Of a DNA stretch of 64,000 nt, positions 1 to 64,000 are shown one piece after another (position 1 is the stretch's first letter; each line of letters opens with the position of its first letter). This DNA comes from Victivallis vadensis (GTDB lineage: Bacteria; Verrucomicrobiota; Lentisphaeria; Victivallales; Victivallaceae). The stretch is taken from NCBI RefSeq assembly GCF_003096415.1, contig NZ_QEKH01000002.1:1-64000 (forward strand), read 5' to 3'. The notes beneath the pieces were generated by a model. It was not told the DNA's origin. It saw only the letters and a list, made by a program, of their open reading frames with translations, and searched no databases. Both the position numbers and the translations under genes were made by a program.

Positions 1-212
1 TAGATCAGCTGCACCGGATACCGCAATTCGGGCGAAAAATTGGCTCCGCCCAGCTCCCGGCTCACGATGTAGCCGTTTTCGCTCAGCGAAGCCTTGCCCG
101 CCGTCATCGGCGACGAACGAAAGTTCAGTTGTTCCGCACTGTTCCCCATCAGGCTCCCCGCCGCCATCGTCAAGCCGATGGCCCAACATTGTACTTGTCG
201 TGCTAAATTCAA
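1..212 (-). CDS. Exported protein of unknown function, N-terminal part only
   Basis: The reading frame begins with TTG at 212 and is still open where the window ends at base 1, so only about 70 residues are visible. An AGGAG lies eight bases before the TTG. An ATG directly after the AGGAG is followed by a stop after three codons, so TTG is the better start. The N-terminus has basic residues and then a hydrophobic, alanine- and glycine-rich stretch ending near NSAEQ, which looks like a Sec signal peptide. The mature part has the motif TAGKASLSENG followed by SPELRYPVQL, which reminds me weakly of the start of large RHS/SpvB-like surface proteins. That family guess is tentative. The export call is an inference from the N-terminus alone. 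Confidence 0.5.
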   Translation of the reverse strand, partial: MNLARQVQCWAIGLTMAAGSLMGNSAEQLNFRSSPMTAGKASLSENGYIVSRELGGANFSPELRYPVQLI

Positions 213-430
213 TTTAACATCTCCTGTTGGTTTTTCAAGCTGCAAATGAGAGCATCCCCATGCCCATCTATTCAGCTCTTTATTATCATACCATAAGAAA
301 GACTGAATTTCAATGCAGGAGAAAAAGAATTAATGAAAATATAGTTCGAGTTGAAAATCAAGTAATTAATACGCTTGTTGTGATGATATCGCCGGAATAT
401 TAATTGGAAGATCGAAAACCGTATTAATGA

Positions 431-448
431 GAATTGCAATCGCAATTC
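431..448. promoter_or_regulatory. Inverted repeat, possible operator
   Basis: Arms GAATTGC and GCAATTC are separated by AATC. It lies in the gene-free stretch about 220 bases upstream of the leftward gene starting at 212. A protein-binding site is possible; the sequence does not show which regulator. Confidence 0.3.
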
Positions 449-475
449 AGGCATCCGGTCGGATATGCGGATTTT

Positions 476-493
476 ATAAAGCTGCAGCTTTAT
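476..493. promoter_or_regulatory. Perfect 18-bp palindrome
   Basis: ATAAAGCTGCAGCTTTAT reads identically on both strands with no loop. That suits a dimeric DNA-binding protein better than a transcription terminator. It lies between two leftward genes and has no obvious partner. Confidence 0.35.
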
Positions 494-564
494 CGGAGAA
501 TGTCATAATCATAAAGAATATTGTCATGAAATACATCCTTTCCCATTTGCGGAAAAGCAGTTGC

Positions 565-591
565 CCCCTGCCGGCATATCACCGGCAGGGG
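565..591. terminator. Hairpin behind cysK
   Basis: CCCCTGCCGG pairs fully with CCGGCAGGGG around a seven-base loop, about 85 bases downstream of the cysK stop. The T-rich run is better on the plus strand than on the minus strand, so its role as the cysK terminator is likely but not clean. Confidence 0.5.
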
Positions 592-674
592 CGGAGATTT
601 TTAAAATTTACGCTATGAGCAAGTTTCCGGAAATGGGCTTCCGCTCCGGCGGCCGAAGGCGGAATCCCGATGGC

Positions 675-1598
675 TTATTCCGAAAAGAGCCAGGTGGAGA
701 GGTAGCGTTCACCGGAATCCGGCAGCAGCGCGACGATGGTTTTTCCGCTGAATTCGGGGCGTCCGGCAAGTTCGAGCGCCGCATACAGCGCGGCTCCCGA
801 ACTGATGCCGATCAACAGCCCCTCCCGCTTCGCGGCTTCGCGGGCGGTATTTCCGGCGTTTTCGGCGGAAACCTGAATGACTTCGTCGATAATCTTCGTA
901 TTCAGCACGGCAGGTACGAAACCGGCGCCGATGCCCTGCAGTTTGTGCGGCCCCGGCGCGCCCCCGGAGAGCACGGCGGAGGCGTCGGGTTCGACGGCGA
1001 AGATTTTCACGTGCGGATTGCGCTCCTTGAGCACTTCGCCGACCCCGGTGAGGGTGCCGCCGGTGCCGACTCCGGCGACGAAGGCGTCAACCTTGCCGTC
1101 GAGGTCGTCCCAGATTTCGACGGCGGTGGTCGCGCGGTGGCGGGCCGGGTTGGCCGGGTTGCCGAACTGCTGCGGGATGAAGCTGCCGGGATTCGCCTTC
1201 TGCAGCTCTTCCGCCTTCGCGATCGCGCCCGCCATCCCGGAAGCTCCGTCGGTCAGCACGATTTCGGCGCCGAACGCCGCCAGCAGCTTGCGCCGCTCAA
1301 TGCTCATGGTTTCGGGCATGGTCAGGATCAGCCGGTAGCCTTTTACGGCGGCGGCGATGGCTAGGCCGATGCCGGTGTTGCCGCTGGTCGGCTCGATGAT
1401 CAGCGCGCCGGGCTTCAGCACGCCGCGCTGTTCGGCATCCTCGATCATCGCAACGCCGATCCGGTCCTTCACGCTGGCGCCGGGATTGCGGGATTCCACC
1501 TTGACGAGGACTTCGGCGCCGCCGCGGTTGAGTCTGTTGATCCTGACGAGGGGGGTATGCCCGATCAATTCAAGTACGTTATCGAATACTTTTTTCAT
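675..1598 (-). CDS. cysK: Cysteine synthase A (O-acetylserine sulfhydrylase)
   Basis: A cytoplasmic pyridoxal-phosphate enzyme that makes cysteine from O-acetylserine and sulfide. At 307 residues it has the normal length. The PLP lysine is K44 in PGASVKDR. The substrate loop is TSGNTG at 71-76, the phosphate-binding loop is GTGGT at 179-183, and the pyridine-nitrogen serine is in ISSGAA near 268. All expected fold-type II motifs are present, so the enzyme should be active. It is monocistronic: an unrelated gene diverges at 1753 and a hairpin follows. Cystathionine beta-synthase is less likely because no CBS or haem domain is present. Cysteine made here would feed Fe-S and thiamine/biotin sulfur chemistry encoded nearby, but no direct link is visible. 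Confidence 0.95.
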
Positions 1599-1687
1599 AA
1601 TGCTGCTCCGGTTGAATAGGGTTTATGCCAATATAAGCCGGAAATGCGGTTTTGTCCAATTTCAAATGGAAACAATCCGTTCCGGGC

Positions 1688-1716
1688 TTGAACTTTGCGG
1701 CGGGGAAACGTACTTT
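1688..1716 (+). promoter_or_regulatory. Sigma70-type promoter for the gene at 1753
   Basis: TTGAAC (1688-1693) and TACTTT (1711-1716) are 17 bases apart. An AAAGGAG lies at 1737-1743 before the ATG at 1753. The -10 box is imperfect. Confidence 0.4.
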
Positions 1717-1752
1717 ATAACACGACAAATATGCGCAAAGGAGTGTCAGCCG

Positions 1753-2613
1753 ATGGAGAAGATGCAGACCGGAATTCTGGTTTCCGTTGCGGCGGTTTCC
1801 GTGGCCGCCGGATTTCTGGCCGGAGCCGTGGCGTTCGGCGGAAATAAACGGGAGATGCCGGACGGGCCGGTGTCCACCAAGGTCAGGCGTTACTTCGACG
1901 AAGCCGCCTGCCGCCGCGGCGCCGCGTTTCTGGATGAAAAGCTTCAGGCCTCCCGCTCGCCGGGCGAAATGGCCGGGCTGGGTGTCGCCGCGACCGCGCT
2001 GCGGCAGGCGGAGCTGTACGACTTCACCGTGAATTATCTGGAAAGGCTGCCGGCGGAGGCGCTGTACGATGCGTTGGCCGATGAAGCCGCATGGCAGAAG
2101 CTCTACGACCGGGTGTTGACGGAGTCGGCGAATTACACCGGCGGCTCGGTGACGCCGATGGAGAACGCACAGGCGATCGGAGCACTGGTGCGGAACCGGA
2201 TCGATTTCCTGCGGCTTTCTCCGGCCGGGAAGAAGCTGTTCCTGTCGCTTGCCGGACAGAACTTTTCCGATGAATTTTATCCGGGCGGCGGGGAGCCCGC
2301 CGTGAAACTGGAGGAAGGGACGGCGCTGATCCGGCGCTCGAATGCCGAGGCGGTCCGCTACTGGCTGCTGCCGGGACTCTGCACCGAATCCGGCACGAAG
2401 AAGGCCGCGGTGATCCGCGCGGTGCCGGGAATCGCCGCTCCCGAATATCTGCTGCTGGTAATCTGGCGCGACGGACTGCCGGTCAAAACGGTCAAGCTGC
2501 CCGGCTCCATTCAGGTTTCGGAGCTGCGGCTGGCGACGGAGCCGGAGCGGGTCGTCGTGAGTTACAGCCGGCCGGGCCGGACGGAGACGGAGTCGTTCAG
2601 TTTCCGGTTCTGA
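1753..2613 (+). CDS. Membrane-anchored protein of unknown function
   Basis: A 286-residue protein. I chose the ATG at 1753 because AAAGGAG lies nine bases upstream; the frame is open further upstream but has no ribosome binding site there. Residues 6-28 form one hydrophobic segment rich in alanine, glycine and valine, so the protein is probably anchored in the cytoplasmic membrane by its N-terminus with the rest outside. The remainder is soluble and mixed helical and strand, with no motif I recognise. It ends two bases before the stop codon of the convergent Rrf2 gene, so the two transcripts meet here. Function unknown. Confidence 0.7.
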   Translation: MEKMQTGILVSVAAVSVAAGFLAGAVAFGGNKREMPDGPVSTKVRRYFDEAACRRGAAFLDEKLQASRSPGEMAGLGVAATALRQAELYDFTVNYLERLPAEALYDALADEAAWQKLYDRVLTESANYTGGSVTPMENAQAIGALVRNRIDFLRLSPAGKKLFLSLAGQNFSDEFYPGGGEPAVKLEEGTALIRRSNAEAVRYWLLPGLCTESGTKKAAVIRAVPGIAAPEYLLLVIWRDGLPVKTVKLPGSIQVSELRLATEPERVVVSYSRPGRTETESFSFRF

Positions 2614-2614
2614 T

Positions 2615-3052
2615 TCAAATGGAGTATTCCGAAACGCAGGCCGGCGGGGAGTTGAGGATGTCGGCCAGCGTGATCGCCGCGGCTTCACGGCGGAACGCCT
2701 CCGAAAGCCGCTGCCAGACAGTGCGCGAAAGGCAGCCCGCGATCCGGGCGCACCGCTGTTCCGGCCCGGTGCAGCCGACCAGATCGATCCGCCCTTCAAA
2801 CAGCTCGATCACATCCAGCACTGTGATGTCGGCAGGAACCCTGCCGAGCAGATAGCCGCCGTTGCGGCCCCGGGCGGAAAAGACGAGCCCGCTGCCTTTG
2901 AGCGCGATCATGATCTGTTCGACATAGGCGTCCGAAATGCTCTGCTGCTCCGCGAGTTCGCGCACCTTGCAGGAGCGCCCCGAACCGCGGCACTGCGCCA
3001 GCTGGAGCAGGATCCGCAGCCCGTAGCGCGACTTGGTCGAAAGGTTCAGCAT
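2615..3052 (-). CDS. Rrf2-family transcriptional regulator with a cysteine cluster
   Basis: A 145-residue winged-helix repressor of the Rrf2 family (IscR, CymR, NsrR). The start LSTKSRYGLRILLQLA and the wing GRNGGYLLGR near 61-71 are typical. Cysteines at 94, 101 and 107 sit where IscR and NsrR hold an Fe-S cluster, though the spacing (CX6CX5C) is slightly wider than in IscR. It is therefore probably an Fe-S or redox sensor, which is inference. Its first codon lies seven bases inside the end of bioB, making it the last gene of the thiS-thiF-bioB-rrf2 operon. It may regulate sulfur or biotin synthesis, including its own operon. No operator could be assigned. Confidence 0.85.
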   Translation of the reverse strand: MLNLSTKSRYGLRILLQLAQCRGSGRSCKVRELAEQQSISDAYVEQIMIALKGSGLVFSARGRNGGYLLGRVPADITVLDVIELFEGRIDLVGCTGPEQRCARIAGCLSRTVWQRLSEAFRREAAAITLADILNSPPACVSEYSI

Positions 3053-4047
3053 GGAGCGCCCGCGAAGGTGTTCAAGGCGTCGATGAACGCCTCGTCGTCC
3101 GCGATGCTGCGCCCCCGGGTGGTCAGGTAGCCGCCGGTCATCAGGCTGTTCGCGCCGCTCAGCATCAGCAGACCCTGGAAATCCTTCATCGAGGTTTCGC
3201 GCCCGGCGGTCAGCTTCAGCATCTTGGCCGGGTTGATCAGCCGGAAGATCGCGAAGGTCTTCGCCGCCTCCGCCGGCGTCACGCGCCGGTTGTGTTCGAG
3301 CGGGGTGCCGGGGATCGGCAGCAGGATGTTGAGCGGAGTCCCCTCCACGTCCAGTTCGCGGATCGCCAGCGCCATGTCCACGCGGTCCTCCCAGCTTTCG
3401 CCGACGCCGATGATGCCGCCGGTGCAGTTGGTGACGCCGTATTTCTGCAGATATCTGATCGTCTGAATTTTATCCTCGATGGTATGGGTGTCGGCGATCA
3501 GTTCCTTGTACCGTCCCGGTGCGGTCTGGATATTCATATTGTAGCGGTAGGCGTGGTGTTCGGCGAGCAGCTTCGCGGTCTCCTCCGACAGGATGCCGAT
3601 GGAGACGCACACCTTCAGATCCGGCAGCTCCCTGTGCAGCAGATCGAGGGTGTCGAGAATGGTGCGGAACTCCTCGTCCGGCTCGAAGTAGCCGTAGCCG
3701 CTGGTCACGTAGCCGAAGGTGCGGATTCCGGCGTCGTAGATTTCGCGGGCGGCTTTCAGCGTTTCTTCGGGAGTCAGCAGCGGATACTCCTCGATGCCGG
3801 TGTTGTGGTGTCCGCTCTGGGAGCAGAAGCGGCAGTTCTGGGAACAGCGCCCCGATTTCGCGTTGATGATCGAGCAGGGCACGATCGGATCGGCGAACTT
3901 GAGGCGGACCTTGTTCGCCAGCGACACGAGGTCGAGGATATCGGGGCCGTCCACTTCGGTCAGCGCGAGCGCCTCGTCGCGGGTCAGGGTTCCGCCGTCG
4001 AGAACCTTGTAGGCGTTTTCAATTGCCGGATGCAGTCTGGAACTCAT
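3046..4047 (-). CDS. bioB: Biotin synthase, probably the anaerobe type
   Basis: A radical-SAM enzyme of 333 residues that inserts sulfur into dethiobiotin. The ATG at 4047 has AGGAG seven bases upstream and overlaps the thiF stop as ATGA. The SAM cluster cysteines are C68, C72 and C75 (CSQNCRFC). Of the four ligands of the sacrificial [2Fe-2S] cluster in E. coli BioB, C147, C208 and R283 have counterparts, but the first one (E. coli Cys97) falls in FGYVTSGYG with no cysteine. An extra cysteine at C58 (VPCSIINAKSG) precedes the SAM motif. This pattern suggests the 'type II' BioB of obligate anaerobes, which uses a different auxiliary cluster. The alignment was by eye. The product supports BirA and OadA encoded at 8128-11063. 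Confidence 0.88.
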   Translation of the reverse strand: MSSRLHPAIENAYKVLDGGTLTRDEALALTEVDGPDILDLVSLANKVRLKFADPIVPCSIINAKSGRCSQNCRFCSQSGHHNTGIEEYPLLTPEETLKAAREIYDAGIRTFGYVTSGYGYFEPDEEFRTILDTLDLLHRELPDLKVCVSIGILSEETAKLLAEHHAYRYNMNIQTAPGRYKELIADTHTIEDKIQTIRYLQKYGVTNCTGGIIGVGESWEDRVDMALAIRELDVEGTPLNILLPIPGTPLEHNRRVTPAEAAKTFAIFRLINPAKMLKLTAGRETSMKDFQGLLMLSGANSLMTGGYLTTRGRSIADDEAFIDALNTFAGAPC

Positions 4048-4643
4048 ATTTCCACTCCTAAAATCAATGCCATCACCGTATTGGCCTGTTGAGCCGCCGC
4101 AATTCCCACTCTCGGGGAGTGCGGCGGAGTTTCTTCCGAAATGCCGGTCGCACGGTCGCCGGCCATGTAAAGTCGTTGCCCGATCCGCTGCACGCGCATC
4201 GTGTTGCTCCGCCCCCAGCCGGCGATGCCGCTGGCGGCCACCACCGGTTTGCCGAGCGGAAGCAGCGCACGGATCAGCATGGTTTTCGCGTCGGGGTCGT
4301 CGAAGGCTTCGACAGTCACGTCGCAGCTGCCGAACCGGCGGACCGCGTTTTCCGCCGTGACCCGTTCCGGGTACAGTTCCAGTTCGAGGGCCGAATTGAT
4401 CCGCCGGAGGTTGGCGGCGACGGCTTCGACCTTGGGCATGCCGAGCTGGTCGGCGAAGAAGAACTGCCGGTTCAGATTGCTTTCCGAAACCGTATCGAAG
4501 TCGGCGATCACAAAGCGGCGCACGCCGCAGCGGACCAGGTGGGCGAGGCAGTTCGATCCCAATCCGCCCGCTCCGGCCACGCCGACCCGGGCGGCTTCGA
4601 TCCGGGCGCGTTCCGCCGCGCCGAGATAGGGATTGAACGCCAT
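4044..4643 (-). CDS. thiF: ThiF-family sulfur-carrier adenylyltransferase
   Basis: A 199-residue E1-like enzyme that adenylates the C-terminal glycine of a ThiS-type carrier. The nucleotide loop GAGGLGS is at 24-30, and DFDTVSESNLNRQ (48-60) supplies the conserved acidic and Asn-Arg-Gln residues. It is shorter than E. coli ThiF and lacks the CXXC zinc pairs and any rhodanese domain, so it belongs to the short clade often annotated ThiF2. It starts eight bases after thiS and overlaps bioB by four. The usual partners thiG and thiH are absent from the window, so its sulfur may go to thiamine through unlinked genes, or to another acceptor such as BioB. The latter is speculation. Confidence 0.85.
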   Translation of the reverse strand: MAFNPYLGAAERARIEAARVGVAGAGGLGSNCLAHLVRCGVRRFVIADFDTVSESNLNRQFFFADQLGMPKVEAVAANLRRINSALELELYPERVTAENAVRRFGSCDVTVEAFDDPDAKTMLIRALLPLGKPVVAASGIAGWGRSNTMRVQRIGQRLYMAGDRATGISEETPPHSPRVGIAAAQQANTVMALILGVEI

Positions 4644-4651
4644 GCCGCCGC

Positions 4652-4855
4652 TCAGCCTCCCGCCACCAGCGAAAACGCGTTGATCCGGTCGCCCTCATTC
4701 AGCACGATGCCGGAAAGCTCCGCCGCCGGGTCGAGCACCTCGCCGTTGTATTCCAGGATCAGCCGCGCCGTGTTCACTTTCTGCGCCGCAAGGAATGCGG
4801 CCAGCGTGGTTCCGGCTTCGGTTTCGTATTCGTTTTCATTGAAGTTGATCTTCAA
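4652..4855 (-). CDS. thiS: ThiS-like sulfur carrier protein
   Basis: A 67-residue ubiquitin-fold carrier ending in Gly-Gly (VAGG), the residue that is adenylated and thiocarboxylated. The pattern MKINFNENEYE, then TLAAFL and ILEYNGEVL, matches ThiS. An AAAGGA lies close before the ATG. It is the first gene of the leftward operon thiS-thiF-bioB-rrf2 and faces hydE across about 120 bases. Small size and the GG end separate it from ferredoxins, but related MoaD-like carriers cannot be fully excluded. Confidence 0.88.
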   Translation of the reverse strand: MKINFNENEYETEAGTTLAAFLAAQKVNTARLILEYNGEVLDPAAELSGIVLNEGDRINAFSLVAGG

Positions 4856-4897
4856 AGGACACCTCGCTATTTTGTGGACAGCTTTCTAATATACAGC

Positions 4898-4927
4898 TTG
4901 AATTTTAAAATAAAAGCGGCATATTAT
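4898..4927 (+). promoter_or_regulatory. Promoter for hydE
   Basis: TTGAAT (4898-4903) and TATTAT (4922-4927) are 18 bases apart in an AT-rich gap shared with the divergent thiS operon. AGGAG follows five bases before the ATG at 4976. Confidence 0.45.
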
Positions 4928-4975
4928 ATAAATTCCGACTATTTTGGTTTTATATTTCCGGGAGCAGGAGAATCC

Positions 4976-6022
4976 ATGACCGATCTTGAGCTGAAAGAGC
5001 TGCTTTCCTTAACCGATCCGGCCGCGCTGCGTGAGCTGTACGACCGCGCCTACCGGGTCAAACTGCAATATATCGGGCCCCGGGTCAGCATCCGCGGGCT
5101 GATCGAAGTCAGCAACATCTGCGCGAAAAACTGCTTTTACTGCGGCATCCGGCGCGGCAACCATCTGGTGAAGCGCTACCGGATCGACGCCGACGAGATC
5201 GTTGAAACTGCGGTCTGGGCTTATGAACAGAAATTCGGTTCGATCGTGATGCAGTCCGGCGAAATCGAATCGCCGGAATTCGCCGCATTCATCGAAAGCG
5301 TGCTGAAACGCATCTCCGCCGCGACCGGTGGCGGGCTTGGCGTCACGTTGAGCTGCGGCGAGCAGTCGCCCGAAGTCTACGAGCGTTGGCGGAACGCGGG
5401 GGCGACCCGCTATCTGCTGCGCATCGAAGCCTCCAACCCGGAACTGTATCGCAGGCTCCATCCGGCGGATCACGATTTCAACGCCCGGCTGGAGTGCCTG
5501 CGTTCCCTGAGGAAGCTCGACTATCAGGTCGGCTCCGGCGTGATGATCGGCCTGCCGGGCCAGACCGTGGACGATCTGGTGCACGATCTGCGCTTTTTCG
5601 AAGAGTTCGATCTCGACATGATCGGCATGGGACCCTACATTCCGCACGCCGACACGCCGCTCGGTCACGGCATTGAAGTTACGGAGGAATACCGGAGGCG
5701 TCAGCTGGAAGCCGGCCTGCGCATGATCGCCTGCACCCGGCTGCTGCTCCGGGATGTGAACATCGCATCGACCACCGCGCTGCAGGCGCTGGGCGACGAC
5801 GGGCGCGAACTCGGACTTCTCGCCGGAGGCAATGTGGTGATGCCCAATATCACCGAAACCGGCTACCGCAAAGGCTACCAGCTCTACGAAGGCAAGCCCT
5901 CGCTGGAGGAGAGTTCGGCGGAGAGCCGCGACAACCTGTCGCGCCGGATCGCGTCGATCGGCGAAACCATCCGCTGGGCCGAACCCGGCGACTCGCTCCA
6001 CTACGCCGCCCGTCATCGCTGA
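4976..6022 (+). CDS. hydE: [FeFe]-hydrogenase maturation radical-SAM protein HydE
   Basis: A 348-residue radical-SAM enzyme that acts with HydG and HydF to build the dithiolate-bridged diiron part of the H-cluster of [FeFe] hydrogenase. The SAM cluster motif is CAKNCFYCGIR (C49, C53, C56), followed by the HydE-typical LVKRYR and IVMQSGE. The length fits HydE. The ATG at 4976 was chosen for AGGAG five bases upstream; the open frame continues upstream without one. HydG, HydF and the hydrogenase are not in the window. A role in fermentative hydrogen production is inferred. BioB and PylB are related, but the LVKRYR and QSGE segments favour HydE. Immediately after its stop a dispersed repeat begins. 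Confidence 0.88.
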   Translation: MTDLELKELLSLTDPAALRELYDRAYRVKLQYIGPRVSIRGLIEVSNICAKNCFYCGIRRGNHLVKRYRIDADEIVETAVWAYEQKFGSIVMQSGEIESPEFAAFIESVLKRISAATGGGLGVTLSCGEQSPEVYERWRNAGATRYLLRIEASNPELYRRLHPADHDFNARLECLRSLRKLDYQVGSGVMIGLPGQTVDDLVHDLRFFEEFDLDMIGMGPYIPHADTPLGHGIEVTEEYRRRQLEAGLRMIACTRLLLRDVNIASTTALQALGDDGRELGLLAGGNVVMPNITETGYRKGYQLYEGKPSLEESSAESRDNLSRRIASIGETIRWAEPGDSLHYAARHR

Positions 6023-6024
6023 CG

Positions 6025-6150
6025 CGGGGGAGGAGATGCCTCCGGCGGCCGGTGGCGCTTCACCCCCCGGTCCCCCCGACCGGCAAGGTGCCGGCGCCGG
6101 GTACGGTTTTGAGATTTTTGCATAGCAAAAATCTCAAAACCGGGTTATTG
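6025..6150 (+). repeat. Dispersed hairpin repeat, copy 1
   Basis: This stretch starts three bases after the hydE stop and matches, in inverted orientation, 39040-39157 directly after the stop of the M16 peptidase. Shared blocks are GCCTCCGGCGGCCGG, CCGGTCCCCCCGACC, GGCAAGGTGCCGGCGCCGGG and CGGTTTTGA. It contains a small hairpin CCGGCA-AGG-TGCCGG (6080-6094) and a long one (6104-6142) with an 18-bp perfect stem around the loop ATA. The long stem is T-rich and could end hydE transcription. The position after stop codons suggests an extragenic terminator-like or REP-like element. Confidence 0.7.
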
Positions 6151-6170
6151 TCTATCGGTGATACTCCGCA

Positions 6171-6200
6171 CTGGTAAGGTGCCGGTGTTTGGTATGGTTT
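6171..6200 (+). repeat. Degenerate fragment of the hairpin repeat
   Basis: CTGGTAAGGTGCCGGTG followed by TTTGGTATGGTTTTAT resembles the core GGCAAGGTGCCGGCGCCGGGTACGGTTTT of the copy at 6080-6110, with several changes. It reads like a decayed tandem copy. The rest of the gap up to 6404 is AT-rich and holds only the promoter of the next gene. Confidence 0.45.
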
Positions 6201-6313
6201 TATGTGGCATGGCTTCTTTCTCTTTATATTAATAGGTGGGACGTTTTGTCCGTGAAATTGATGATTCGGCTGTGCCGGTGATAAAAGAAAAAACAAAAAG
6301 CGGAAAAATTCCT

Positions 6314-6341
6314 TTGCAATTGCTTTGAATACGGTTATATT
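6314..6341 (+). promoter_or_regulatory. Promoter for the gene at 6405
   Basis: TTGCAA (6314-6319) and TATATT (6336-6341) are 16 bases apart, in an AT-rich region before a GCGAGG ribosome site. Confidence 0.4.
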
Positions 6342-6404
6342 TAATTACAGTTGTATGGAATTCCCTGATAAATTCAATGATAAGAAGAGTGCGAGGTGCA
6401 GAAA

Positions 6405-7064
6405 ATGCGTAGTTTGAAACCGGTGAAGTTCGTTCTCCTGCTGCTGGCGGTGGTGTTCACGTCCGCGACGTTTGCGGCGGTGCCGTGGTTTGCCAACGGT
6501 CCGAAACGCGAGGTGCAGACTCTGGTGATTACCGGTAACTATAAAAGTCCCCGGCTGCTGGCTGAACTGATCCAGTATGAGAGCCGCCAGCCCTATCTGC
6601 TGCTGCCGCCGCAGGATTCCGGCGATACCCGGATCATCTTCTGCCCGCCGAAGAGCAATTCGCTGCAGATCCGGGAGGATAAGTTCAACGATTTCGTCCG
6701 TTTCCTGAATCCGCGCCGGATCATCGTGCTGGGCAACGACGCGTATGTGCAGCCGAAATACATCGCGATGCTCGACCGCACGATTCCGGTGATCCGGGTG
6801 GATTCGGTCGATTGGAACCGCTCCGCTGAAGAACTGACCGACCTGCTGCACCTGAGCAACCTCGACCGCAACTACCGCAAACTGCGTGAAACCATGCTCG
6901 ACAAGGGCAAAATCTACCGCCCGATCAGCAAGCCGAAGCAGCAGATGCCGGCCAAAGAGGTGATGGAGGAGCAGGCTCCGGAGGATTTCGCCGTGGAAGC
7001 CGCCCCCGCCTCCGATGACGTGGTCGAAGCGGCTCCGGTGGAAGAAGTTCCCGCTGAAAAGTAA
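6405..7064 (+). CDS. Exported protein of unknown function
   Basis: A 219-residue protein. The ATG at 6405 follows GCGAGG by eight bases; a GTG nine bases earlier is part of that ribosome site. Residues 6-26 (KFVLLLLAVVFTS...ATFA) look like a Sec signal peptide cleaved after AFA or AAV. The middle (LVITGNYKSPRLLAELIQ, then RRIIVLGNDAYVQPKYIAML) resembles an alternating alpha/beta fold of the kind seen in cell-wall-binding repeat 2 or Rossmann-like surface domains, but this is weak. The last 40 residues are acidic and rich in Ala, Pro, Glu and Val, like a flexible tail. The ABC-type permease follows after 23 bases, so the two probably share a transcript. Function unknown. Confidence 0.6.
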   Translation: MRSLKPVKFVLLLLAVVFTSATFAAVPWFANGPKREVQTLVITGNYKSPRLLAELIQYESRQPYLLLPPQDSGDTRIIFCPPKSNSLQIREDKFNDFVRFLNPRRIIVLGNDAYVQPKYIAMLDRTIPVIRVDSVDWNRSAEELTDLLHLSNLDRNYRKLRETMLDKGKIYRPISKPKQQMPAKEVMEEQAPEDFAVEAAPASDDVVEAAPVEEVPAEK

Positions 7065-7087
7065 GCCGGCGAAACCGGAGAGGGCCG

Positions 7088-8047
7088 ATGTTCAATTTCT
7101 TCAAAATCACGAGCAATACCTTTAAGGAATCGGTGCGTGAACCCATCTTTTTTCTGATGCTGTTCGCGGCGCTGGTGCTGATCGGACACTATCCGTCGGC
7201 CGCCCTTTTCGTTTTTTCCGAACAACTGAAGCTGGTGGTCGACAGTTCGATGGCGACCAGCCTGATCTTCGGCCTGGTCGCCGGGGTGCTCTGCGCCAGC
7301 CACACGGTGGCGCGCGAGATGCGCAACGGCACCGTGCTGCTGCTGCTCTCCAAACCGGTGTACCGCTGGACGTTCGTGCTCGGCAAGATCATCGGGATTG
7401 CGCTGGCGGTGACGCTGTTCGCCGCCGTCTGCAATTTCGCCGCGGTGATTTCGGTCTATGTCGCGACCGACCAGTTCCGGATGGATATGGGAATCTACTA
7501 CATCTATCTCGCGCTGCTGGCGGCCGGATGCGTGGTCGGCATGGTCGCGAACTTCTGGAAGGGCAGTTCGTTCTCTGAAATCGCCAGCTACGCGCTGACG
7601 CTGCTGGTTCCGGTGTTTGCGGTCTACTGCCTGATGGCGAAGCCGGAGCCGACGCTGGCGCTGGCTGACCTTGGAAAGGCGCTGATCCTGATCAACTTTG
7701 CGGTGATCGCGATGTCGACGCTGGCGGTGGTGTTCGCGACCCGGCTGGATATCGTCGCAAATCTGTGCGTCTGCTCGGTGGTGTTCTTCCTCGGGCTGAT
7801 TTCCAGCTATCTGTTCCAGCGCCAGACCGATTCGGATGCGCTGAATCTGGTTTTCGGTACGCTTTATGCGATTCTGCCGAACTGGCAGTATTTCTGGCTG
7901 GCGGACGCGGTCGCGGTGAACCGGCCGATCCCCGACAGCTACGTGATCAATGCCGCCATCTATATGGTGATTTACGTATCGGTCTGCTCGATGTGGGCCG
8001 TCGCGATCTTCCAGAACAAGGAGATCGCCGGGGACAGCCGCGTGTAA
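7088..8047 (+). CDS. ABC-2-type transporter permease
   Basis: A 319-residue polytopic membrane protein with six or seven hydrophobic segments. The N-terminal NTFKESVREPIFF and the loop VAREMRNGTVLLLLSKPVYRW (the ABC-2 pattern Arg-Glu...Gly-Thr...Leu-Leu-Ser-Lys-Pro) are typical of ABC-2 permeases such as those of the NosY/GldF type. No ATP-binding subunit lies next to it, so it must use one encoded elsewhere. It follows the exported protein at 6405 and is closed by a strong terminator. Its substrate cannot be read from the sequence; export or membrane-stress roles are typical of the family. Confidence 0.78.
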   Translation: MFNFFKITSNTFKESVREPIFFLMLFAALVLIGHYPSAALFVFSEQLKLVVDSSMATSLIFGLVAGVLCASHTVAREMRNGTVLLLLSKPVYRWTFVLGKIIGIALAVTLFAAVCNFAAVISVYVATDQFRMDMGIYYIYLALLAAGCVVGMVANFWKGSSFSEIASYALTLLVPVFAVYCLMAKPEPTLALADLGKALILINFAVIAMSTLAVVFATRLDIVANLCVCSVVFFLGLISSYLFQRQTDSDALNLVFGTLYAILPNWQYFWLADAVAVNRPIPDSYVINAAIYMVIYVSVCSMWAVAIFQNKEIAGDSRV

Positions 8048-8073
8048 CGGGATTGTCCGTTCGGTTTTCTGTT

Positions 8074-8099
8074 GCCGCCGTTTTCACGGCGGCTTTTTT
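8074..8099 (+). terminator. Rho-independent terminator
   Basis: GCCGCCGT and ACGGCGGC form an 8-bp stem with a short loop, followed directly by six T residues. It ends the transcript of the exported protein and the ABC-2 permease. Confidence 0.85.
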
Positions 8100-8127
8100 A
8101 TAACCTTTGAAACGAGTGAGGCACTCC

Positions 8128-8904
8128 ATGCCGGAACCTTATATTCTGATGTTGGATGAGGTCGATTCGACCAACACCTACGCGCGGAACCACTTCGATG
8201 AACTGCCCGACGGCGCGATCGTCGCGGCCCGCAGCCAGACCGCCGGGCGCGGCCGCCGGGGGCGGCGCTGGAACGCTCCGCCCGGAAGCTGCATTTTGTG
8301 CACGATGGTGATGAAGCGCCTGGTCGACGGATTTCACGCCGGGGCGCTGCTGGGGGTCGGCGCGCTCAACTGTCTGCGGGAAGCGGCTCCCGGCATCAAC
8401 GCCTTTCTGAAATGGCCGAACGACGTCTACGTGGAGGAGCGCAAGATCGCCGGAATCCTCAGTGAGAGCGCCCGGATCGAGCAGGGGCGCGTGACCGGGG
8501 TTGTTTCCGGGATCGGCATCAACGTGAATCTGCCCGGTTCACTGCTCGAAACCATCGACCAGCCGGCGACATCCTTGCTTTTTGCAACGAAAAATGAATT
8601 TAACGTCGAAATTTTACTGAAAAAACTGGCAGAAATCCTGATTCGATATTATATTACTTATCCAAAATGTGCGGCCGGGCTTCTTTTTGAGTGGAAAAGC
8701 GAGAACCGGCTGGTGGGTGAAACGATCTCGGTGACCGATCCGCAGGGGAAAAGTCACACCGGGATCTTCCGTGATATCCTGCCGGATGGCGGGATGGTGC
8801 TGGAGGAGGCGGGATCGCTTCGGGTTTTCACCTGCGGAGATGTCAAAATCGACCGCGCCTCGGTGGACTGGGAACGCGTTCGGAACAAACGTAAAATAGA
8901 TTGA
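8128..8904 (+). CDS. birA: Biotin-protein ligase, class I without DNA-binding domain
   Basis: A 258-residue enzyme that activates biotin with ATP and attaches it to the lysine of a carrier domain. The ATG at 8128 has GAGTGAGG six bases upstream. The biotin-adenylate loop is GRGRRGRRW at 40-48, and the catalytic segment is KWPNDVYVEERKIAGIL near 95-111. There is no N-terminal helix-turn-helix, so it cannot repress biotin genes as E. coli BirA does. It lies 36 bases before oadG-oadA-oadB, whose alpha subunit carries a biotin lysine, so it probably serves that enzyme first. BioB at 3046-4047 supplies the cofactor. Confidence 0.93.
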   Translation: MPEPYILMLDEVDSTNTYARNHFDELPDGAIVAARSQTAGRGRRGRRWNAPPGSCILCTMVMKRLVDGFHAGALLGVGALNCLREAAPGINAFLKWPNDVYVEERKIAGILSESARIEQGRVTGVVSGIGINVNLPGSLLETIDQPATSLLFATKNEFNVEILLKKLAEILIRYYITYPKCAAGLLFEWKSENRLVGETISVTDPQGKSHTGIFRDILPDGGMVLEEAGSLRVFTCGDVKIDRASVDWERVRNKRKID

Positions 8905-8940
8905 AGTCCTGAGTTACCAACAACAAAAAAGGGAAACGTT

Positions 8941-9186
8941 ATGAGCAACGCAGAGTTGATTCTGGGCGGACTCAAACTGTTGGTCTTCGGCATGGGGATG
9001 GTATTCGTCTTCCTCGTGGTGATGATCATCGCAATGAATCTGATGCAGAAAATCCTCGCCCCCTTCGCCGCCGCTTTCGAGCCGGCTCCGAAGGCTCCGG
9101 CCAAGCCGAAGGCGGCGGCCGGCGGGGATGACGCACAGCTGGCGGCGATCGCCGCGGCGGCTGTGGAGATGGTTCGCAACAAATAA
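8941..9186 (+). CDS. oadG: Oxaloacetate decarboxylase gamma chain (membrane anchor)
   Basis: An 81-residue protein with one transmembrane helix (about residues 8-36, rich in Leu, Val, Phe and Met) followed by an Ala-Pro-Lys linker and a short amphipathic tail. That is the build of OadG, which assembles the biotin-carrying alpha subunit with the membrane beta subunit. GGGAAACGTT provides the ribosome site. The family is weakly conserved, so the call rests on size, topology and the position directly before oadA and oadB. It could equally serve a methylmalonyl-CoA or malonate decarboxylase of the same sodium-pump group. Confidence 0.82.
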   Translation: MSNAELILGGLKLLVFGMGMVFVFLVVMIIAMNLMQKILAPFAAAFEPAPKAPAKPKAAAGGDDAQLAAIAAAAVEMVRNK

Positions 9187-9230
9187 TTTGCCTCAAGTTT
9201 AATCCAACCATATAGAAGAGACTGTCTAAG

Positions 9231-11063
9231 ATGAAGAAAATCAAATTCATGGATTGCTCGTTTCGCGACGGCTTCCAGTCCTGCCTCGGCGCCCGCGTCA
9301 AAACCGAAGATTTCCTGCCCGCTCTGGAAGCGGCGGTGAAAGCCGGCATCAACCATATCGAAATCGGCGGCGGCGCCCGTTTCCAGGCGCTCTATTTCTA
9401 CTGCCAGGAAGATGCGTTCGAAATGATGGACCTGTGGCGCAAGACCGTCGGTCCGGATGTGAATTTGCAGACTCTCGCCCGCGGCGTGAACGTGGTCGGC
9501 CTCTCCAGCCAGTCCAGCGACATCATCGACCTGCACGCCAAGCTCTTCAAGAAGCACGGCATCACCACGATCCGCAACTTCGACGCGCTCAATGACGTGC
9601 GCAACCTCGACGTCTCCGGCCGGGCGATCGCCAAACACGGCCTGAAGCATCAGATCACCGTCACGATGATGGGGCTGGCCCCGAACCTCAAGGAAGCCTA
9701 CGCGCATACCCCGAAATTCTACACGGACCGCCTGCAGGAGATCCTCGACAGCGGCATCCCGTTCGACAGCCTCGCGTTCAAGGATGCCTCCGGCACCTCG
9801 ACTCCGCAGACCGTCTACGATACGATCAAGCAGGCCCGCGCGATGCTCGGCAGCGACAAGGAAATCCAGTTCCACACCCATGACACCGCGGGCATGGCGG
9901 TCAGCTGCAACATGGCGGCGATCGAAGCCGGCGCGGATGTGATCGACCTCGCGATGAGCCCGCTTTCGGGCGGCACCTGCGAAGCGGATATCCTGGTGAT
10001 GTACCAGCGTCTGCGCGGCACCGAATACACCCTCGACATCGATCCGGAGAAGATCCTCGAAGTTGAGAAGATCTTTGAAAAGTGCATGGACAAGTATTTC
10101 ATGCCGCCGGAATCCATGCAGGTTTCCCCGAAGATCATCTTCAGCCCGATGCCGGGCGGCGCGCTGACCGCGAACACCCAGATGATGCGCGACAACAACT
10201 GCCTCGACAAGTACGACGCCTGCATCGACGAGATGCGCGAAGTGGTCGCCAAGGGCGGTTTCGGTACCTCCGTGACCCCGGTTTCTCAGTTCTACTTCCA
10301 GCAGGCGTTCCGCAACGCGGTGCAGGGCAAGAATGCCGACGGTTCCTGGAAGATGGACCCGAAGGGCTACGGCAAGATGGTGCTCGGCTACTTCGGCAAG
10401 ACCCCGGTTCCGCCGGATCCGACCGTCGTGAAGTGGGCGCAGGAGCAGCTCGGCCTTGAGCCGACCACCAAGTCCGTGGTCGAAATCAATGACGCCAATC
10501 CGCAGCTCGGCGTCAAATACAACACCGAACTTCTCGAAAAGGCCGGTCTCCCGGTCACTGATGAGAATATCTTCATCGTCGCGGCCTGCGGCGACAAGGG
10601 CCTGAACTTCCTGAAGGGCGACCGCCCGATGGGCATCCGCTACAAGGAAGCGGCTCCGGCGAAGAAGGCCGACGCCAAGGGCGGCGCCTACACCGCCACC
10701 ATCGACGGCAAGGCCGTCGCGGTCCAGCTCAATGCCGCCGGCGACGCCTACACCGCGACCGTCAACGGCAAGAGCTTCACGGTCAAGGTCGCCGAAGGCG
10801 CGGCTGCTCCGGCCGCCGCTGCCGCTCCGGCGGGCAACGGCGCGCTGACTCCGCTGGCCGCTCCGCTTCCGGGCACCGTGGTCAAGGTCGTCGCCGAGGT
10901 CGGCACCGAAGTCGCGGAAGGCGACGTGGTGCTGGTGATCGAAGCGATGAAGATGGAAACCGAAATCAAGGCCGCCAAGGCCGGTATCGTTCGCGAAATC
11001 AACGTCTCCGCCAGCCAGGTTGTGGCCGCCGGCGACACCCTCGCGATGATCGAGGAGAAGTAA
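9231..11063 (+). CDS. oadA: Sodium-pump decarboxylase alpha subunit with biotinyl domain
   Basis: A 610-residue soluble subunit that transfers the carboxyl group from oxaloacetate (or a related acid) to biotin. The N-terminal carboxyltransferase barrel has the carboxylated-lysine site at K184 (FKDASG) and metal ligands H215 and H217 (HTHDTAG). The C-terminal biotin domain ends with EAMKMET, the biotin lysine being K574. Two features are odd. The usual RDAHQS motif reads RDGFQS (12-17). The linker holds a near-duplicate of about 17 residues ([14 protein letters not shown]... and [14 protein letters not shown]). The product probably works with OadG and OadB as a sodium pump; pyruvate carboxylase subunit B is the alternative. 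Confidence 0.9.
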
Positions 11064-11068
11064 GACAA

Positions 11069-12766
11069 ATGCAGAAGTTCAAACTCTTCTTTGCGGCCTG
11101 CGCCGTGCTCCTGTCGGGCATGGTGATGGCTGCGACGGAGCCGCAGGTGACGGTGCCGGCCAATGCCGAACCGGCTGTGGCCGCGCTCAAGACTGCGGCG
11201 GCGAAAGCGTCCGGGCTGGTTCTGCCGCCCACCGCCAAGCTGGATAAAGTCGCCAGCGACGAATTGTTCGGCTGGTACGAAGACGTCGACGGCGCCAAAT
11301 ATCTCGTCTATATCTGGGAAAAGCCGGCGACCGTCTATTCGCTGAATATCGCGGAAAAGCAGAAACTGCTGCCGGGCCGCGAATCGATGACCATCCTGCC
11401 CGGCGGACGCAGCAAGGGCAAGCTGAAGATCACCGATGCGGTGAAGGTTGTGAAGCTGAATCCGGGCCTGGTCAATGCGGCGACGCTGGAAAAGGGCATG
11501 GTGCTCGGCTGCTTCCTGCCGACCGAGATCGTCCATGACTCCCAGAACAACGCGACGGTCGAATCCGGCACGCTGCCGGGCTGGGGCGAAGGCCTCAGGG
11601 GGCTGTGGCAGAGCACCGGCATCTACGACCTGATCCGCCAGACCACCTGCGATTTCAGCCAGACCTGGATTCTCGGTCTCGGCCGGCTGCTGATGATGTT
11701 CGTCGCGCTGGTGCTGATCTATCTGGCGATCGTGAAGGAGTTCGAGCCGCTGCTGCTGCTGCCGATCGGCTTCGGCGCGCTGCTCGCGAACATTCCGCTG
11801 GCCGGCATCTCCGGCCCGGACGGCATCCAGGGCATGATCTACAACGTCGGCATCGAATCCGGCGTGTTCCCGCTGCTGATCTTCATGGGCGTCGGCGCGA
11901 TGACCGACTTCGGGCCGCTGTTGGCGAATCCGAAGACCGCGCTGCTCGGCGGCGCGGCCCAGTTCGGCATCTTCTCCGCGCTGTTGGGCGCGCTGCTGCT
12001 GACCATGGCGATTCCGGGGATCGACTTTCACTTCAAGGAAGCGGCCAGTATCGGCATCATCGGCGGAGCCGACGGCCCGACCTCGATCTACCTGACCAGC
12101 AAACTGTCGCCGAAACTGCTCGGCGCGGTCGCGGTGGCGGCCTACAGCTACATGGCTCTGGTGCCGATCATTCAGCCGCCGATCATGAAGCTCTTCACCA
12201 CCAAGGCGGAGCGCCAGATCAAGATGAGCCAGCTCCGCCATGTCGGCAAGCTGGAGAAGATCTGCTTCCCGCTGCTGATCACGCTGCTGTGCGCGTTTCT
12301 GCTGCCCGATGCGGCTCCGCTGATCGGTATGCTGATGTTCGGCAACCTGATGCGTGAGTGCGGCGTGGTTGAGCGTCTGAACCAGACTGCCCAGAATGCG
12401 CTGATCAACATCGTGACCATCTTCCTCGGCCTCGCGGTCGGCTCCAAGCTGTCGGCGGACCAGTTCCTGTCGCTGCAGACCCTCGGCATTCTGGTGCTCG
12501 GCGCAATCGCGTTCAGCATCGGCACCGCTGCGGGCGTGATCTTTGCGAAGATCATGAATGTGTTCAGCAAGGAGAAGATCAACCCGCTGATCGGTGCGGC
12601 CGGCGTCTCCGCGGTGCCGATGGCGGCCCGCGTGGCCAACAAGGTCGGTCTTGAGGCCAACCCGCAGAACTTCCTGCTGATGCACGCGATGGGGCCGAAC
12701 GTGGCCGGCGTGATCGGTTCGGCGGTCGCCGCGGGTGTGCTGCTCAACATGCTCAAGGCTCTGTAA
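11069..12766 (+). CDS. oadB: Sodium-pump decarboxylase beta subunit with N-terminal extension
   Basis: A 565-residue membrane protein that decarboxylates carboxybiotin and moves sodium out of the cell. The family core spans about 180-565 and includes [13 protein letters not shown] with the sodium-site aspartate D335, plus many transmembrane segments. Before it lie some 175 extra residues: a signal peptide (about 1-22, ending VMAA) and a soluble region with no recognised motif. Ordinary beta subunits are about 375-430 residues and lack this part. The extension is probably periplasmic. The gene starts five bases after the oadA stop and a strong terminator follows. The sodium gradient would drive transport or ATP synthesis in a fermenting cell, which is inferred. 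Confidence 0.92.
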
Positions 12767-12787
12767 GGGCTTTCCGGCAGTATCTTC

Positions 12788-12824
12788 AACGCCGTATCGT
12801 GAAAATCGCGATACGGCGTTTTTT
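12788..12824 (+). terminator. Terminator of the birA-oadGAB operon
   Basis: AACGCCGTATCG pairs with CGATACGGCGTT to give a 12-bp stem that runs into six T residues. It lies 20 bases after the oadB stop. Confidence 0.88.
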
Positions 12825-12836
12825 CGCGCCTGTTTC

Positions 12837-12865
12837 TTGACGGAACTCCTTTGCGGCGCTATATT
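12837..12865 (+). promoter_or_regulatory. Sigma70-type promoter for the gene at 12904
   Basis: TTGACG (12837-12842) and TATATT (12860-12865) are exactly 17 bases apart. An AAAGGAG site then precedes the ATG at 12904. This is one of the best consensus promoters in the window. Confidence 0.65.
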
Positions 12866-12903
12866 GCCGGTGTACCCCGAAAACATGGAAAGGAGTTTCT
12901 GAA

Positions 12904-13938
12904 ATGAACCGTTCACTTCTGTTTGCAGCTTTGCTGCTTCCCTCCGTCGGCATGGCGCTTCCCGTTCTGGATTCCGCGCAGAAAACGCGCGTCAACCAGT
13001 CTGAGCTCCGACAGCAGTCCGTGGCTCCCGGCCAAGCTCCGGACGGGACGCCGATGCTCGCATTGACCTGGAACAACTCCGCCGCCAACTATCTGGAATT
13101 TACGGTGGACAAGCCGGTGAACCTGCCGGAGTTCGACAGCGCCGTGCTGAAGCTCGATCTTTACTGGCCGGAAAATACGGCGGTCGGCAAGCTGAATCTG
13201 CGCATCACCGACTCGACCGGCGAAACGCTGCAATATCCGCTGCCGATCAAGGAGCTGAAGCCCGGCCGCCAGACGCTGGAAGCAACCCTTACGCCGACTT
13301 CGGCGGGCGGCAGCTGGGGCGGCAATAAGAATAAGAAGATCGATTTTCCCGCCCGCGTGACCGGAATGTCGGTCGATTTCAACCGTAAGGACGGCGACGG
13401 AAAGCTTTGGCTCGGCAAGGCCGAACTGTTGCCGGAGGTGAAGATCGGCAAGCTGATCGTCGATCCCGCCGTTGCCAAAGTGCGGATTCATGACGGCGCG
13501 AAGCGGCAGCAGTCGGCGGAGGTGACGACGGTGGAGGAGAAGTCTGCGTATCAGGTGAAATGGGACGCGGCGGCGGCAAAATGGTTGGAATTTTCCTTTG
13601 CTCCCCAGCTCCCGGTGCTTCCGGAGTTTGTGAGCGGCAGGTTCGAGGTGGAATTGATGATTCCGGAAAGCGGCAAGGTGAGCCGGGTCAATCTGCGGTT
13701 GTCGGACAAGTCGGGAGAGACCTTCCAGTATCCGCTTCCGATCACCGGACTCAAGCCCGGCTGGAATGTCGTCGCGCTCCGGATCAATCCGGCTGATGCC
13801 CGGAAGGTGGGGCACTGGGGCGGCGATAAGAATCACCAGCTCGATTTCCCGGTTCGCCTGATCGGTTTCTCGGTGGATTATCCCGCGGGCAGCGGAGCCG
13901 GAGAACTGGCGATCGGCAAAGTCACTTTTTCGGAGTGA
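12904..13938 (+). CDS. Secreted protein with two copies of a carbohydrate-binding-like domain
   Basis: A 344-residue protein with a signal peptide (MNRSLLFAALLLPSVGMA). The mature part is two copies of one beta-rich domain, about residues 45-180 and 210-343. The shared marks are a Leu-Arg-(Ile/Leu)-(Thr/Ser)-Asp strand, GETLQYPLP and GETFQYPLP, then KPG, WGG(N/D)KN, (I/L)DFP.R and a final GK. A third copy forms the N-terminal part of the glycosidase at 15471-18482 (GETFQFAP, WGGDGNKKIDWPLR). The fold looks like a beta-sandwich sugar-binding module, but no named family is certain. There are no catalytic motifs. It has its own promoter and terminator and probably sits in the envelope or outside the cell, holding polysaccharide. 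Confidence 0.65.
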   Translation: MNRSLLFAALLLPSVGMALPVLDSAQKTRVNQSELRQQSVAPGQAPDGTPMLALTWNNSAANYLEFTVDKPVNLPEFDSAVLKLDLYWPENTAVGKLNLRITDSTGETLQYPLPIKELKPGRQTLEATLTPTSAGGSWGGNKNKKIDFPARVTGMSVDFNRKDGDGKLWLGKAELLPEVKIGKLIVDPAVAKVRIHDGAKRQQSAEVTTVEEKSAYQVKWDAAAAKWLEFSFAPQLPVLPEFVSGRFEVELMIPESGKVSRVNLRLSDKSGETFQYPLPITGLKPGWNVVALRINPADARKVGHWGGDKNHQLDFPVRLIGFSVDYPAGSGAGELAIGKVTFSE

Positions 13939-13983
13939 TTCCGGGCGAGGGGAGGGCGCTTGGGCGCTGAGCCCGGAAAAGGA

Positions 13984-14013
13984 ACGGCCCGGTCGGATCA
14001 ACGACCGGGCCGT
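13984..14013. terminator. Bidirectional hairpin terminator
   Basis: ACGGCCCGGTCG and CGACCGGGCCGT form a perfect 12-bp stem with a six-base loop between the convergent genes ending at 13938 and 14037. A weak T-rich tail (TCCTTTTCC) exists only on the minus strand. Confidence 0.6.
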
Positions 14014-14036
14014 ATTGCCGACATTCACGCTTCGGC

Positions 14037-14120
14037 TCAAAAGCCGAACATCGTGAAGCTGCTGCCGCCCTTATTCACATAAGCGGCGGTCAGAAAAAAA
14101 TTCCAGAGATTTTTTTTCAT
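14037..14120 (-). CDS. Possible 27-residue peptide
   Basis: An ATG at 14120 opens a 27-codon frame ending in TGA. It begins MKKNLWNFFLTAAYVNKGG and ends TMFGF. The codons favour G or C in the third position from codon 10 on, like the neighbouring genes, and the hairpin at 13984-14013 lies directly behind it. Against it, the ribosome site is weak (AGGCAACATC). The peptide has a short hydrophobic centre and aromatic residues. It would follow the ROK gene on the same strand after a gap of about 100 bases. It could be a small membrane peptide or chance. Confidence 0.3.
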   Translation of the reverse strand: MKKNLWNFFLTAAYVNKGGSSFTMFGF

Positions 14121-14222
14121 GATGTTGCCTGTTTTTGTTTGTGTCCATGCTTTCACCGGCACGAAAGCGTACACTCCGGTTTCTCCCGGTCCCCCCGACG
14201 AGAATCCGGCCCAAGAATATTT

Positions 14223-15281
14223 TTAAAAACTCTCCTCGACCATGCAGACCCCGGAATGAATCTGCCGGGTCGCGAGATATACCAGTCCGGCCCGATAGCT
14301 CGGCCAGATGTCTTCTTCATAAATCAGTTCGGGGCAGACGTTGCGCTGTCCTTCCCAGTTGAACGAAACCCGTTCCCGGAGCCGTTCACCGATCCGCTCC
14401 AGCAGGGCGGGGCGCACCGAATCACCCGTAAACACCACCATCGCCGGATTCACCACACAGGTGACCGCGGCCACCATCTGGCTGATCACGCGCACATATT
14501 CGTCGTCGCTGACCCCGGAGTCGATGAACTGCCGCAGGTATTCGCCGTTGGCCAGCGGCAGCCGCCCGATCTCCCCGGCAAAATAGGAGAACCCGCGGAC
14601 CACCCGGCCTCCCGCCAGGAAACCGGCCCCGTAACCGGCCTCCGACAGCAGCATATAGGCCAGATCCTGCACTTTCGGCAGGTCGCCTGAAACCGGCGTG
14701 AGACTGCCGCGCGCGAATCCGATCGAAGTGATGTTCAGATCGCGGCCGATCAGAACCGGCTGTTCCCAAACCTCGTCCAACCCATGCTGGACATCCACAT
14801 CCTTGAACTGGAGCAGGTGCCCGCTGTGCAGCCGCCCTTCGAACACCGGAGCCGGAAAGCCCACCGCCACCGCCTGAATCTTCGGCAGCCGCTGGCGGCA
14901 GAAATCGCGGATCTCCACGAGCCGGTCGAATCCGTATCCCTCCGGCATCGGGAAAGTGTGCTGGAACTTGACTTCGCCGAGCAGGTCCGCGCCCACCACG
15001 TCGATCCGGTCCACCAGAAAACGCATGCCGACCGAACTGCCGAACGCCGGATTCACCGCGAACTGCTCCGCCTTGCGGCCGAGCGCCGACTCCTGCGTCC
15101 CGAGCCGGGTCAGGGCTCCCTGCTCGCACATTTCATTGACGATCTTGCCGACCGTCATCAGACTGATTCCGGTCAGCTGCGCGATTTCCGGTTTGGTCGC
15201 GGCGCCGTGATCCAGCAGGAACCACTTCACGAGGTTCACGTTGCACTCCTTGACCATCGGCGACGTTCCGGTTATCCGCAT
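14223..15281 (-). CDS. ROK-family transcriptional regulator
   Basis: A 352-residue protein. The ATG at 15281 has GGAGG nine bases upstream; a start 24 bases earlier lacks one. Residues 10-70 form a winged helix (KPEIAQLTGISLMTVGKIVNEM), followed by an ASKHA kinase-like fold typical of ROK repressors such as NagC, Mlc and XylR. The glycine-rich segment GYGAGFLAGGRVVRGFSYFAGEIG corresponds to the sugar-binding region, but the zinc-site motif CXCGXXGC found in many ROK proteins is absent. It therefore probably senses a sugar without a structural zinc. It lies downstream of the glycosidase operon on the same strand but is separated by a terminator. Targets are not known; nearby secreted-protein genes are candidates. 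Confidence 0.82.
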   Translation of the reverse strand: MRITGTSPMVKECNVNLVKWFLLDHGAATKPEIAQLTGISLMTVGKIVNEMCEQGALTRLGTQESALGRKAEQFAVNPAFGSSVGMRFLVDRIDVVGADLLGEVKFQHTFPMPEGYGFDRLVEIRDFCRQRLPKIQAVAVGFPAPVFEGRLHSGHLLQFKDVDVQHGLDEVWEQPVLIGRDLNITSIGFARGSLTPVSGDLPKVQDLAYMLLSEAGYGAGFLAGGRVVRGFSYFAGEIGRLPLANGEYLRQFIDSGVSDDEYVRVISQMVAAVTCVVNPAMVVFTGDSVRPALLERIGERLRERVSFNWEGQRNVCPELIYEEDIWPSYRAGLVYLATRQIHSGVCMVEESF

Positions 15282-15414
15282 GACCTGACTCCTCCGTTTC
15301 ACCATTCATAAATCATATTTATAAAATAATCTTTTCTTATTGAAAATCAACCTTTCCCCTTTGGAAAATCGGCGGGATCGATCAAATAATCCGAAACATT
15401 TCCGATCAGTCGGC

Positions 15415-15446
15415 AAAAAAAGCGCGCTCCTTTGCAAAGGGGCGCG
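15415..15446 (-). terminator. Terminator of the glycosidase operon
   Basis: On the minus strand CGCGCCCCTTT pairs with AAAGGAGCGCG (one wobble pair) and is followed by a run of seven T residues. It lies about 25 bases after the stop at 15471. Confidence 0.75.
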
Positions 15447-15470
15447 AATATCGGAACGGCCGCTTGAAGT

Positions 15471-18400
15471 TCAGCGCAGATTCACGATCGGCCAGGCCGC
15501 TTCGTCGTCTCCGACGCCGAGGCCGGGAGCCGCGGCGAGGAAGCCCTCACGCAAATTGCCGTCGTTGTCGTTGACGATCAGGTTGAAGCGGAAGCCGTTC
15601 GCCGCGTTTTCCGGCGTCATCCCGATGGCGCGGAATGGAATTTCGGCCCGGTAGACGGTCGTCTTTTTCACTTCGTCGCGGGCGGTTTCAAGCCGGATCG
15701 ACGAAACCGTGCCGGAGAAACCGGCGGGACGGCTCCAGCAGTATACCTCCGGTTTGCCGTCGGCGAGCCGGGTCAGGCCGAACTTCCAGAGCTTATCCTG
15801 TCCCGGCAGCCGCAGCGCGAACTGGATGCCGTCGCCCTGCCACACATCGCTTCCCCGGTACGGCTGCACATGCACGTCGTCGCGCACCTCCGCGCGAAGC
15901 AGCAGATGCTTTCCCTCACAAGACAGAAACACGTTCGCGCCGAGGTCCTCCGGCCCCTTCCAATACAGCGGTTCGTTGCCGGGGGCGCTTTCGACGAAGG
16001 AGTGGTACTGCTCCGCTTTCCCCAGCCGGAACAGCGGTTCTCCTTCGGGAAGCCGGTTCACCACCGGTAATGTAATCGTTTCAGGGGACAGACCGGCGGG
16101 AGTGACCGAAAAACGGAACAGCGCCGGAGCGGTCGGAGTCGCCTTGAATTCCCGGTCCGCCGTCAGGCGAAGCCGCACCGTTGCGTCTCCTTTGGCGGGA
16201 AGCGTGACGGCATGGGCCGCCGGAGCCACGGTGAGGTGTTCCGGCGCGGCCGCGCGTATTTCCAGCGCCAGCGGCCGCGACAGCGGATTGGCGAGCTGCA
16301 GTGCCAGTTCGCCGGTTCCGCCGGACGGCACCGCCAGCTGCTGCGGCAGCCTGCCGGTCAATACCTCGCCGCCGATCCGGATTTTTTCCTCCGGAACCTC
16401 CGGCATCCGGAGCGTGAAGGGCTGTTCCGAAATCCTGAGATAAGCCATCCCGTCCCGCACCGGCAGCGGCTGTTCGTTGCCGAAAAGGTCGATCCGGGTG
16501 GTTCCGGCGGGAAGACCGGCGAGCAGCACCGTTCGCGCCGTGCCCTCGTTCCACAACGCGAGCAGCCCCTGTCCGGCTGGATTTTCAAACAGGCAGCCGT
16601 AGACGCTGGGGGCGAGGTCGACCGTCCGCAGGAACTTCCCGCCTTTGTAGGTATTCGCGAGCATATTGTAGGTCACATAAGCCGGTTTCGGCTCGAATTC
16701 GGCGGTGATCAGCCCGAAGTGGCGTTCGTGGTGACCGAGCGGATAGTAACTCTTTTCGCGCAGCAGATACCAGTTGTAGCCCATCGCGCCGTTGGCCCAC
16801 GCGTACAGCAGCTTCTTGAATACGCTGGCGGCCTGTTTGCGTTCGCCGATCGCGGCGGAACTTTCCGCGGTTTCGTTGGAGTACCACGGCCGGGGTGCGC
16901 CGGGACCGGTCAGGCCGTATTTGCGCAACTCCCGAAGCTGGCCGACATAGGGCTTGAATGCGCCGTGTCCGTGAAATGCAAAGAGGTCGAAATGCTTTCC
17001 GCCATCTGCCAGCAGCAGTTCGAACAGTCCGTTGTTGTGGTTCGGGCGGCCGCTGTTGTTGGTATGCACGGCGGCGATGCCGCCATTCATCACTTTCGCC
17101 TCCGGGGCGGCTTTTTTGACTGCGCCGTAACCGCGCCGCAGCAGCTCCATATAGGATTCGGCGGAGAAGTTGGCGAAGCCTATGAGGTCGGGTTCGTTCC
17201 AGATTTCAAAATATCTGATCCGGTCTTTGTAGCGGTCCGCGACGGTTCCGGCGAACTTCGCGAAGTCATCGTAATCCGGCAGGCCGGGACGTCCTTTGAC
17301 CTCCGGATTCTTCGGCTTATAACTGGCCGGCACCGCCCACGGCACGCTGTAGCCGAGCAGGCATTGCAGCTCCACGCCGTTGCGGCCGAACACATCCACC
17401 AGCCGGTCGTAGACGGAAAAGTTCCACCGGTCGCGCTGCGGCTGAATCCGGCCCCACGCGAAATCCGTCCGCAGGATCTTCGCACCGCACAGCCCGGCCG
17501 CCAGCGCTTCCAGCTCGGCTTCCTCCGGCGAGAACCGTTCGGGATGGCCGCAGAGGCCGAACAGGAACTCCTGCGCCCGTTCCGACGTCGGCCCGGCCGG
17601 ATTCATCCGCGCGAAGCGGTGCGTCCCGGCAAACTCTTTGCCGGAAGCGCCCTTGAGCCGGTAATCGACCTTCCACCAGCCCTGTTGCATGTAATCGCCC
17701 GGCAGCGGCAGCATCGCCTCGCCGCCCGGGGCTATCCTGCAGGAGACCGGTTCCGTGCGGATGCCGTCGCCCGCGTCGGAAATGGTCAAAGTCCCGGTCA
17801 GTTCCAGCGGCTCCAGGCCCGTGTTGCGGATCACCAGCTCCGGCGGCGTTTTCCGCTCCGGCAGCAGCAGATTCAGCCGGTGCCCGGTCCGCAGTGCAAT
17901 TGCGGCGTGTTCGCCGGAGGGACGGCACTCCAGCGAATCAAGCAGAATCCGCCTGCCGCCGGGCGTCTCCCGATTCATGTCGATCGCGATTCCGGCCACC
18001 CGGAGCGGCCAGTCGATCTTTTTATTGCCGTCGCCGCCCCAGATGCTTCCCTTCGGGGCAGCCGCATCGACAGTATAGCGCAATTCATTTCTCCCCTGTA
18101 CCAGACCGCCCGCCTTGTCAGGAGCGAACTGGAAGGTCTCGCCGGAGCGGTCCGCCAGCCGCAGCACGATCCGCCGCAGCGGCAGCGCCTCCGGTGCATT
18201 CAAGGTCAGGATGAACTCCGCGCGTTCGAATTTTTCCAGCTTCGGAGTCCTGCCCTGCAAAGCCAGTTCGACTACCGGCGGGCGCGGCGTCCCCCACGCC
18301 AGTACCGGAACGGTGCGGCCGGTATCGCCCAGCGGAGCAGTTCCGAGCTCCACTGTTTCGGAGCCGGGATGTTTCAGGTTGACCGGTTTCCACTGCGTCC

Positions 18401-18482
18401 GGTCGAACAGCAATGGCTCAAGGCCGAACAACATCCCCGTCACGCCTCCGAAGAGCAGGGCCGCCAAGAGTTGTTTTTTCAT
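15471..18482 (-). CDS. Secreted multidomain glycoside hydrolase-like protein
   Basis: A 1003-residue protein with a signal peptide (residues 1-20). The N-terminal part (about 85-185) is the same domain found twice at 12904-13938. Residues 290-690 form a TIM-barrel of glycoside hydrolase clan A type: EIWNEPDL holds the likely acid/base E430, and RPWYSNETAE holds a candidate nucleophile E537. This resembles GH39 or GH5-like enzymes. A beta-sandwich linker follows, and the last 200 residues contain WQGDGIQFAL, typical of CBM9/DOMON sugar-binding domains. It would cut a polysaccharide outside the cytoplasm; the substrate is unknown. It ends the operon LacI-MBL-pseudopilin-hydrolase. Confidence 0.8.
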   Translation of the reverse strand: MKKQLLAALLFGGVTGMLFGLEPLLFDRTQWKPVNLKHPGSETVELGTAPLGDTGRTVPVLAWGTPRPPVVELALQGRTPKLEKFERAEFILTLNAPEALPLRRIVLRLADRSGETFQFAPDKAGGLVQGRNELRYTVDAAAPKGSIWGGDGNKKIDWPLRVAGIAIDMNRETPGGRRILLDSLECRPSGEHAAIALRTGHRLNLLLPERKTPPELVIRNTGLEPLELTGTLTISDAGDGIRTEPVSCRIAPGGEAMLPLPGDYMQQGWWKVDYRLKGASGKEFAGTHRFARMNPAGPTSERAQEFLFGLCGHPERFSPEEAELEALAAGLCGAKILRTDFAWGRIQPQRDRWNFSVYDRLVDVFGRNGVELQCLLGYSVPWAVPASYKPKNPEVKGRPGLPDYDDFAKFAGTVADRYKDRIRYFEIWNEPDLIGFANFSAESYMELLRRGYGAVKKAAPEAKVMNGGIAAVHTNNSGRPNHNNGLFELLLADGGKHFDLFAFHGHGAFKPYVGQLRELRKYGLTGPGAPRPWYSNETAESSAAIGERKQAASVFKKLLYAWANGAMGYNWYLLREKSYYPLGHHERHFGLITAEFEPKPAYVTYNMLANTYKGGKFLRTVDLAPSVYGCLFENPAGQGLLALWNEGTARTVLLAGLPAGTTRIDLFGNEQPLPVRDGMAYLRISEQPFTLRMPEVPEEKIRIGGEVLTGRLPQQLAVPSGGTGELALQLANPLSRPLALEIRAAAPEHLTVAPAAHAVTLPAKGDATVRLRLTADREFKATPTAPALFRFSVTPAGLSPETITLPVVNRLPEGEPLFRLGKAEQYHSFVESAPGNEPLYWKGPEDLGANVFLSCEGKHLLLRAEVRDDVHVQPYRGSDVWQGDGIQFALRLPGQDKLWKFGLTRLADGKPEVYCWSRPAGFSGTVSSIRLETARDEVKKTTVYRAEIPFRAIGMTPENAANGFRFNLIVNDNDGNLREGFLAAAPGLGVGDDEAAWPIVNLR

Positions 18483-18500
18483 TTTCGCATCTCCTTACTG

Positions 18501-19241
18501 TTATTCCAGCGACCGGATGGTAAGTCCATCGGCCTCGATACACTTCTTCGGTTTATTGACTGTATTTGCGTAGAGTTCCGCCCCGGTCAGCACTCCGGCG
18601 CGGCCGTCGACGAAACCGACCGCGCTTCGGCCACCATGTGCCAGATGAATCAGTCTCGTACTGCTGTTGCAGCAGTAAAAAGCCCAGTTTCCCCCTTTTC
18701 CGGCTTCTTTGTTGACTGCCACTGCATTGGTTGAATCCGCCACAAGCACAAACCGGGACGGCGCCTTGCACTGTTCCGGGACCAGCAACGACGCAATCGG
18801 ATTGGAAGCCGAGCCGATGAAGCAGTCGCCGGAGCCGTTTTCCTTGAAGTAGTTCCGCTCCGAATCCTGATCAAAATGCGGCATTCCGACCACTGCATCG
18901 AATCTGGTGTTGAACTCCATGCGGCTGCTGTAGGAGTTTGAAGCGCAGACCAGCATCTCCGGCGGCAGATAGCCGAGATTGTAATCGGCGGTCCCCTTGA
19001 CCAGAATATCAAAGAAGGCCCGATAACCGGTCGTCGGATTGGTCGGAGTCGAACACACCATGTATTTATAGTCATTCGCGTACAGGATCTGTGCCGTCAT
19101 GAACTGTTTTTTCGCGGAAACGCACTTGACCTCCCGCGCTTTCTCCCGCGCCTTGTTCAGTGCAGGCAGCAGCATCGCCGCCAGAATCGCGATAATTGCA
19201 ACAACAACCAGCAATTCAATAAGTGTGAATCGATTTTTCAT
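18501..19241 (-). CDS. Pseudopilin-like protein with type IV prepilin N-terminus
   Basis: A 246-residue protein. The ATG at 19241 follows AGGAG by eight bases. It starts [20 protein letters not shown], the hydrophobic helix of type II secretion pseudopilins and type IV pilins, then [14 protein letters not shown]. The residue before the cleavage-site Phe is Arg instead of the usual Gly, while the Glu at +5 is kept. The C-terminal part has [18 protein letters not shown], a pattern common in the DUF1559-like pseudopilins of Planctomycetes and Lentisphaerae. It overlaps the upstream MBL gene by 26 bases and lies 18 bases before the glycosidase gene. A role in displaying or secreting the neighbouring enzyme is plausible but unproven. 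Confidence 0.82.
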
Positions 19242-20211
19242 GCTTTTCTCTCCTGTCGGTTGAAACGGTTGGATGGAGTCCGGCGGATTCTCCCCATGCC
19301 AGCACCGCGCATTTGCCGGTTTCTCCCGGAATGCGGAAACTTTCGTAGAGGTCCGCATAAGTCTGGGTCGCGCGTCCCCCCCTGCCGACCGGCAGCCGGT
19401 GGCCGAACTCCCACTCGTGGATCGGAATGAAACCGCAGCCGAACCGGCGGTACGTTTCCTGTACCGGATCGGGGCCGCTCTGGTAGAACGGGCTGGTCGC
19501 CATCACATCGATCTTCACGCCTTGCGATTCGATCCGATCGTAAATCGGCTTCAGCTCCTCCCAGTGATAGATGTCGCCGCGCACCAGCAGCGTGACACCG
19601 GGCTGGAACGTGACCGCATAGGCGCTGTTCGGAACATCCTCCTTGTCGGCCATACGCTGCGCTCCGCGATAGCAGCGGACGCCCTCCGCCTGAAATTCTT
19701 CGGCGGGAACGGCTCCGTCCAGCAGCCAGCGCCGCACCGCGTCGCCGGGCGCGACCACCGGCTTGCCGCGCATCAGCAGCGCGTCGGCGACCGCCAGCCC
19801 GAGGTGGTCGAGGTGTCCGTGCGTGTAGAACATGCGGCCGACCAGTTCGGCGAACTCCTCCACCAGCCCCGGCGAGAGCCGCAGCCGGGTGCGCCGCTCA
19901 CAGGCCGGAGTGCAGCCTTCGTTCAGGTCGAACCCGGTCACGAGGCCGGTTTCATCCTTGACCAGAATCGCGGAACTGTACAGCTTCCACAGCCTGACGC
20001 CGGGCCCGTGCCAGGTGCGGACCTCCGCGATCACCCGGCGGCATTGTTCGTGATAGAACCGGTTCAGCACCGGATCGTTCTCCAGCTCCGGTTCGCTGAA
20101 CAGCGCATCGAGCCGTTCCAGCAGCGGCAGGCGCGCGCTCCAGTTTTCCGGCGACGGCGGCACCCGGTCCAGCTGCCGCCGCGCTCCTTCCAACTCCTGC
20201 AGTTTCATCAT
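19216..20211 (-). CDS. Metallo-beta-lactamase-fold hydrolase
   Basis: A 331-residue protein without signal peptide. The metal motif THGHLDHLG gives ligands H131, H133, D135 and H136, so it is probably a two-metal MBL hydrolase. A further His is available in GDIYHWEE and in PIHEWEFGH. The N-terminal 75 residues are helical and unlike standard lactamases. The start ATG at 20211 has AAGGA five bases upstream. It follows the LacI gene by 18 bases and overlaps the pseudopilin, so it is the second gene of a sugar-linked operon. Such proteins may be lactonases or esterases acting on sugar breakdown products; the substrate is not readable here. Confidence 0.78.
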
Positions 20212-20229
20212 CTGATTCCTTTCTCTTTT

Positions 20230-21228
20230 TCAATGCCGCGGAGCGCCGATGCTTTCGCGGCGGATCAACTGCGGCGGCAGCACTTCGACACTGCGGGGCA
20301 GCTCCGGGTGCGCCAGCCGGTTCAGCACCCGATCCACCAGCTTCCGGGCCAGTTCCTCCCGGCTGCCGTACCCGACCGAAGCGAGCGTCGGCACCAGCCG
20401 TCCGCACAGGCCGATGTCGTCGTGCCCGATCAGGCTCAGGTCATCCGGAATCCGCAGTCCGCACTCGTGCAGCCGCCGCATCAGCGTCACCGCGATGGTG
20501 TCGTTGTGGCAGAGCAGCGCGGTCGGCAGCCCGGCGCGGGAGGCGCGGCGCAGCGGGTCGAAAAAAGCCGGGTCGTCCACAAGCTCGTAAATCGCTTCGC
20601 TGCACACCGAAAATGTTTCCGGCAGCTCCATCCCGTATTCGCGCGCCAGCCGCGGCAGCAGCCGGGAGCGGTCGTCGCTTTCGTCATAGCCGTACCAGCC
20701 GATCCGGCGGTGTCCCAGCTCCCGGAGGCACTCCAGCGACAGGCGCAAGCCGGCCTCCGCATCCTGCACCACCGCATCGAATCTCGGGTCGCTGTGGAAC
20801 AAACTGACCACCGGCAGGTCGAGCAGGTCCGGGAGCCACTGCGGCTCAAGGGTGATGATCGCGTCGAGGTTGTTGTCCAGCAGCAGCTTCGTCGCGGACT
20901 GCTGCTCCATGTCGCTGCTGAAGAACGCGAAGAGCGGCCGGTATCCGCGCCGGACGATCTCGGCGTGCAGCGTCGTCACCAGCTCCGCCCGGTAGAAGTT
21001 GTCGGAATAGGCCAGCGCCACGCCGATCGTGTTGGAACACCTCCGGCGCAGATCGGAAGCGGCCCGGTTCAGCCGGAATCCCGTCGCCGCCGCTTCCTGC
21101 CGCACCCGTTCCGCCAGCTCCGGCCGCACCCGCCCCTTGTCGCGGTTGTTCAGCACCAGCGAAACCGTCGACTGGGAAAGATTCAGCCGCCGCGCCAGCT
21201 CCGTCATCGTAATCGCCATGATTTCCAT
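20230..21228 (-). CDS. LacI-family transcriptional regulator
   Basis: A 332-residue repressor: helix-turn-helix MTELARRLNLSQSTVSLVLNN, hinge helix and a periplasmic-binding-type sensor domain ending PPQLIRRES. Two starts are possible. ATG 21228 lies very close to GGGAG, whereas ATG 21219 (MAITMTELA) lies 11 bases away and fits the family length better. It is the first gene of the operon LacI-MBL-pseudopilin-glycosidase. A perfect palindrome (21259-21270) with the CG centre typical of LacI operators lies 31 bases upstream, so the gene is probably autoregulated together with its operon. The inducer is likely a sugar released by the glycosidase. Confidence 0.87.
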   Translation of the reverse strand: MEIMAITMTELARRLNLSQSTVSLVLNNRDKGRVRPELAERVRQEAAATGFRLNRAASDLRRRCSNTIGVALAYSDNFYRAELVTTLHAEIVRRGYRPLFAFFSSDMEQQSATKLLLDNNLDAIITLEPQWLPDLLDLPVVSLFHSDPRFDAVVQDAEAGLRLSLECLRELGHRRIGWYGYDESDDRSRLLPRLAREYGMELPETFSVCSEAIYELVDDPAFFDPLRRASRAGLPTALLCHNDTIAVTLMRRLHECGLRIPDDLSLIGHDDIGLCGRLVPTLASVGYGSREELARKLVDRVLNRLAHPELPRSVEVLPPQLIRRESIGAPRH

Positions 21229-21258
21229 ATCTCCCGGGATTCAATGTCACTGATTAAA

Positions 21259-21270
21259 TCATACGTATGA
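21259..21270. promoter_or_regulatory. Candidate LacI operator
   Basis: TCATACGTATGA is a perfect 12-bp palindrome with a central CG, directly upstream of the LacI gene starting at 21228. That is the expected place and shape for autoregulation. Confidence 0.5.
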
Positions 21271-21365
21271 CATTATTAATTATACCAAACTCCCGCCGCT
21301 TTGTCAAGAGCAAAACGGAATTTATTGCCGAAAAAGAGACGGAAGAACCGGGAATGCCGGCTCCG

Positions 21366-22484
21366 TCACCGGAATTCCAGACAGCGCCGGCGGAAATGCA
21401 GGTAGTCGCGCCAGTTCACTTCGGACGGCACGCCGTGGTCGCAGGTCGGCACATAACCGCCGCGCTCGTACATCACCGGGAAGATCCGGTCCACCTCGCG
21501 GTCGATCGCGTCACGCCCCGCCGCCAGAATCCGCTTGTCGAAGCCGCCCTGAAACACCAGTTCGGGATACTTCCGCCCCAGTTCCACCGGGTCGCAGCCG
21601 GAAGCGACTTCCAACGGCGAAAAGACTTCGCAGCCGATTCCGTCGCGGTACAGCTCGATCACCGGGCGGCAGTCGCCGTCGGTATCCAGCTGCACGTAAA
21701 GGTGGCGCGACCGGTCCCGCTGGCGGGAGCGGATGTTGGCGAGCAGCTGCTGGTAATACGGGAACAGGAACTCCCGGATCATCTCCGGCGAAATCAGCGG
21801 CCCGTGGTTGTAGCAGATATCCTCGGCGAAGAACACCTCGTCGAACGTGACCGCCTGCTGATACCGCGCCGTCACCGCGTCGGCCAGCCGGAACCAGCCC
21901 TGCAGGCAGCGGTGGATCAGTTCCGGGTCGTCGTAGAATGCGTACAATACCTCCTCCGGCCCCATCAGGCTGCGCAGGTACATATAGCAGCCGATGATCC
22001 GCTGGGAGATCATCATCCCCGCCGCCTCCGCCTGCCGGGCCGCGTCGAGCGTCGCGTCGATCGCGGCGAGCCGCTCCGGGGTGGCGGGGTCCATCCGCCA
22101 CAGCACCTGCTCCTCAAAACTCTTCCGGTCGGTCACCGGGTGCCCCACGTATTCCGGCATGAATCCCTGCCGTTTACCCTTGAAACAGAGCAGCCTGCGC
22201 CCGGCGTGATCCTGCACGATCTCGGTTTCGCCGCGCTCCTCCAGCACCTTCGTCTCAAATTGCGGGAAAAACTGCGCTTCGCACCATCCGAGCTGCCAAA
22301 GCTCAAACTGCCCCGGCGGATCGAACTGGAAAAACTCGTTCAAGTCGACATCCTGCGGCAGGCCGTCGGCGCGCCATGCGTCGAGGCACATCCACAGGCC
22401 GAAGGTTTTCTGGATCAGTCCGGTTCGCGGCACACGCGCGTAGGTGTCGCGGTATTTACGGATCATCGAAGCAGTTTCAGTCAT
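21366..22484 (-). CDS. Uroporphyrinogen decarboxylase-family protein
   Basis: A 372-residue protein; I chose ATG 22484 because AAGG lies eight bases upstream, though the frame allows a start 15 bases earlier. The C-terminal half has HGPLISPEMIREFLFPYYQQLL and CDHGVPSEVNWRDYLHF, the pattern of the UroD/MtaA superfamily. True haem UroD is shorter and begins differently. In polysaccharide-degrading anaerobes these proteins often act as methyltransferase-like or unassigned enzymes beside sugar genes. It lies on the same strand before the LacI operon, separated by about 135 bases including the operator. No corrinoid protein is nearby, so the reaction is left open. Confidence 0.75.
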   Translation of the reverse strand: MTETASMIRKYRDTYARVPRTGLIQKTFGLWMCLDAWRADGLPQDVDLNEFFQFDPPGQFELWQLGWCEAQFFPQFETKVLEERGETEIVQDHAGRRLLCFKGKRQGFMPEYVGHPVTDRKSFEEQVLWRMDPATPERLAAIDATLDAARQAEAAGMMISQRIIGCYMYLRSLMGPEEVLYAFYDDPELIHRCLQGWFRLADAVTARYQQAVTFDEVFFAEDICYNHGPLISPEMIREFLFPYYQQLLANIRSRQRDRSRHLYVQLDTDGDCRPVIELYRDGIGCEVFSPLEVASGCDPVELGRKYPELVFQGGFDKRILAAGRDAIDREVDRIFPVMYERGGYVPTCDHGVPSEVNWRDYLHFRRRCLEFR

Positions 22485-22625
22485 CGCGGTTACCTTCATT
22501 TTTATAGACTGGGCATTTCATTTCTCTGAATACGGCACCCCCTTTGCCGGAAGCAAAGAGGTGATTGACAAAATTCACTTTTCAACGCATATTATGAAAA
22601 CTCACTTCAACACAGGATCGACAGA

Positions 22626-23687
22626 ATGAAACAGATTTTCAGATTTTACCCGCTTTTTCTGGCTCTCGGCATGTTGTTCGCTCCCGGCTGCGCCTCGCAG
22701 ACGGTTCCTCCGCCGCCTGCCGCCCAGGCTCTCGTCGCGGCGCCGGATTATACGCAGCCCGGCAGCTGGGCGGTTCTGCCGGAGGCGGGGGCGGAACCGC
22801 AGCCTTTCGACGTGTTCTACGTCTATCCGACCGTGTTTGTCGATCCGGCGCATCCGGTGATGGACATCTCCGTGCCGAAGCTCCGGAACAAAGCGGAACT
22901 GATCGCCCGCGAGCATACCGGGATGTTTCAGGGGAAATTCAACGTGTTCGCCCCGCACTACCGCCAATGCGAGCTGAGCCGCGCGATGCCGGTGCTGGAA
23001 AAAGAACCGGTCGACCTGACCGTGCTGCAGCCCGGTTTCGACGATATCCGGCGCGCATTCCGCAACTTCCTCGCCAACCGCAACCACGGCCGCCCCTTCA
23101 TCCTGATCGGCCACAGCCAGGGGGCGATGGCGCTGCTCGAACTGATGAAAACCGACCTGCCGGAAGGTTCCATCGCCCGCCGGAATCTGATCGCCGCCTA
23201 TCTGCCCGGCTGGCCGGTCAGGCCTGCCGATCTGGCCGCATATCCGCAACTGCGCCCGGCGGCCGGCGAACTGGATACCGGCGTGGTGGTCAGCTGGAAC
23301 ACCGAAGCGCCGGGGACCGGTTATCCGGTCTTTGCCGGCGGCATCTGCATCAATCCGCTGAACTGGCGGACCGACGGCGTCCCCGCCGGGCGCGCCGCCA
23401 ACCTCGGCGCGGTATTTTTCGACCGCACCGGAGCGGTCGAGCGCGAAATTCCGGGCTTCTGCGGCGCGGCGGTCGATGCGAAGCGCGGGACCGTCGTGGT
23501 CGACCTCGACGATCCCGCCCCTTATGAACTGGCCGCTTTCGGCAAGGGGGTGCTGCACCTCGGCGATATTCTGTTTTTCTATCGCAACCTTGCCGAAAAC
23601 GCCGTCAGGCGCGCCCATGCCTTTCAGGCGGCGCACGCTTTGGAACGCTCCCCGGCGATTACCAGTGGATCAGCTCCTGGACGTTGA
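22626..23687 (+). CDS. Lipoprotein with alpha/beta-hydrolase fold (DUF3089-like)
   Basis: A 353-residue protein. The N-terminus has a lipobox LFAPGC ending at about residue 23, so it is a membrane lipoprotein. The motif GHSQGAMAL holds the nucleophile serine of alpha/beta hydrolases. The segments DVFYVYPTV and FAPHYRQ match the DUF3089 family. A final His is available in VLHLGDILFFY. It could be an esterase acting on acylated sugars or lipids, which is inference. A plain AGGA precedes the ATG. The 3' end overlaps the convergent oxidoreductase gene by 29 bases, which is unusual but keeps both stops intact. Confidence 0.78.
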   Translation: MKQIFRFYPLFLALGMLFAPGCASQTVPPPPAAQALVAAPDYTQPGSWAVLPEAGAEPQPFDVFYVYPTVFVDPAHPVMDISVPKLRNKAELIAREHTGMFQGKFNVFAPHYRQCELSRAMPVLEKEPVDLTVLQPGFDDIRRAFRNFLANRNHGRPFILIGHSQGAMALLELMKTDLPEGSIARRNLIAAYLPGWPVRPADLAAYPQLRPAAGELDTGVVVSWNTEAPGTGYPVFAGGICINPLNWRTDGVPAGRAANLGAVFFDRTGAVEREIPGFCGAAVDAKRGTVVVDLDDPAPYELAAFGKGVLHLGDILFFYRNLAENAVRRAHAFQAAHALERSPAITSGSAPGR

Positions 23688-24981
23688 CCGGGAGTCCGGT
23701 CTTCATTGAGATATTTGCGCCGATGCCGGTCAGGATCGACTTCGCGCCGTCGTGGTAGTCGGCGGCCAGGCCGAGCGGGTCCTCGTCGGCTCCGACGAAG
23801 ACGTTGTGCAGCAGCTTGGCGTCGCCGCCGCCGTGCCCGGCGAGGCTTTCGCACTCGTAGTCGATCACCTGCGCCTTGCCCCAGTGCGGCTGGAAGATGA
23901 TTTCCGGGATCAGTTCGGAGCGGTCCTGGCCGAGTTCGCGCATGCCGAACTGGCTCATGTCCTCTCCGGCTTCGCAGAAGGAGCGTTCGACCACATTGAA
24001 TTCAAGGCGGCCCTTGGTGCCGTTGAAGACGATCCGGTAGCCTTCCCACGGGCAGTGCGCGCAGAGGCAGTAGGTCATCACGGCCTTGTTCTTGTAGCGG
24101 ACCATCACGCTCATATTGTCCTCGATGTCGATGCCGTCGCCGAAGACGCTCTGGTCGCGGTAGTAGCCGTCTTCGGCTTCCGCGTTGTAGTAGAGCCCCA
24201 TCATGGTTTCATCGTCGGGGTTGACCTTGAGCGCGAAGGGGTCTCTGGCGGCGATTTCGCTGTTGCGGGCGCGGGAATAGAACTGGGTGATGCCGCGCTT
24301 TTCCGCGTTGATCTTGCCGTAGAACTTCAGGTCGCCCATCGCGAAGACGGTGACCGGCTCGGAGTCGAGCCACCAGTTGACGAGGTCGAAGTGGTGGGTC
24401 GCCTTGTGAACCATCAGGCCGCCGCAGTTGGCCTTGTTGCGGTGCCAGCGGCGGAAGTAGTCCGCGCCGTGGTTGGTGTCGAGCAGCCACTCGAAGTGGA
24501 CGCTGGTGATGTCGCCGACGGTGCCGGACTGCAGGATCTCCTTGACCTTGGAGTTGCGCGGCGCGTAACGGTAGTTGAACGTGACGGTCAGGTGGCGGCC
24601 GGTGCGCTTCTGGGTGTCGATGATCTGCTGGCACTTTTCGGCGTCGATGGTCATCGGCTTCTCGCTGATCACGTCGCAGCCGAGCTCCATCGCGCGGCAG
24701 GTGTACTGGTGGTGGGTGCGGTCCATGCTGGTCACGATCACCACGTCGGGACGGGTTTCGGCGATCATCCGGTCGAAGTCGGGGGCCTTGTAGGTCGGGA
24801 CGTCGGGATGGTTGCCGCACTCTTTCTTCAGGAAGACCCGGTTGTAGAAGTCCATGCGCGCCTGGTTGGAATCACAGAATCCGACCAGCTCGGCCTGATC
24901 CTTGTAGGTGGTGCAGAGCGCTTTGATGTACATGCTGGACCGACCGCCGGTCCCGACGACTGCGTAACGTTTCTTGTTCAT
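23659..24981 (-). CDS. Gfo/Idh/MocA-family oxidoreductase
   Basis: A 440-residue cytoplasmic NAD(P)-dependent sugar oxidoreductase. The dinucleotide loop is VVGTGGRSS near residue 8, and the catalytic EKPM motif is in VISEKPMTI. The middle contains NYRYAP, followed by HKATHHFDLVNWW. The length is above the 330-400 usual for the family because of a longer C-terminal domain. The LacI gene at 25018 lies 36 bases upstream on the same strand, so the two are probably cotranscribed and regulated by the same sugar. No signal or Tat motif is seen, so it acts in the cytoplasm. The substrate is unknown. Confidence 0.88.
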   Translation of the reverse strand: MNKKRYAVVGTGGRSSMYIKALCTTYKDQAELVGFCDSNQARMDFYNRVFLKKECGNHPDVPTYKAPDFDRMIAETRPDVVIVTSMDRTHHQYTCRAMELGCDVISEKPMTIDAEKCQQIIDTQKRTGRHLTVTFNYRYAPRNSKVKEILQSGTVGDITSVHFEWLLDTNHGADYFRRWHRNKANCGGLMVHKATHHFDLVNWWLDSEPVTVFAMGDLKFYGKINAEKRGITQFYSRARNSEIAARDPFALKVNPDDETMMGLYYNAEAEDGYYRDQSVFGDGIDIEDNMSVMVRYKNKAVMTYCLCAHCPWEGYRIVFNGTKGRLEFNVVERSFCEAGEDMSQFGMRELGQDRSELIPEIIFQPHWGKAQVIDYECESLAGHGGGDAKLLHNVFVGADEDPLGLAADYHDGAKSILTGIGANISMKTGLPVNVQELIHW

Positions 24982-25017
24982 GAAAACAAACTCCTGGGTT
25001 ATGTTTTAGGATTGCGT

Positions 25018-25989
25018 CTATTGGTTTCGGCTGCTCTCGCGTTCGAGCAGCCGGGTCGGCAGAATCATGCTCTCCGGGCGTTGCGGCTCGGAACAGGTCA
25101 GGATATCGACGGCGGCTTTCACCGTTTCATGGTCGGGGTGGGCGACGGTGGTCAGCGCCGGGATCGCAAAGGAACCCGCGCTGTCGTTGTCGAAACCGGC
25201 GACCAGAATGTCGCGGGGAATCCGCAGCCCGTGTTCGTGCGCATAGCGGTAGAAGCCGAGCGCCATGCGGTCGGTGTCGAAAAAGGCGGCGTCGGCTTTG
25301 AGCTTCACGAGTTCGTCGCCCGCCCGGTAGCCGTCCTGCAGCTCCAGCGCCCGGCAGCGGACCGTGAAGCTCTCCACCGGCAGCCCGGCCCGGCGGACCG
25401 CCTGCTCGAAGCCCGAGGCGCGCCCGACGGCGGAACCGGCGGCGACATGGGCGATCCGGCGGGCTCCCTGCCGGATCAGCGCGTCGACGGCGGCTTCGAC
25501 TCCGCTGGCGCGGTCGGTCAGCAGCCGGTCGAACTCCTCGGCGTCCGGAGCGCAGTCGATGAAGATGAACCGCATCGGATAATTTTTCAGCATCGCCGGG
25601 TCCCACGTGGGCGGCCACGCCAGAAACAGGATGAACTCCACAAGGCCGCTCCATTCGCGCAGCAGCGCGTCGAGGTCGCCGCAGCTGGAGGGAAGCGCCC
25701 CGAGCAATGTATATCTGCCCTCGGCCCGCATCGCCTCTTCGAGCAGCCGCACCCGGCGCTGGCCGACTTCGCTGCCGAAGGTCTGGCCGGTGATGAGTCC
25801 GACGATCCGGCTGGAACGCTGCTTGAGGTTGCGGGCGGCGGCATTCGGCACATAATTGAGCGCGTGCGCGGCAGCCAGCACCCGTTCGGCGACCTCCCGC
25901 CGGACCGGGCCGTCGCCGCGCAGGGCGCGCCCGGTCGTCCGGATCGAAACTCCCGCCTTTTCCGCCACATCCTTCAGTGTCGCCGCCAT
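25018..25989 (-). CDS. LacI-family transcriptional regulator
   Basis: A 323-residue regulator starting at ATG 25989 (MAATLKDVAEKAGVS), which has AGGAA five bases upstream; the frame is open for 14 more codons. The helix-turn-helix reads AEKAGVSIRTTGRALRG; the odd RTTGRAL replaces the usual TVSRVL. The rest is the sensor domain with DNDSAGSFAIPALTTVAHP. A sigma70 promoter (26040-26068) and an imperfect palindrome (26017-26030) lie upstream. It precedes the Gfo/Idh/MocA gene in one operon and probably controls it. The inducer is unknown. Confidence 0.86.
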   Translation of the reverse strand: MAATLKDVAEKAGVSIRTTGRALRGDGPVRREVAERVLAAAHALNYVPNAAARNLKQRSSRIVGLITGQTFGSEVGQRRVRLLEEAMRAEGRYTLLGALPSSCGDLDALLREWSGLVEFILFLAWPPTWDPAMLKNYPMRFIFIDCAPDAEEFDRLLTDRASGVEAAVDALIRQGARRIAHVAAGSAVGRASGFEQAVRRAGLPVESFTVRCRALELQDGYRAGDELVKLKADAAFFDTDRMALGFYRYAHEHGLRIPRDILVAGFDNDSAGSFAIPALTTVAHPDHETVKAAVDILTCSEPQRPESMILPTRLLERESSRNQ

Positions 25990-26016
25990 TGCATTTCCTG
26001 TGTATCGTTTCTCTTG

Positions 26017-26030
26017 TGCCATCGTTGGCA
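26017..26030. promoter_or_regulatory. Candidate operator
   Basis: TGCCATCGTTGGCA has 5-bp arms TGCCA/TGGCA around a central TCGT. It lies just downstream of the -10 box at 26040-26045, where a repressor would block transcription of the LacI gene at 25989. Confidence 0.4.
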
Positions 26031-26039
26031 TTTGCCTAT

Positions 26040-26068
26040 ATTATACTCGAAGAGAATCGAAAAAGCAA
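26040..26068 (-). promoter_or_regulatory. Promoter for the LacI-oxidoreductase operon
   Basis: On the minus strand TTGCTT (26063-26068) and TATAAT (26040-26045) are 17 bases apart, a near-consensus sigma70 promoter. Confidence 0.65.
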
Positions 26069-26129
26069 GAGGGGAGGGTGGAAAAATAACGGATTTTTTC
26101 TCTTTTTTTCTTTCCGGCTCTTCCGGCGG

Positions 26130-28361
26130 TCAATCGGCTTGGGAAACCGTGTAACGCTGCTTTCCCGGCCCCTGCCGGAATTGCCGGTCGCAGAGGGTCA
26201 GCTCCGCTTCGACCGCGGCGGGAAGCGTCAGCTCAAACTCCAGTCGGCCGCCGTGCCTGCGCCAGCGGCACTCGACCTCGCCGCGCCCGGTCCGGCAGCG
26301 GGCCTGGAAGGAGTCCAGCTCCGCCGGAATGCACGGGGCGACCCGAAGCGGACCGCCTGCGGCAAATCCGGGCGTCAGGCGGATGCCGCCGAGGTACTCG
26401 AAGGCGAACGCGACGAAATCCCCGTACATGATGTGGTTCCACGACTGGCTCCCCTCCCAGTTTTCGAGCAGCGTGGTCGCGCCGGAGTCCAGCCAGTGCA
26501 TCCAGCCGGGATAGCTGTGCTGGGTGAAAAAACGCCATGCCGTGTCGATATGGCCGTTCCGCGCCAGCGCGCGCGGCACGTATCTGGCCCCCTGAATGCC
26601 GAACTGCGCCTGACAGGAAACCTTGCGGGCCAGTTCCGCCAGCGCGGCGGCGGCCTGAAGGCGTTCGTGTTCGGGGACGAGGTCCATTTCCAGCGCCATG
26701 CCGAGCTCGGTCATCCCGCCGTTGCCCCACTCTCCGGCGGAATGGCGGAACCGGTGGAGCAGGGCGGTGCGCACCGCTGCCGCGCGCTGTTGCAGAGTCC
26801 GGCCGGTTTCCGCTTCTCCGAACAGCCCGGCGATGACGGCGGCGGTTTCGAGGTCGCGGATGTAGTAGGCGCTGGAGCTGAAACAGCGTTCCACGCGCCC
26901 CTCGATGCAGTTCGGGGCGCACCAGTCGGCAAGCCCGAAGTCGAGCAGCCCGTCCGCCTCCTCGCGCTCGCGGCAGTAATCGAGATAGCGGAGCATGGCC
27001 GGGAAGAATTTTTCCGGAACCCGCCGGTCGCCGGTGTGCAGATAGATCGACCACGGCAGCAGCACCAGCACGCTGTCCCAGGCCGGGCCGCTGCATCCGT
27101 TGAAGCCCCAGCCGCCGGTCGGGGCGATCGCGGGAAGCTGGCCGCTGGGCCGCTGGCTGTCGCAGAGGGTTTCGAGCCATTCGGAGTAGCTCGAAGCGGC
27201 GTCGAACAGGAACAGGCCGGTTTCGGCGGCCAGCAGCGCGTCGCCGGTCCAGCCGTTCTTTTCCCGCTGCGGGCAGTCGGTCGGGATGCCGGTGAAGTTG
27301 CCGAGGTAGGAGCGGACGGCGCACTCGGTGAGGCGGTTGAAGTTTTCGTCCGAAGTGCGGTATTCGCCGGTCCGCTCGAAAGCGCTGCATACGAATTGCG
27401 CTTCGACCGCGCACAGCTCCGCCGCCGGGTCGGAAAGCTCGATCACCGCATAACGGAAGCCGTGGTAGGTGAAACGGGGCCGCCAGCTTTCGCCTTCGGG
27501 GACTCCCGCCGCGGTATAGTGGTCGGTCTGGAATTCGCCGTCGAGGATGTATTGGGCGAGCCGTTCCGCATGGGGCTGTTCCGGCTGGCCGTCCGGCGCG
27601 AGCCGTTCGTAGTACCGGATGGTGAAGACGGTTCCGGCGGGGGCTTTGACCGTGATCCGGCACCAGCCGGTCAGGTTTTCGCCGAAGTCGGCGGTGATCC
27701 GGTTTCCCGTCCGGTCGAGCCGGACCGGTTCGAGCCGGCGCATCACCTGACAGCACGGCGCAGTCTGGCGGGTCAGGATTCCTCCCGGCGGGGCGGTGAT
27801 CACCGCGCGTTCCCAGCCGGAGTCGTCGAAGCCGGGAAGCCGCCAGCCGGAAGGTTCAAGCCGGGCGTCATAGGTTTCGCCGTTGCGGAGCCCGTCGAAC
27901 AGCAGCCCGCCGGTGGCGACTCGCCACGAGCGGTCGCTGGCCAGAAACAGTTCGCCGTCGATTTCCAGCTCGAACCGGAATTTCGGATAATCCCGCCACG
28001 GCGCCTTGTCGAAGTGCCAGACCTCATGGGTGTGGCAGTTGTACCAGCCGTTGCCGAGCACGGCGCTCCAGGTGGAGCGTTTCCCCGGAACCAGCCGGCC
28101 GGTCACGTCGATTTCCAGAAAACGGACCCGGCGGTCGAAAACGGAAACGGTCGGGGCCAGTTCGCTGCGGTCGATCCGGCCGCCGTCGAGCCGGAGGTCG
28201 CAGTAACCCGGCGCGGCGATCCGCACCAGCGCTTTGCGGAAAACAGCCGGGCAGTCGAATTCCCGCCGCAGGCAGGGAGCGGGCATTACTTCACTCTGAA
28301 AGGTCAATCCGGGCAGATCGCGTGTGATCCAGCGCGCCCGGCATTCCGGTTCGATTGACAT
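26130..28361 (-). CDS. Alpha-L-rhamnosidase-like glycoside hydrolase (GH78 type)
   Basis: A 743-residue protein without signal peptide, starting at ATG 28361 with AGGAGG eight bases upstream. Beta-sandwich domains occupy about residues 1-330. The (alpha/alpha)6 catalytic domain follows with TDCPQREKNGWTGD (361-374), the GH78 signature that includes acidic residues for catalysis, and with LLENWEGSQSWNHIMYGD further on. A C-terminal beta domain follows. The usual signature reads CPQRDERLGWTGD, so the middle differs slightly. It removes terminal rhamnose from oligosaccharides, probably in the cytoplasm after import. It is divergent from its LacI regulator, with two matching operators between them. 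Confidence 0.85.
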   Translation of the reverse strand: MSIEPECRARWITRDLPGLTFQSEVMPAPCLRREFDCPAVFRKALVRIAAPGYCDLRLDGGRIDRSELAPTVSVFDRRVRFLEIDVTGRLVPGKRSTWSAVLGNGWYNCHTHEVWHFDKAPWRDYPKFRFELEIDGELFLASDRSWRVATGGLLFDGLRNGETYDARLEPSGWRLPGFDDSGWERAVITAPPGGILTRQTAPCCQVMRRLEPVRLDRTGNRITADFGENLTGWCRITVKAPAGTVFTIRYYERLAPDGQPEQPHAERLAQYILDGEFQTDHYTAAGVPEGESWRPRFTYHGFRYAVIELSDPAAELCAVEAQFVCSAFERTGEYRTSDENFNRLTECAVRSYLGNFTGIPTDCPQREKNGWTGDALLAAETGLFLFDAASSYSEWLETLCDSQRPSGQLPAIAPTGGWGFNGCSGPAWDSVLVLLPWSIYLHTGDRRVPEKFFPAMLRYLDYCREREEADGLLDFGLADWCAPNCIEGRVERCFSSSAYYIRDLETAAVIAGLFGEAETGRTLQQRAAAVRTALLHRFRHSAGEWGNGGMTELGMALEMDLVPEHERLQAAAALAELARKVSCQAQFGIQGARYVPRALARNGHIDTAWRFFTQHSYPGWMHWLDSGATTLLENWEGSQSWNHIMYGDFVAFAFEYLGGIRLTPGFAAGGPLRVAPCIPAELDSFQARCRTGRGEVECRWRRHGGRLEFELTLPAAVEAELTLCDRQFRQGPGKQRYTVSQAD

Positions 28362-28380
28362 GGTTACGGCCTCCTTTTTA

Positions 28381-28394
28381 TTTAAACGTTTCAA
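28381..28394. promoter_or_regulatory. LacI operator 1
   Basis: TTTAAACGTTTCAA contains the palindrome AAACGTTT (28384-28391). It is an inverted copy of the site at 28460-28471 and sits in the leader of the rhamnosidase gene, where bound repressor could block RNA polymerase. Confidence 0.65.
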
Positions 28395-28422
28395 AAAATC
28401 GGAAAAAAAGTCGTCCCGCCTC

Positions 28423-28451
28423 TTGACAAGCGTGACTGATTTTGGTATAAT
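28423..28451 (+). promoter_or_regulatory. Consensus sigma70 promoter of the LacI gene
   Basis: TTGACA (28423-28428) and TATAAT (28446-28451) are separated by 17 bases, a full match to consensus. The operator at 28460 covers the expected transcription start. Confidence 0.85.
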
Positions 28452-28478
28452 ATAGGTATTGAAACGTTTAAATTGCAA
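28449..28478 (-). promoter_or_regulatory. Candidate promoter of the rhamnosidase gene
   Basis: On the minus strand TTGCAA (28473-28478) and TATATT (28449-28454) are 18 bases apart. It overlaps the -10 of the opposing promoter, and operator 2 lies between its two boxes, so one repressor could control both directions. Confidence 0.45.
28460..28471. promoter_or_regulatory. LacI operator 2
   Basis: TGAAACGTTTAA contains AAACGTTT (28462-28469), the same core as operator 1 in inverted arrangement, with centres 78 bases apart. It lies nine bases after the -10 box at 28446-28451. Confidence 0.7.
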
Positions 28479-28496
28479 GGCCGGATATCAAAATTT

Positions 28497-29465
28497 ATGG
28501 CGATAACTCTGAATGAACTGGCGAAGCAGCTGGGGCTGTCGAATGCGACCGTGAGCATGGCGCTGCGGAATTCGCCGCGCATTGCCGCGGATACCCGGGA
28601 GCGGGTGCGGAAGCTGGCCGGCGAACTGAATTATGTGCCGAACAACTTCGGGCGCGGATTGCAGTCGAGGCGCAGCTGGCTGCTCGGCTATATGCTCGGC
28701 ACCGTGACCCGTTCCTTTCTGAATGAGCTGCTGGAAACGGTCGGATTCGCTTCGATGTACGACGGCTACGGGCTGCTGACCGGGTGGGTGCCGGATACGC
28801 CGGAGGCGTTCCGTTCCCAGTTGCACCTGATGCTGGAGAAAAATGTGGATGCGCTGATTTTCACCCTGACCGGCGAACTGGTCTATCCGCATATCCCGCT
28901 GCTGCGGGCGCACAGGAAGCCGTTTATTTTCTGCTCCTGCTACTGCCCGCCGGAGTACGACTCCGTGGTCGGCGATCACTACCTCGGCGGACGCATGGCG
29001 CTGGAACATCTGGCGGAAGCCGGGCATCGGGCGGTGCTGGTCAGCGAATGCCGGTCGCTGGAAGAGCGTCTGCGCGGTTATTCCGACGCCGCCCGCGAAC
29101 GGGAGGTGACGCTGCATTGCTACCGGAGCAGCAGGGAGATTCCGGCGATGCTCGACGCGATGCCGGAGGTGACCGCCATAGCCGCCTTCAGCGATGCCGA
29201 AGCATTGGAAATCCGGCACCTGCTGCAGGATTCGGGCAGGTCCGTGCCGGGGGACGTGTCGCTGATCGGCTACGATGGAGCGTGGTTCACGCAGGAGCGG
29301 GAATTCAGCCTGACGACGGTGGCGCAGCCGGTTCAGGAGATCGGCCGGAGCACCTACCGGCGGCTGACGGAGATATTGGCGGGTGACAGCGACCCCCGGC
29401 AGATTCTGCTGGCTCCGTCGCTGCGCCCGGGCGCCAGCGTGGCGCCGCCAAAGACAGGGAAATAA
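28497..29465 (+). CDS. LacI-family regulator of the rhamnosidase locus
   Basis: A 322-residue repressor. ATG 28497 gives the standard family start MAITLNELAKQLGLSNATVSMALRN; the ribosome site is weak, and a TTG at 28473 is possible but would overlap the operator. The sensor domain ends LAPSLRPGASVAPP. A consensus promoter drives it and an AAACGTTT operator covers the start site, so it is autoregulated and probably represses the divergent GH78 gene. The inducer is most likely rhamnose or a rhamnose-containing sugar, inferred from the neighbour. The two-operator layout could allow DNA looping. Confidence 0.88.
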   Translation: MAITLNELAKQLGLSNATVSMALRNSPRIAADTRERVRKLAGELNYVPNNFGRGLQSRRSWLLGYMLGTVTRSFLNELLETVGFASMYDGYGLLTGWVPDTPEAFRSQLHLMLEKNVDALIFTLTGELVYPHIPLLRAHRKPFIFCSCYCPPEYDSVVGDHYLGGRMALEHLAEAGHRAVLVSECRSLEERLRGYSDAAREREVTLHCYRSSREIPAMLDAMPEVTAIAAFSDAEALEIRHLLQDSGRSVPGDVSLIGYDGAWFTQEREFSLTTVAQPVQEIGRSTYRRLTEILAGDSDPRQILLAPSLRPGASVAPPKTGK

Positions 29466-30026
29466 GCGGACGGCAAGGTGCCGCTGCCGGGTACGCGCTC
29501 TACGCCCTTCGGGGTTGCGCGGCGGCTGGCACAGGCAAGCGAAGGTTGGTCTCCATAACCACTTACGCGGCGCACAATAAGCGCGGCAAGCGCCGCGAAC
29601 GAATGTGAGGGAATTATTTTGCGGCAGCGAAATACCGAGGAACGATAGTGACGAAGCCCCTCTGGCGTAGTGAGCGCAGCGAACGTGAAGGGTTGGCCGC
29701 CGCAGGCGGACAAGTAAGCGGCGAAGCCGCGTCCGCGAGCGGAACTGCTCCGAAAGTCCGCGTGAGTTCAAATCCGGACGGGGAGGTCCGGAGGGCGCAA
29801 CCGGGCCCTCCGGAGCCATCCGCAGGCTGGAGGCCCGGTGCTCACTACCCTCCGGGCAGCTTGCCTGTTCTTGATGCAATGCAAAGTTGAATATAGCGGA
29901 GCGGGAGCAAGCCGTTCCGGCTCCGCACTCCAAGGTTGATATCGGACGGCATTGGGTTGGATAAGTAAACATCACATTTGAGTTGTTCCTGTAGCAGCCT
30001 TTGAAAGAAACACAACGGAGGTAAAA
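29466..30026. other. 560-bp gene-free, hairpin-rich stretch
   Basis: No frame here has a ribosome site and a plausible protein. It holds a repeat fragment (29471-29498), a hairpin CGCGGC/GCCGCG near 29582-29597, a 10-bp stem TCCGGAGGGC/GCCCTCCGGA at about 29788-29815, and a hairpin GCGGAGC/GCTCCGC at 29897-29926. The end CTCCGCACTCCAAGGTTG also occurs at 38750-38767. A GAGTTCAAATCC near 29764 imitates a tRNA T-loop but is not backed by a cloverleaf. It may be decayed mobile or RNA sequence. Confidence 0.5.
29471..29498 (+). repeat. Fragment of the hairpin repeat
   Basis: CGGCAAGGTGCCGCTGCCGGGTACGC matches the core of the repeat at 6080-6105, six bases after the stop of the LacI gene. The location after a stop codon agrees with the other copies. 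Confidence 0.6.
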
Positions 30027-30710
30027 ATGCGTAGCAAACGAAAGAAAAAGCAAATGCAACAAGGAAAACACTCTGCACGTAAGCGGTATAAATTCACATT
30101 GATTGAGCTGCTTGTAGTGATCGCGATTATCGCGATTCTGGCTTCGATGCTGCTGCCGGCGTTGAACAAGGCGCGGGACCGGGCGCGCGCGACGTCATGC
30201 GTGAATAATATGAAGAATCTGGGACAGGCGTTCATGTTCTATTTTCAGGGGAACGAGGATTACTATCCGAACTACGAATCGCCCGATACGTTCTGGGCGC
30301 GGCAGGTGATGGAGTCGATGAATATCGTGAATACCACCAATACGGTCAAAGGGATGCTGCTCTGCCCGGCGGCGTCGCAGAAACCGAACGGCGAACGGAA
30401 CTGGAATGTCCATGACGCCGCCTACGGCTATAACTATACCGGCCTGGGCGACTATGCGGGCGGGGTGATCGTGAAGGTGTCGCGGCTGCGGCGGCCGAGC
30501 ATCATGACGGTTGCCGCCGACAGCCGCGACGATTGGAACAACGATGCCTTTCACGGTCTGATCGCGGGGGAGAGTACGCCGTATGTGATTTCGCAGCGGC
30601 ATAACGAAGGCTCCAACGTGCTTTTCGGCGACGGCAGCGTGCGGGGATTCCGCTACGGGGAATTTTATGGAAAAATCGACAACGGGGAACTTCTGTTTCT
30701 GAATAAGTAA
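30027..30710 (+). CDS. Pseudopilin-like protein with long basic leader
   Basis: A 227-residue protein with GGAGG five bases before the ATG. A 22-residue leader rich in Lys and Arg precedes [16 protein letters not shown], the pilin-type hydrophobic helix; the residue before the Phe is Lys rather than Gly. [21 protein letters not shown] follows. The C-terminus has [20 protein letters not shown], the pattern of DUF1559-like pseudopilins. It is the first gene of a rightward operon with a beta-helix protein and a TIM-barrel-like protein. Compared with the copy at 18501 it has the same context, next to a secreted sugar-active gene. Its function is inferred only from the family. Confidence 0.82.
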
Positions 30711-30729
30711 ATGTAAAAGGAAAATGATT

Positions 30730-32136
30730 ATGTGGAAAAAACTGCTTCCGGTCTTCACCCTGTGCGGCGCTGCGGCGATCGCCGCCGACTACAATGTGCT
30801 CGATCACGGCCTCAAGGCGGACGGGCGCTCCGACAATACCGCCGCGATGGCGGCGCTGCTGGCGAAAACCGCGCCGGGCGACACCATCCGTTTTCCCGGC
30901 GGAACCTATTTCTTCACCGGCGACATCAGGCTGGACGGAACCGGCCTGACGCTTGACGGCAGCGGCACGATCCTGTTTGAACACAAGGACGACGATCCGG
31001 CGTGGAACGACAACCGCAAAATCAACATCACCGGTAAAAAGATCGCGGTGCGGAATCTGAAGGTCACTTCGACCGCCAAGACCCGCAGCGCGGTGTACGG
31101 GCTGGTCAGCTGCTTCGACGCGGATGACGTCCGCATCGAAAACCTTGAAATCTACAATTCACCTTCGACGGCGATCTATACGATCCACTCTTCGCGGATC
31201 TGGATTCTGAACAACTTCGTTCACGACCAGTGGGCGGACGGCATCCATGTTTCGCGCGGTTCGGACCAGGTCCTGATCCACGGCAACGTGATCGAACGCA
31301 ACGGCGACGACGGGATCGGCGTGGTCTCCTACCACGGGCCGGAGCCGTGGAACCGGCACCCGCGGAACAACCGCATCATCATGACCGACAACATCATCAG
31401 CCGCACTCCGGCGCGCGGCATCTGCGCCAGCGGCGGCAACCTGACCATCCGCGGCAATATCATTTCGCAGACCGGCAAGGCCGGGATCATCTGTACCGCC
31501 GAAGGGTGGATTTCCGCGTATACATTGATCGAGGGCAATACCGTCTTCGACGTCGGGACCGCTGAAAAGTACGGCTTCGACTTCTACGATACGCGCGGCA
31601 CGCGCTCCGGCATTCACGTGCAGTACAACCGGGATATGATGATCCTGAACAATATGATCTACAATGCCCGGCAGGGGTGCGGCATCTCGGTGACTTCGTC
31701 GCCGGATGTGACGGTTTCCGGCAACCGGATCACGAACTGCGTGCGCGGCATCCAGGCCGATATCCCGGCCGCTTTCGGGACGGGGGAGAAATTCAATCCG
31801 GAGTGGCTCCGGGAGATGTACGGCGACAAGAGCTATCAGGCGGTCGGGGATATCCCCGGCTGCGACAATCTGACGGTCAGCGGCAACACGGTGCGCGACT
31901 GTATGACGGACGGCATCTGGGTTTCCGGCCTGAAAGATCGTCCCAACATGAATGTGGTGGTCAGCGGCAACATTCTCGGAGGCAACAACCGATCGAAACA
32001 GCCGAATGTCCGCGACGTGTGGAGCGCGTATTGCACCAGCCTGACCATGAGCGGCAATATCTCGCAGGGCGGCGATGGGGCTCCGCTCTCTCCGGTGCAG
32101 GGGAGCGCCGGGTGTACCGCAAACGCGCCCCGCTGA
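30730..32136 (+). CDS. Secreted right-handed beta-helix protein (pectate-lyase-like fold)
   Basis: A 468-residue protein with a signal peptide (MWKKLLPVFTLCGAAAIAA). I chose ATG 30730 for the nine-base distance to AAAAGG; ATG 30724 is close. The mature start YNVLDHGLKADGRSDNTAAMAALLAK is the N-terminal cap of pectate-lyase/GH28-like beta helices. Repeating coils follow, e.g. VLIHGNVIERNGDDGIGV, LTIRGNIISQTGKAGI and LTVSGNTVRDCMTDGIWV. The catalytic Asp pair of GH28 enzymes is not evident, so lyase or epimerase activity is possible but unproven. It probably acts outside the cytoplasm on pectin-like or algal polysaccharide. Confidence 0.8.
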   Translation: MWKKLLPVFTLCGAAAIAADYNVLDHGLKADGRSDNTAAMAALLAKTAPGDTIRFPGGTYFFTGDIRLDGTGLTLDGSGTILFEHKDDDPAWNDNRKINITGKKIAVRNLKVTSTAKTRSAVYGLVSCFDADDVRIENLEIYNSPSTAIYTIHSSRIWILNNFVHDQWADGIHVSRGSDQVLIHGNVIERNGDDGIGVVSYHGPEPWNRHPRNNRIIMTDNIISRTPARGICASGGNLTIRGNIISQTGKAGIICTAEGWISAYTLIEGNTVFDVGTAEKYGFDFYDTRGTRSGIHVQYNRDMMILNNMIYNARQGCGISVTSSPDVTVSGNRITNCVRGIQADIPAAFGTGEKFNPEWLREMYGDKSYQAVGDIPGCDNLTVSGNTVRDCMTDGIWVSGLKDRPNMNVVVSGNILGGNNRSKQPNVRDVWSAYCTSLTMSGNISQGGDGAPLSPVQGSAGCTANAPR

Positions 32137-32151
32137 GAAAGGAAGTGGAAC

Positions 32152-33195
32152 ATGGCGTGTCAGCCTTTGATCAGCGGCATCATGCTCAGCCTCGGGCCGA
32201 ACAGCTTTGCCGACAGCAGTTACCTGTACCGGATGGGCGCCGGGGAGTGGCGGGCCGAACTTGACGCGATGCAGCGTTTCGGTATCGACTGGCTCGGCTG
32301 CTGGTCCGGATTGGAAACGTGCGTGGAACGCCGGGCGGCGGTGCCCGGCGGCGACCTGATCGGTTTCCTGCTCCGCGAGGCGGAAGAGAGGAATATGCGC
32401 CTGAGCCTCTCCTGCGGCTTCTGCCCGGGGTGGTGGGAGGAGTGGAACCTGCCGAAGGCGCTGGCGTTCACCGGCCGCAGCATTGAACGGCTGCGGCGGC
32501 GGTACGGTGCGTTCCGGTCATTCGATTCGTGGTATCTGGACTATGAAATCTATCTGCGCTGGGGCGAAGAAGCGGAGCAAATGGCGGAACTTTACCGTGG
32601 AGTGACGGCGTACTGTCACGAGGCGGACCGGCGGCCGGTGATGGTTTCGCCGTTTTTCCAGCCGGACACCTCGGGGCGCTGCGGCGTATTCCGTTACGGG
32701 GAACCGGCGGAATATTATCCCTTCTGGCGCGACCTGCTGGCGGGGAGCGGCATCGATATTCTGGCGCTGCAGGACAACGGCGGCCAGCACCTCGGCTGCT
32801 TCGGCGACGGCGAACGGCTGCCCTTCATCCGCGAAGTGACCCGGGCGTGCCGGGATGCGGGCGTGCGCTACTGGGGAAATGTGGAGTCCGGCGAGCTGCC
32901 GGTCGCGAGTGTCGACGCGTTTGCGGAGCGCTACGGCGCGGGGGGCGATGTGAACGACCGCCGCATCCGTCCGGACTGGCGGGCCGTGCCTCTGCCGAAG
33001 CTGGAACGGAAGCTGGAGCTCGCCGCGCGCGACGCGGAGAAGATCATGAGCTGGGGGTACATGGAGTTCTTCCGCCCTGGAGGCGGCGCGGAAAACCGGC
33101 GCAACTATCAGGCGTACTGTTCTTACCGCGACAGCGTGCGCGGCGTCGAAGTGGAAAGTGCTTCTTCAGAGCTGCTTGCTGCCGGAAGCGTCTGA
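32152..33195 (+). CDS. Cytoplasmic protein with TIM-barrel-like pattern (DUF4434-like)
   Basis: A 347-residue protein with no signal peptide. It opens LISGIMLSLGPNSF and has WRAELDAMQRFGIDWLGC, SLSCGFCPGWW, SWYLDYEIYLRWGEEAEQM and VMVSPFFQP, which recall DUF4434-type putative glycoside hydrolases with a barrel fold. Acidic residues in DYEIY and GIDILALQDNGG are candidates for catalysis. The identification is tentative. It begins 15 bases after the beta-helix gene and is the last gene of the operon. It may process sugars produced by that protein, but unlike its neighbour it stays inside the cell. Confidence 0.6.
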   Translation: MACQPLISGIMLSLGPNSFADSSYLYRMGAGEWRAELDAMQRFGIDWLGCWSGLETCVERRAAVPGGDLIGFLLREAEERNMRLSLSCGFCPGWWEEWNLPKALAFTGRSIERLRRRYGAFRSFDSWYLDYEIYLRWGEEAEQMAELYRGVTAYCHEADRRPVMVSPFFQPDTSGRCGVFRYGEPAEYYPFWRDLLAGSGIDILALQDNGGQHLGCFGDGERLPFIREVTRACRDAGVRYWGNVESGELPVASVDAFAERYGAGGDVNDRRIRPDWRAVPLPKLERKLELAARDAEKIMSWGYMEFFRPGGGAENRRNYQAYCSYRDSVRGVEVESASSELLAAGSV

Positions 33196-33221
33196 AAAAC
33201 GGCTTTCTATAATCGAAATTG

Positions 33222-33260
33222 AAAAAAACAGCCTGCCCCGGCAATCCAGCGGCAGGCTGT
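33222..33260 (-). terminator. Terminator of rph-dnaX
   Basis: On the minus strand ACAGCCTGCC and GGCAGGCTGT form a 10-bp stem followed by six T residues. It lies 13 bases after the dnaX stop. Confidence 0.88.
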
Positions 33261-33272
33261 TGAGTTGAAATA

Positions 33273-35116
<1,844 letters not shown>

Positions 35117-35120
<4 letters not shown>

Positions 35121-35860
35121 GGGCGCACCTCAAGCGCGGTTTCCACCGCTTCGCGCTGCATCGCGAAAACCTGTTTGAGACCATGCTCGGCAAGGTCGAT
35201 CAGTTCGTTGAGCCGGGCGCGGGAGAAAGGTTCCCCTTCGGCGGTTCCCTGCACCTCCACGAGTTTGCCGGATTCGGTCATCACCACATTCATATCGACT
35301 TCGGCATTGGAGTCCTCCTCGTAGCAGAGGTCGAGCATCGGAACCCCGCCGATCACGCCGACGCTGATCGCGGCCACACTCTCTTTGAACGGGTTTTCCG
35401 GGAAAATGCCTTTGGCGACTCCCCGGCGGCATGCGATCGCCAGCGCGGTCGCCGCGCCGGTGATGCCGGCGCAGCGGGTGCCGCCGTCGGCGTCGATCAC
35501 GTCGCAGTCGAGATAGGCGGTGTTTTCGCCGAGCTTCAGGAGGTCGGCGGACATCCGCAGCGAGCGGCCGATCAGGCGCTGGATTTCGACGGTGCGCCCG
35601 CCCTGCTTGCCGGCGCTGGATTCGCGCTTCATCCGGTCGTGGGTGGAGGCCGGGAGCATTCCGTATTCGCAGGTGATCCAGCCGCCGGGAACCTTCCGGT
35701 TTTTCATCCACGCCGGGACCTTCGCATCGATGCTGACCGCGCAGACCACCCTGGTGCCGCCGTTCCGGATCAGCACCGAAGCGAGCGGATGCGACAGATA
35801 GTCGGGAGTGATCACGATTTTGCGAAGTTCATCCGGAGCGCGTCCGTCGATACGAGCCAT
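35117..35860 (-). CDS. rph: Ribonuclease PH
   Basis: A 247-residue phosphate-dependent 3'-exoribonuclease that trims tRNA 3' ends. ATG 35860 has GGAGG six bases upstream. The start MARIDGRAPDELRK, then SVLIRNGGTRVVC and KQGGRTVEIQRLIGRSLR, are RNase PH signatures, as is CDVIDADGGTRCAGITGA with its phosphate-binding region. The length is normal. The next gene dnaX overlaps by four bases. The SRP RNA gene lies about 70 bases upstream and reads the same way, so it could be part of a longer transcript or be separately terminated. Active-site residues look intact. Confidence 0.95.
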
Positions 35861-35928
35861 AAAAAACCTCCACCAGCACAAGAGATGTTAAATTCCGAAA
35901 CGGGCGGCTGTGCGCCGCATCAAAAAGA

Positions 35929-36038
35929 GTCGCCGGGTCAGATTACTCGTGGCCTGTCAAAAAATCGCGTAGAGCTGCTTGGTTCCCCACCTGACTCGGT
36001 TGGCACTTTTGACAACGCACGGGGTCCGGCCCGGCGAC
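35929..36038 (-). ncRNA. ffs: Signal recognition particle RNA (small bacterial type)
   Basis: The RNA pairs its ends (GUCGCCGGG with CCCGGCGAC) and has an inner helix UGUCAAAA/UUUUGACA. The apical domain (35972-35997) is diagnostic: GAG-UCAGG-UGG-GGAA-CCA-AGCAG-CUC. It has a GGAA tetraloop and the asymmetric loop sequences bound by Ffh. The length is about 110 nt, and UCUUUUUG follows as a terminator-like tail. The 5' end may lie a few bases further upstream, given the promoter at 36062-36089. The RNA forms the signal recognition particle with Ffh (45547-47004) and targets membrane and secreted proteins. No Alu domain is seen. Confidence 0.93.
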
Positions 36039-36061
36039 AACAAATTTTCGATTGTTCCCTT

Positions 36062-36089
36062 ACTGTACCCTACTTTTTGAAAAAATCAA
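36062..36089 (-). promoter_or_regulatory. Candidate promoter of the SRP RNA
   Basis: On the minus strand TTGATT (36084-36089) and TACAGT (36062-36067) are 16 bases apart. It overlaps the last codons of accD. Confidence 0.45.
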
Positions 36090-36924
36090 GGAGCAATCCG
36101 AGTTCTTTGCGCAAATTTTTCCGTTCGACCACTCGGTCGATCAGCCCTTTTTCCAACAGGAATTCGGCGGTCTGGAAGCCTTCGGGCAGTTTGGAGTTGG
36201 TGGTCTCCTGAATCACGCGGGGACCGGCGAAGCCGATCATGGCTCCCGGTTCGGCGATAATCACGTCGCCGACCGCCGCAAAACTCGCGGTCACGCCGCC
36301 GTAGGTCGGATTGGTCAGGATCGCGAAGTAAGGCAGCCCGGCTTCGGCATGGCGCTCCAGCGCGGCGCAGGTCTTGGCCATCTGCATCAGGCTCATGATT
36401 CCCTCCTGCATGCGGGCGCCGCCGGAAGCGGTCACGATCACCACCGGCAGTTTCGCGGCGGTCGCGGCTTCCACCAGCCGGGTGATTTTTTCGCCGACCA
36501 CGGAGCCCATCGAAGCGCCCATGAAACGGAAATCCATCACACCGAGCATATAGGGACGGCCGTCCAGTTTCGCGGAGCCGCAGACGATCGCGTCGTTGAG
36601 CCGGGTTTTCTTCTCGTTTTCTTCGAGACGGGCCGTGTAGGGCTTGGAATCGGTGAAGTGCAGGAAGTCCACGGACTTGAGATCAGCGTCCATTTCAGCG
36701 AAGCTGTCAGGATCGGTCAGCGATACGATGCGGGAGTGCGCGTCCATCGAAAGGTGGCAGTTGCAGTACCAGCAGACGAGAAGGTTGTCCGCGAGGCGGT
36801 CCGTGTAGAGCGTCTGTCCGCAATTCTTGCATTTCACCCACGAACCGTCGGGAATGACCATTTTGCGCTCTCCGCTGGTCGGCATCCGCAAAGTCGAATA
36901 CTTGCCGCTGCTGAATAATGACAT
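36070..36924 (-). CDS. accD: Acetyl-CoA carboxylase carboxyltransferase subunit beta
   Basis: A 284-residue subunit that with AccA transfers carboxyl from biotin to acetyl-CoA for fatty-acid synthesis. The N-terminal zinc ribbon has C32, C35, C51 and C54 (CKNCGQTLY and CWYCNC). The crotonase-fold core has TASGGARMQEG and MGASMGSVVGEKI, the oxyanion and CoA-binding parts. The length is typical. AccA, AccB and AccC are not in the window. It is a second biotin-dependent system needing the same BirA. The gene stands alone, with the exonuclease gene about 170 bases upstream and the SRP RNA downstream. Confidence 0.95.
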   Translation of the reverse strand: MSLFSSGKYSTLRMPTSGERKMVIPDGSWVKCKNCGQTLYTDRLADNLLVCWYCNCHLSMDAHSRIVSLTDPDSFAEMDADLKSVDFLHFTDSKPYTARLEENEKKTRLNDAIVCGSAKLDGRPYMLGVMDFRFMGASMGSVVGEKITRLVEAATAAKLPVVIVTASGGARMQEGIMSLMQMAKTCAALERHAEAGLPYFAILTNPTYGGVTASFAAVGDVIIAEPGAMIGFAGPRVIQETTNSKLPEGFQTAEFLLEKGLIDRVVERKNLRKELGLLLDFFKK

Positions 36925-37092
36925 AAAAGTTTACAACTCCAGTTAACCACAACTCAATCCGGACCGGTTCCCATGTCCGCCAACCGTAAAAATCAACACG
37001 TCATCTTGCCTAATATATCCCGGTTCCGTAAAAATTCAATTGCCGTTTTGTAATATTGTGGCGGCGTGTTGCGGTTTTCCCGGTCGAATTGT

Positions 37093-38064
37093 TCAGAAAA
37101 GTTCTCCCTGTTCCATGGCCGGGGAAGGCGCCGTTTCCGGCGCCGGGGCGGCGGAAGCGGCGGAAAACAGGTCGTCCTGATCCGGTTCGGGAGCGTTTTC
37201 CGGCACGACGGGGAGCTCCTTGAGAATGCTTTTGAGCTCCATGCGGCGGCAGATGTCGGCAATTTTCGCCCAGTCCGGTTCCCGGCGCGCCAGCACAGCT
37301 CCGAGGTCGGAGAAGCGTTCCGGCAGGTCGCTGCGCAGCCGGATCAACTCCTGGTTGCGCTTCAGGATATTTCCGGCGCCGGCAAGTTTCTTCTCGAATT
37401 TGGTGCCGGCCAGTTTTTCCGGATGCTCCAGCCACTCCGAGGCGGGGCCGTAGGTGTTGAGCAGCTGCGCCGCCCCTTTCGCGCCGATTCCCGGAACTCC
37501 CGGAATATTGTCGGAGCTGTCGCCGAGCAGCGCCAGATAATCGATCAGCAGTGCGGGCGGAACCTGAAATTTCGCGGTGATCTCCGCGACGCCCCGTTCT
37601 TCAAATCCGGCATTCCTGGGGGCGGGTGAAAGCATGGTGACCCGGTCGTCGACCAGTTGGGCGAGGTCTTTGTCGGAGCTGATGATCTTCACGGGGCCTT
37701 CGGCGGCGCGCGCAAAAGCGGCGGCGAGGTCGTCGGCTTCGTACTCCGGTTCTTCCAGCAGCGGCCAGCCGAAGGCTTCCGCCAGTTCGCGGATCACCGG
37801 AATCTGGGTGCGGAGCGCTTCCGGCATCGGCGGGCGGTTGGCCTTGTATTCCGGATTGAGTTTCATCCGGAACTCCACCTTGCCGCAGTCGAAGAGCATC
37901 GCTCCCCGGCTGGTGGGGTACTCCTTCTGGATGCCGAGCAGCAGCCGGGTGAACACAAAGACCGCGTTGGTCGGTTCCCCCCTGGAGTTGGTCAATTGGC
38001 GGATCGCGTAGAACGCGCGGAAAATCTGGGAGTAAGCGTCGATCAGAATCAGCTCGTCTGCCAT
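37093..38064 (-). CDS. 5'-3' exonuclease (FEN-type, Pol I N-domain-like)
   Basis: A 323-residue stand-alone 5'-nuclease. ATG 38064 has GGAGG seven bases upstream; a TTG one codon earlier is unlikely. The metal-binding acids are in LILIDAYSQIFRAFYA, MLFDCGKVEFR, EYEADDLAA and ISSDKDLAQLV, with the helix-hairpin-helix LGDSSDNIPGVPGIGAKGAAQLL. The C-terminal 40 residues are Pro-, Ala- and Glu-rich and end QGELF, which resembles a sliding-clamp binding motif (QxxLF). That would tether it to DNA polymerase III, which is inference. It probably removes RNA primers and flaps. A full polymerase I fused to it is absent. Confidence 0.88.
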   Translation of the reverse strand: MADELILIDAYSQIFRAFYAIRQLTNSRGEPTNAVFVFTRLLLGIQKEYPTSRGAMLFDCGKVEFRMKLNPEYKANRPPMPEALRTQIPVIRELAEAFGWPLLEEPEYEADDLAAAFARAAEGPVKIISSDKDLAQLVDDRVTMLSPAPRNAGFEERGVAEITAKFQVPPALLIDYLALLGDSSDNIPGVPGIGAKGAAQLLNTYGPASEWLEHPEKLAGTKFEKKLAGAGNILKRNQELIRLRSDLPERFSDLGAVLARREPDWAKIADICRRMELKSILKELPVVPENAPEPDQDDLFSAASAAPAPETAPSPAMEQGELF

Positions 38065-38126
38065 CAAAAAACCTCCGGAACATTGATCAAATCAAATCCG
38101 CCGCAACGGATCAAGACAAAAAAAAG

Positions 38127-38216
38127 GGTTCAAGGTTGAGTTATCCAGACGCTTAGAGGAGTAATTATGAAGAGGAGAAATTGCGTATAGGAGCCTGAAT
38201 AAACAGAACCTTGAAC
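38127..38216. repeat. 10-bp inverted repeat enclosing about 70 bases
   Basis: GTTCAAGGTT (38128-38137) and AACCTTGAAC (38207-38216) are perfect inverted copies about 69 bases apart. The enclosed sequence has AGAGGAG and a very short frame (MKRRNCV). It could be a structured RNA or the remains of a small mobile element. Confidence 0.4.
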
Positions 38217-38730
38217 ACTTCTTACTATAAACGGAAATTTTTCAAAATCAAATGGTTTTTGTCGATTTTACGAAAAAAAACGCTTTTTTTTTGATTTTTA
38301 TCGAAAAAAGACCGTTTTTCACTGTTCATTTTACAGATATGCCGGAGATGTGAAAAACTGATCGGTTGACTGTCGTTTTTCCATAACCATCGATCAATTA
38401 AGATTGTTTATCGGAAATAAAAACTTTTGAGTCGAAAATAATAGTGGTTACGGTTTCAATTTGAAAATTAAAGTACCGATTAAATGGTTGAAAAGAGGGA
38501 ATCAACTGATTCGGTTGCAGCAGAGACTTATTGAGTTACTACTATTATGGTAGTTTTTTAGTGGTATCTAAGAAATAAAAAACGGCAATTGCATAAACTG
38601 GCATTCAGTCTCGATCGACGCATTGCCGGTCTGGGGGCTGCAAAGGTTGACCGCTTAAGTTTCTTTTGCCGATATGACGCGTCTTTGTCGAGTGTCGCCT
38701 TTGTGCTTGCTTCTGCGACGCAAAGCGTCT

Positions 38731-38762
38731 TTGGAGTGCGGAGATTCATCTCCGCACTCCAA
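38731..38762. repeat. Strong 14-bp hairpin
   Basis: TTGGAGTGCGGAGA and TCTCCGCACTCCAA are fully complementary around the loop TTCA. One arm (CTCCGCACTCCAAGGTTG) recurs at 29921-29938. No T-run follows, so a terminator is unlikely; an RNA or repeat element is more likely. Confidence 0.6.
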
Positions 38763-38920
38763 GGTTGTCAGTTCGCCTTTCGTGGATTTTTTCGATTATC
38801 ATAAACGAGCCGCAGCCGTGCCGTTTTCGCGGCAGGCGGGTCTTACGGCCTTGCGGCCTCCAGACCTTGTACGCTACGCGGCCTGATTTTCAATCGCATC
38901 TCCGGTAGCTGGGCGCTGCA

Positions 38921-38941
38921 GCAGCGGCAAGGTGCCGCTGC
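38921..38941 (+). repeat. Hairpin-repeat fragment with extended stem
   Basis: GCAGCGGCA-AGG-TGCCGCTGC keeps the AGG loop and GGCA/TGCC core of the repeat at 6080-6094 but extends the stem to 9 bp with different base pairs that still match. Confidence 0.55.
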
Positions 38942-39039
38942 CGTGACTGTCTCCGACGGCCAACGGTTTCGCCGTTGGATCACGACCGGGTGGCACCCGG
39001 TGGCGTATACCGTCTATAGAGTGAATAAGCTGATAGCTG

Positions 39040-39157
39040 ATAACCCCGGTTTTGCAATTTTTACGTAGTAAAAATTCAAAACCGCACCCGGCGCCGGCAC
39101 CTTGCCGGTCGGGGGGACCGGGGGGCGAAGCGCCCCCGGCCGCCGGAGGCTCCCTCC
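39040..39157 (-). repeat. Dispersed hairpin repeat, copy 2
   Basis: Read on the minus strand it starts directly after the stop of the M16 peptidase and follows the same order as the copy at 6025-6150: GCCTCCGGCGGCCGG, CCGGTCCCCCCGACC, GGCAAGGTGCCGGCGCCGGG and CGGTTTTGA. The hairpin at 39047-39084 has ATTTTTAC/GTAAAAAT where copy 1 has ATTTTTGC/GCAAAAAT. That is a compensating G-C to A-T change. A further hairpin GGGGGCG-AAG-CGCCCCC lies at 39121-39137. Confidence 0.7.
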
Positions 39158-41683
39158 TCAGGCCGTGGGGACATCGCGGCCTGCAAAGACGCGCACGGCG
39201 GCGGTGTTGTCCATGAAGTCGCGGATGGTTTCGTTGACGGAGTCGCGGGGGCAGGCGCGCAGTTCCGCTTCGTGGAGCCAGCTCTCCTCCGCCGGGCGGC
39301 CGTAGTGCAGTGAAAGCACGCTTGCGGTCAGCGCAGAGCCGACGGATTCGGTCAGGCGCGCTGCGGCGAAGGCCGCCCCTTCGCGGGCGGCGAGGAATTC
39401 CTCTTCGCGCAGCCCTTCGGTGGCGAGCCGGTCGATTTCGGCGGCGATGAGCCGGTCGGCCACCTCTGCCTGTTCGGCGGTGGTGATCACGTGGAACATC
39501 AGCGAACCGCGGTGGAAACCGCCGGACATCTGCATGCCGGTGGTGTAAGCGAGCGCGTTGTCTTCGCGGATGCTGCGGAACAGCTGCGAGGCCAGCCCGT
39601 TGGTCGCCTGGTTCAGGATTTCAAAGGCCGGATAGCGCCGGTCGCAGCCGCTGATGCCGGGCAACGCGCGGATCACGGCGGTCTGTTCGCGTTCGATCGG
39701 CAGTGCGCCGCTGCGGAATCCGTGTTGGAAAACCGGTTCCGGCGGCAGTTCGATTTCCGGCTGGTTCCAGTCGATGCCGCCGGCAAGGAGTTCCGCGAAC
39801 TCCCGCGTTTCTTCGGCGGAACAGTCGCCGCCGAAGCCGAAGACCACCCGCGAGGGCGTCCAGCGGGAGCGGTAGAATTCACGGGCCTGCTCCGGGGTCA
39901 GCGCCGCGAGCTGCTGTTCGGTGCCGTTTACGCCCCAGCCGTAGGGGTGGCTGCCGAAGAGCTGCCGCCGGGCGAGGTCCTGCGCGGCGGCGCGGGGGGA
40001 TTGGGCGCGGCTGCGCAGGAGTTCGAGCCGGTTGTAACATTCGCGTTCAAACTCCTCCGGGCCGAAGGCCGGGGCATGGAGAATTTCAGCGAGGATTTCC
40101 AGCGCCTTTTTGAACTTTGCACGCGGTGCGTTGAGTTCGAGCACCCAAGAGTTCAGCCCGGAATTCACCGAAAGATCGGCTCCGCAGCCGTCGAGGCGGC
40201 GCAGGATTTCAGTTTCATTGTGGAACTTGGTTCCCGCCGTGATCAGGTCGGCGGTCAGGCTGCTGAGCCCGCCTTGCGCCGGAGTTTCGAAGATGGTTCC
40301 GGCCGGGAGCAGCAGCGCGAGGTCGATCATCGGCAGCCGGCGGTCGGTCAGCGTCAGCACGCGGGCGCCGTTGCCGAGCCGGGAGGTTTCCGGGCGCGGC
40401 GGTTTCGGCGCCGGAGCGGAGTGAATCCGCGCGGACTCCTTCCCGGTCAGCTGTGTGACCGTGGCGAAGCTGTTTTCGTCCAGATAGGTCGCGGCAACCC
40501 GGCGGATATCGTCGACGTCGAGCTTCGCGAGCTTTTCCATATAGAGGTCGGAGAGGGCAGGGGCGTCGTTCGCGATGACTCCTCCGGCGATATCGGCCGC
40601 GATTTCGCGCAGGCCGCGCAGCTGGCGGAGATGGTCGGCGGTCTGCTGCATCTTTTCGCGCTCGACCTCCGCTTTGGTGAGGTCGCCTTTGCGGATTTTC
40701 TCCAGCTCGCGCTTCAGGGCGGATTGGAGCTTGTTGAGTTTGCCGGGAGCGGCGGTGCAGCCGATGCCGAGCAGGCCGCCGCAGGGCTGGGTGTAGCAGA
40801 AGCTGCGCAGGTCGATCGCGAGCTTCTGCTCAAGCTCAAGCACCCGGACCAGCCGGGAACCGTCGCCCATGCCGAAGATGCCGGCCAGCACGTCCAGCGC
40901 CGGAATATCCGGGTGGGACGCTTCCGGAATCCGCACCGCCGTCGCCAGCCGGGCCAGCGGGTCGGCGAAGCGGAACGAGCTGGAGCGGGGCGCACACTGA
41001 ACCGGTTCCTCCGGCAGCAGCGCCTCCGCCAGATGTGCGGCGGGCCAGTCGCCGAGCAGTGCGCCGATCTCCTCGTAAGCCTGTTCGGGGACCACATCGC
41101 CGACGATTACCCAGAAACAGCGCCCGGGCGTGTAGCGCTCCCGGTAATAGGTTTCCATCATCTCTTTGCTGACGCCGGCGATCAGTTCCCGGTAGCCGAT
41201 GATCGGGTGGCGCATCGGGTGAATCTTGAACAGCTCCTGATTCAGCGCTTCAAAGAGCCGCCGGGACGGATTGTCCACACCGAGCTCACGTTCGCGCAGG
41301 ATCACCTCGCGCTCCGCCCTGAAGCGGGCTTCCGGGAACTCCGGATACCGCACCATCGAGCCGAGCACCTTCACCGCCGTCCCGAGATGCTTGGCCGCCA
41401 CTGTCGCGTGATAAGCGGTGTGGTCGTAACTGGTGTAGGCGTTCATCGTGCCGCCGAGCCGGTCGATCGTGTCGGAAACGGCGGTGCCGGGGTAGTCGCA
41501 GCATCCCTGGAACATCATGTGTTCGAGAAAGTGGGAGAGGCCGCAGCCGAGATGCCGCCCCTCGTGGATGCTGCCGGTGCGGATGAAGCATTCGACTTCG
41601 ACCGCAGTGCCCGGCTGGGGCAGCACGTGGAGCCGCATGCCGTTTTCATAGTGGAAGGTGACGACGTCGCGGTAGAATTTCAT
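39158..41683 (-). CDS. M16-family (insulinase-type) zinc metalloprotease
   Basis: An 841-residue protein with two M16 halves. ATG 41683 has GGAG four bases upstream; the frame is open to a TTG 24 bases earlier. The inverted zinc motif HFLEH is at 51-55, and the third ligand Glu is in the following EVILRERELG region. The C-terminal half lacks HXXEH, as is normal for the inactive partner domain. There is no signal peptide, so it is probably cytoplasmic, unlike some relatives. It is the last gene of the leftward block from ffh through mla. The role is probably peptide clearance. Confidence 0.88.
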   Translation of the reverse strand: MKFYRDVVTFHYENGMRLHVLPQPGTAVEVECFIRTGSIHEGRHLGCGLSHFLEHMMFQGCCDYPGTAVSDTIDRLGGTMNAYTSYDHTAYHATVAAKHLGTAVKVLGSMVRYPEFPEARFRAEREVILRERELGVDNPSRRLFEALNQELFKIHPMRHPIIGYRELIAGVSKEMMETYYRERYTPGRCFWVIVGDVVPEQAYEEIGALLGDWPAAHLAEALLPEEPVQCAPRSSSFRFADPLARLATAVRIPEASHPDIPALDVLAGIFGMGDGSRLVRVLELEQKLAIDLRSFCYTQPCGGLLGIGCTAAPGKLNKLQSALKRELEKIRKGDLTKAEVEREKMQQTADHLRQLRGLREIAADIAGGVIANDAPALSDLYMEKLAKLDVDDIRRVAATYLDENSFATVTQLTGKESARIHSAPAPKPPRPETSRLGNGARVLTLTDRRLPMIDLALLLPAGTIFETPAQGGLSSLTADLITAGTKFHNETEILRRLDGCGADLSVNSGLNSWVLELNAPRAKFKKALEILAEILHAPAFGPEEFERECYNRLELLRSRAQSPRAAAQDLARRQLFGSHPYGWGVNGTEQQLAALTPEQAREFYRSRWTPSRVVFGFGGDCSAEETREFAELLAGGIDWNQPEIELPPEPVFQHGFRSGALPIEREQTAVIRALPGISGCDRRYPAFEILNQATNGLASQLFRSIREDNALAYTTGMQMSGGFHRGSLMFHVITTAEQAEVADRLIAAEIDRLATEGLREEEFLAAREGAAFAAARLTESVGSALTASVLSLHYGRPAEESWLHEAELRACPRDSVNETIRDFMDNTAAVRVFAGRDVPTA

Positions 41684-41703
41684 AATGCTCCAAATGGGTT
41701 GTT

Positions 41704-42096
41704 TCAATCGATTTTCGGAAGGGGGGCGTGCGGCTGCCGGGGCGGTCCGCTTTCCGGCTCGATCAGCGGGAAGTCGATCTCGAATTCCTCCGGCGAATCG
41801 TCCTGCGAGGCGGAGAGCAGCTCGGCGCCGATCAGCGAATAGACGATGCTGCCGACATCGGCGGCTTCATGGATGCCCCACTCGTCCAGCACCTGCTGCG
41901 CGAGGACGCCGAACTCCTTTTGCGCGTAGTCGCGGACGCCGTGCAGCAGTTCGAGCGCCGAGACATGGCGGTGCTTCGGCAGCCGTCCGACCGTGAAGGT
42001 CACCGCGTTGGCGACGAAAGGGTAGGCATCGTGCCGGTAACGCGGGTCGCGCCGGACGAGTTCCTCGATTTTCTGCTCCACATCCTGTTGATCCAT
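41704..42096 (-). CDS. Minf_1886-like conserved protein
   Basis: A 130-residue protein beginning MDQQDVEQKIEELVRRDPRY, with AYPFVANAVTFTV, HVSALELLHGVRDYA and DVGSIVYSLIGAELLSAS. This matches my memory of the small family named after Minf_1886, found in Planctomycetes and Verrucomicrobia. Its function is unknown. The C-terminus is acidic and proline-rich. It lies between mlaD and the M16 peptidase with short gaps, so it is probably cotranscribed. No membrane segment or catalytic motif is visible. The family assignment supports the PVC-group origin of the window. Confidence 0.72.
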   Translation of the reverse strand: MDQQDVEQKIEELVRRDPRYRHDAYPFVANAVTFTVGRLPKHRHVSALELLHGVRDYAQKEFGVLAQQVLDEWGIHEAADVGSIVYSLIGAELLSASQDDSPEEFEIDFPLIEPESGPPRQPHAPLPKID

Positions 42097-42118
42097 GATG
42101 AAATGCGCTTGTAAGCGC

Positions 42119-43099
42119 CTACTCCAGAACTTTGGGTTTCTTTTTGCCGCTGACCAGAGAACTCGGGTCCTGATTGAGATAGTCGGTTAATTCCCGCAGC
42201 GAGTCGAGCGTCTGGTTCAGCTTGAGCAGTGTGTTGGACAATTCATCCTGCGAGTTCACGAAGGAGTCTGCGGCGCTGCGGATGCTGGCGGTGCTCTCCG
42301 GGATTTTGGAGTCGCGGGTCTCCCGGATCAGCTGGGTGGTCAATTCATTGACGCTCTTGAGATCGGTTTCAAGCAGACTGACGATTCGGTTGATCTGCTC
42401 TTCGTTCAGCACGCGCGAAATGGTGCGGCTGCTGGTTTCGAGATTCTCCGCGGCGTCGTTGATCCGGGCGATCGTGGATTTGAGCGCGGGATCGGAGAGC
42501 AGGCCGGAGAGCTCGGAGAGGCTGCGCTCCAACCCGTCCGAAATCTCCTCGAAACGGATGCGGCTGATCCGGTCGAGCGAGGTGTTCAACGCTTTCAGGA
42601 TGTCGCGGAAACTCGACGGCACCGCCGGAATGTACAACACTTCCGGACCGGTTCCGGCCGGCGGCTCCGGCAGCTCCTGTCCCGGCGTCGCAAAATAGTC
42701 GAAGTCGATATAGCGCATTCCGGTGATGCCCGCATATTCGAGGCGGCAGCGCATTCCCTGTTCCAGCTCGGAGCGGAAAAAGCGGTCGAATTCGGTCAAC
42801 TGGCGGCTGCGCCCCCCTTCGACGTTCACGAAGTGGTCGAGCTGGATCTCCATATTGACTTCCACGAGCTTGTCGGAGACGCGGATCGCGATCTTCGAGA
42901 CGGTACCGATCGGCACTCCCCGGTATTTGACGCCGGAGCCGACGGTCAGCCCCTGCACCGACTCCGAGAAATAGGTCCGCACCGCCACCTTGTGGGTGAA
43001 AAAGTCGGACATGCCGAAAAAGAACAGCATGATCAGCAGCAGCAGCACGCCGCCGATCACGAACATGCCGATCCGCAATTTTTGATTCCGGTCGTTCAT
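42119..43099 (-). CDS. mlaD: MlaD-like substrate-binding protein of a lipid transporter
   Basis: A 326-residue protein with one N-terminal transmembrane helix (about 9-32) and an MCE domain (RTYFSESVQGLTVGSGVKYRGVPIGTV). A long helical tail at 190-310 with heptad-like leucines would form a coiled coil or tunnel. It holds lipid in the periplasm for the MlaE-MlaF transporter. It is longer than E. coli MlaD (183 residues) because of this tail, as in other Gram-negative MCE proteins. It follows mlaF by six bases. An outer membrane is implied, since Mla moves phospholipids between membranes. Confidence 0.87.
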   Translation of the reverse strand: MNDRNQKLRIGMFVIGGVLLLLIMLFFFGMSDFFTHKVAVRTYFSESVQGLTVGSGVKYRGVPIGTVSKIAIRVSDKLVEVNMEIQLDHFVNVEGGRSRQLTEFDRFFRSELEQGMRCRLEYAGITGMRYIDFDYFATPGQELPEPPAGTGPEVLYIPAVPSSFRDILKALNTSLDRISRIRFEEISDGLERSLSELSGLLSDPALKSTIARINDAAENLETSSRTISRVLNEEQINRIVSLLETDLKSVNELTTQLIRETRDSKIPESTASIRSAADSFVNSQDELSNTLLKLNQTLDSLRELTDYLNQDPSSLVSGKKKPKVLE

Positions 43100-43105
43100 T
43101 GCAGC

Positions 43106-43906
43106 TTACTCCACGATTTTTACTTTGACATCGGCCTTGTCCTCGCTTTTGAGCCCGTCACGGCTCAGGAAAGCGCGGACCCACGGGTTCTCCGACGTGT
43201 CGCGCAGCGTCGCGGGAGCGCCGAGGGCGGCGATGGTTTTCGTCGTTTTATCCAGCATGGCCACCCGGTCGCAGATGGTGAAGATGCTGTCGAGTTCATG
43301 CGTGACCACCACGATGGTCGCGCCGAAGTTGTCGCGCATGCGCAGGATCAGCCGGTCGAGGTCGGCCGAAGTGATCGGATCGAGGCCGGCGGAGGGTTCG
43401 TCGAAAAAAAGCAGCTGGGGGTCGAGCGCCATCGCCCGCGCCAGCCCGGCCCGTTTGCGCATGCCGCCGGAGAGTTCGGAGGGCATGTAGTCGCCGAAGC
43501 CGCCGAGGTCGACCAGTTTGAGCTTCTCTTCGACCTTTCTGGCGATTTCGGCGGGGCTTTTGCCGGTGTACTCCTGCAGCGGCAGCGCGACGTTTTCCGC
43601 GACGGTCATCGAGCCGAACAGCGCGCCGCCCTGATAGGTGACGCCGAAGTGGCGCATGATCTCAAGCTTTTCCGTATCGGTGGCGGAGACGATGCTGCGC
43701 CCTTCGATGCGGATGTCCCCTTTCTGCGGTTCGTAAAGCCCGATGATGTGCTTGAGCAGCGTACTCTTGCCGCAGCCGGAGCCGCCGAGGATGCCGAACA
43801 CCTCGCCCGGCTTCACGTCGAAGTTCAAATTCTGCTGGAGCACATTCGAGCCGTAGCCGATGGTCAGGTCTTCGACTTCAATTTCCGGTTGTACCTTTTC
43901 CGCCAT
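43106..43906 (-). CDS. mlaF: MlaF-like ABC transporter ATPase
   Basis: A 266-residue ATPase with Walker A GGSGCGKST, signature LSGGMRKRAGLARAMALDP and Walker B LLFFDEPSAGLDP. These forms (GGM in the signature, and TSADLDRLI) are typical of MlaF. It energises lipid movement through MlaE. It starts eight bases after the mlaE stop and precedes mlaD. The length is normal. The cytoplasmic partner MlaB is not present here. Some MCE systems lack it. Confidence 0.9.
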   Translation of the reverse strand: MAEKVQPEIEVEDLTIGYGSNVLQQNLNFDVKPGEVFGILGGSGCGKSTLLKHIIGLYEPQKGDIRIEGRSIVSATDTEKLEIMRHFGVTYQGGALFGSMTVAENVALPLQEYTGKSPAEIARKVEEKLKLVDLGGFGDYMPSELSGGMRKRAGLARAMALDPQLLFFDEPSAGLDPITSADLDRLILRMRDNFGATIVVVTHELDSIFTICDRVAMLDKTTKTIAALGAPATLRDTSENPWVRAFLSRDGLKSEDKADVKVKIVE

Positions 43907-43914
43907 GATTCACC

Positions 43915-44706
43915 TCAATAACCGATAAACGAGTAAAGCACCGTCAGCAGTGCGGTCGCCACCACCACGAACAGGATCGAAATCACCACCGCTGCCGTCG
44001 CAGCCCGTCCGACCCCCTGTGCGTCGCCGCTGGAACGGAAACCGCAATAGCAGCCCGCCAGCGTGATCAGCACCGCGAAAACAAAACTTTTCAGCACGCC
44101 GAGCAGGAACGTCGTGGAATCCAGAATATCCAATGTGCGCTCCACATACGCGGCGAGCGGCAGCCCCGCGACGGTGATCCCGACCGCCAGCCCGCCGGTC
44201 AGCCCGGCGAAGTCTCCGAACACGGTCAGCAGCGGCAGCGCGATCAGCATCGCGATCAGCTTGGGCAGCACCAGATAGGCGGCCGGCCGGATACCGAGCG
44301 TTTCCAGAGCGCTGATCTCCTCATCCACCTTCATCGTGCCGATTTCGGAGGCGAAGGCGGAACCGGCCTGGCCGGTCGCGATCAGCGCCACCATCAGCGG
44401 GCCGAATTCCTTGAGCACCGAAAAGCCGACCATGTCCACGATGAAAATTTCAGAGCCGAATTTGCTGAGCTGGATCTGGCCGTTGATCGCCAGCACCCCG
44501 CCCATCAGGAAGCAGATCAGCAGCACCAGCGGCAGCGACTGCGCACCGCAGAGATCGAGATAGTACAGAGTCTCCTTGAGCCGCAGCTGCCGTTTCTGCC
44601 GCAGCAAGGGCAATGCCGAGGCGACCCGGCCGATGAAAACCACCGGTTCGGTGACGGAGTCCGGCAATTGAAAGCGCCGGGAAGTTTTCGCTCGGTTTTC
44701 CGCCAA
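43915..44706 (-). CDS. mlaE: MlaE-like permease
   Basis: A 263-residue membrane protein with five or six hydrophobic segments. The conserved block QAGSAFASEIGTMKVDEEISALETLGIRP and then LVLPKLIA is diagnostic of MlaE/YrbE permeases. It forms the membrane channel of the lipid transporter with MlaF and MlaD. The gene follows the membrane protein at 44722 by 15 bases. Its place downstream of ffh suggests a constitutively expressed envelope operon. Confidence 0.9.
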   Translation of the reverse strand: MAENRAKTSRRFQLPDSVTEPVVFIGRVASALPLLRQKRQLRLKETLYYLDLCGAQSLPLVLLICFLMGGVLAINGQIQLSKFGSEIFIVDMVGFSVLKEFGPLMVALIATGQAGSAFASEIGTMKVDEEISALETLGIRPAAYLVLPKLIAMLIALPLLTVFGDFAGLTGGLAVGITVAGLPLAAYVERTLDILDSTTFLLGVLKSFVFAVLITLAGCYCGFRSSGDAQGVGRAATAAVVISILFVVVATALLTVLYSFIGY

Positions 44707-44721
44707 GGGGACGCCTCCGGG

Positions 44722-45522
44722 TCAGTACATCCGCTGCTGCACCTGCCGCTGCGGTTTGATTTTGGGTTCTTCCAGATAAAGGGAATACCACAGGTCGCCG
44801 AGTCCGGCATTGTTGAAATGCTTGTATTTGCCGTTGACCAGCCGGTCGCAGTTTTCGATCAGGGTCTGGTTGTCGGAGAGCTTGCGCGCGGCGACCAGCG
44901 CGGCGACCGCTTTCTGCGGTTCATCCTGCCGGAGCTTGATCCAGGCGTAGGTCAATGCGACCAGCGCGGCATCCTCGCCCTTGAGCTTTTTGCATTTCCT
45001 GTCGTAAAATTTGTCGATGGAAGCGTCGTTGTTTTTGTAGAGCCGCACCAGCTTGATCGCGAGCGAACGCGGATCGAGCAGGAAGCACTTCGGCAGCAGT
45101 TCGTCCACCTTGCCGAACTCCTTGAGCTGGAAATGGAGCTGCATCTTCATGGTGTTGATCTGTTTTTTCAGCATCATGTTCCACTTGTACCACGGCTCGA
45201 ACTCTTTGGTCGCTTCGAGGGTCCGGCGGACCGCGTCGCTCTGGAGTTTCTCCAGATTCTGCTGCGCGAGGCGCATATTGCCCGGCGGCCGCATCTGGTA
45301 CTGCTGCATCTGCCGGTTGATCTTCGCCTGCGCCGCCTGCATGATCTGCTGCAACTGGAGATTGAGCTTGCCGACTTTCCTGCGGATCAGCAGCCCGATC
45401 ACGATCTGGCTGATCAGCATCGCGCCGACCGCACAGAAAATACCCCAGCCGGTGCCGAGGTCGCGCTGCGTAATTGCGCCGATCACGGCGCCCACAATCA
45501 AGGATATGATAATGCTGTACAC
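44722..45522 (-). CDS. Membrane protein of unknown function
   Basis: A 266-residue protein. Two hydrophobic segments at the N-terminus (about 3-18 and 26-45) precede a charged, Gln- and Leu-rich helical region (52-140) that could form a coiled coil. The second half (LVALTYAWIKLRQDEPQKAVAALVAARKLSDN) resembles a TPR-type helical repeat. I do not recognise a named family. It lies 24 bases after ffh and 15 before mlaE in an apparent operon, so it may assist envelope biogenesis. That is only an inference from position. Confidence 0.6.
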   Translation of the reverse strand: MYSIIISLIVGAVIGAITQRDLGTGWGIFCAVGAMLISQIVIGLLIRRKVGKLNLQLQQIMQAAQAKINRQMQQYQMRPPGNMRLAQQNLEKLQSDAVRRTLEATKEFEPWYKWNMMLKKQINTMKMQLHFQLKEFGKVDELLPKCFLLDPRSLAIKLVRLYKNNDASIDKFYDRKCKKLKGEDAALVALTYAWIKLRQDEPQKAVAALVAARKLSDNQTLIENCDRLVNGKYKHFNNAGLGDLWYSLYLEEPKIKPQRQVQQRMY

Positions 45523-45546
45523 TCTGTAACACTCCCGTGAAAACGG

Positions 45547-47004
45547 TTATTTCTTATGTTTGCGCTGCTTCTGCCGCTGTTTCTTGGCGAGCTTGGCGAG
45601 GCGCTTTTTGCGATCCTGCTCTTTCTTTGAAATGGGCGCGGGGCCTCCGAGCAATCCGCCGAAGGTGCCGGGCGCGCCGCCATTTTCCGGCAACTGGGCG
45701 CCGGACATCAGGCGGCCGAGCACGCCGTTGTGCTTCATCATCTTGCGCATCGATTCGAACTGCTTGACCAGGTTGCTGACCATCTCGACCGGCACGCCGG
45801 AACCCTTGGCGATACGCTTTTTGCGGGAGAAGTCCATCAGGTCCGGGTTGGCGCGTTCGGCTTTGGTCATCGACAGGATCACCGCCTCCATGCGCGAAAA
45901 ATGCCTGGGGTCGACGCCGGAGAGAGCGCCGGCGATCTGGCGGCCGCCCGGCAGGAACTTCAGGATGCTCTCCATGCCGCCGAGCTTGGTGATCTGGCGC
46001 AGCTGGGACAGAAAGTCGTCGTAATCGAATTTGTTGGCGCGCAGCTTCTCCTGAAGTTTTTTCGCCTCTTCCTCGTCGATTTCGGCCGCGGCCTTTTCAA
46101 CGAGGGAGACCACGTCGCCCATGCCGAGGATGCGGCCGGCCATGCGGTCGGGGTAGAATACTTCAAGGCTGTCGAGCTTTTCGCCGAGACCGATGAATTT
46201 GACCGGGCAGCCGGTGACCTTGCGGATCGAAAGCGCCGCGCCGCCGCGGGCGTCGCCGTCGAGCTTGGTCAGGATGAAGCCGGTGAGGTCGAGCGCCCTG
46301 TGGAAGTGTTCCGCGACCGAAACCGCCTCCTGGCCGAGCGCGGCATCCGCGACCAGCAGCACTTCGTCGGGCTGGACGGCCTGGCGGATGCGGACCAGTT
46401 CCTGCACCATCGTCTCGTCGATCTGCAGCCGGCCCGCGGTGTCGATGATGACCACGTCGAAGCCCTGCCGCCCGGCCTGTTCGACCGCGTTGACCGCGAT
46501 CGCGGCGACGTTGACGCTGGTGCGCTCGGCGTGGACCGGTACGCTGATCTCCTTGCCGATGATTTCAAGCTGGTCGATCGCGGCGGGACGGTATACGTCG
46601 CCGGCGACCAGCAGCACCTTCTTGCCGTCGCGCTTAAGTTTCAGCGCGAGCTTGCCGGCGGTGGTGGTCTTGCCGGAGCCGTGCAGGCCGACCAGCATGA
46701 TCGCGGTCGGCTTGTGCGCGAAATTCAGTTCGGAAACGCCTCCGCCCAGCAATTCGACCAGCTTGTCGTTGACGATCTTGACGACCTGCTGGCCGGGGGT
46801 GACGCTTTTGACCACATCCTGGCCGACGCATTCGGTTTTGACCGCCTCGATGAATTCGGCGACCACGTTGAGGTTGACGTCCGCATCCAGCAGCGCCAGC
46901 CGGATTTCCCGCATCGCGTCGGCGATATTCGACTCGGTCAGGGTGCTCTGCCCCCGCAGCTTCCGGAAAACGTCGTGGAGTTTGTCGCTCAGTGACTCGA
47001 ACAT
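45547..47004 (-). CDS. ffh: Signal recognition particle protein Ffh
   Basis: A 485-residue SRP GTPase. The N domain spans 1-95; the G domain has GLHGSGKTTT (106-115), DTAGRLQ and TKLDGDARGG. The M domain contains FSRMEAVILSMT and the RNA-binding GSGVPVEMVSNLVKQFESMRKMM, followed by a basic tail KKQRQKQRKHKK. It binds the RNA at 35929-36038, whose apical loop has the expected recognition bases, and guides ribosomes to the FtsY receptor and the Sec channel. It starts a leftward gene block of envelope functions. A divergent ilvD starts at 47258. Confidence 0.96.
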   Translation of the reverse strand: MFESLSDKLHDVFRKLRGQSTLTESNIADAMREIRLALLDADVNLNVVAEFIEAVKTECVGQDVVKSVTPGQQVVKIVNDKLVELLGGGVSELNFAHKPTAIMLVGLHGSGKTTTAGKLALKLKRDGKKVLLVAGDVYRPAAIDQLEIIGKEISVPVHAERTSVNVAAIAVNAVEQAGRQGFDVVIIDTAGRLQIDETMVQELVRIRQAVQPDEVLLVADAALGQEAVSVAEHFHRALDLTGFILTKLDGDARGGAALSIRKVTGCPVKFIGLGEKLDSLEVFYPDRMAGRILGMGDVVSLVEKAAAEIDEEEAKKLQEKLRANKFDYDDFLSQLRQITKLGGMESILKFLPGGRQIAGALSGVDPRHFSRMEAVILSMTKAERANPDLMDFSRKKRIAKGSGVPVEMVSNLVKQFESMRKMMKHNGVLGRLMSGAQLPENGGAPGTFGGLLGGPAPISKKEQDRKKRLAKLAKKQRQKQRKHKK

Positions 47005-47181
47005 TATTCAGTCTGTCCTTTTTTATTTTAATATATCCATATTACATAATATCATTTTAATATATCTTGGTTCGTGCTCAACTTCAAGAGAACCTTTGAA
47101 ACTTTTGCGGGGAATCCTGCGCGGGAGAAGGGGAACTGGAGCGATATCGGAAAAAAAGCGTTTTGAAATTTCCCCGTCCGG

Positions 47182-47210
47182 TTGCTTTTGCCGTCCGTTC
47201 ATGGTAAATT
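47182..47210 (+). promoter_or_regulatory. Promoter for ilvD
   Basis: TTGCTT (47182-47187) and TAAATT (47205-47210) are 17 bases apart, about 50 bases before the ATG. I saw no T-box or leader peptide before ilvD. Confidence 0.45.
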
Positions 47211-47257
47211 ATACCGCGTGAGTGCAAACCAACCATTGCCATAAGGAGAATCGTCAA

Positions 47258-48943
47258 ATGCGCAGTGATACTATGAAAAAGGGGCCGGAACGGGCTCCGC
47301 ACCGCGGGCTGATGCGCGCGACCGGCCTGAAAAAAGAAGATTTCGACAAGCCGTTCATCGGCGTATGCAACTCCTATACCAACATCGTCCCCGGCCACTG
47401 CCATCTGAAGAAGGTCGGCGAAATCATCTGCGACGCGATCCGCGAAGCCGGCGGCGTGCCCTATGAATTCAACACCATCGCGGTCTGCGACGGCATCGCG
47501 ATGGGCCACAAGGGGATGAAGTACTCCCTCGCCAGCCGCGAAATCATCGCCGACAGCGTCGAAACCATGGGCACCGCCCATCCGTTCGACGCGATGATCT
47601 GCATCCCGAACTGCGACAAGGTGGTGCCGGGCATGCTGATGGGCGCGATGCGGCTGAACATCCCGACCATCTTCGCCTCCGGCGGCCCGATGCGCGCCGG
47701 GAAACCGCAGGCCGAAGGCGGTCCCGACACCGACCTGATTTCGATTTTTGAAGGCGTCGCGGCGAACCGGATCGGCAAACTCAGCGACGAGGGGCTGGAG
47801 GCGCTCGAATGTTCCGCCTGTCCCGGCCCCGGCTCCTGTTCGGGCATGTTCACCGCGAACAGCATGAACTGTCTGTGCGAGGCGCTCGGCATCGCGCTGC
47901 CCGGCAACGGCACCATCGCGGCCGATTCCCCCGAACGCGTCGAACTCTGGAAGCGCGCCGCCCGCCGCGCGGTCGAACTGGCCAGAATGGAAAATCCGCC
48001 GACCGCAAAGGATTTCGCGACTCCGGCCGCGTTCCAGAACGCGCTCGTGCTCGACATGGCGATGGGCGGCTCCTCGAACACCGTATTGCACACCCTCGCG
48101 GTCGCGACTGAAGCTGGCACGAAGCTCGACCTGAAGAAGCTCGACGAGATTTCGGCCCGCACCCCGAACATCTGCAAACTCTCCCCGTCGGTCCAGTACC
48201 ACATCGTCGAAGACGGCAACCGCGTCGGCGGCATCATGGCGATCCTGAAGGAGATCAGCAAGGTTCCGGGGCTGATCGACGGCAGCGCCCCGACCGTTTC
48301 CGGCAAGACGCTGGCGGAGGAGTTCAACGGCGCGCCCGACCCGGACGGCACGATCATCCGCCCGCTCTCGAATCCCTACAGCGAAAAGGGCGGACTGGCG
48401 ATTCTCTTCGGCAACCTCGCCGAAAAGGGGTGCGTGGTGAAGGCCGCCGGCGTCGCCAAAGCGATGCTGACCCACAAGGGGCCCGCGGTGATCTTCGACA
48501 GCGAGGAAGAGGCCGGTGAAGGCATCCTCGCGGGCAAGGTCAAGGCGGGCGACGTGGTGGTGATCCGCTATGAAGGGCCGAAGGGCGGCCCCGGCATGCA
48601 GGAGATGCTCGCCCCGACCAGCTACATCATGGGGCGCGGGCTCGGTGAAAGCGTGGCGCTGGTCACCGACGGCCGCTTCTCCGGCGGCACCCGCGGCGCA
48701 TGCATCGGCCACGTCAGCCCGGAAGCGGCGGCGGGCGGCCTGATCGGCCTGGTCGAACCCGGCGACATCATCGAGATCGACATCCCGAACCGCAGCATCA
48801 AGCTGGATGTGCCGGACGAGGTGATCGCCGAGCGCCGCAAAAACTGGAAGCCGCGCGAGCCGAAGATCAAGACCGGCTACCTCGCGAAGTATGCGTCGCT
48901 GGCGACCAGCGCCGATACGGGCGGCGTACTGAAAGTCAACTGA
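47258..48943 (+). CDS. ilvD: Dihydroxy-acid dehydratase
   Basis: A 561-residue Fe-S enzyme of valine, leucine and isoleucine synthesis. ATG 47258 has AAGGAG nine bases upstream. Cluster cysteines lie in [10 protein letters not shown] and [18 protein letters not shown]; the substrate pocket includes [10 protein letters not shown] and the C-terminal GRFSGGTRG. The length is normal. The pathway partners ilvB, ilvC and ilvE are not in the window. Related sugar-acid dehydratases share the fold, but [20 protein letters not shown] fits IlvD. A terminator follows. The oxygen-labile cluster suits an anaerobe. Confidence 0.95.
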
Positions 48944-48953
48944 CGGCGGGAAG

Positions 48954-48984
48954 CGCCGGAGGGCATTTCTCCCTCCGGCGTTTT
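48954..48984 (+). terminator. Terminator of ilvD
   Basis: CGCCGGAGGG pairs with CCCTCCGGCG (10 bp, seven-base loop), followed by TTTT. It lies 11 bases after the stop. Confidence 0.82.
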
Positions 48985-49000
48985 GCCCCGGAAGGACGCC

Positions 49001-49618
49001 ATGATTCTCGCACTCGACTTTGAAACCGCCAACTCCGATCCCGGCAGCGTCTGCGCGGTCGGTCTGGCGTGGTTCGACGGTGCGCGGATCACCGGAAGCT
49101 GGGAGTCGCTGATCCGGCCCCACCGCAGTTGCCGCTGGTTTTCACGGCTCAATATCGCGGTGCACGGCATTACGCCGGAGATGGTGGCGCAGGCTCCCGA
49201 ATGGGGCGACGTGTGGCCGGAGCTGGCGCCGCATTTCGCCGGGAGCATGGTGATCGCGCACAACGCGGCCTTCGATGTGCCGGTGCTGCTGCGGACGCTG
49301 GAGCTTTACGGCTTTGCGCCCCCCGAATTCGATTTCTTCTGCACCTGCAAGAGCGCACGGCGCGTCTGGCCGGGGCTGGAGAACCATAAACTCAACACTG
49401 TTTCGGACTTTCTCGGCTGGGAGTTCCGCCATCACGACGCGCAGGAAGATGCCGCCGCGGCGGCGAATGCGCTCGGCGCGATGCTGCGCGCCACCGGTTC
49501 CGCCGATGTGACGGAGCTGGCCGACCGCCTCGGAATCGCGCCCGGCCACGTCAGCCCTGCGGGGTTCACGCCGTGCAAGGTCCGCACTCCCCGAAAAAGG
49601 AGACCTGCCAAATCGTGA
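49001..49618 (+). CDS. DnaQ-like 3'-5' exonuclease (DEDDh)
   Basis: A 205-residue exonuclease of the DNA polymerase III epsilon type. The motifs are LALDFETAN (DxE), VIAHNAAFDVPVL and the C-terminal HHDAQEDAAAAA (HxxxxxD), the DEDDh set. ATG 49001 has GAAGGA four bases before it. The C-terminal 40 residues are basic (KVRTPRKRRPAKS). It is too short to include the polymerase-binding parts of DnaQ, so it is probably a stand-alone nuclease for DNA or RNA clean-up. It overlaps rnhA by four bases (GTGA), so the two nucleases are co-translated. Confidence 0.88.
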   Translation: MILALDFETANSDPGSVCAVGLAWFDGARITGSWESLIRPHRSCRWFSRLNIAVHGITPEMVAQAPEWGDVWPELAPHFAGSMVIAHNAAFDVPVLLRTLELYGFAPPEFDFFCTCKSARRVWPGLENHKLNTVSDFLGWEFRHHDAQEDAAAAANALGAMLRATGSADVTELADRLGIAPGHVSPAGFTPCKVRTPRKRRPAKS

Positions 49619-50079
49619 AATCGGTCCAGATCTACACCGACGGCGCCTGCAAGGGCAATCCCGGTCCCGGCGGCTACGGCGCCGTCTTGCTGTATAAAAC
49701 CTACCGCCGCGAGCTTTCCGGCGGTTTCCGCCACACCACCAACAACCGCATGGAAATCTTCGCCGCGATCGCCGCGGTCGAACTGCTGAACGAGCCGTGT
49801 GAAATCACCCTTTATTCGGATTCCAGCTATCTGGTCAACGCGGTGACCAAACGGTGGCTGTACAACTGGAAGCGTTCCGGCTGGGTGAAGCGGGACGGGC
49901 AGCCGGTCAACAACATCGACCTCTGGAAACGTTTCCTCGCCGCGGTCGAGCCCCATAAGCTGCATATGGTCTGGGTGAAGGGACACGCCGACAATGTCGA
50001 AAATTCCCGCTGCGACGCGCTGGCGGTGGCAGCCGCCGCCCGCCGCAACGCGCTTCCGCCCGATACCGGCTTCCGGTAA
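49615..50079 (+). CDS. rnhA: Ribonuclease HI
   Basis: A 154-residue enzyme that cuts RNA in RNA-DNA hybrids. The GTG at 49615 overlaps the stop of the upstream exonuclease gene (GTGA) and has AAGGAG 12 bases before it. The catalytic residues D9 (YTDGACKGN), E47 (NRMEIFA), D69 (LYSDSSYL), H124 (KGHADN) and D134 match E. coli D10, E48, D70, H124 and D134. The length is the family standard of 155. A GTG start reached by coupling is a good reason to choose it over earlier in-frame codons. Confidence 0.94.
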   Translation: MKSVQIYTDGACKGNPGPGGYGAVLLYKTYRRELSGGFRHTTNNRMEIFAAIAAVELLNEPCEITLYSDSSYLVNAVTKRWLYNWKRSGWVKRDGQPVNNIDLWKRFLAAVEPHKLHMVWVKGHADNVENSRCDALAVAAAARRNALPPDTGFR

Positions 50080-50102
50080 GAGCTTATCCCTAAATAAGCT
50101 CT
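50079..50102. terminator. Hairpin between convergent genes
   Basis: AGAGCTTAT and ATAAGCTCT form a 9-bp stem around CCCTAA, at the rnhA stop. No T-run follows, but the location between convergent genes suits a shared terminator. Confidence 0.5.
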
Positions 50103-50108
50103 AAGTTC

Positions 50109-50762
50109 CTAGCCTTTGATGATGACGCCCATTTGTCCGGCGAGTTCGGCGGCCTGGAACAGGGTGACTTCGGCTCCCCGCAGCTCCGGGCCGCCGAGGG
50201 AGAGGGTGGGGGCCTGCAGACGGCAGGAGGTGAAATCCACCCCTTTCAGCGGGGTTTTGAAGAAGTTCACGCGGATCAGCTCCGAATCATCCGGCAGCAG
50301 GGCTTTCAGGGTGCATTCGGTGAAGGCGGCGTCGCTGAGGTTGCAGCGGCGGAACAGGACCCGGTCGAAAATCGCGCCGTGAAAGTTCGCATACTCGAAG
50401 TTGCAGCCGATGGCGGCGGCGTCCCGGAAGCGGCCGCGGGTGAAGTCGGCTCCAAGTCCTTTGACGGAGTGGAATTCGCACCGCCGGAAGCCGCATTCCG
50501 CGAACCGGCAGTTGGAGAAATCGCATTCGCGGAACACCGTGTCGGTGAAATCGCAATGGGTGAAGTCGCAGCCGGAAAAGCGGCAGTTTTCCAGAATCAC
50601 ATGCTCGAACGGAGTTTCGGCGAACTCCTCGCCGGCTGCGGAAACGCCCCGGATCAGACAGTCGAACACGTCGCACTCTTCACGGCGGCTTTCGGAAACG
50701 AGTTCGCGCAGGCTTTCACGGACGGCGAGGCGGCCGCCGACTGACGGCTTGGCAATTTTCAT
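50109..50762 (-). CDS. Pentapeptide-repeat protein
   Basis: A 217-residue cytoplasmic protein. ATG 50762 was chosen, with AGGA ten bases upstream; a GTG further upstream is weaker. Between residues 45 and 165 there are many repeats of A(D/N)LXX type, e.g. CRFSGCDFTHCDFTDTVFRECDFSNCRFAEC, forming a right-handed quadrilateral beta helix. Cysteine is unusually frequent in the repeats. Such proteins can mimic DNA and protect gyrase, as Qnr does, but that does not follow from the sequence. It is read alone, convergent with rnhA. Confidence 0.82.
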   Translation of the reverse strand: MKIAKPSVGGRLAVRESLRELVSESRREECDVFDCLIRGVSAAGEEFAETPFEHVILENCRFSGCDFTHCDFTDTVFRECDFSNCRFAECGFRRCEFHSVKGLGADFTRGRFRDAAAIGCNFEYANFHGAIFDRVLFRRCNLSDAAFTECTLKALLPDDSELIRVNFFKTPLKGVDFTSCRLQAPTLSLGGPELRGAEVTLFQAAELAGQMGVIIKG

Positions 50763-50897
50763 CGGGATTTTTTCCTGTTTCACATTTCATGGAATTGTTT
50801 TGTCCAATGTAGCCGGTCAAAACGGAATATCAAGCTGCGCAACGGGGTTGACAAAAGATTTCCGGCGGGATATGGTAGAAAAAAGGAGATGGAAATC

Positions 50898-51680
50898 ATG
50901 CAGAAAATCGACCGTATCGACGCCGGGAAGCCGTTCGACTTCGGACGGACCTCCGGGGATTATGGACGTTACCGGGATATTTACCCCGCGAGTTTGTACC
51001 GCAAGCTGCGGACCTTCGGCGTGGTGACGCCGGGCAGTTCGGTGCTGGATGTCGGCACCGGCACCGGCGTGCTGCCGCGCCATCTGGCCGACAGCGGCGC
51101 GAACCTGACCGGAACCGATATTTCACCGGAACAGATCAAGGAGGCGCGCCGCCTTTCCGAAGGGCTGCCGATCCGCTACGAAGTCGCGACTGCGGAGAAC
51201 GTGCCGTTCCCCGACCGCAGTTTCGACGCGGTGACCGCCTGCCAGTGTTTTCACTATTTCGACCCGGATCGGTTCACCGCGGAGCTGAAGCGGGTGCTGA
51301 AGCCGGGCGGGCTTTTCTGCCGGATCGATATGGAGTGGCTGCCGTTTGAGGACGAGATCGCGCGTCTGACCGAAGAGGTGGTGCTGCGGTACAATCCGGC
51401 CTGGAACGGCAAGGAGTTCCGCCCCGAACCGCCCGCGGTGCCGGAGTGGGCGTGCCACGGCTTCGAGCTGGAGACCTGGCACGCCTGCCGGGAGGAGCTG
51501 CCGTTCACCATCGACAGCTGGAGCGGGCGGATCCGCACCTGCCGCGGCGTCGGCGCCTCGCTGGAACCGCCGGAGATCGCCGCCTTCGAGGCCGAACTGC
51601 GCCGCCGTCTCGCGGAGGTTTCGGACGGCGCCTTCACGATCCGCCACTGGCTGCGGCTGGAGATTTACCGGCTGCAATAA
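50898..51680 (+). CDS. SAM-dependent methyltransferase (class I)
   Basis: A 260-residue Rossmann-type methyltransferase. ATG 50898 has AAGGAG nine bases upstream; ATG 50889 directly after the site is unlikely. Motif I is VLDVGTGTGVLPRHLAD, then GTDISPEQI and PFPDRSFDAVTACQCFHYFD (motifs II and IV). The last domain binds a substrate that cannot be guessed. The family includes UbiE-like and small-molecule methyltransferases. It ends in front of a large hairpin and the convergent MATE gene. Confidence 0.88.
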   Translation: MQKIDRIDAGKPFDFGRTSGDYGRYRDIYPASLYRKLRTFGVVTPGSSVLDVGTGTGVLPRHLADSGANLTGTDISPEQIKEARRLSEGLPIRYEVATAENVPFPDRSFDAVTACQCFHYFDPDRFTAELKRVLKPGGLFCRIDMEWLPFEDEIARLTEEVVLRYNPAWNGKEFRPEPPAVPEWACHGFELETWHACREELPFTIDSWSGRIRTCRGVGASLEPPEIAAFEAELRRRLAEVSDGAFTIRHWLRLEIYRLQ

Positions 51681-51686
51681 TTGCCC

Positions 51687-51751
51687 GGGGATTTCGCCTT
51701 CGGCGACCAAGGCGCTTCGCCCCTGCTCGCTCCGGAAGGAGCGAAATCCCC
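51687..51751. terminator. Bidirectional hairpin between convergent genes
   Basis: GGGGATTTCGC (51687-51697) and GCGAAATCCCC (51741-51751) form an 11-bp outer stem. The inner part also pairs in pieces (CGCCTTCGGCG and CTCCGGAAGGAG). It lies between the methyltransferase and MATE genes. No long T-run follows. Confidence 0.6.
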
Positions 51752-51757
51752 TCCTGC

Positions 51758-53164
51758 TTAAGCTTTTAATTCTGAGGTGTCGGGGAGGGGGATAAGTTGT
51801 TTTTCGCGCTGCCGCAGCTCGCGGAAGAAGAAGACCAGGAACGGGACGCAGCTGGAAAAGGCCAGCAGATCGGAGATCGGCTGGGTGTATTCGACTCCGC
51901 CGAGGCCGAAGAAGCAGGGCAGGATCAGGATCAGCGGCAGGAAATAGATCCCCTGACGGGTGGCGGAGATGAAGAGCGCCTGAAACGCTTTGCCGACGGA
52001 CTGGAAGAGCATGTTGGACAGCACGATCGTCGATTGCAGCGGCAACGCGAGGCACTGGGCGCGGAACGCGGTCGCGCCGATTTCGATCACGGCCGGGTCG
52101 TCGCTTTGAAAAAGGGAGATCACTTCGGGGGCGAACCAGAAGCCAAGTGCTCCGAGACAGGTCAGGAATACGGTGCCGGTCTTGACGGTGAAGCGGAACG
52201 CCTCGCGCACCCGGTCGAACCGCTTCGCGCCGTAGTTGTACCCCGCGACCGGCTGGAAGCCCTGTCCGAAGCCGATCAGCGCCGACAGCAGGAAGTGGAA
52301 CACCCGCCCGACGATGGACATGGCGGCCACCGCCGCGTCGCCGTAGCCTCCGGCGGTCACGTTCAGAGCCACGGTGGAGATTCCGGCCAGCCCCTGCCTG
52401 CAGAAACTCGAAGAACCGATTTTGAGGATTTCAAGGTAGTCGCTCCAGCGGCGCGAGATGCTGCCGAAAGAGAGGCGGGTGATGCTTTTTTTCGCGATGA
52501 AGAAGTAGAGCAGGATGCCGAAGCTGACGGCCTGGCTGATCAGCGTGGCCAGCGCGGCTCCGGCGATGCCGAGGCCGAACGTGAAGATGAACAAAGGATC
52601 AAGCCCGATGTTCAGGAGCCCGCCGACCCCCAGCCCGACCATCGACAGGACCGCCTTGCCTTCGGCGCGCAGGATGTTGTTGAGCACGAAAGACGAACAC
52701 ATCAGCACCGTCCCGGCGAAGATGTATTTCGCGTAGTCCCGGGCGTAGGGCAGGATGGTCGGCGTTGCGCCCAGCAGCCGCATCAGCCCGGAGTTGAACA
52801 CAAGTCCGATGACCGTCAGCGTCAGGCCGAAGACCAGCGACATCAGAAAGGCGCTGGAGCCGAAGCGGTCCGCCGCCTCCCGGTCCTGTCTGCCGAGCGC
52901 GCGGGAGACCGAACTGCCGCAGCCGACGCCGATCATGAAGCCGACCGCCTGGATCAGCGCCATCATCGCAAAGACGATCCCGACCGCCCCGGCGGCGCTG
53001 GTGCCGAGCTTGGCCACGAAGAAGGTGTCCACCATATTGTAGAAGGTGGTGATCAGCATCGACAGGATGGTCGGCACCGCCAGCGCGGAGACCAGCCGGG
53101 GGACCGGCGTTTCGGTCATGCGCCGGAATTGCCGCTGTTCGGCTTCGGAGCGTTCCTGGTTCAT
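51758..53164 (-). CDS. MATE-family efflux transporter
   Basis: A 468-residue inner-membrane antiporter with about 12 hydrophobic segments and two MatE domains. The start RRMTETPVPRLVSALAVPTILSMLITTFYNMVDTFF is typical. ATG 53164 was chosen; the ribosome site GGAG lies within the end of marR. The two halves are related: the first has GVGCGSSVSRALG, the second GFGQGFQPVAGYNYGAKRFDR. It exports drugs or metabolites using a sodium or proton gradient. Sodium coupling would suit the OAD pump, which is inference. It follows marR by 17 bases and is probably controlled by it. Confidence 0.9.
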   Translation of the reverse strand: MNQERSEAEQRQFRRMTETPVPRLVSALAVPTILSMLITTFYNMVDTFFVAKLGTSAAGAVGIVFAMMALIQAVGFMIGVGCGSSVSRALGRQDREAADRFGSSAFLMSLVFGLTLTVIGLVFNSGLMRLLGATPTILPYARDYAKYIFAGTVLMCSSFVLNNILRAEGKAVLSMVGLGVGGLLNIGLDPLFIFTFGLGIAGAALATLISQAVSFGILLYFFIAKKSITRLSFGSISRRWSDYLEILKIGSSSFCRQGLAGISTVALNVTAGGYGDAAVAAMSIVGRVFHFLLSALIGFGQGFQPVAGYNYGAKRFDRVREAFRFTVKTGTVFLTCLGALGFWFAPEVISLFQSDDPAVIEIGATAFRAQCLALPLQSTIVLSNMLFQSVGKAFQALFISATRQGIYFLPLILILPCFFGLGGVEYTQPISDLLAFSSCVPFLVFFFRELRQREKQLIPLPDTSELKA

Positions 53165-53181
53165 TTGTCGGTGTGCTCCGG

Positions 53182-53625
53182 TCAGTCGAGCGGCATGCCG
53201 GTCAGGTTGCGGTACATCCGCCGGAGATAACGCTCGAACTCCTGCTGCTCGGCTTCGGAGAAGTCCCGCAGCGCGTCCGAGTTGATCTTTTCGATCCGCA
53301 CCCGGATTTCGTTCTCGTAGAGCCGTCTGCCTTTTTCGGTGAGGTCGACCGCGACCGCGCGCCGGTCGCCGGCGCGGTCGGAACGCGCGATCAGCCCGTT
53401 CTCTTCGAGCAGATTCAGCAGCTTGGAGATGGTGGCAGGTTCGATGTCGCACGCCGCGGCCAGCTCCTTTTGCAGGCACTCTCCGTGCAGCGCGAGAAAG
53501 GTCAGCAGCTTCGGCTGGCCTGGCGACAGGCCGATTTCGGCCATCGCCGGGCGCACCCGGTTTTTCTGGGCGTGGAACACTTTCAGAATCAGCAGATTGA
53601 ACGGCAGAATCATTCGTTTACCCAT
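53182..53625 (-). CDS. MarR-family transcriptional regulator
   Basis: A 147-residue winged-helix dimeric repressor. The recognition helix is CDIEPATISKLLNLLEENGLI and the wing DRAGDRRAVAVDLTEKGRRLYE. A GGGTAAACG-type ribosome site is poor, but the start codon sits in a strong palindrome (53624-53662), so repression would block its own translation or transcription start. It heads the marR-MATE operon and probably relieves repression when a toxic ligand binds. The ligand is unknown. Confidence 0.9.
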   Translation of the reverse strand: MGKRMILPFNLLILKVFHAQKNRVRPAMAEIGLSPGQPKLLTFLALHGECLQKELAAACDIEPATISKLLNLLEENGLIARSDRAGDRRAVAVDLTEKGRRLYENEIRVRIEKINSDALRDFSEAEQQEFERYLRRMYRNLTGMPLD

Positions 53626-53662
53626 ATAGTTGGTTTGCTTATTATTTGCAAGCTAACTATAT
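53624..53662. promoter_or_regulatory. Palindromic operator of marR-MATE
   Basis: ATATAGTT (53624-53631) and AACTATAT (53655-53662) are exact inverted arms, with inner TTGC (53635-53638) and GCAA (53648-53651). The whole 39-bp palindrome covers the marR start codon. Such sites are typical for MarR dimers. Confidence 0.7.
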
Positions 53663-53705
53663 CACTGTTTTGTCGTTTTTCAAGCTGTCACGCGGAATTT
53701 TGTGC

Positions 53706-54416
53706 TCAGTTGGCCATCACATAGACGTAGATGTTCGCGGCGATCTGGAAAGCGGCCTTGCGCTGCGCCTGCGTGAAGTGGAATCCGGTCCACGCGCAGT
53801 GCAGGTCGCTGGAGTTGGTCAGCATGATCAGCCGCCCTTTGTACCACGCTCCCCACAGGCCGTTGTCCACGCCCTGCATGTGGGTCCAGCGCTTGATGTC
53901 GTAATAGCAGTGAAAGACCGGATGGCTCAGCGGCAGTTTTTTCAGCTCCACTTCGGGCAGGATTTCCCTGACCAGATTGTTGACGCTGGTGAAAAAGATG
54001 TCCTCCTTGGGCTGCCGCAGCGCGACGCAGTCGTCGACGAACAGGAAGCCGCCGCGCAGAATGTACTCCCTGAGGTTCCGCTTCTCTTTGGCGTTCAGGT
54101 CGATGCTGCCTTTGCCGGAGAGGAAGAGCATGGGAAATTCGCACATCTGGTCGAGGCGGGCGACGTCGACAATGTTCCACTCCTCCTTGATGTTGATGTC
54201 GGTGTTGGCGCGCAGCCAGTCCACCATGCGCACGTCGCCGGTGGGATGGTAGAACCAGCCGAGCGCGACGTTGCCGTTGGGGTTGTAGCCGGTGACCCGG
54301 AACTTCAGCCGCGCCCATGCGACGCGGCTGCCGCGCCCGGCCTCGAACTCCTCCTCCTGCGCGAACAGCGCGGCAAGGGTGCAGCACAGCAGCAGGAAAA
54401 CAAGCGTTTTTTTCAT
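53706..54416 (-). CDS. Exported DUF4159-type protein
   Basis: A 236-residue protein with a signal peptide (MKKTLVFLLLCCTLAALFAQ). ATG 54416 has GGAGG five bases upstream. The body matches DUF4159: VAWARLKF, RMVDWLRANTDI, LSGKG...NLREYILRGGFLFVDDC and then HPVFHCYYDI. This looks like a Rossmann-type glutamine-amidotransferase-like fold without the catalytic triad. DUF4159 proteins often close MoxR-DUF58-VWA clusters in Planctomycetes, Verrucomicrobia and Bacteroidetes. It is the last gene of the long operon. The function is unknown but probably periplasmic. Confidence 0.82.
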   Translation of the reverse strand: MKKTLVFLLLCCTLAALFAQEEEFEAGRGSRVAWARLKFRVTGYNPNGNVALGWFYHPTGDVRMVDWLRANTDINIKEEWNIVDVARLDQMCEFPMLFLSGKGSIDLNAKEKRNLREYILRGGFLFVDDCVALRQPKEDIFFTSVNNLVREILPEVELKKLPLSHPVFHCYYDIKRWTHMQGVDNGLWGAWYKGRLIMLTNSSDLHCAWTGFHFTQAQRKAAFQIAANIYVYVMAN

Positions 54417-54429
54417 GATCGCCTCCACG

Positions 54430-56673
54430 TTATACCAGTTTGAAGATTCGTCTCAGGATCAGTTCGCAGCAGTAGAGCGCCAGCAGCAGCGCCAGCAGCG
54501 TGCCGGTCGGCCAGAGCGGCCGGACGATCCGCTCGGTCAGCGTTTCGCCCTTGAGCGCGGTGAAGTCGGAGAGGTCGAGCTTCTCCGCCGGGGCGAGCAC
54601 CCGGCAGTTGTCCAATGCCCCGAACTGCCGCAGCAGAAAGAGGTTGGGGGCCGGAGCGTCCAGTTCGCGGTTGCCGCGGTCGGCGGCGACGGTGAAGTCC
54701 CGCACCGCGCCGTCCCCGGAGCGCAGCCGGTAGATTCCGGGCCGGGCGGGAGTGAAGCTGCTCTCCCAGAGCCCCGCCTTGCCGGAGACGGGCTGGAAGG
54801 TGAGGCTCCAGCTCTCCTTTTCGCACGAAACGGTGCAGTCGGCGGGTACTTCGGGCTGGCTGAGGCGGAGCTTCAGCGGTTTCCCGGCGACCGGCTGCGA
54901 TTCACCGAGGGTCCACGGCTGGTCGCCGAGCTTCCCGGCATCCCCGGCGAAGCTGAGCAGGTTTTCCCAGAAGATTTCGCTGTCGCGGCGATCGGAGGGG
55001 AGCGAGAGCTTCCAGCGCCACAACGGATCGGTCGCGAGCACCACGCTGCGTCCCCGGCCGAACCGCTGGACCGCGAGGATGATATGCTCCGCGCCTTTTT
55101 CATCCTTGTAGAACGCCAGCGCCTGGGCGCCGGGCTTGACCGCGTCCACCTTCGCACAGTCGAGGAAGCCGGGGCGGATTTCGCCGCCGCCGGGCAGCCT
55201 GAACATCGGCCCGGCTTCTCCCGCCGGAGTCAGGGTGAACTCCTTGAGTCTGGTCGGTTTGTAGCTGAATTCCTGCGCCCGGAGGAAGCGCTGTTCCGCG
55301 CCGCCGTTGACGCCGCGATGGTAGTTGCGGATTTCGCGCCGGAACTGGCTGGTCAGCGCGTGCTTGCGGTCGGAGCGGTTCAGATTGGGCGAAAACTCCA
55401 CCGGCAGCAGCATTTCGAGCGGGGAATTGGCGTACTCCCCGGCGATCACCGGGTTGCCGGTGACGAAGATCACGCCGCCGCCCGCTTTCAGGTATTCGTG
55501 CAGCGACTTTTCGAGGCCGCCGACGCACTGTTTCCGGTTCAGGTTCAGCAGGATCACCACATCGTACTCCGCCAGCTCGCGGTCGGACGGGAAGTTGTTG
55601 TTGGGCAGCTCGGCGTTGAAGCGCCGCACCTCCAGTTCGCTGCGGTTCTCGCTGGCGACCGCGTTTTTCAGGAAGCGCGCCGCCCAGTCGTGGGTCCCCT
55701 GATAGAGCAGGATGCGTTTGCGGTTTCGCTTGACGGTTTCGAGGCACCAGACGGTTTCGCGGTGTTTGCGGCCGTTGAGCAGCAGAGCCGCGGTGTAGCG
55801 GCGGAGGCCGGGCGCATCCATCGTGAGCTCGGCACGGAACATCATGCCGCCGCCCGCGCCGTTACGTTTGCCTTCGGCGCGGAAAAGCTCGTTGCCCCGG
55901 TCGTCGGTGATCGCCAGCTCGACCTTGTCGGAGCCGGTCAGGTTGGAATAGGAGGCGGCGATGTCCACCGGCACGGTCGCATTCTGTACCGCCCTGGCGG
56001 GGGCCTCGACTTTGCGGAACTCCAGAAACTTGTGCATCGCCAGCTCGGTCACGGCCGGGACGATCCGGTATTGCGGGCGGCTTCCCGCCAGCGCCGACAG
56101 CGCCGGGGCGGGCTGCGCGTCGGAGGTGTCCACGCCGTCGGTGAAGACCACCACCGCGTCGAGGTTCTGCGAGTCGAAGAGCGCCGCGCCGTCCCGCAGC
56201 GAGTCGAGCAGGTTCGTAAAGACGGTCCGCTTCGAGGGGGCGCCCGCCAATGGCCGGATCGACTCCGCCGACGCGGCCGGTTCGAGCCGTTCGCCGATGG
56301 TGAAGTACCGGTACTCCACCTTGCCCTCCGGCCTGGCCGCCTCCTCGAACTGCCGGAGCGAATCCGCGAGCCGCGAGCTGCCGAGCAGTCCATTTGCGCA
56401 CATGCTCGACGATACGTCGAAGACCACGCCGAGCCGGACGGTTTTCTCATTCACATATTCGCGGATCTCCTCGCGGCGCGGATTGCCGAGCAGCGCCAGC
56501 AGCGCCAGCAGCAGCGCGAGCCGCAGCGCGCCGAGCAGCAGCCGCTGCCGGAGCTTGAGTTTGCGCAGCGTGAAACAGTAGAGCAGCGCCGCGAGCACGA
56601 GCGCCGCGCCGGCGGCGATGCCGAAAGCGGTCGCGCCGCCGGGAAAATTCCAGACGATTTCAGCCGGATTCAT
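54430..56673 (-). CDS. Membrane protein with VWA domain and amidotransferase-like region
   Basis: A 747-residue protein. Two transmembrane segments (about 15-33 and 46-63) precede a VWA-type region whose metal site reads FDVSSSM (DxSxS, D86-S90) with TDGVDTS near 180. After a beta-sandwich comes a GATase1-like region (ILLYQGTHDWAARFLKNAV, then DVVILLNLNRKQCVGGLEKSLHEYLKAGGGVIFVTG). A final transmembrane helix (about 720-740) anchors the C-terminus. No catalytic Cys-His-Glu triad is evident. It overlaps the upstream coiled-coil gene by four bases. The architecture suits a sensor or scaffold in the envelope. Confidence 0.78.
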   Translation of the reverse strand: MNPAEIVWNFPGGATAFGIAAGAALVLAALLYCFTLRKLKLRQRLLLGALRLALLLALLALLGNPRREEIREYVNEKTVRLGVVFDVSSSMCANGLLGSSRLADSLRQFEEAARPEGKVEYRYFTIGERLEPAASAESIRPLAGAPSKRTVFTNLLDSLRDGAALFDSQNLDAVVVFTDGVDTSDAQPAPALSALAGSRPQYRIVPAVTELAMHKFLEFRKVEAPARAVQNATVPVDIAASYSNLTGSDKVELAITDDRGNELFRAEGKRNGAGGGMMFRAELTMDAPGLRRYTAALLLNGRKHRETVWCLETVKRNRKRILLYQGTHDWAARFLKNAVASENRSELEVRRFNAELPNNNFPSDRELAEYDVVILLNLNRKQCVGGLEKSLHEYLKAGGGVIFVTGNPVIAGEYANSPLEMLLPVEFSPNLNRSDRKHALTSQFRREIRNYHRGVNGGAEQRFLRAQEFSYKPTRLKEFTLTPAGEAGPMFRLPGGGEIRPGFLDCAKVDAVKPGAQALAFYKDEKGAEHIILAVQRFGRGRSVVLATDPLWRWKLSLPSDRRDSEIFWENLLSFAGDAGKLGDQPWTLGESQPVAGKPLKLRLSQPEVPADCTVSCEKESWSLTFQPVSGKAGLWESSFTPARPGIYRLRSGDGAVRDFTVAADRGNRELDAPAPNLFLLRQFGALDNCRVLAPAEKLDLSDFTALKGETLTERIVRPLWPTGTLLALLLALYCCELILRRIFKLV

Positions 56674-59156
56674 TTGGCTTCCTCCCTGTCGTTCGGTTTC
56701 GCCGGTTTGCCGCGCATCCGGGAAAGGGCTTCAAAATAGCGGGCCGCCGCGTCGCGGTACTCCTCCGGAATCCGGTCGGGCGAGAACTGGTAGACCGCGT
56801 TCGGCGGCTCCCCTTCGGCGGCGTTCCGTTCGAGCAGCTCCGCGAGCTTGTCCAGCGCGGCGGCGATCCGTTTCAGCTCCGGTTCGGGCGGCTCCCGGTC
56901 CAGCTGCATGTCGCGGACCGCCCCCTGCAGCGGCATCGACTCATTGAGGGCGAGGGTGCGGCGCGGCGACTGCTTCTGCTCGCGCCAGTAGCCCATGCCC
57001 GCTTCGAGGGCGAGCAGCAGGTCGTTGCGCCACGCCTCTGCCTGCTTCCAGTCGCCGCGCTTCTGGTGGTAGCCCATCTCCCGTTTGAGGCCGTCCAGCT
57101 CGGCGGCGAGGGCGTCGGGCGTGTCGGTTTTGCCGCGCAGTTCGCGCTGCGCCCTGCCCAGCTCCCGCATCAGGCCGTCGAGTCGGGCGGCGGCTTCGGC
57201 GTCGGGGAGTTTCGTCAGCTCTTTGGCGGCGGCTGCGGCGGATTCGGCGAGCTTGCCGAGCTTGTCGGCGTTCTCCTTGAGGCCGTTGCGCTGCTCGGAG
57301 TTCTTCGCCTCCTCCAACTGTTTATGGGCCGCTTCGACGTGTCTGGCGGCGGCGGCCTTCCCGGAACTCTTCCCGGATCCGGCTATCTTGCCTTGCGCCT
57401 GCCGGACTTCGCCGCGCGCCTTGCCCAATGCCTGATCGGTGTCGCCGTCGCTGCGGCGTTTGAGCCGGGCGAGCGCCGCGCGCATCTGGTCGAGCGCCTG
57501 TTCGGCATGGACCTTCAGCGCGGCTGCGGCGTTTGAAACGATCGCCTCCTCCGCCTTGAGGCTGGGCGGGAGCGCCAGCGTGACGTACTCCGCCATCGCC
57601 GCGGGCAGTTCGGTCCGGGCCGCGAGCATTTTCAGGATCCAGGTCACTCCCGACTGCTGTTGCCCGAGTTCGGCGGGCAGCTCATCGACGCCGGGGCCGG
57701 AATGTTTGACGACGTTCTCCTCGATGCCGATCGCCTTTTTCAGCAGTTCGCCGGGATTGGGTTCCTTTTTCCGGTCGGAATCGGATTGGCCGGAGGGCTT
57801 TTTATGCGGATTGATGTTGATCTCCTTGCGGAACTGGCGCAGCGCGCGCGACAGGTGGTAGACCGCCTTTTGCTGGGCTTCCCCGGCGAGCTTCGGCGCG
57901 GGCGGGGCCGGGATTTTGCGGATCTGCTGTTCCGCGGCGAACATCTGTTGTTCTGCGGCGGAGAGCGACTGGATCATCTCCGGGGAGAGCGGGGTGTCGG
58001 TCTTGTCGTCGTCGCGCTCCTTTGCGACGAAGTCGGCCAGCTCCTGCCGGAGCTTGAGCTGTTCGTCCGCGAGCAGCCCGAACGCCTCAAGGTCGGCCTT
58101 CGGGTCGAGGCTGAGCGAATTGCAGCCGAGGTAGAAAAGTTCGTTGAGCCTGATCTGCTGCCGCAGGAAGGCGGCGATGAAGTTGTATTTTTCCGTATAG
58201 CCGCCGCCGGGGCAGTCCACCACGCCGATCTCCTCGCGCAGCTCCTTGATGCGGAAGAACATCGGCGCACTGGAGATGCGCTGCCCCTCTTTGAGCACTC
58301 CGTTCAGCCGGATGCCGACCATGTCGAACGGCTCCGCGCCGTATTCGTCGAGCGCGAACGCGCCGGTGGCGAAGATCACTCCATTTTCACTTTTTACCCC
58401 GGAGAGATCGACCGGCACCTCCGGCTGCGCTTCCCCGTTGCGGGTGATCGCGAGCGTCAGGGTGCGGAACTCGGAGTTGGTGCTTCCCTTGCCCTCCCAT
58501 TCCACGAGGTCGACCGGTTTGTAGCCGGGGTCTTTTTCGGGATAGGTGAAGACCAGTTCGGCCCTGACCGGCGGTTTGGGCGGCTCTTTTTCGTTTTCCC
58601 CTTTGCCGCCGTTCTCTTCCGGTTCCTTTTCGGGATCGGCGGCGGACTGCGTTGAGCGCTGTTGCGCCGCGATCCGGTCGGACATGCGGACATGGAAATC
58701 GCCGGTCAGGATCGGCACCGCAACCACCCCGGCCAGCCACAGCGCGCACCAGAGCCACGGCCGCCACAGCAGCCGGGGGAGCGGGCGGGGGCCGGCGGAG
58801 CGCCAGAAGGCTTCGGCGCTCTCCAGCTGCGCTTCGCGGAGCGGGTTCCGTGGCTCCTCCGCGAGCTGGACGGCGGCTTCGAGCCGGTTGGCACTGCCGG
58901 GAAGCTCCCGGTCGACGCGGGCGGCGGCCTCACGGAGCGTGTTCCGGTTCAGAAAACCGAAGCAGGCGGCAAGCACTCCGGCCGCCGTGCCGCCGTACCC
59001 GGCCCACTGAAAGAGGGCGGGATCGAAGGTCAGGACGGCCATCGCCGCCGCGGTCAGCAGCAGCGGCAGCCAGCAGAGCGCCGCGCCGGCGGCGAACGGG
59101 CGCTCGAAGTTCCGCCAGAAGCGGATGGTCCGCAATGTGTGTAAAAGCTGGTTCAT
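56670..59156 (-). CDS. Large membrane protein with coiled coils (DUF4175-like)
   Basis: An 828-residue protein. AGGAGG lies six bases before the ATG. There are two or three transmembrane segments near 28-65 and 135-155, then long helical regions with heptads rich in Ala, Glu, Lys and Leu (about 520-700), and beta-rich segments around 200-300. The sequence resembles DUF4175-type proteins found in similar clusters, but I cannot be sure. It lies between the BatA-like and VWA genes and overlaps the latter by four bases. It may form an extended scaffold in the envelope. Confidence 0.65.
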   Translation of the reverse strand: MNQLLHTLRTIRFWRNFERPFAAGAALCWLPLLLTAAAMAVLTFDPALFQWAGYGGTAAGVLAACFGFLNRNTLREAAARVDRELPGSANRLEAAVQLAEEPRNPLREAQLESAEAFWRSAGPRPLPRLLWRPWLWCALWLAGVVAVPILTGDFHVRMSDRIAAQQRSTQSAADPEKEPEENGGKGENEKEPPKPPVRAELVFTYPEKDPGYKPVDLVEWEGKGSTNSEFRTLTLAITRNGEAQPEVPVDLSGVKSENGVIFATGAFALDEYGAEPFDMVGIRLNGVLKEGQRISSAPMFFRIKELREEIGVVDCPGGGYTEKYNFIAAFLRQQIRLNELFYLGCNSLSLDPKADLEAFGLLADEQLKLRQELADFVAKERDDDKTDTPLSPEMIQSLSAAEQQMFAAEQQIRKIPAPPAPKLAGEAQQKAVYHLSRALRQFRKEININPHKKPSGQSDSDRKKEPNPGELLKKAIGIEENVVKHSGPGVDELPAELGQQQSGVTWILKMLAARTELPAAMAEYVTLALPPSLKAEEAIVSNAAAALKVHAEQALDQMRAALARLKRRSDGDTDQALGKARGEVRQAQGKIAGSGKSSGKAAAARHVEAAHKQLEEAKNSEQRNGLKENADKLGKLAESAAAAAKELTKLPDAEAAARLDGLMRELGRAQRELRGKTDTPDALAAELDGLKREMGYHQKRGDWKQAEAWRNDLLLALEAGMGYWREQKQSPRRTLALNESMPLQGAVRDMQLDREPPEPELKRIAAALDKLAELLERNAAEGEPPNAVYQFSPDRIPEEYRDAAARYFEALSRMRGKPAKPNDREEAK

Positions 59157-59167
59157 CGTCGGCCTCC

Positions 59168-61072
59168 TTATAGCGCGGTCCGGTTGGCGAGCGCCAGCTC
59201 AGAAACGAGGAGCAGCAGCGCCGCGAGGATGAAATAGGCGTAAAGTTCGGTTTTGCCGCCGCCGGTCTGTGCGGCGGCTGGGACGATCACGCCCGGAGCC
59301 GCCGTCCGGAACTGTGCGGCGCGGTCATCGACCGGGTCCGGCGCGCAGTCCGACTCCTCCGGGGGCAGGTTCACGCTGAAGAGCCGTTCCCCGGCCCGGT
59401 AGTTGCCGGGGCGGTCGAAAGTCAGGAACCCGCCCGCCGCCTGAACCGGCTTCGGACCGGAACCGTCATCGAATTCGGCGCGCTCTCCTTGGGCGAGGCG
59501 CACCACGTCGCCGGGGAGGGGGGCGGCCGCCGCGACGGTTCCGGCCGCATACTTCTCCAGCTCCCGCCAGAAGGGGAGGAAGGAGTAGTGTCCGGCCCAA
59601 CTGGTCGACTCCGGCGTGAACTTCATCATGAAAAGCCAGAGTTTTCCGGTGCCGACCGGCAGTTCCGCGACTGCCGGAGCGCCGTTGTCGAACCGGATCG
59701 GCACCGCCGCTTCCGGCGGCAGCGTGACCTTGCAGCTGCGGTAGACCAGCACGTCGCTCCAGCCTGTGCCGGAAGCCTCGAAAATCCGCCGGAACACCGG
59801 GTGATCGAAGTCGAAAAGCCCGAACTTGCGCAGCTTCCTTTCCTCCGCCCGGCCCGGCGACATTCTGACACTGTAGCGGTCGAGGAAAGTCGCGATGCGC
59901 GGCGAAGCCTCCAGCGTGACCGCGCAGACGCCGCCGGATTGCAGGAACTTCTCCAGTTTTTCCTGCACTTCCGGGGTCAGACCTGCCGGGTCCTGCCAGA
60001 TCAGGAGCTTTCCGGCGGCCTCGCGCGGCACCTCGGCGGGAGCGTCGGCGACGCCGACCGCGAGGGCAGGGAGGTTGACCCGGTGCTGTTCCGGCGCCGG
60101 GGCACGGGTGCGTTCATGCCCGGCGGCGCGACTGAAGTAGAAGGAGTTGTCCGGCTTCAGGCCGTCGCCGGTTTCCAGCTCGATCCGGCCGGTGATGTCG
60201 CCCGCGGGGAGCGGGGCGGTCAGCAGGAAGGAGGCTTCCGCGCCCGGCTTCAGGTCGACCGGCAGCGACGCACGGCGGGTTCCGGCGAGTTCGAGGTAGA
60301 GCGTGCCGGGCAGCAGTGCGTCCGAGTAGTTGCGGACCGTCGCGCGCACCGTCAACGAGCCGGGCGCGGTCGAAAGCTCCGCGCCGGTGACCGTCGCATT
60401 GCGGACAGTCGCCGGTTCGGGGCGGATCACGCAGAATTCGGTCGCATTCTCAAACGCCTCTTCGCGCGGGGTGCGCCGCCACGGCAGCTCCTGGCGGTCG
60501 GTGAAGAGGAGCACCCGCCGCTTTTCCGCCGGCAGTTCCCGCAGCCGGAAGTCGCTCTGGCGCGCCACCTCGGCGAAGTTGGAGGTGCTCTGGTTCAGCG
60601 CGTTCTGGCGGAAAAAGCCGAGCAGCTCCTCCGCGTCGCCGGTGAAGGGCCCGTTCCACAGAATCCGGCTGCCGCGCACGATTCCGACCGTGGCGGGCGA
60701 GGCCGGAGAGGTTTCGCGCAGCGCCGCCTCGAACCGCGTTTTGAGCCGGGCATAGCCCGGCGGCAGCTGCATCGAAAAGGAATCGTCCCACAGCAGCACG
60801 GTCGTCCGCCCCGGCGCAACGCCGACCGACGACAGGAAGGGTTGGCAGAAAGCGAGACAGAGCGCCGCGACCGCCAGCACCCGGCACAGCAGGATCAGCC
60901 GCCGCCGCCAGCTGCCGCCGCTGCGGGCTTTCGTTTCGGATTGCAGCAAAAAGAGCAGCCCCGGAAACGGGATCTCCTCTTTCGGCCTGCGGTTCAGCAA
61001 ATGGAGCGCCAGCGGCACGCCCGCCGCAACCAGCCCCGCCAGGAACGCGCCCGATACCACGAAGAGAGTCAT
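59168..61072 (-). CDS. BatA-like membrane protein with VWA site
   Basis: A 634-residue protein. The N-terminal BatA segment ALHLLNRRPKEEIPFPGLLFLLQS is diagnostic, followed by a second transmembrane helix (60-80). The metal site LWDDSFSM (D96-S100, DxSxS) begins the VWA domain. The middle has beta-sandwich regions and a GATase-like part (LLIWQDPAGLTPEVQEKLEKFL). A C-terminal transmembrane helix (LYAYFILAALLLLVSELAL) ends it. It overlaps the DUF58 gene by four bases. BatA proteins take part in envelope stress or aerotolerance systems; here the organism is anaerobic, so the role is open. Confidence 0.8.
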   Translation of the reverse strand: MTLFVVSGAFLAGLVAAGVPLALHLLNRRPKEEIPFPGLLFLLQSETKARSGGSWRRRLILLCRVLAVAALCLAFCQPFLSSVGVAPGRTTVLLWDDSFSMQLPPGYARLKTRFEAALRETSPASPATVGIVRGSRILWNGPFTGDAEELLGFFRQNALNQSTSNFAEVARQSDFRLRELPAEKRRVLLFTDRQELPWRRTPREEAFENATEFCVIRPEPATVRNATVTGAELSTAPGSLTVRATVRNYSDALLPGTLYLELAGTRRASLPVDLKPGAEASFLLTAPLPAGDITGRIELETGDGLKPDNSFYFSRAAGHERTRAPAPEQHRVNLPALAVGVADAPAEVPREAAGKLLIWQDPAGLTPEVQEKLEKFLQSGGVCAVTLEASPRIATFLDRYSVRMSPGRAEERKLRKFGLFDFDHPVFRRIFEASGTGWSDVLVYRSCKVTLPPEAAVPIRFDNGAPAVAELPVGTGKLWLFMMKFTPESTSWAGHYSFLPFWRELEKYAAGTVAAAAPLPGDVVRLAQGERAEFDDGSGPKPVQAAGGFLTFDRPGNYRAGERLFSVNLPPEESDCAPDPVDDRAAQFRTAAPGVIVPAAAQTGGGKTELYAYFILAALLLLVSELALANRTAL

Positions 61073-61965
61073 CGCATCAGCTCCTTCCTGCGGATCATCA
61101 CCCGCTGCAACGCCTCGACCGGCAGTTCGGAGGTGCGGAAGAGGGCGTATTCATTGCCGGTTTCCAGCGCGACCGCCTTGAGCCGGGCGAGATGGCGTTC
61201 CACCGCCTGCCGGAAACCCTTGCGCCGTTCGTCGGGGTGGACGATCAGCCGCGCTTCGCCCTCGGGATCGGTCAGCAGCACCGGGCCGTCCCACTCCAGT
61301 TCCAGCTCGGAGTCGTCGAGCACCTGAAAGAGCAGCGCTTTCGAGCGGGCCGCCGCGACCGCGTCCAGCGCGTCGCGCAGCGATTCTGGCGCCATGTAGA
61401 AGTCTGAAATCACTACCGTCAGCGTCCCCTTGCCGAACTCTCCGGCCAGCCGCGTCAGGCAGGGCGCGAGGTGGAAGGCGTCGGCAACCGGCGTCCGGTC
61501 GAGCGCACGGAACATCCGCAGCCGGTGCGATTCGCGCGGCGACGGCGGGAATTCCTGCTCCGCCCGGCGGCCGAGCAGCGTCAGCCCCGCCGCGTCCCCC
61601 TGATGCTGCAGCAGCAGGATCAGCGCGGCGGCGAGGGTGCGGGCGTACTCCCACTTGCTCATCGCCGCCTTTTTCCCTTTGTAGTCGAGCGAACGGCTCA
61701 CATCCAGCACGATCCGGCACTTGAGGTCGGTTTCGTCGTCGCGGATGCGCAGTTGCAGCCGGTCGGAGCGGCCGCTGGCGCGCCAGTCGATGTCGCGGAT
61801 CGAATCCCCGGCGCGGTAGTCGCGGAATTCGCGGAACTCCGGGCAGTTCCCTTTGCGGGGGCTGCGGTGGATTCCGGCGAGGAAGCCTTCGACCAGCATG
61901 CCGGCGCGTATTTCGATCCGGTCCAGCCCGGCGAGGCCGGCGATGTCGAGTTTCTGCTCCTCCAT
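61069..61965 (-). CDS. DUF58-domain protein
   Basis: A 298-residue protein with the DUF58 signature EFREFRDYRAGDSIRDIDWRASGR (42-66) and a VWA-like metal site VLDVSRSLD (D88-S92). It has no membrane segment. DUF58 proteins act as adaptors between MoxR ATPases and their VWA-containing targets. The start is six bases after the moxR stop and the end overlaps the BatA-like gene by four. It is therefore an integral part of the MoxR cluster. Confidence 0.9.
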   Translation of the reverse strand: MEEQKLDIAGLAGLDRIEIRAGMLVEGFLAGIHRSPRKGNCPEFREFRDYRAGDSIRDIDWRASGRSDRLQLRIRDDETDLKCRIVLDVSRSLDYKGKKAAMSKWEYARTLAAALILLLQHQGDAAGLTLLGRRAEQEFPPSPRESHRLRMFRALDRTPVADAFHLAPCLTRLAGEFGKGTLTVVISDFYMAPESLRDALDAVAAARSKALLFQVLDDSELELEWDGPVLLTDPEGEARLIVHPDERRKGFRQAVERHLARLKAVALETGNEYALFRTSELPVEALQRVMIRRKELMR

Positions 61966-61971
61966 CGCGGT

Positions 61972-62961
61972 TCACCTGACCGCCTTGACCAGTCCCTGAA
62001 TGATCCGGTCGGCGTCCACGCCCTCGGATTTCGCGCGGAAGTTCAGCAGCAGCCGGTGGCGCATCACCGGCGGGGCCGCTTTCAGGATGTCCGCCTCGGA
62101 AACGTTGAACCGCCCGTCCAGCGCCGCGAGCGCCTTGCCCGCCAGCGCGAGATACTGGCAGGCGCGCGGCCCGGCCCCCCACTTCACATATTTCTCCACG
62201 AATTCAAGTTGTTCCGGCGAGCCCGGACGGCTGGCGCGGACCAGCCGCACCGCGAACTTCGCGACCGACTCCGGCACCGGAATACAGCGGATCGCATTCT
62301 GGAACGCGATCAATTCGGCGGCGGTGATCGCCTTTTCCGGCTTCTGCTGCGCGGAACCGGTGGTTTCGCACATCACGCGCAGCTCCGAATCGAAATCGGG
62401 GTAGTCGATCCGCAGCGAGAACATGAAGCGGTCCTGCTGCGCTTCCGGGAGCTGGTAGGTGCCCTCCTGTTCGATCGGATTCTGGGTGGCCAGCACGAAG
62501 AACGGCTCCGGCAGCGGATAGACTTTGCCGTCCGCCGACACCTGCTGCTCCTCCATCGCTTCGAGCAGCGCGGACTGGGTCTTGGGCGGAGTGCGGTTGA
62601 TCTCGTCGGCGAGCAGCAGCTGGGTGAAAACCGGCCCCTTGACGAATTCAAAGCGCCGCCTGCCGTCCGGCAGCTCCTCGATGATCTGGCTGCCGATGAT
62701 GTCGGCGGGCATCATGTCCGGAGTGAACTGCACGCGGGTGAACTGGAGTTCGGAAGCCTCCGCCAGCGTTTTGATCAGCAGCGTCTTGGCGAGGCCGGGC
62801 ACACCGGTCAGGATGCAGTGGCTGCGGCAGAGCAGCGCGAGCAGCAGCTCGTCGATCAACTGCTGCTGGCCGAAGATTTTCTTGCCGATTTCGCGCCTGA
62901 GCTGTTCGAGCTTCGGCGCGATGGCCTGGATGGTCCCCCGGATGTCGGCTGATTCATTCAT
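61972..62961 (-). CDS. MoxR-type AAA+ ATPase
   Basis: A 329-residue chaperone-like ATPase. Walker A is GVPGLAKT (53-60), Walker B LLLADE (115-120), followed by INRTPPKTQSALLEAMEE; sensor 1 is FVLATQNPIEQEGTYQLPEAQ. These are diagnostic of the MoxR subfamily. It probably folds or activates the VWA-domain proteins encoded after it by inserting metal, as proposed for the family. The transglutaminase-like gene ends 22 bases upstream. The three VWA-like partners and DUF58 follow in the same operon. Confidence 0.93.
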   Translation of the reverse strand: MNESADIRGTIQAIAPKLEQLRREIGKKIFGQQQLIDELLLALLCRSHCILTGVPGLAKTLLIKTLAEASELQFTRVQFTPDMMPADIIGSQIIEELPDGRRRFEFVKGPVFTQLLLADEINRTPPKTQSALLEAMEEQQVSADGKVYPLPEPFFVLATQNPIEQEGTYQLPEAQQDRFMFSLRIDYPDFDSELRVMCETTGSAQQKPEKAITAAELIAFQNAIRCIPVPESVAKFAVRLVRASRPGSPEQLEFVEKYVKWGAGPRACQYLALAGKALAALDGRFNVSEADILKAAPPVMRHRLLLNFRAKSEGVDADRIIQGLVKAVR

Positions 62962-62983
62962 CTCCCGTCCTCCCTTGTTTTTT

Positions 62984-64000
62984 CTATCGAAATTGAGCGG
63001 TAATTGCCTGATCTGAACGCAGCGCCTTCAGCAGCAGCCTGCGTACCGCCGGATAGTCGGCGGGGGCGACCTCTCCGGCGGAAAACCGGATGACCATATC
63101 TGTTTTATAGCGGCCGTTCTCCCCGGCGGAGCGGGTCACTTCGACCGTCAGCGGCCCGGCGCTCTCTTTCCAATCGGCGGCCTGTTCCAGTTTGCCGTAT
63201 CCCTGAATGGAAACGGTCCGCCGGAAAGTGAAAGGCTGGCCGTCGTTCAGCGCGACCGGCAGGCTCCGGGCGGGCAGCGCGAAGGGCTTCCACAGGAAGC
63301 CGGGCAGCAGCACGGCGGGCGGCGTTCCGGCCGGTTCCAGTGTGCCGGAGGTGTCCGCGCCGCCGAGCCGGAAGGTTTTCAAACCGGCGCCGGGGATCAG
63401 CTCCGCCAGCTCCGATTGCAGCAGATAGCCGAGCTGTTCGGCCGGTTTGAGCTTGAAGGCGTGCCGCTCGCGGTATTTGAAGATGCCCTGCGCATTGAAT
63501 GTGAACTGCCCGTCCCTGCCTCGTTCAAAGATGAAATTCTGGGTCAGTTGATTGGCCTCGGGGCGGCCCGGCTTCACGGTGCGGAAGGCTCCGCCCGCCG
63601 GAGTCAGCACCAGCGCCGGGCGGTTTACATCCCCCGGCGGCAGGGTCGGGAACGGGGTTTCGGTGTCGGTCGCGTCGAGCCACAGCCCCTCCGGGAAGCC
63701 CTCCAGCTCCGGGAAGTACGCAAGCATGTGGTTGAACTGCCACGACGGGAAATTCGGGTCCGCCGCCCCGGCGCGGTTCAGCAGCGCGGTATATCCCTCG
63801 ATGCCGAGCTTCCCTGCCAGCGCGACCAGCAGCGTCGCCTTGTCCTTGCAGTCGCCGTAGCCGGATTCGATCACCTGCCCGGGCAGGCGGGGACGCAATC
63901 CCCGGATGCCGATCGGCGTGGTGTCGTAGCGCAGTGCATTCACATAGTCGTAGAGTTTTTCGAGCTTTTCCGCATTGGAGTTCGCCCCCTGCGCCAGCCG
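62984..64000 (-). CDS. Transglutaminase-like protein (DUF3857-type), 3' part
   Basis: The C-terminal 338 residues are visible; the frame is open across the right edge. The transglutaminase core is in GYGDCKDKATLLVALAGKLG, with the catalytic Cys, followed by FNHMLAYFPE (His) and LWLDATD (Asp). After it comes a beta-sandwich region. Proteins of this kind often carry DUF3857 at the N-terminus, which lies outside the window. It is the first visible gene of the MoxR operon. It may cross-link or cleave proteins in the envelope. The signal peptide cannot be seen. Confidence 0.82.
   Translation of the reverse strand, partial: RLAQGANSNAEKLEKLYDYVNALRYDTTPIGIRGLRPRLPGQVIESGYGDCKDKATLLVALAGKLGIEGYTALLNRAGAADPNFPSWQFNHMLAYFPELEGFPEGLWLDATDTETPFPTLPPGDVNRPALVLTPAGGAFRTVKPGRPEANQLTQNFIFERGRDGQFTFNAQGIFKYRERHAFKLKPAEQLGYLLQSELAELIPGAGLKTFRLGGADTSGTLEPAGTPPAVLLPGFLWKPFALPARSLPVALNDGQPFTFRRTVSIQGYGKLEQAADWKESAGPLTVEVTRSAGENGRYKTDMVIRFSAGEVAPADYPAVRRLLLKALRSDQAITAQFR

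Follow-up and report, generated by a model that had tools for sequence, protein, structure and literature searches.

Paired changes in a modular hairpin repeat behind stop codons of Victivallis vadensis point to template switching at the DNA level

BOX elements of the pneumococcus are intergenic mosaics of modules, and the repeat family described here is likewise such a mosaic, with a different sequence and a different number of modules. Closer in character are the REP and BIME repeats which, according to PMC2817692, are extragenic, present in many copies, built from palindromic units, assembled into mosaics by swapped modules and arranged as tandem units, features that recur in the V. vadensis family. 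The same paper describes REPs as species-specific, mentions proposed roles of REP/BIME in transcription termination, including Rho-dependent termination, and takes the preserved REP palindromes as “suggesting selection for complementary mutations”. That an RNA fold is under selection is usually proved by base changes that occur in pairs. The palindromes tagged with GTAG or CGTC, as presented in PMC3733652, are short, combine an invariant tag with an adjoining stem that varies, and occur in several phyla, as does the element analysed here; the terms “Desulfovibrio” and “Lentisphaer” have no mention in the text of that paper. Hairpins may also be reshaped by mutation: template switching between inverted repeats leaves homogenized arms and an inverted spacer, and loops were found flipped on already perfect arms in 9 of 10 cases (PMC8604942). 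Monttinen and Loytynoja (PMC8794818) consider a compensatory change combined with a loop inversion the strongest support for a template switch and report this combination as extremely rare in rRNA. Literature searches retrieved no work joining REPs and template switching and none on Victivallis repeats, nothing relevant on REPs with Desulfovibrio and, among the matches listed, no bacterial repeat paper matching the motif letters.

The window, i.e. the whole analysed stretch of 64,000 nucleotides of V. vadensis DNA, contains two copies of a composite repeat. A preliminary description had placed a sequence of approximately 120 bp after the stop codon of hydE and, inverted, after that of an M16 peptidase gene, and both copies are indeed present; they are 82% complementary across 119 nt, a length that no other inverted match of the window reaches, and a BLAST search with 6020–6160 retrieved copy 2 with E = 1.3e-34, far above chance. 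The gene before copy 1 is assigned as a HydE equivalog (TIGR03956, 323 bits versus a cut-off of 254.6), and the gene before copy 2 encodes a protein with paired M16 domains. The features, in window positions, are:

6020..6022, plus strand: TGA stop of hydE, 15 nt ahead of the first core
6038..6141, plus strand: copy 1, 104-nt core (A + A2 + B), covariance model E = 1.9e-19
6038..6050, plus strand: GCCTCCGGCGGCC tag of module A, common to several phyla
6049..6070, plus strand: hairpin A of copy 1 (CCGGTGGCGCTTCACCCCCCGG), position counted on the sequence
6078..6095, plus strand: module A2, hairpin CCGGCA-AGG-TGCCGG, from sequence and fold
6104..6142, plus strand: hairpin B of copy 1, perfect 18-bp arms, loop ATA (flipped form)
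39158..39160, minus strand: TGA stop of the M16 peptidase gene, 7 nt ahead of the second core
39048..39150, minus strand: copy 2 core (A + A2 + B), covariance model E = 8.6e-19
39118..39139, minus strand: hairpin A of copy 2, position counted
39093..39110, minus strand: module A2 of copy 2, position counted
39048..39083, minus strand: copy 2 hairpin B, an AC-type form with TAC as its loop and a single base left unpaired in the 3′ arm
38817..39047, minus strand: downstream cassettes C and D2 of copy 2, then E/F/G-like hairpins, outer end approximate

The core is composed of the tag, hairpin A, hairpin A2 (GACCGGCAAGGTGCCGGC) and the 37-nt hairpin B. The single-copy fold of copy 1 favours other pairing partners for the region of hairpin A. 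The arms of hairpin B read ATTTTTGC/GCAAAAAT in one window copy versus ATTTTTAC/GTAAAAAT in the other, and the difference described earlier, TTTTTGC/GCAAAAA versus TTTTTAC/GTAAAAA, is correct to the letter; copy 2 has an imperfect hairpin B, with one additional base in the 3′ arm (GGTTTTGAATTTTTAC-TAC-GTAAAAATTGCAAAACC). None of the downstream modules C to G is recognisable in copy 1, while copy 2 is followed by C, of the ACCGGGTG.CACCCGGT type, and D2 (CCAACGG..CCGTTGG).

The genome to which the window belongs (5.2 Mb, 87 contigs) was searched for further copies. BLAST with 6020–6160 gave at least 43 near-full-length matches (40 of 329 first-look candidates scored), and a covariance model, R1, built on 32 aligned copies gave at least 64 copies at E < 1e-9 (150 of 8549 first-look candidates scored), the 32 copies used for building being among these 64. 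The analysed set comprises the 64 matches with E < 1e-9 out of 135 R1 matches; some of the weaker 71 are overlapping reverse-strand matches to the palindromes and some belong to another element family. A coding-like ORF in sense orientation ends at most 30 nt upstream of the core in 38 and at most 60 nt upstream in 45 of the 64 copies, as called by a simple codon score that misses some real genes, e.g. one with a stop, seen by eye, 18 nt before the copy at C44:8926. At the mirror position, an antisense ORF end lies within 60 nt in 0/64 copies, and at 2000 random positions a stop was found within 30 nt in 3.3% and within 60 nt in 6.2%. The expectations that further copies exist and that they sit right after stop codons are thus borne out, and neither a scarcity of copies nor a lack of positional bias was observed. 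The 64 copies group into 54 clusters, eight of which hold two or three copies. Seven of the eight spacings between same-strand neighbours measure 331–348 nt and one 973 nt; the units are all on one strand in six of the eight multi-copy clusters and form inverted pairs in two. Many of the copies more than 60 nt away from a stop are later units of such clusters. An inverted repeat pair at C44:8926–9292 lies between same-strand genes that by eye resemble nrdD and nrdG; it forms a large fold-back within a likely operon.

Core and downstream hairpins C to G together span about 330 nt, and the latter are present at fixed distances in many copies. The slot at ~46 nt is occupied by C (ACCGGGTGCTACCCGGT) or C2 (ACCGGCACGTTGCCGGT), that at ~73 nt by D or D2 and that at ~91 nt by the arm GTCGGAGAC or CCGGAGGTA, with E, F and G next. 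For the slot pairs tested, all four combinations occur (B × C 14/11/6/8, C × D 14/5/10/3, B × D 14/5/9/4), and therefore copies swap modules. A complete 361-nt unit folds into a chain of hairpins (z = −6.5). The compared sequences demonstrate a mosaic family, in which modules are exchanged and tandem units of ~331–348 bp multiply locally.

Slots at constant positions, filled by alternative cassettes in every combination, correspond to the mosaic organization of BIMEs, the 45/64 cores within 60 nt past a coding-like ORF to their extragenic location, and tandem gain as well as exchange between copies is visible in the family. Deviating from REP/BIME, the V. vadensis units lie in sense after stops and do not regularly alternate in orientation, 6/8 multi-copy clusters being confined to one strand. 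Neither GTAG nor CGTC was found by eye at the palindrome ends of the listed cores, where the foot of B reads GTAC/GGTTT..AAAACC/GGGG and that of A GGCGG/CC..GG/TCCC; in contrast to GTAG and CGTC, the V. vadensis tag GCCTCCGGCGG(CC) precedes the stem when the sense strand is read 5′ to 3′. Furthermore, module A is common to several phyla, whereas REPs are described as species-specific (PMC2817692). The family works like BIME repeats and is outside REP/RAYT by two tested features, the tag and the RAYT itself.

Hairpin B is the part of the core in which both arms had been reported to change together. Across the 32 aligned copies, two-sided changes affect 7 of 17 pairs (18 cells); 0/500 shuffles matched this covariation, and a shifted partner removes the signal. 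One conceivable explanation is that selection maintains RNA folding, in a 3′ mRNA stabilizer or a terminator, and that the pairs changed by normal compensatory substitution. The reality of the covariation, the sense-strand position of the copies after stops and the fold of copy 1, which is far better than that of shuffled sequences (z = −6.1), accord with it, but we consider it unlikely. One-sided changes that keep pairing by G-U are absent (0/539 cells in the 32 aligned copies), as opposed to 37 cells left unpaired. A wobble pair exists in 2/64 copies, and at the pair that distinguishes the arms of the two window copies the one-sided intermediate is A-C in 2/64 and G-U in 0/64. Imperfect arms are found in 41 of 61 classified copies (3 of the 64 are unclassified), mostly as C-A with C-T, as C-A with T-T, or as a one-base length difference. 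In addition, a conserved T run after hairpin B is absent, and the fold of copy 2 is only moderately better than that of shuffles (z = −2.9).

In the 64 copies the loops of hairpin B fall into four reverse-complement pairs with direct/flipped counts of 32/8 for TGC/GCA, 5/3 for TAC/GTA, 6/1 for TGT/ACA and 2/3 for TAT/ATA; two copies only (AAC) lie outside these pairs. Arms are perfect in 12/14 copies with a flipped loop versus 8/47 with an unflipped one (p = 4.7e-6), and the association persists when distinct hairpins are counted (9/10 versus 8/29, p = 8.7e-4). Swapped arms, which would be expected if a whole imperfect hairpin were inverted, were not seen by eye among the listed imperfect forms. 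Among the perfect forms, some are copied from the left arm and others from the right, even across the one-base length difference; arms of the AC type have been made perfect in both directions, and partial corrections are present. Arm homogenization in both directions and loop inversion are thus both found in hairpin B, as in the quasipalindromes undergoing template switching (PMC8604942, PMC8794818). These quasipalindromes were, however, described in yeast genes and rRNA, with the combination of change and inversion being very rare, whereas the V. vadensis genome contains nine distinct hairpins that are perfect as well as flipped.

Altogether, the lack of G-U cells, the imperfection of the commonest forms and the occurrence of flips on perfect arms fit poorly with a stepwise RNA compensation. 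In the proposed mechanism, template switching between the inverted repeats during replication would copy one hairpin arm from the other and would thereby turn imperfect arms of hairpin B into perfect ones, often accompanied by an inversion of the loop triplet. The data strongly indicate that the matched changes of hairpin B arise in this way at the DNA level. Arm homogenization with loop inversion being the published footprint of template switching, the paired changes are attributed to mutation, and the covariation of hairpin B is therefore not evidence for RNA selection. We infer the direction and the independence of the events from a single genome, the copies of which share common ancestry. 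Loops may also flip more readily on arms that are already perfect; the association would have a DNA-level origin either way. Selection on the RNA possibly acts on top of the mutational process. As to the preliminary description, its view that the joint arm change reflects a relevant folded structure stands insofar as the covariation is real, and not as an argument for RNA selection; between the suggested “RNA or single-stranded DNA”, the latter comes closer, since the arms are copied from each other at the DNA level. Its supposition that pairing is kept in further copies is realized only in part, as indicated by the large number of imperfect arms. Dozens of parallel hairpin copies within one genome make homogenization and inversion countable and thus render mutation and selection separable.

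We regard as likely a single joint explanation, which combines a composite repeat with a template-switched hairpin B, a putative hairpin block at the 3′ ends of mRNAs, a module A of cross-phylum distribution and a spread not based on RAYT.

The spread of the family was followed in related genomes. R1 applied with stricter filters to 41 genomes produced strong matches in V. vadensis only, and weak matches comprise 11 in the same-genus genome G005 and one in G014. A combined A2+B pattern had no match in a genome contig collection, from which the V. vadensis genome was possibly left out; on the basis of both searches, a distribution of hairpin B beyond the species was rejected. G005 has kept module A (BLAST identities mostly 87–92%), followed by other hairpins, and G002 and G003 possess a more distant version (75–82%). 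The latter two genomes, which belong to sister species, also have A/A2-like motifs before or inside the leaders of genes with a prepilin-like start, e.g. of a 491-codon ORF. Within 160 nt past the orthologous genes, neither module A nor A2 is present after hydE in any of 8 sister species or after M16 in any of 8. An element shared at orthologous loci is thereby discarded, and the repeat is no conserved part of these genes. Between the M16 and exonuclease genes, G007 has a gap of 225 nt without the repeat versus 1098 nt in the window; 211 nt of it, directly past the M16 stop, align to the segment 830–1043 nt past the M16 stop in the window. G007 was nevertheless rejected as a clean empty site because G001 carries a 182-codon gene between M16 and exonuclease, of which the window has no trace, so that a gene loss and a repeat gain may have come in either order. 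The middle gene of the G001 order M16 – 182-codon gene – exonuclease has been lost in the window lineage (38060–39160) and likewise in G007.

Dispersed copies that are missing at the orthologous sister loci, as well as the short gap in G007, would be explained by a MITE-like element that depends on a trans-acting transposase targeting sites just past stops, the perfect forms then being parental. This scenario appears quite unlikely on account of the single orientation relative to genes in 45/45 close cases and of the distribution of the RAYT domain Y1_Tnp. The latter has no match in the V. vadensis genome (99.5% complete draft), with control matches in 5/14 genomes, and is missing in 7/13 core-bearing or related genomes, including Oscillibacter with 86 and Myxococcota with 67 copies of module A. 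A RAYT/REPIN reading is ruled out by the missing domain in the genome of V. vadensis itself, and whatever spreads module A there is not a RAYT-type transposase. The suggestion that the repeat serves as a target for mobile elements found no backing either, none being seen and the RAYT-type transposase domain being absent from the genome.

With regard to function, we return to the reading in which mutation pairs the arms and the repeat affects the mRNA. The sense position after stops would put the repeat into the 3′ untranslated part of the upstream gene's transcript; where active at all, it would therefore most likely act as a hairpin block at the mRNA 3′ end, slowing 3′–5′ decay or helping Rho-linked termination. 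A role in mRNA stabilization or in Rho-linked termination, in analogy to the proposals for REP/BIME, is accordingly conceived as possible, and transcription seems to matter, given how strictly the copies keep the sense orientation after stops. Termination of the intrinsic (Rho-independent) type, with terminators copied across the genome, is very improbable and was rejected as a class: a lenient scan flags the hairpin at 6104–6142 as terminator-like and the location after stops would suit, but the T run directly past the stem is missing, the longest run within 12 nt past hairpin B being 1–3 in 63/64 copies and at least 4 in 1/64, C runs come after hairpin A, and the 24 scan sites are no excess over 22.0 in shuffles. 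Assignment to a known RNA family was likewise dismissed, the repeat having no Rfam match at the gathering score and the window giving an SRP RNA only.

Module A was traced further in the genome contig collection with the pattern GCCTCCGGCGGCC-NNGGG-loop-CCCNNGG, in which 21 bases are fixed. It matched at least 116 stretches, 80 of which were listed; the genera among the matches listed are Desulfovibrio, Solidesulfovibrio, Desulfoluna, Oscillibacter, Ruminococcus, Sandaracinobacter, Sandarakinorhabdus, Arboricoccus and Roseococcus, complemented by Myxococcota, SAR324 and isolated single matches in other taxa. Whole-genome counts on both strands, in which overlapping matches at one site may count twice, amount to 155 in Desulfoluna limicola, 141 and 180 in Solidesulfovibrio, 115 and 93 in Desulfovibrio sp., 86 in an Oscillibacter MAG, 67 in a Myxococcota MAG, 24 in Sandaracinobacter, 19 in Arboricoccus and 16 in bacterium SUG1264. 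Low counts were obtained for Sandarakinorhabdus (7), Ruminococcus (3), Roseococcus (2), SAR324 (1) and Streptomyces (1), those of 1–3 being uninformative as the genomes were picked for having a match. In none of 15 genomes did the pattern read backwards, or a rearranged one of equal composition, have a match; the rearranged one read backwards had 3 matches in the Oscillibacter MAG.

The preference for sites after stops extends to other phyla in varying degree, as judged by ORF length only, which raises the random rates to 9–21%. Among 66 matches with 600-nt flanks, an ORF of at least 150 codons ends at most 60 nt upstream in 35 cases in sense and in 6 in antisense (random 9%). Within 100 nt, 20 sampled Desulfoluna copies gave 17 sense and 2 antisense cases (random 15%), and 20 sampled Oscillibacter copies 12 and 7 (random 21%), a modest bias. 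The loop of module A in other phyla mostly has one orientation (20 ATGAT versus 3 ATCAT), an observation that weighs against the template-switch reading. In the Oscillibacter MAG, the perfect hairpin that comes after module A differs between copies (CCAGCCCTTTGAAAAGGGCTGG, CCAGGGAGGCACGCGCCTCCCTGG and others), a layout of core plus cassette as in V. vadensis. Judged from these matches, the module A type recurs in Desulfobacterota, Oscillibacter, Alphaproteobacteria and Myxococcota, phylum assignments which we take from the record titles on the basis of general knowledge. The agreement of the 13-nt tag plus the tail (GGACCCC or GGTCCCC) argues for a possible common origin of module A in the window and in the other phyla, the alternative being a likeness under some common constraint.

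On this basis we tentatively put forward, as an idea that may well prove wrong, a third broad superfamily of bacterial extragenic hairpins, which would be defined by the tag GCCTCCGGCGG(CC), a sense position after stops, an occurrence in at least four phyla, exchangeable partners, a RAYT-free spread and pairing maintained largely by template switching. If true, a covariation usually taken as proof of RNA function would be a product of mutation, and the spread of a cross-phylum core as well as its retention in the sense strand after stops would need explaining.

Several other elements were noticed in the genome and near the repeat. A second family consists of ~690-bp elements with inverted module-A-like ends (GGGATTTCGCCTTYGGCGA..GACCGGCAAGGTGCCGGCGCCGGGTAC) at C5:14825–15507, C7:135085–135769 and C10:57055–57740; the R1 matches include 11 plus/minus pairs 540–620 nt apart, three of which were read. 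Upstream of the 5′-3′ exonuclease gene, a ~90-nt block closed by GTTCAAGGT..ACCTTGAAC (38128–38216, minus strand) has no Rfam match and possibly represents an RNA gene or leader; its middle is nearly identical in G001 and G007, the exonuclease proteins being 65–79% identical. The palindrome TTTGGAGTGCGGAGATTCATCTCCGCACTCCAA, or a near variant of it, recurs close to the composite repeat at 38730–38762 and at two other loci. The SRP RNA of the window is the bacterial small type, located at 35933–36031 on the minus strand (RF00169, 55 bits).
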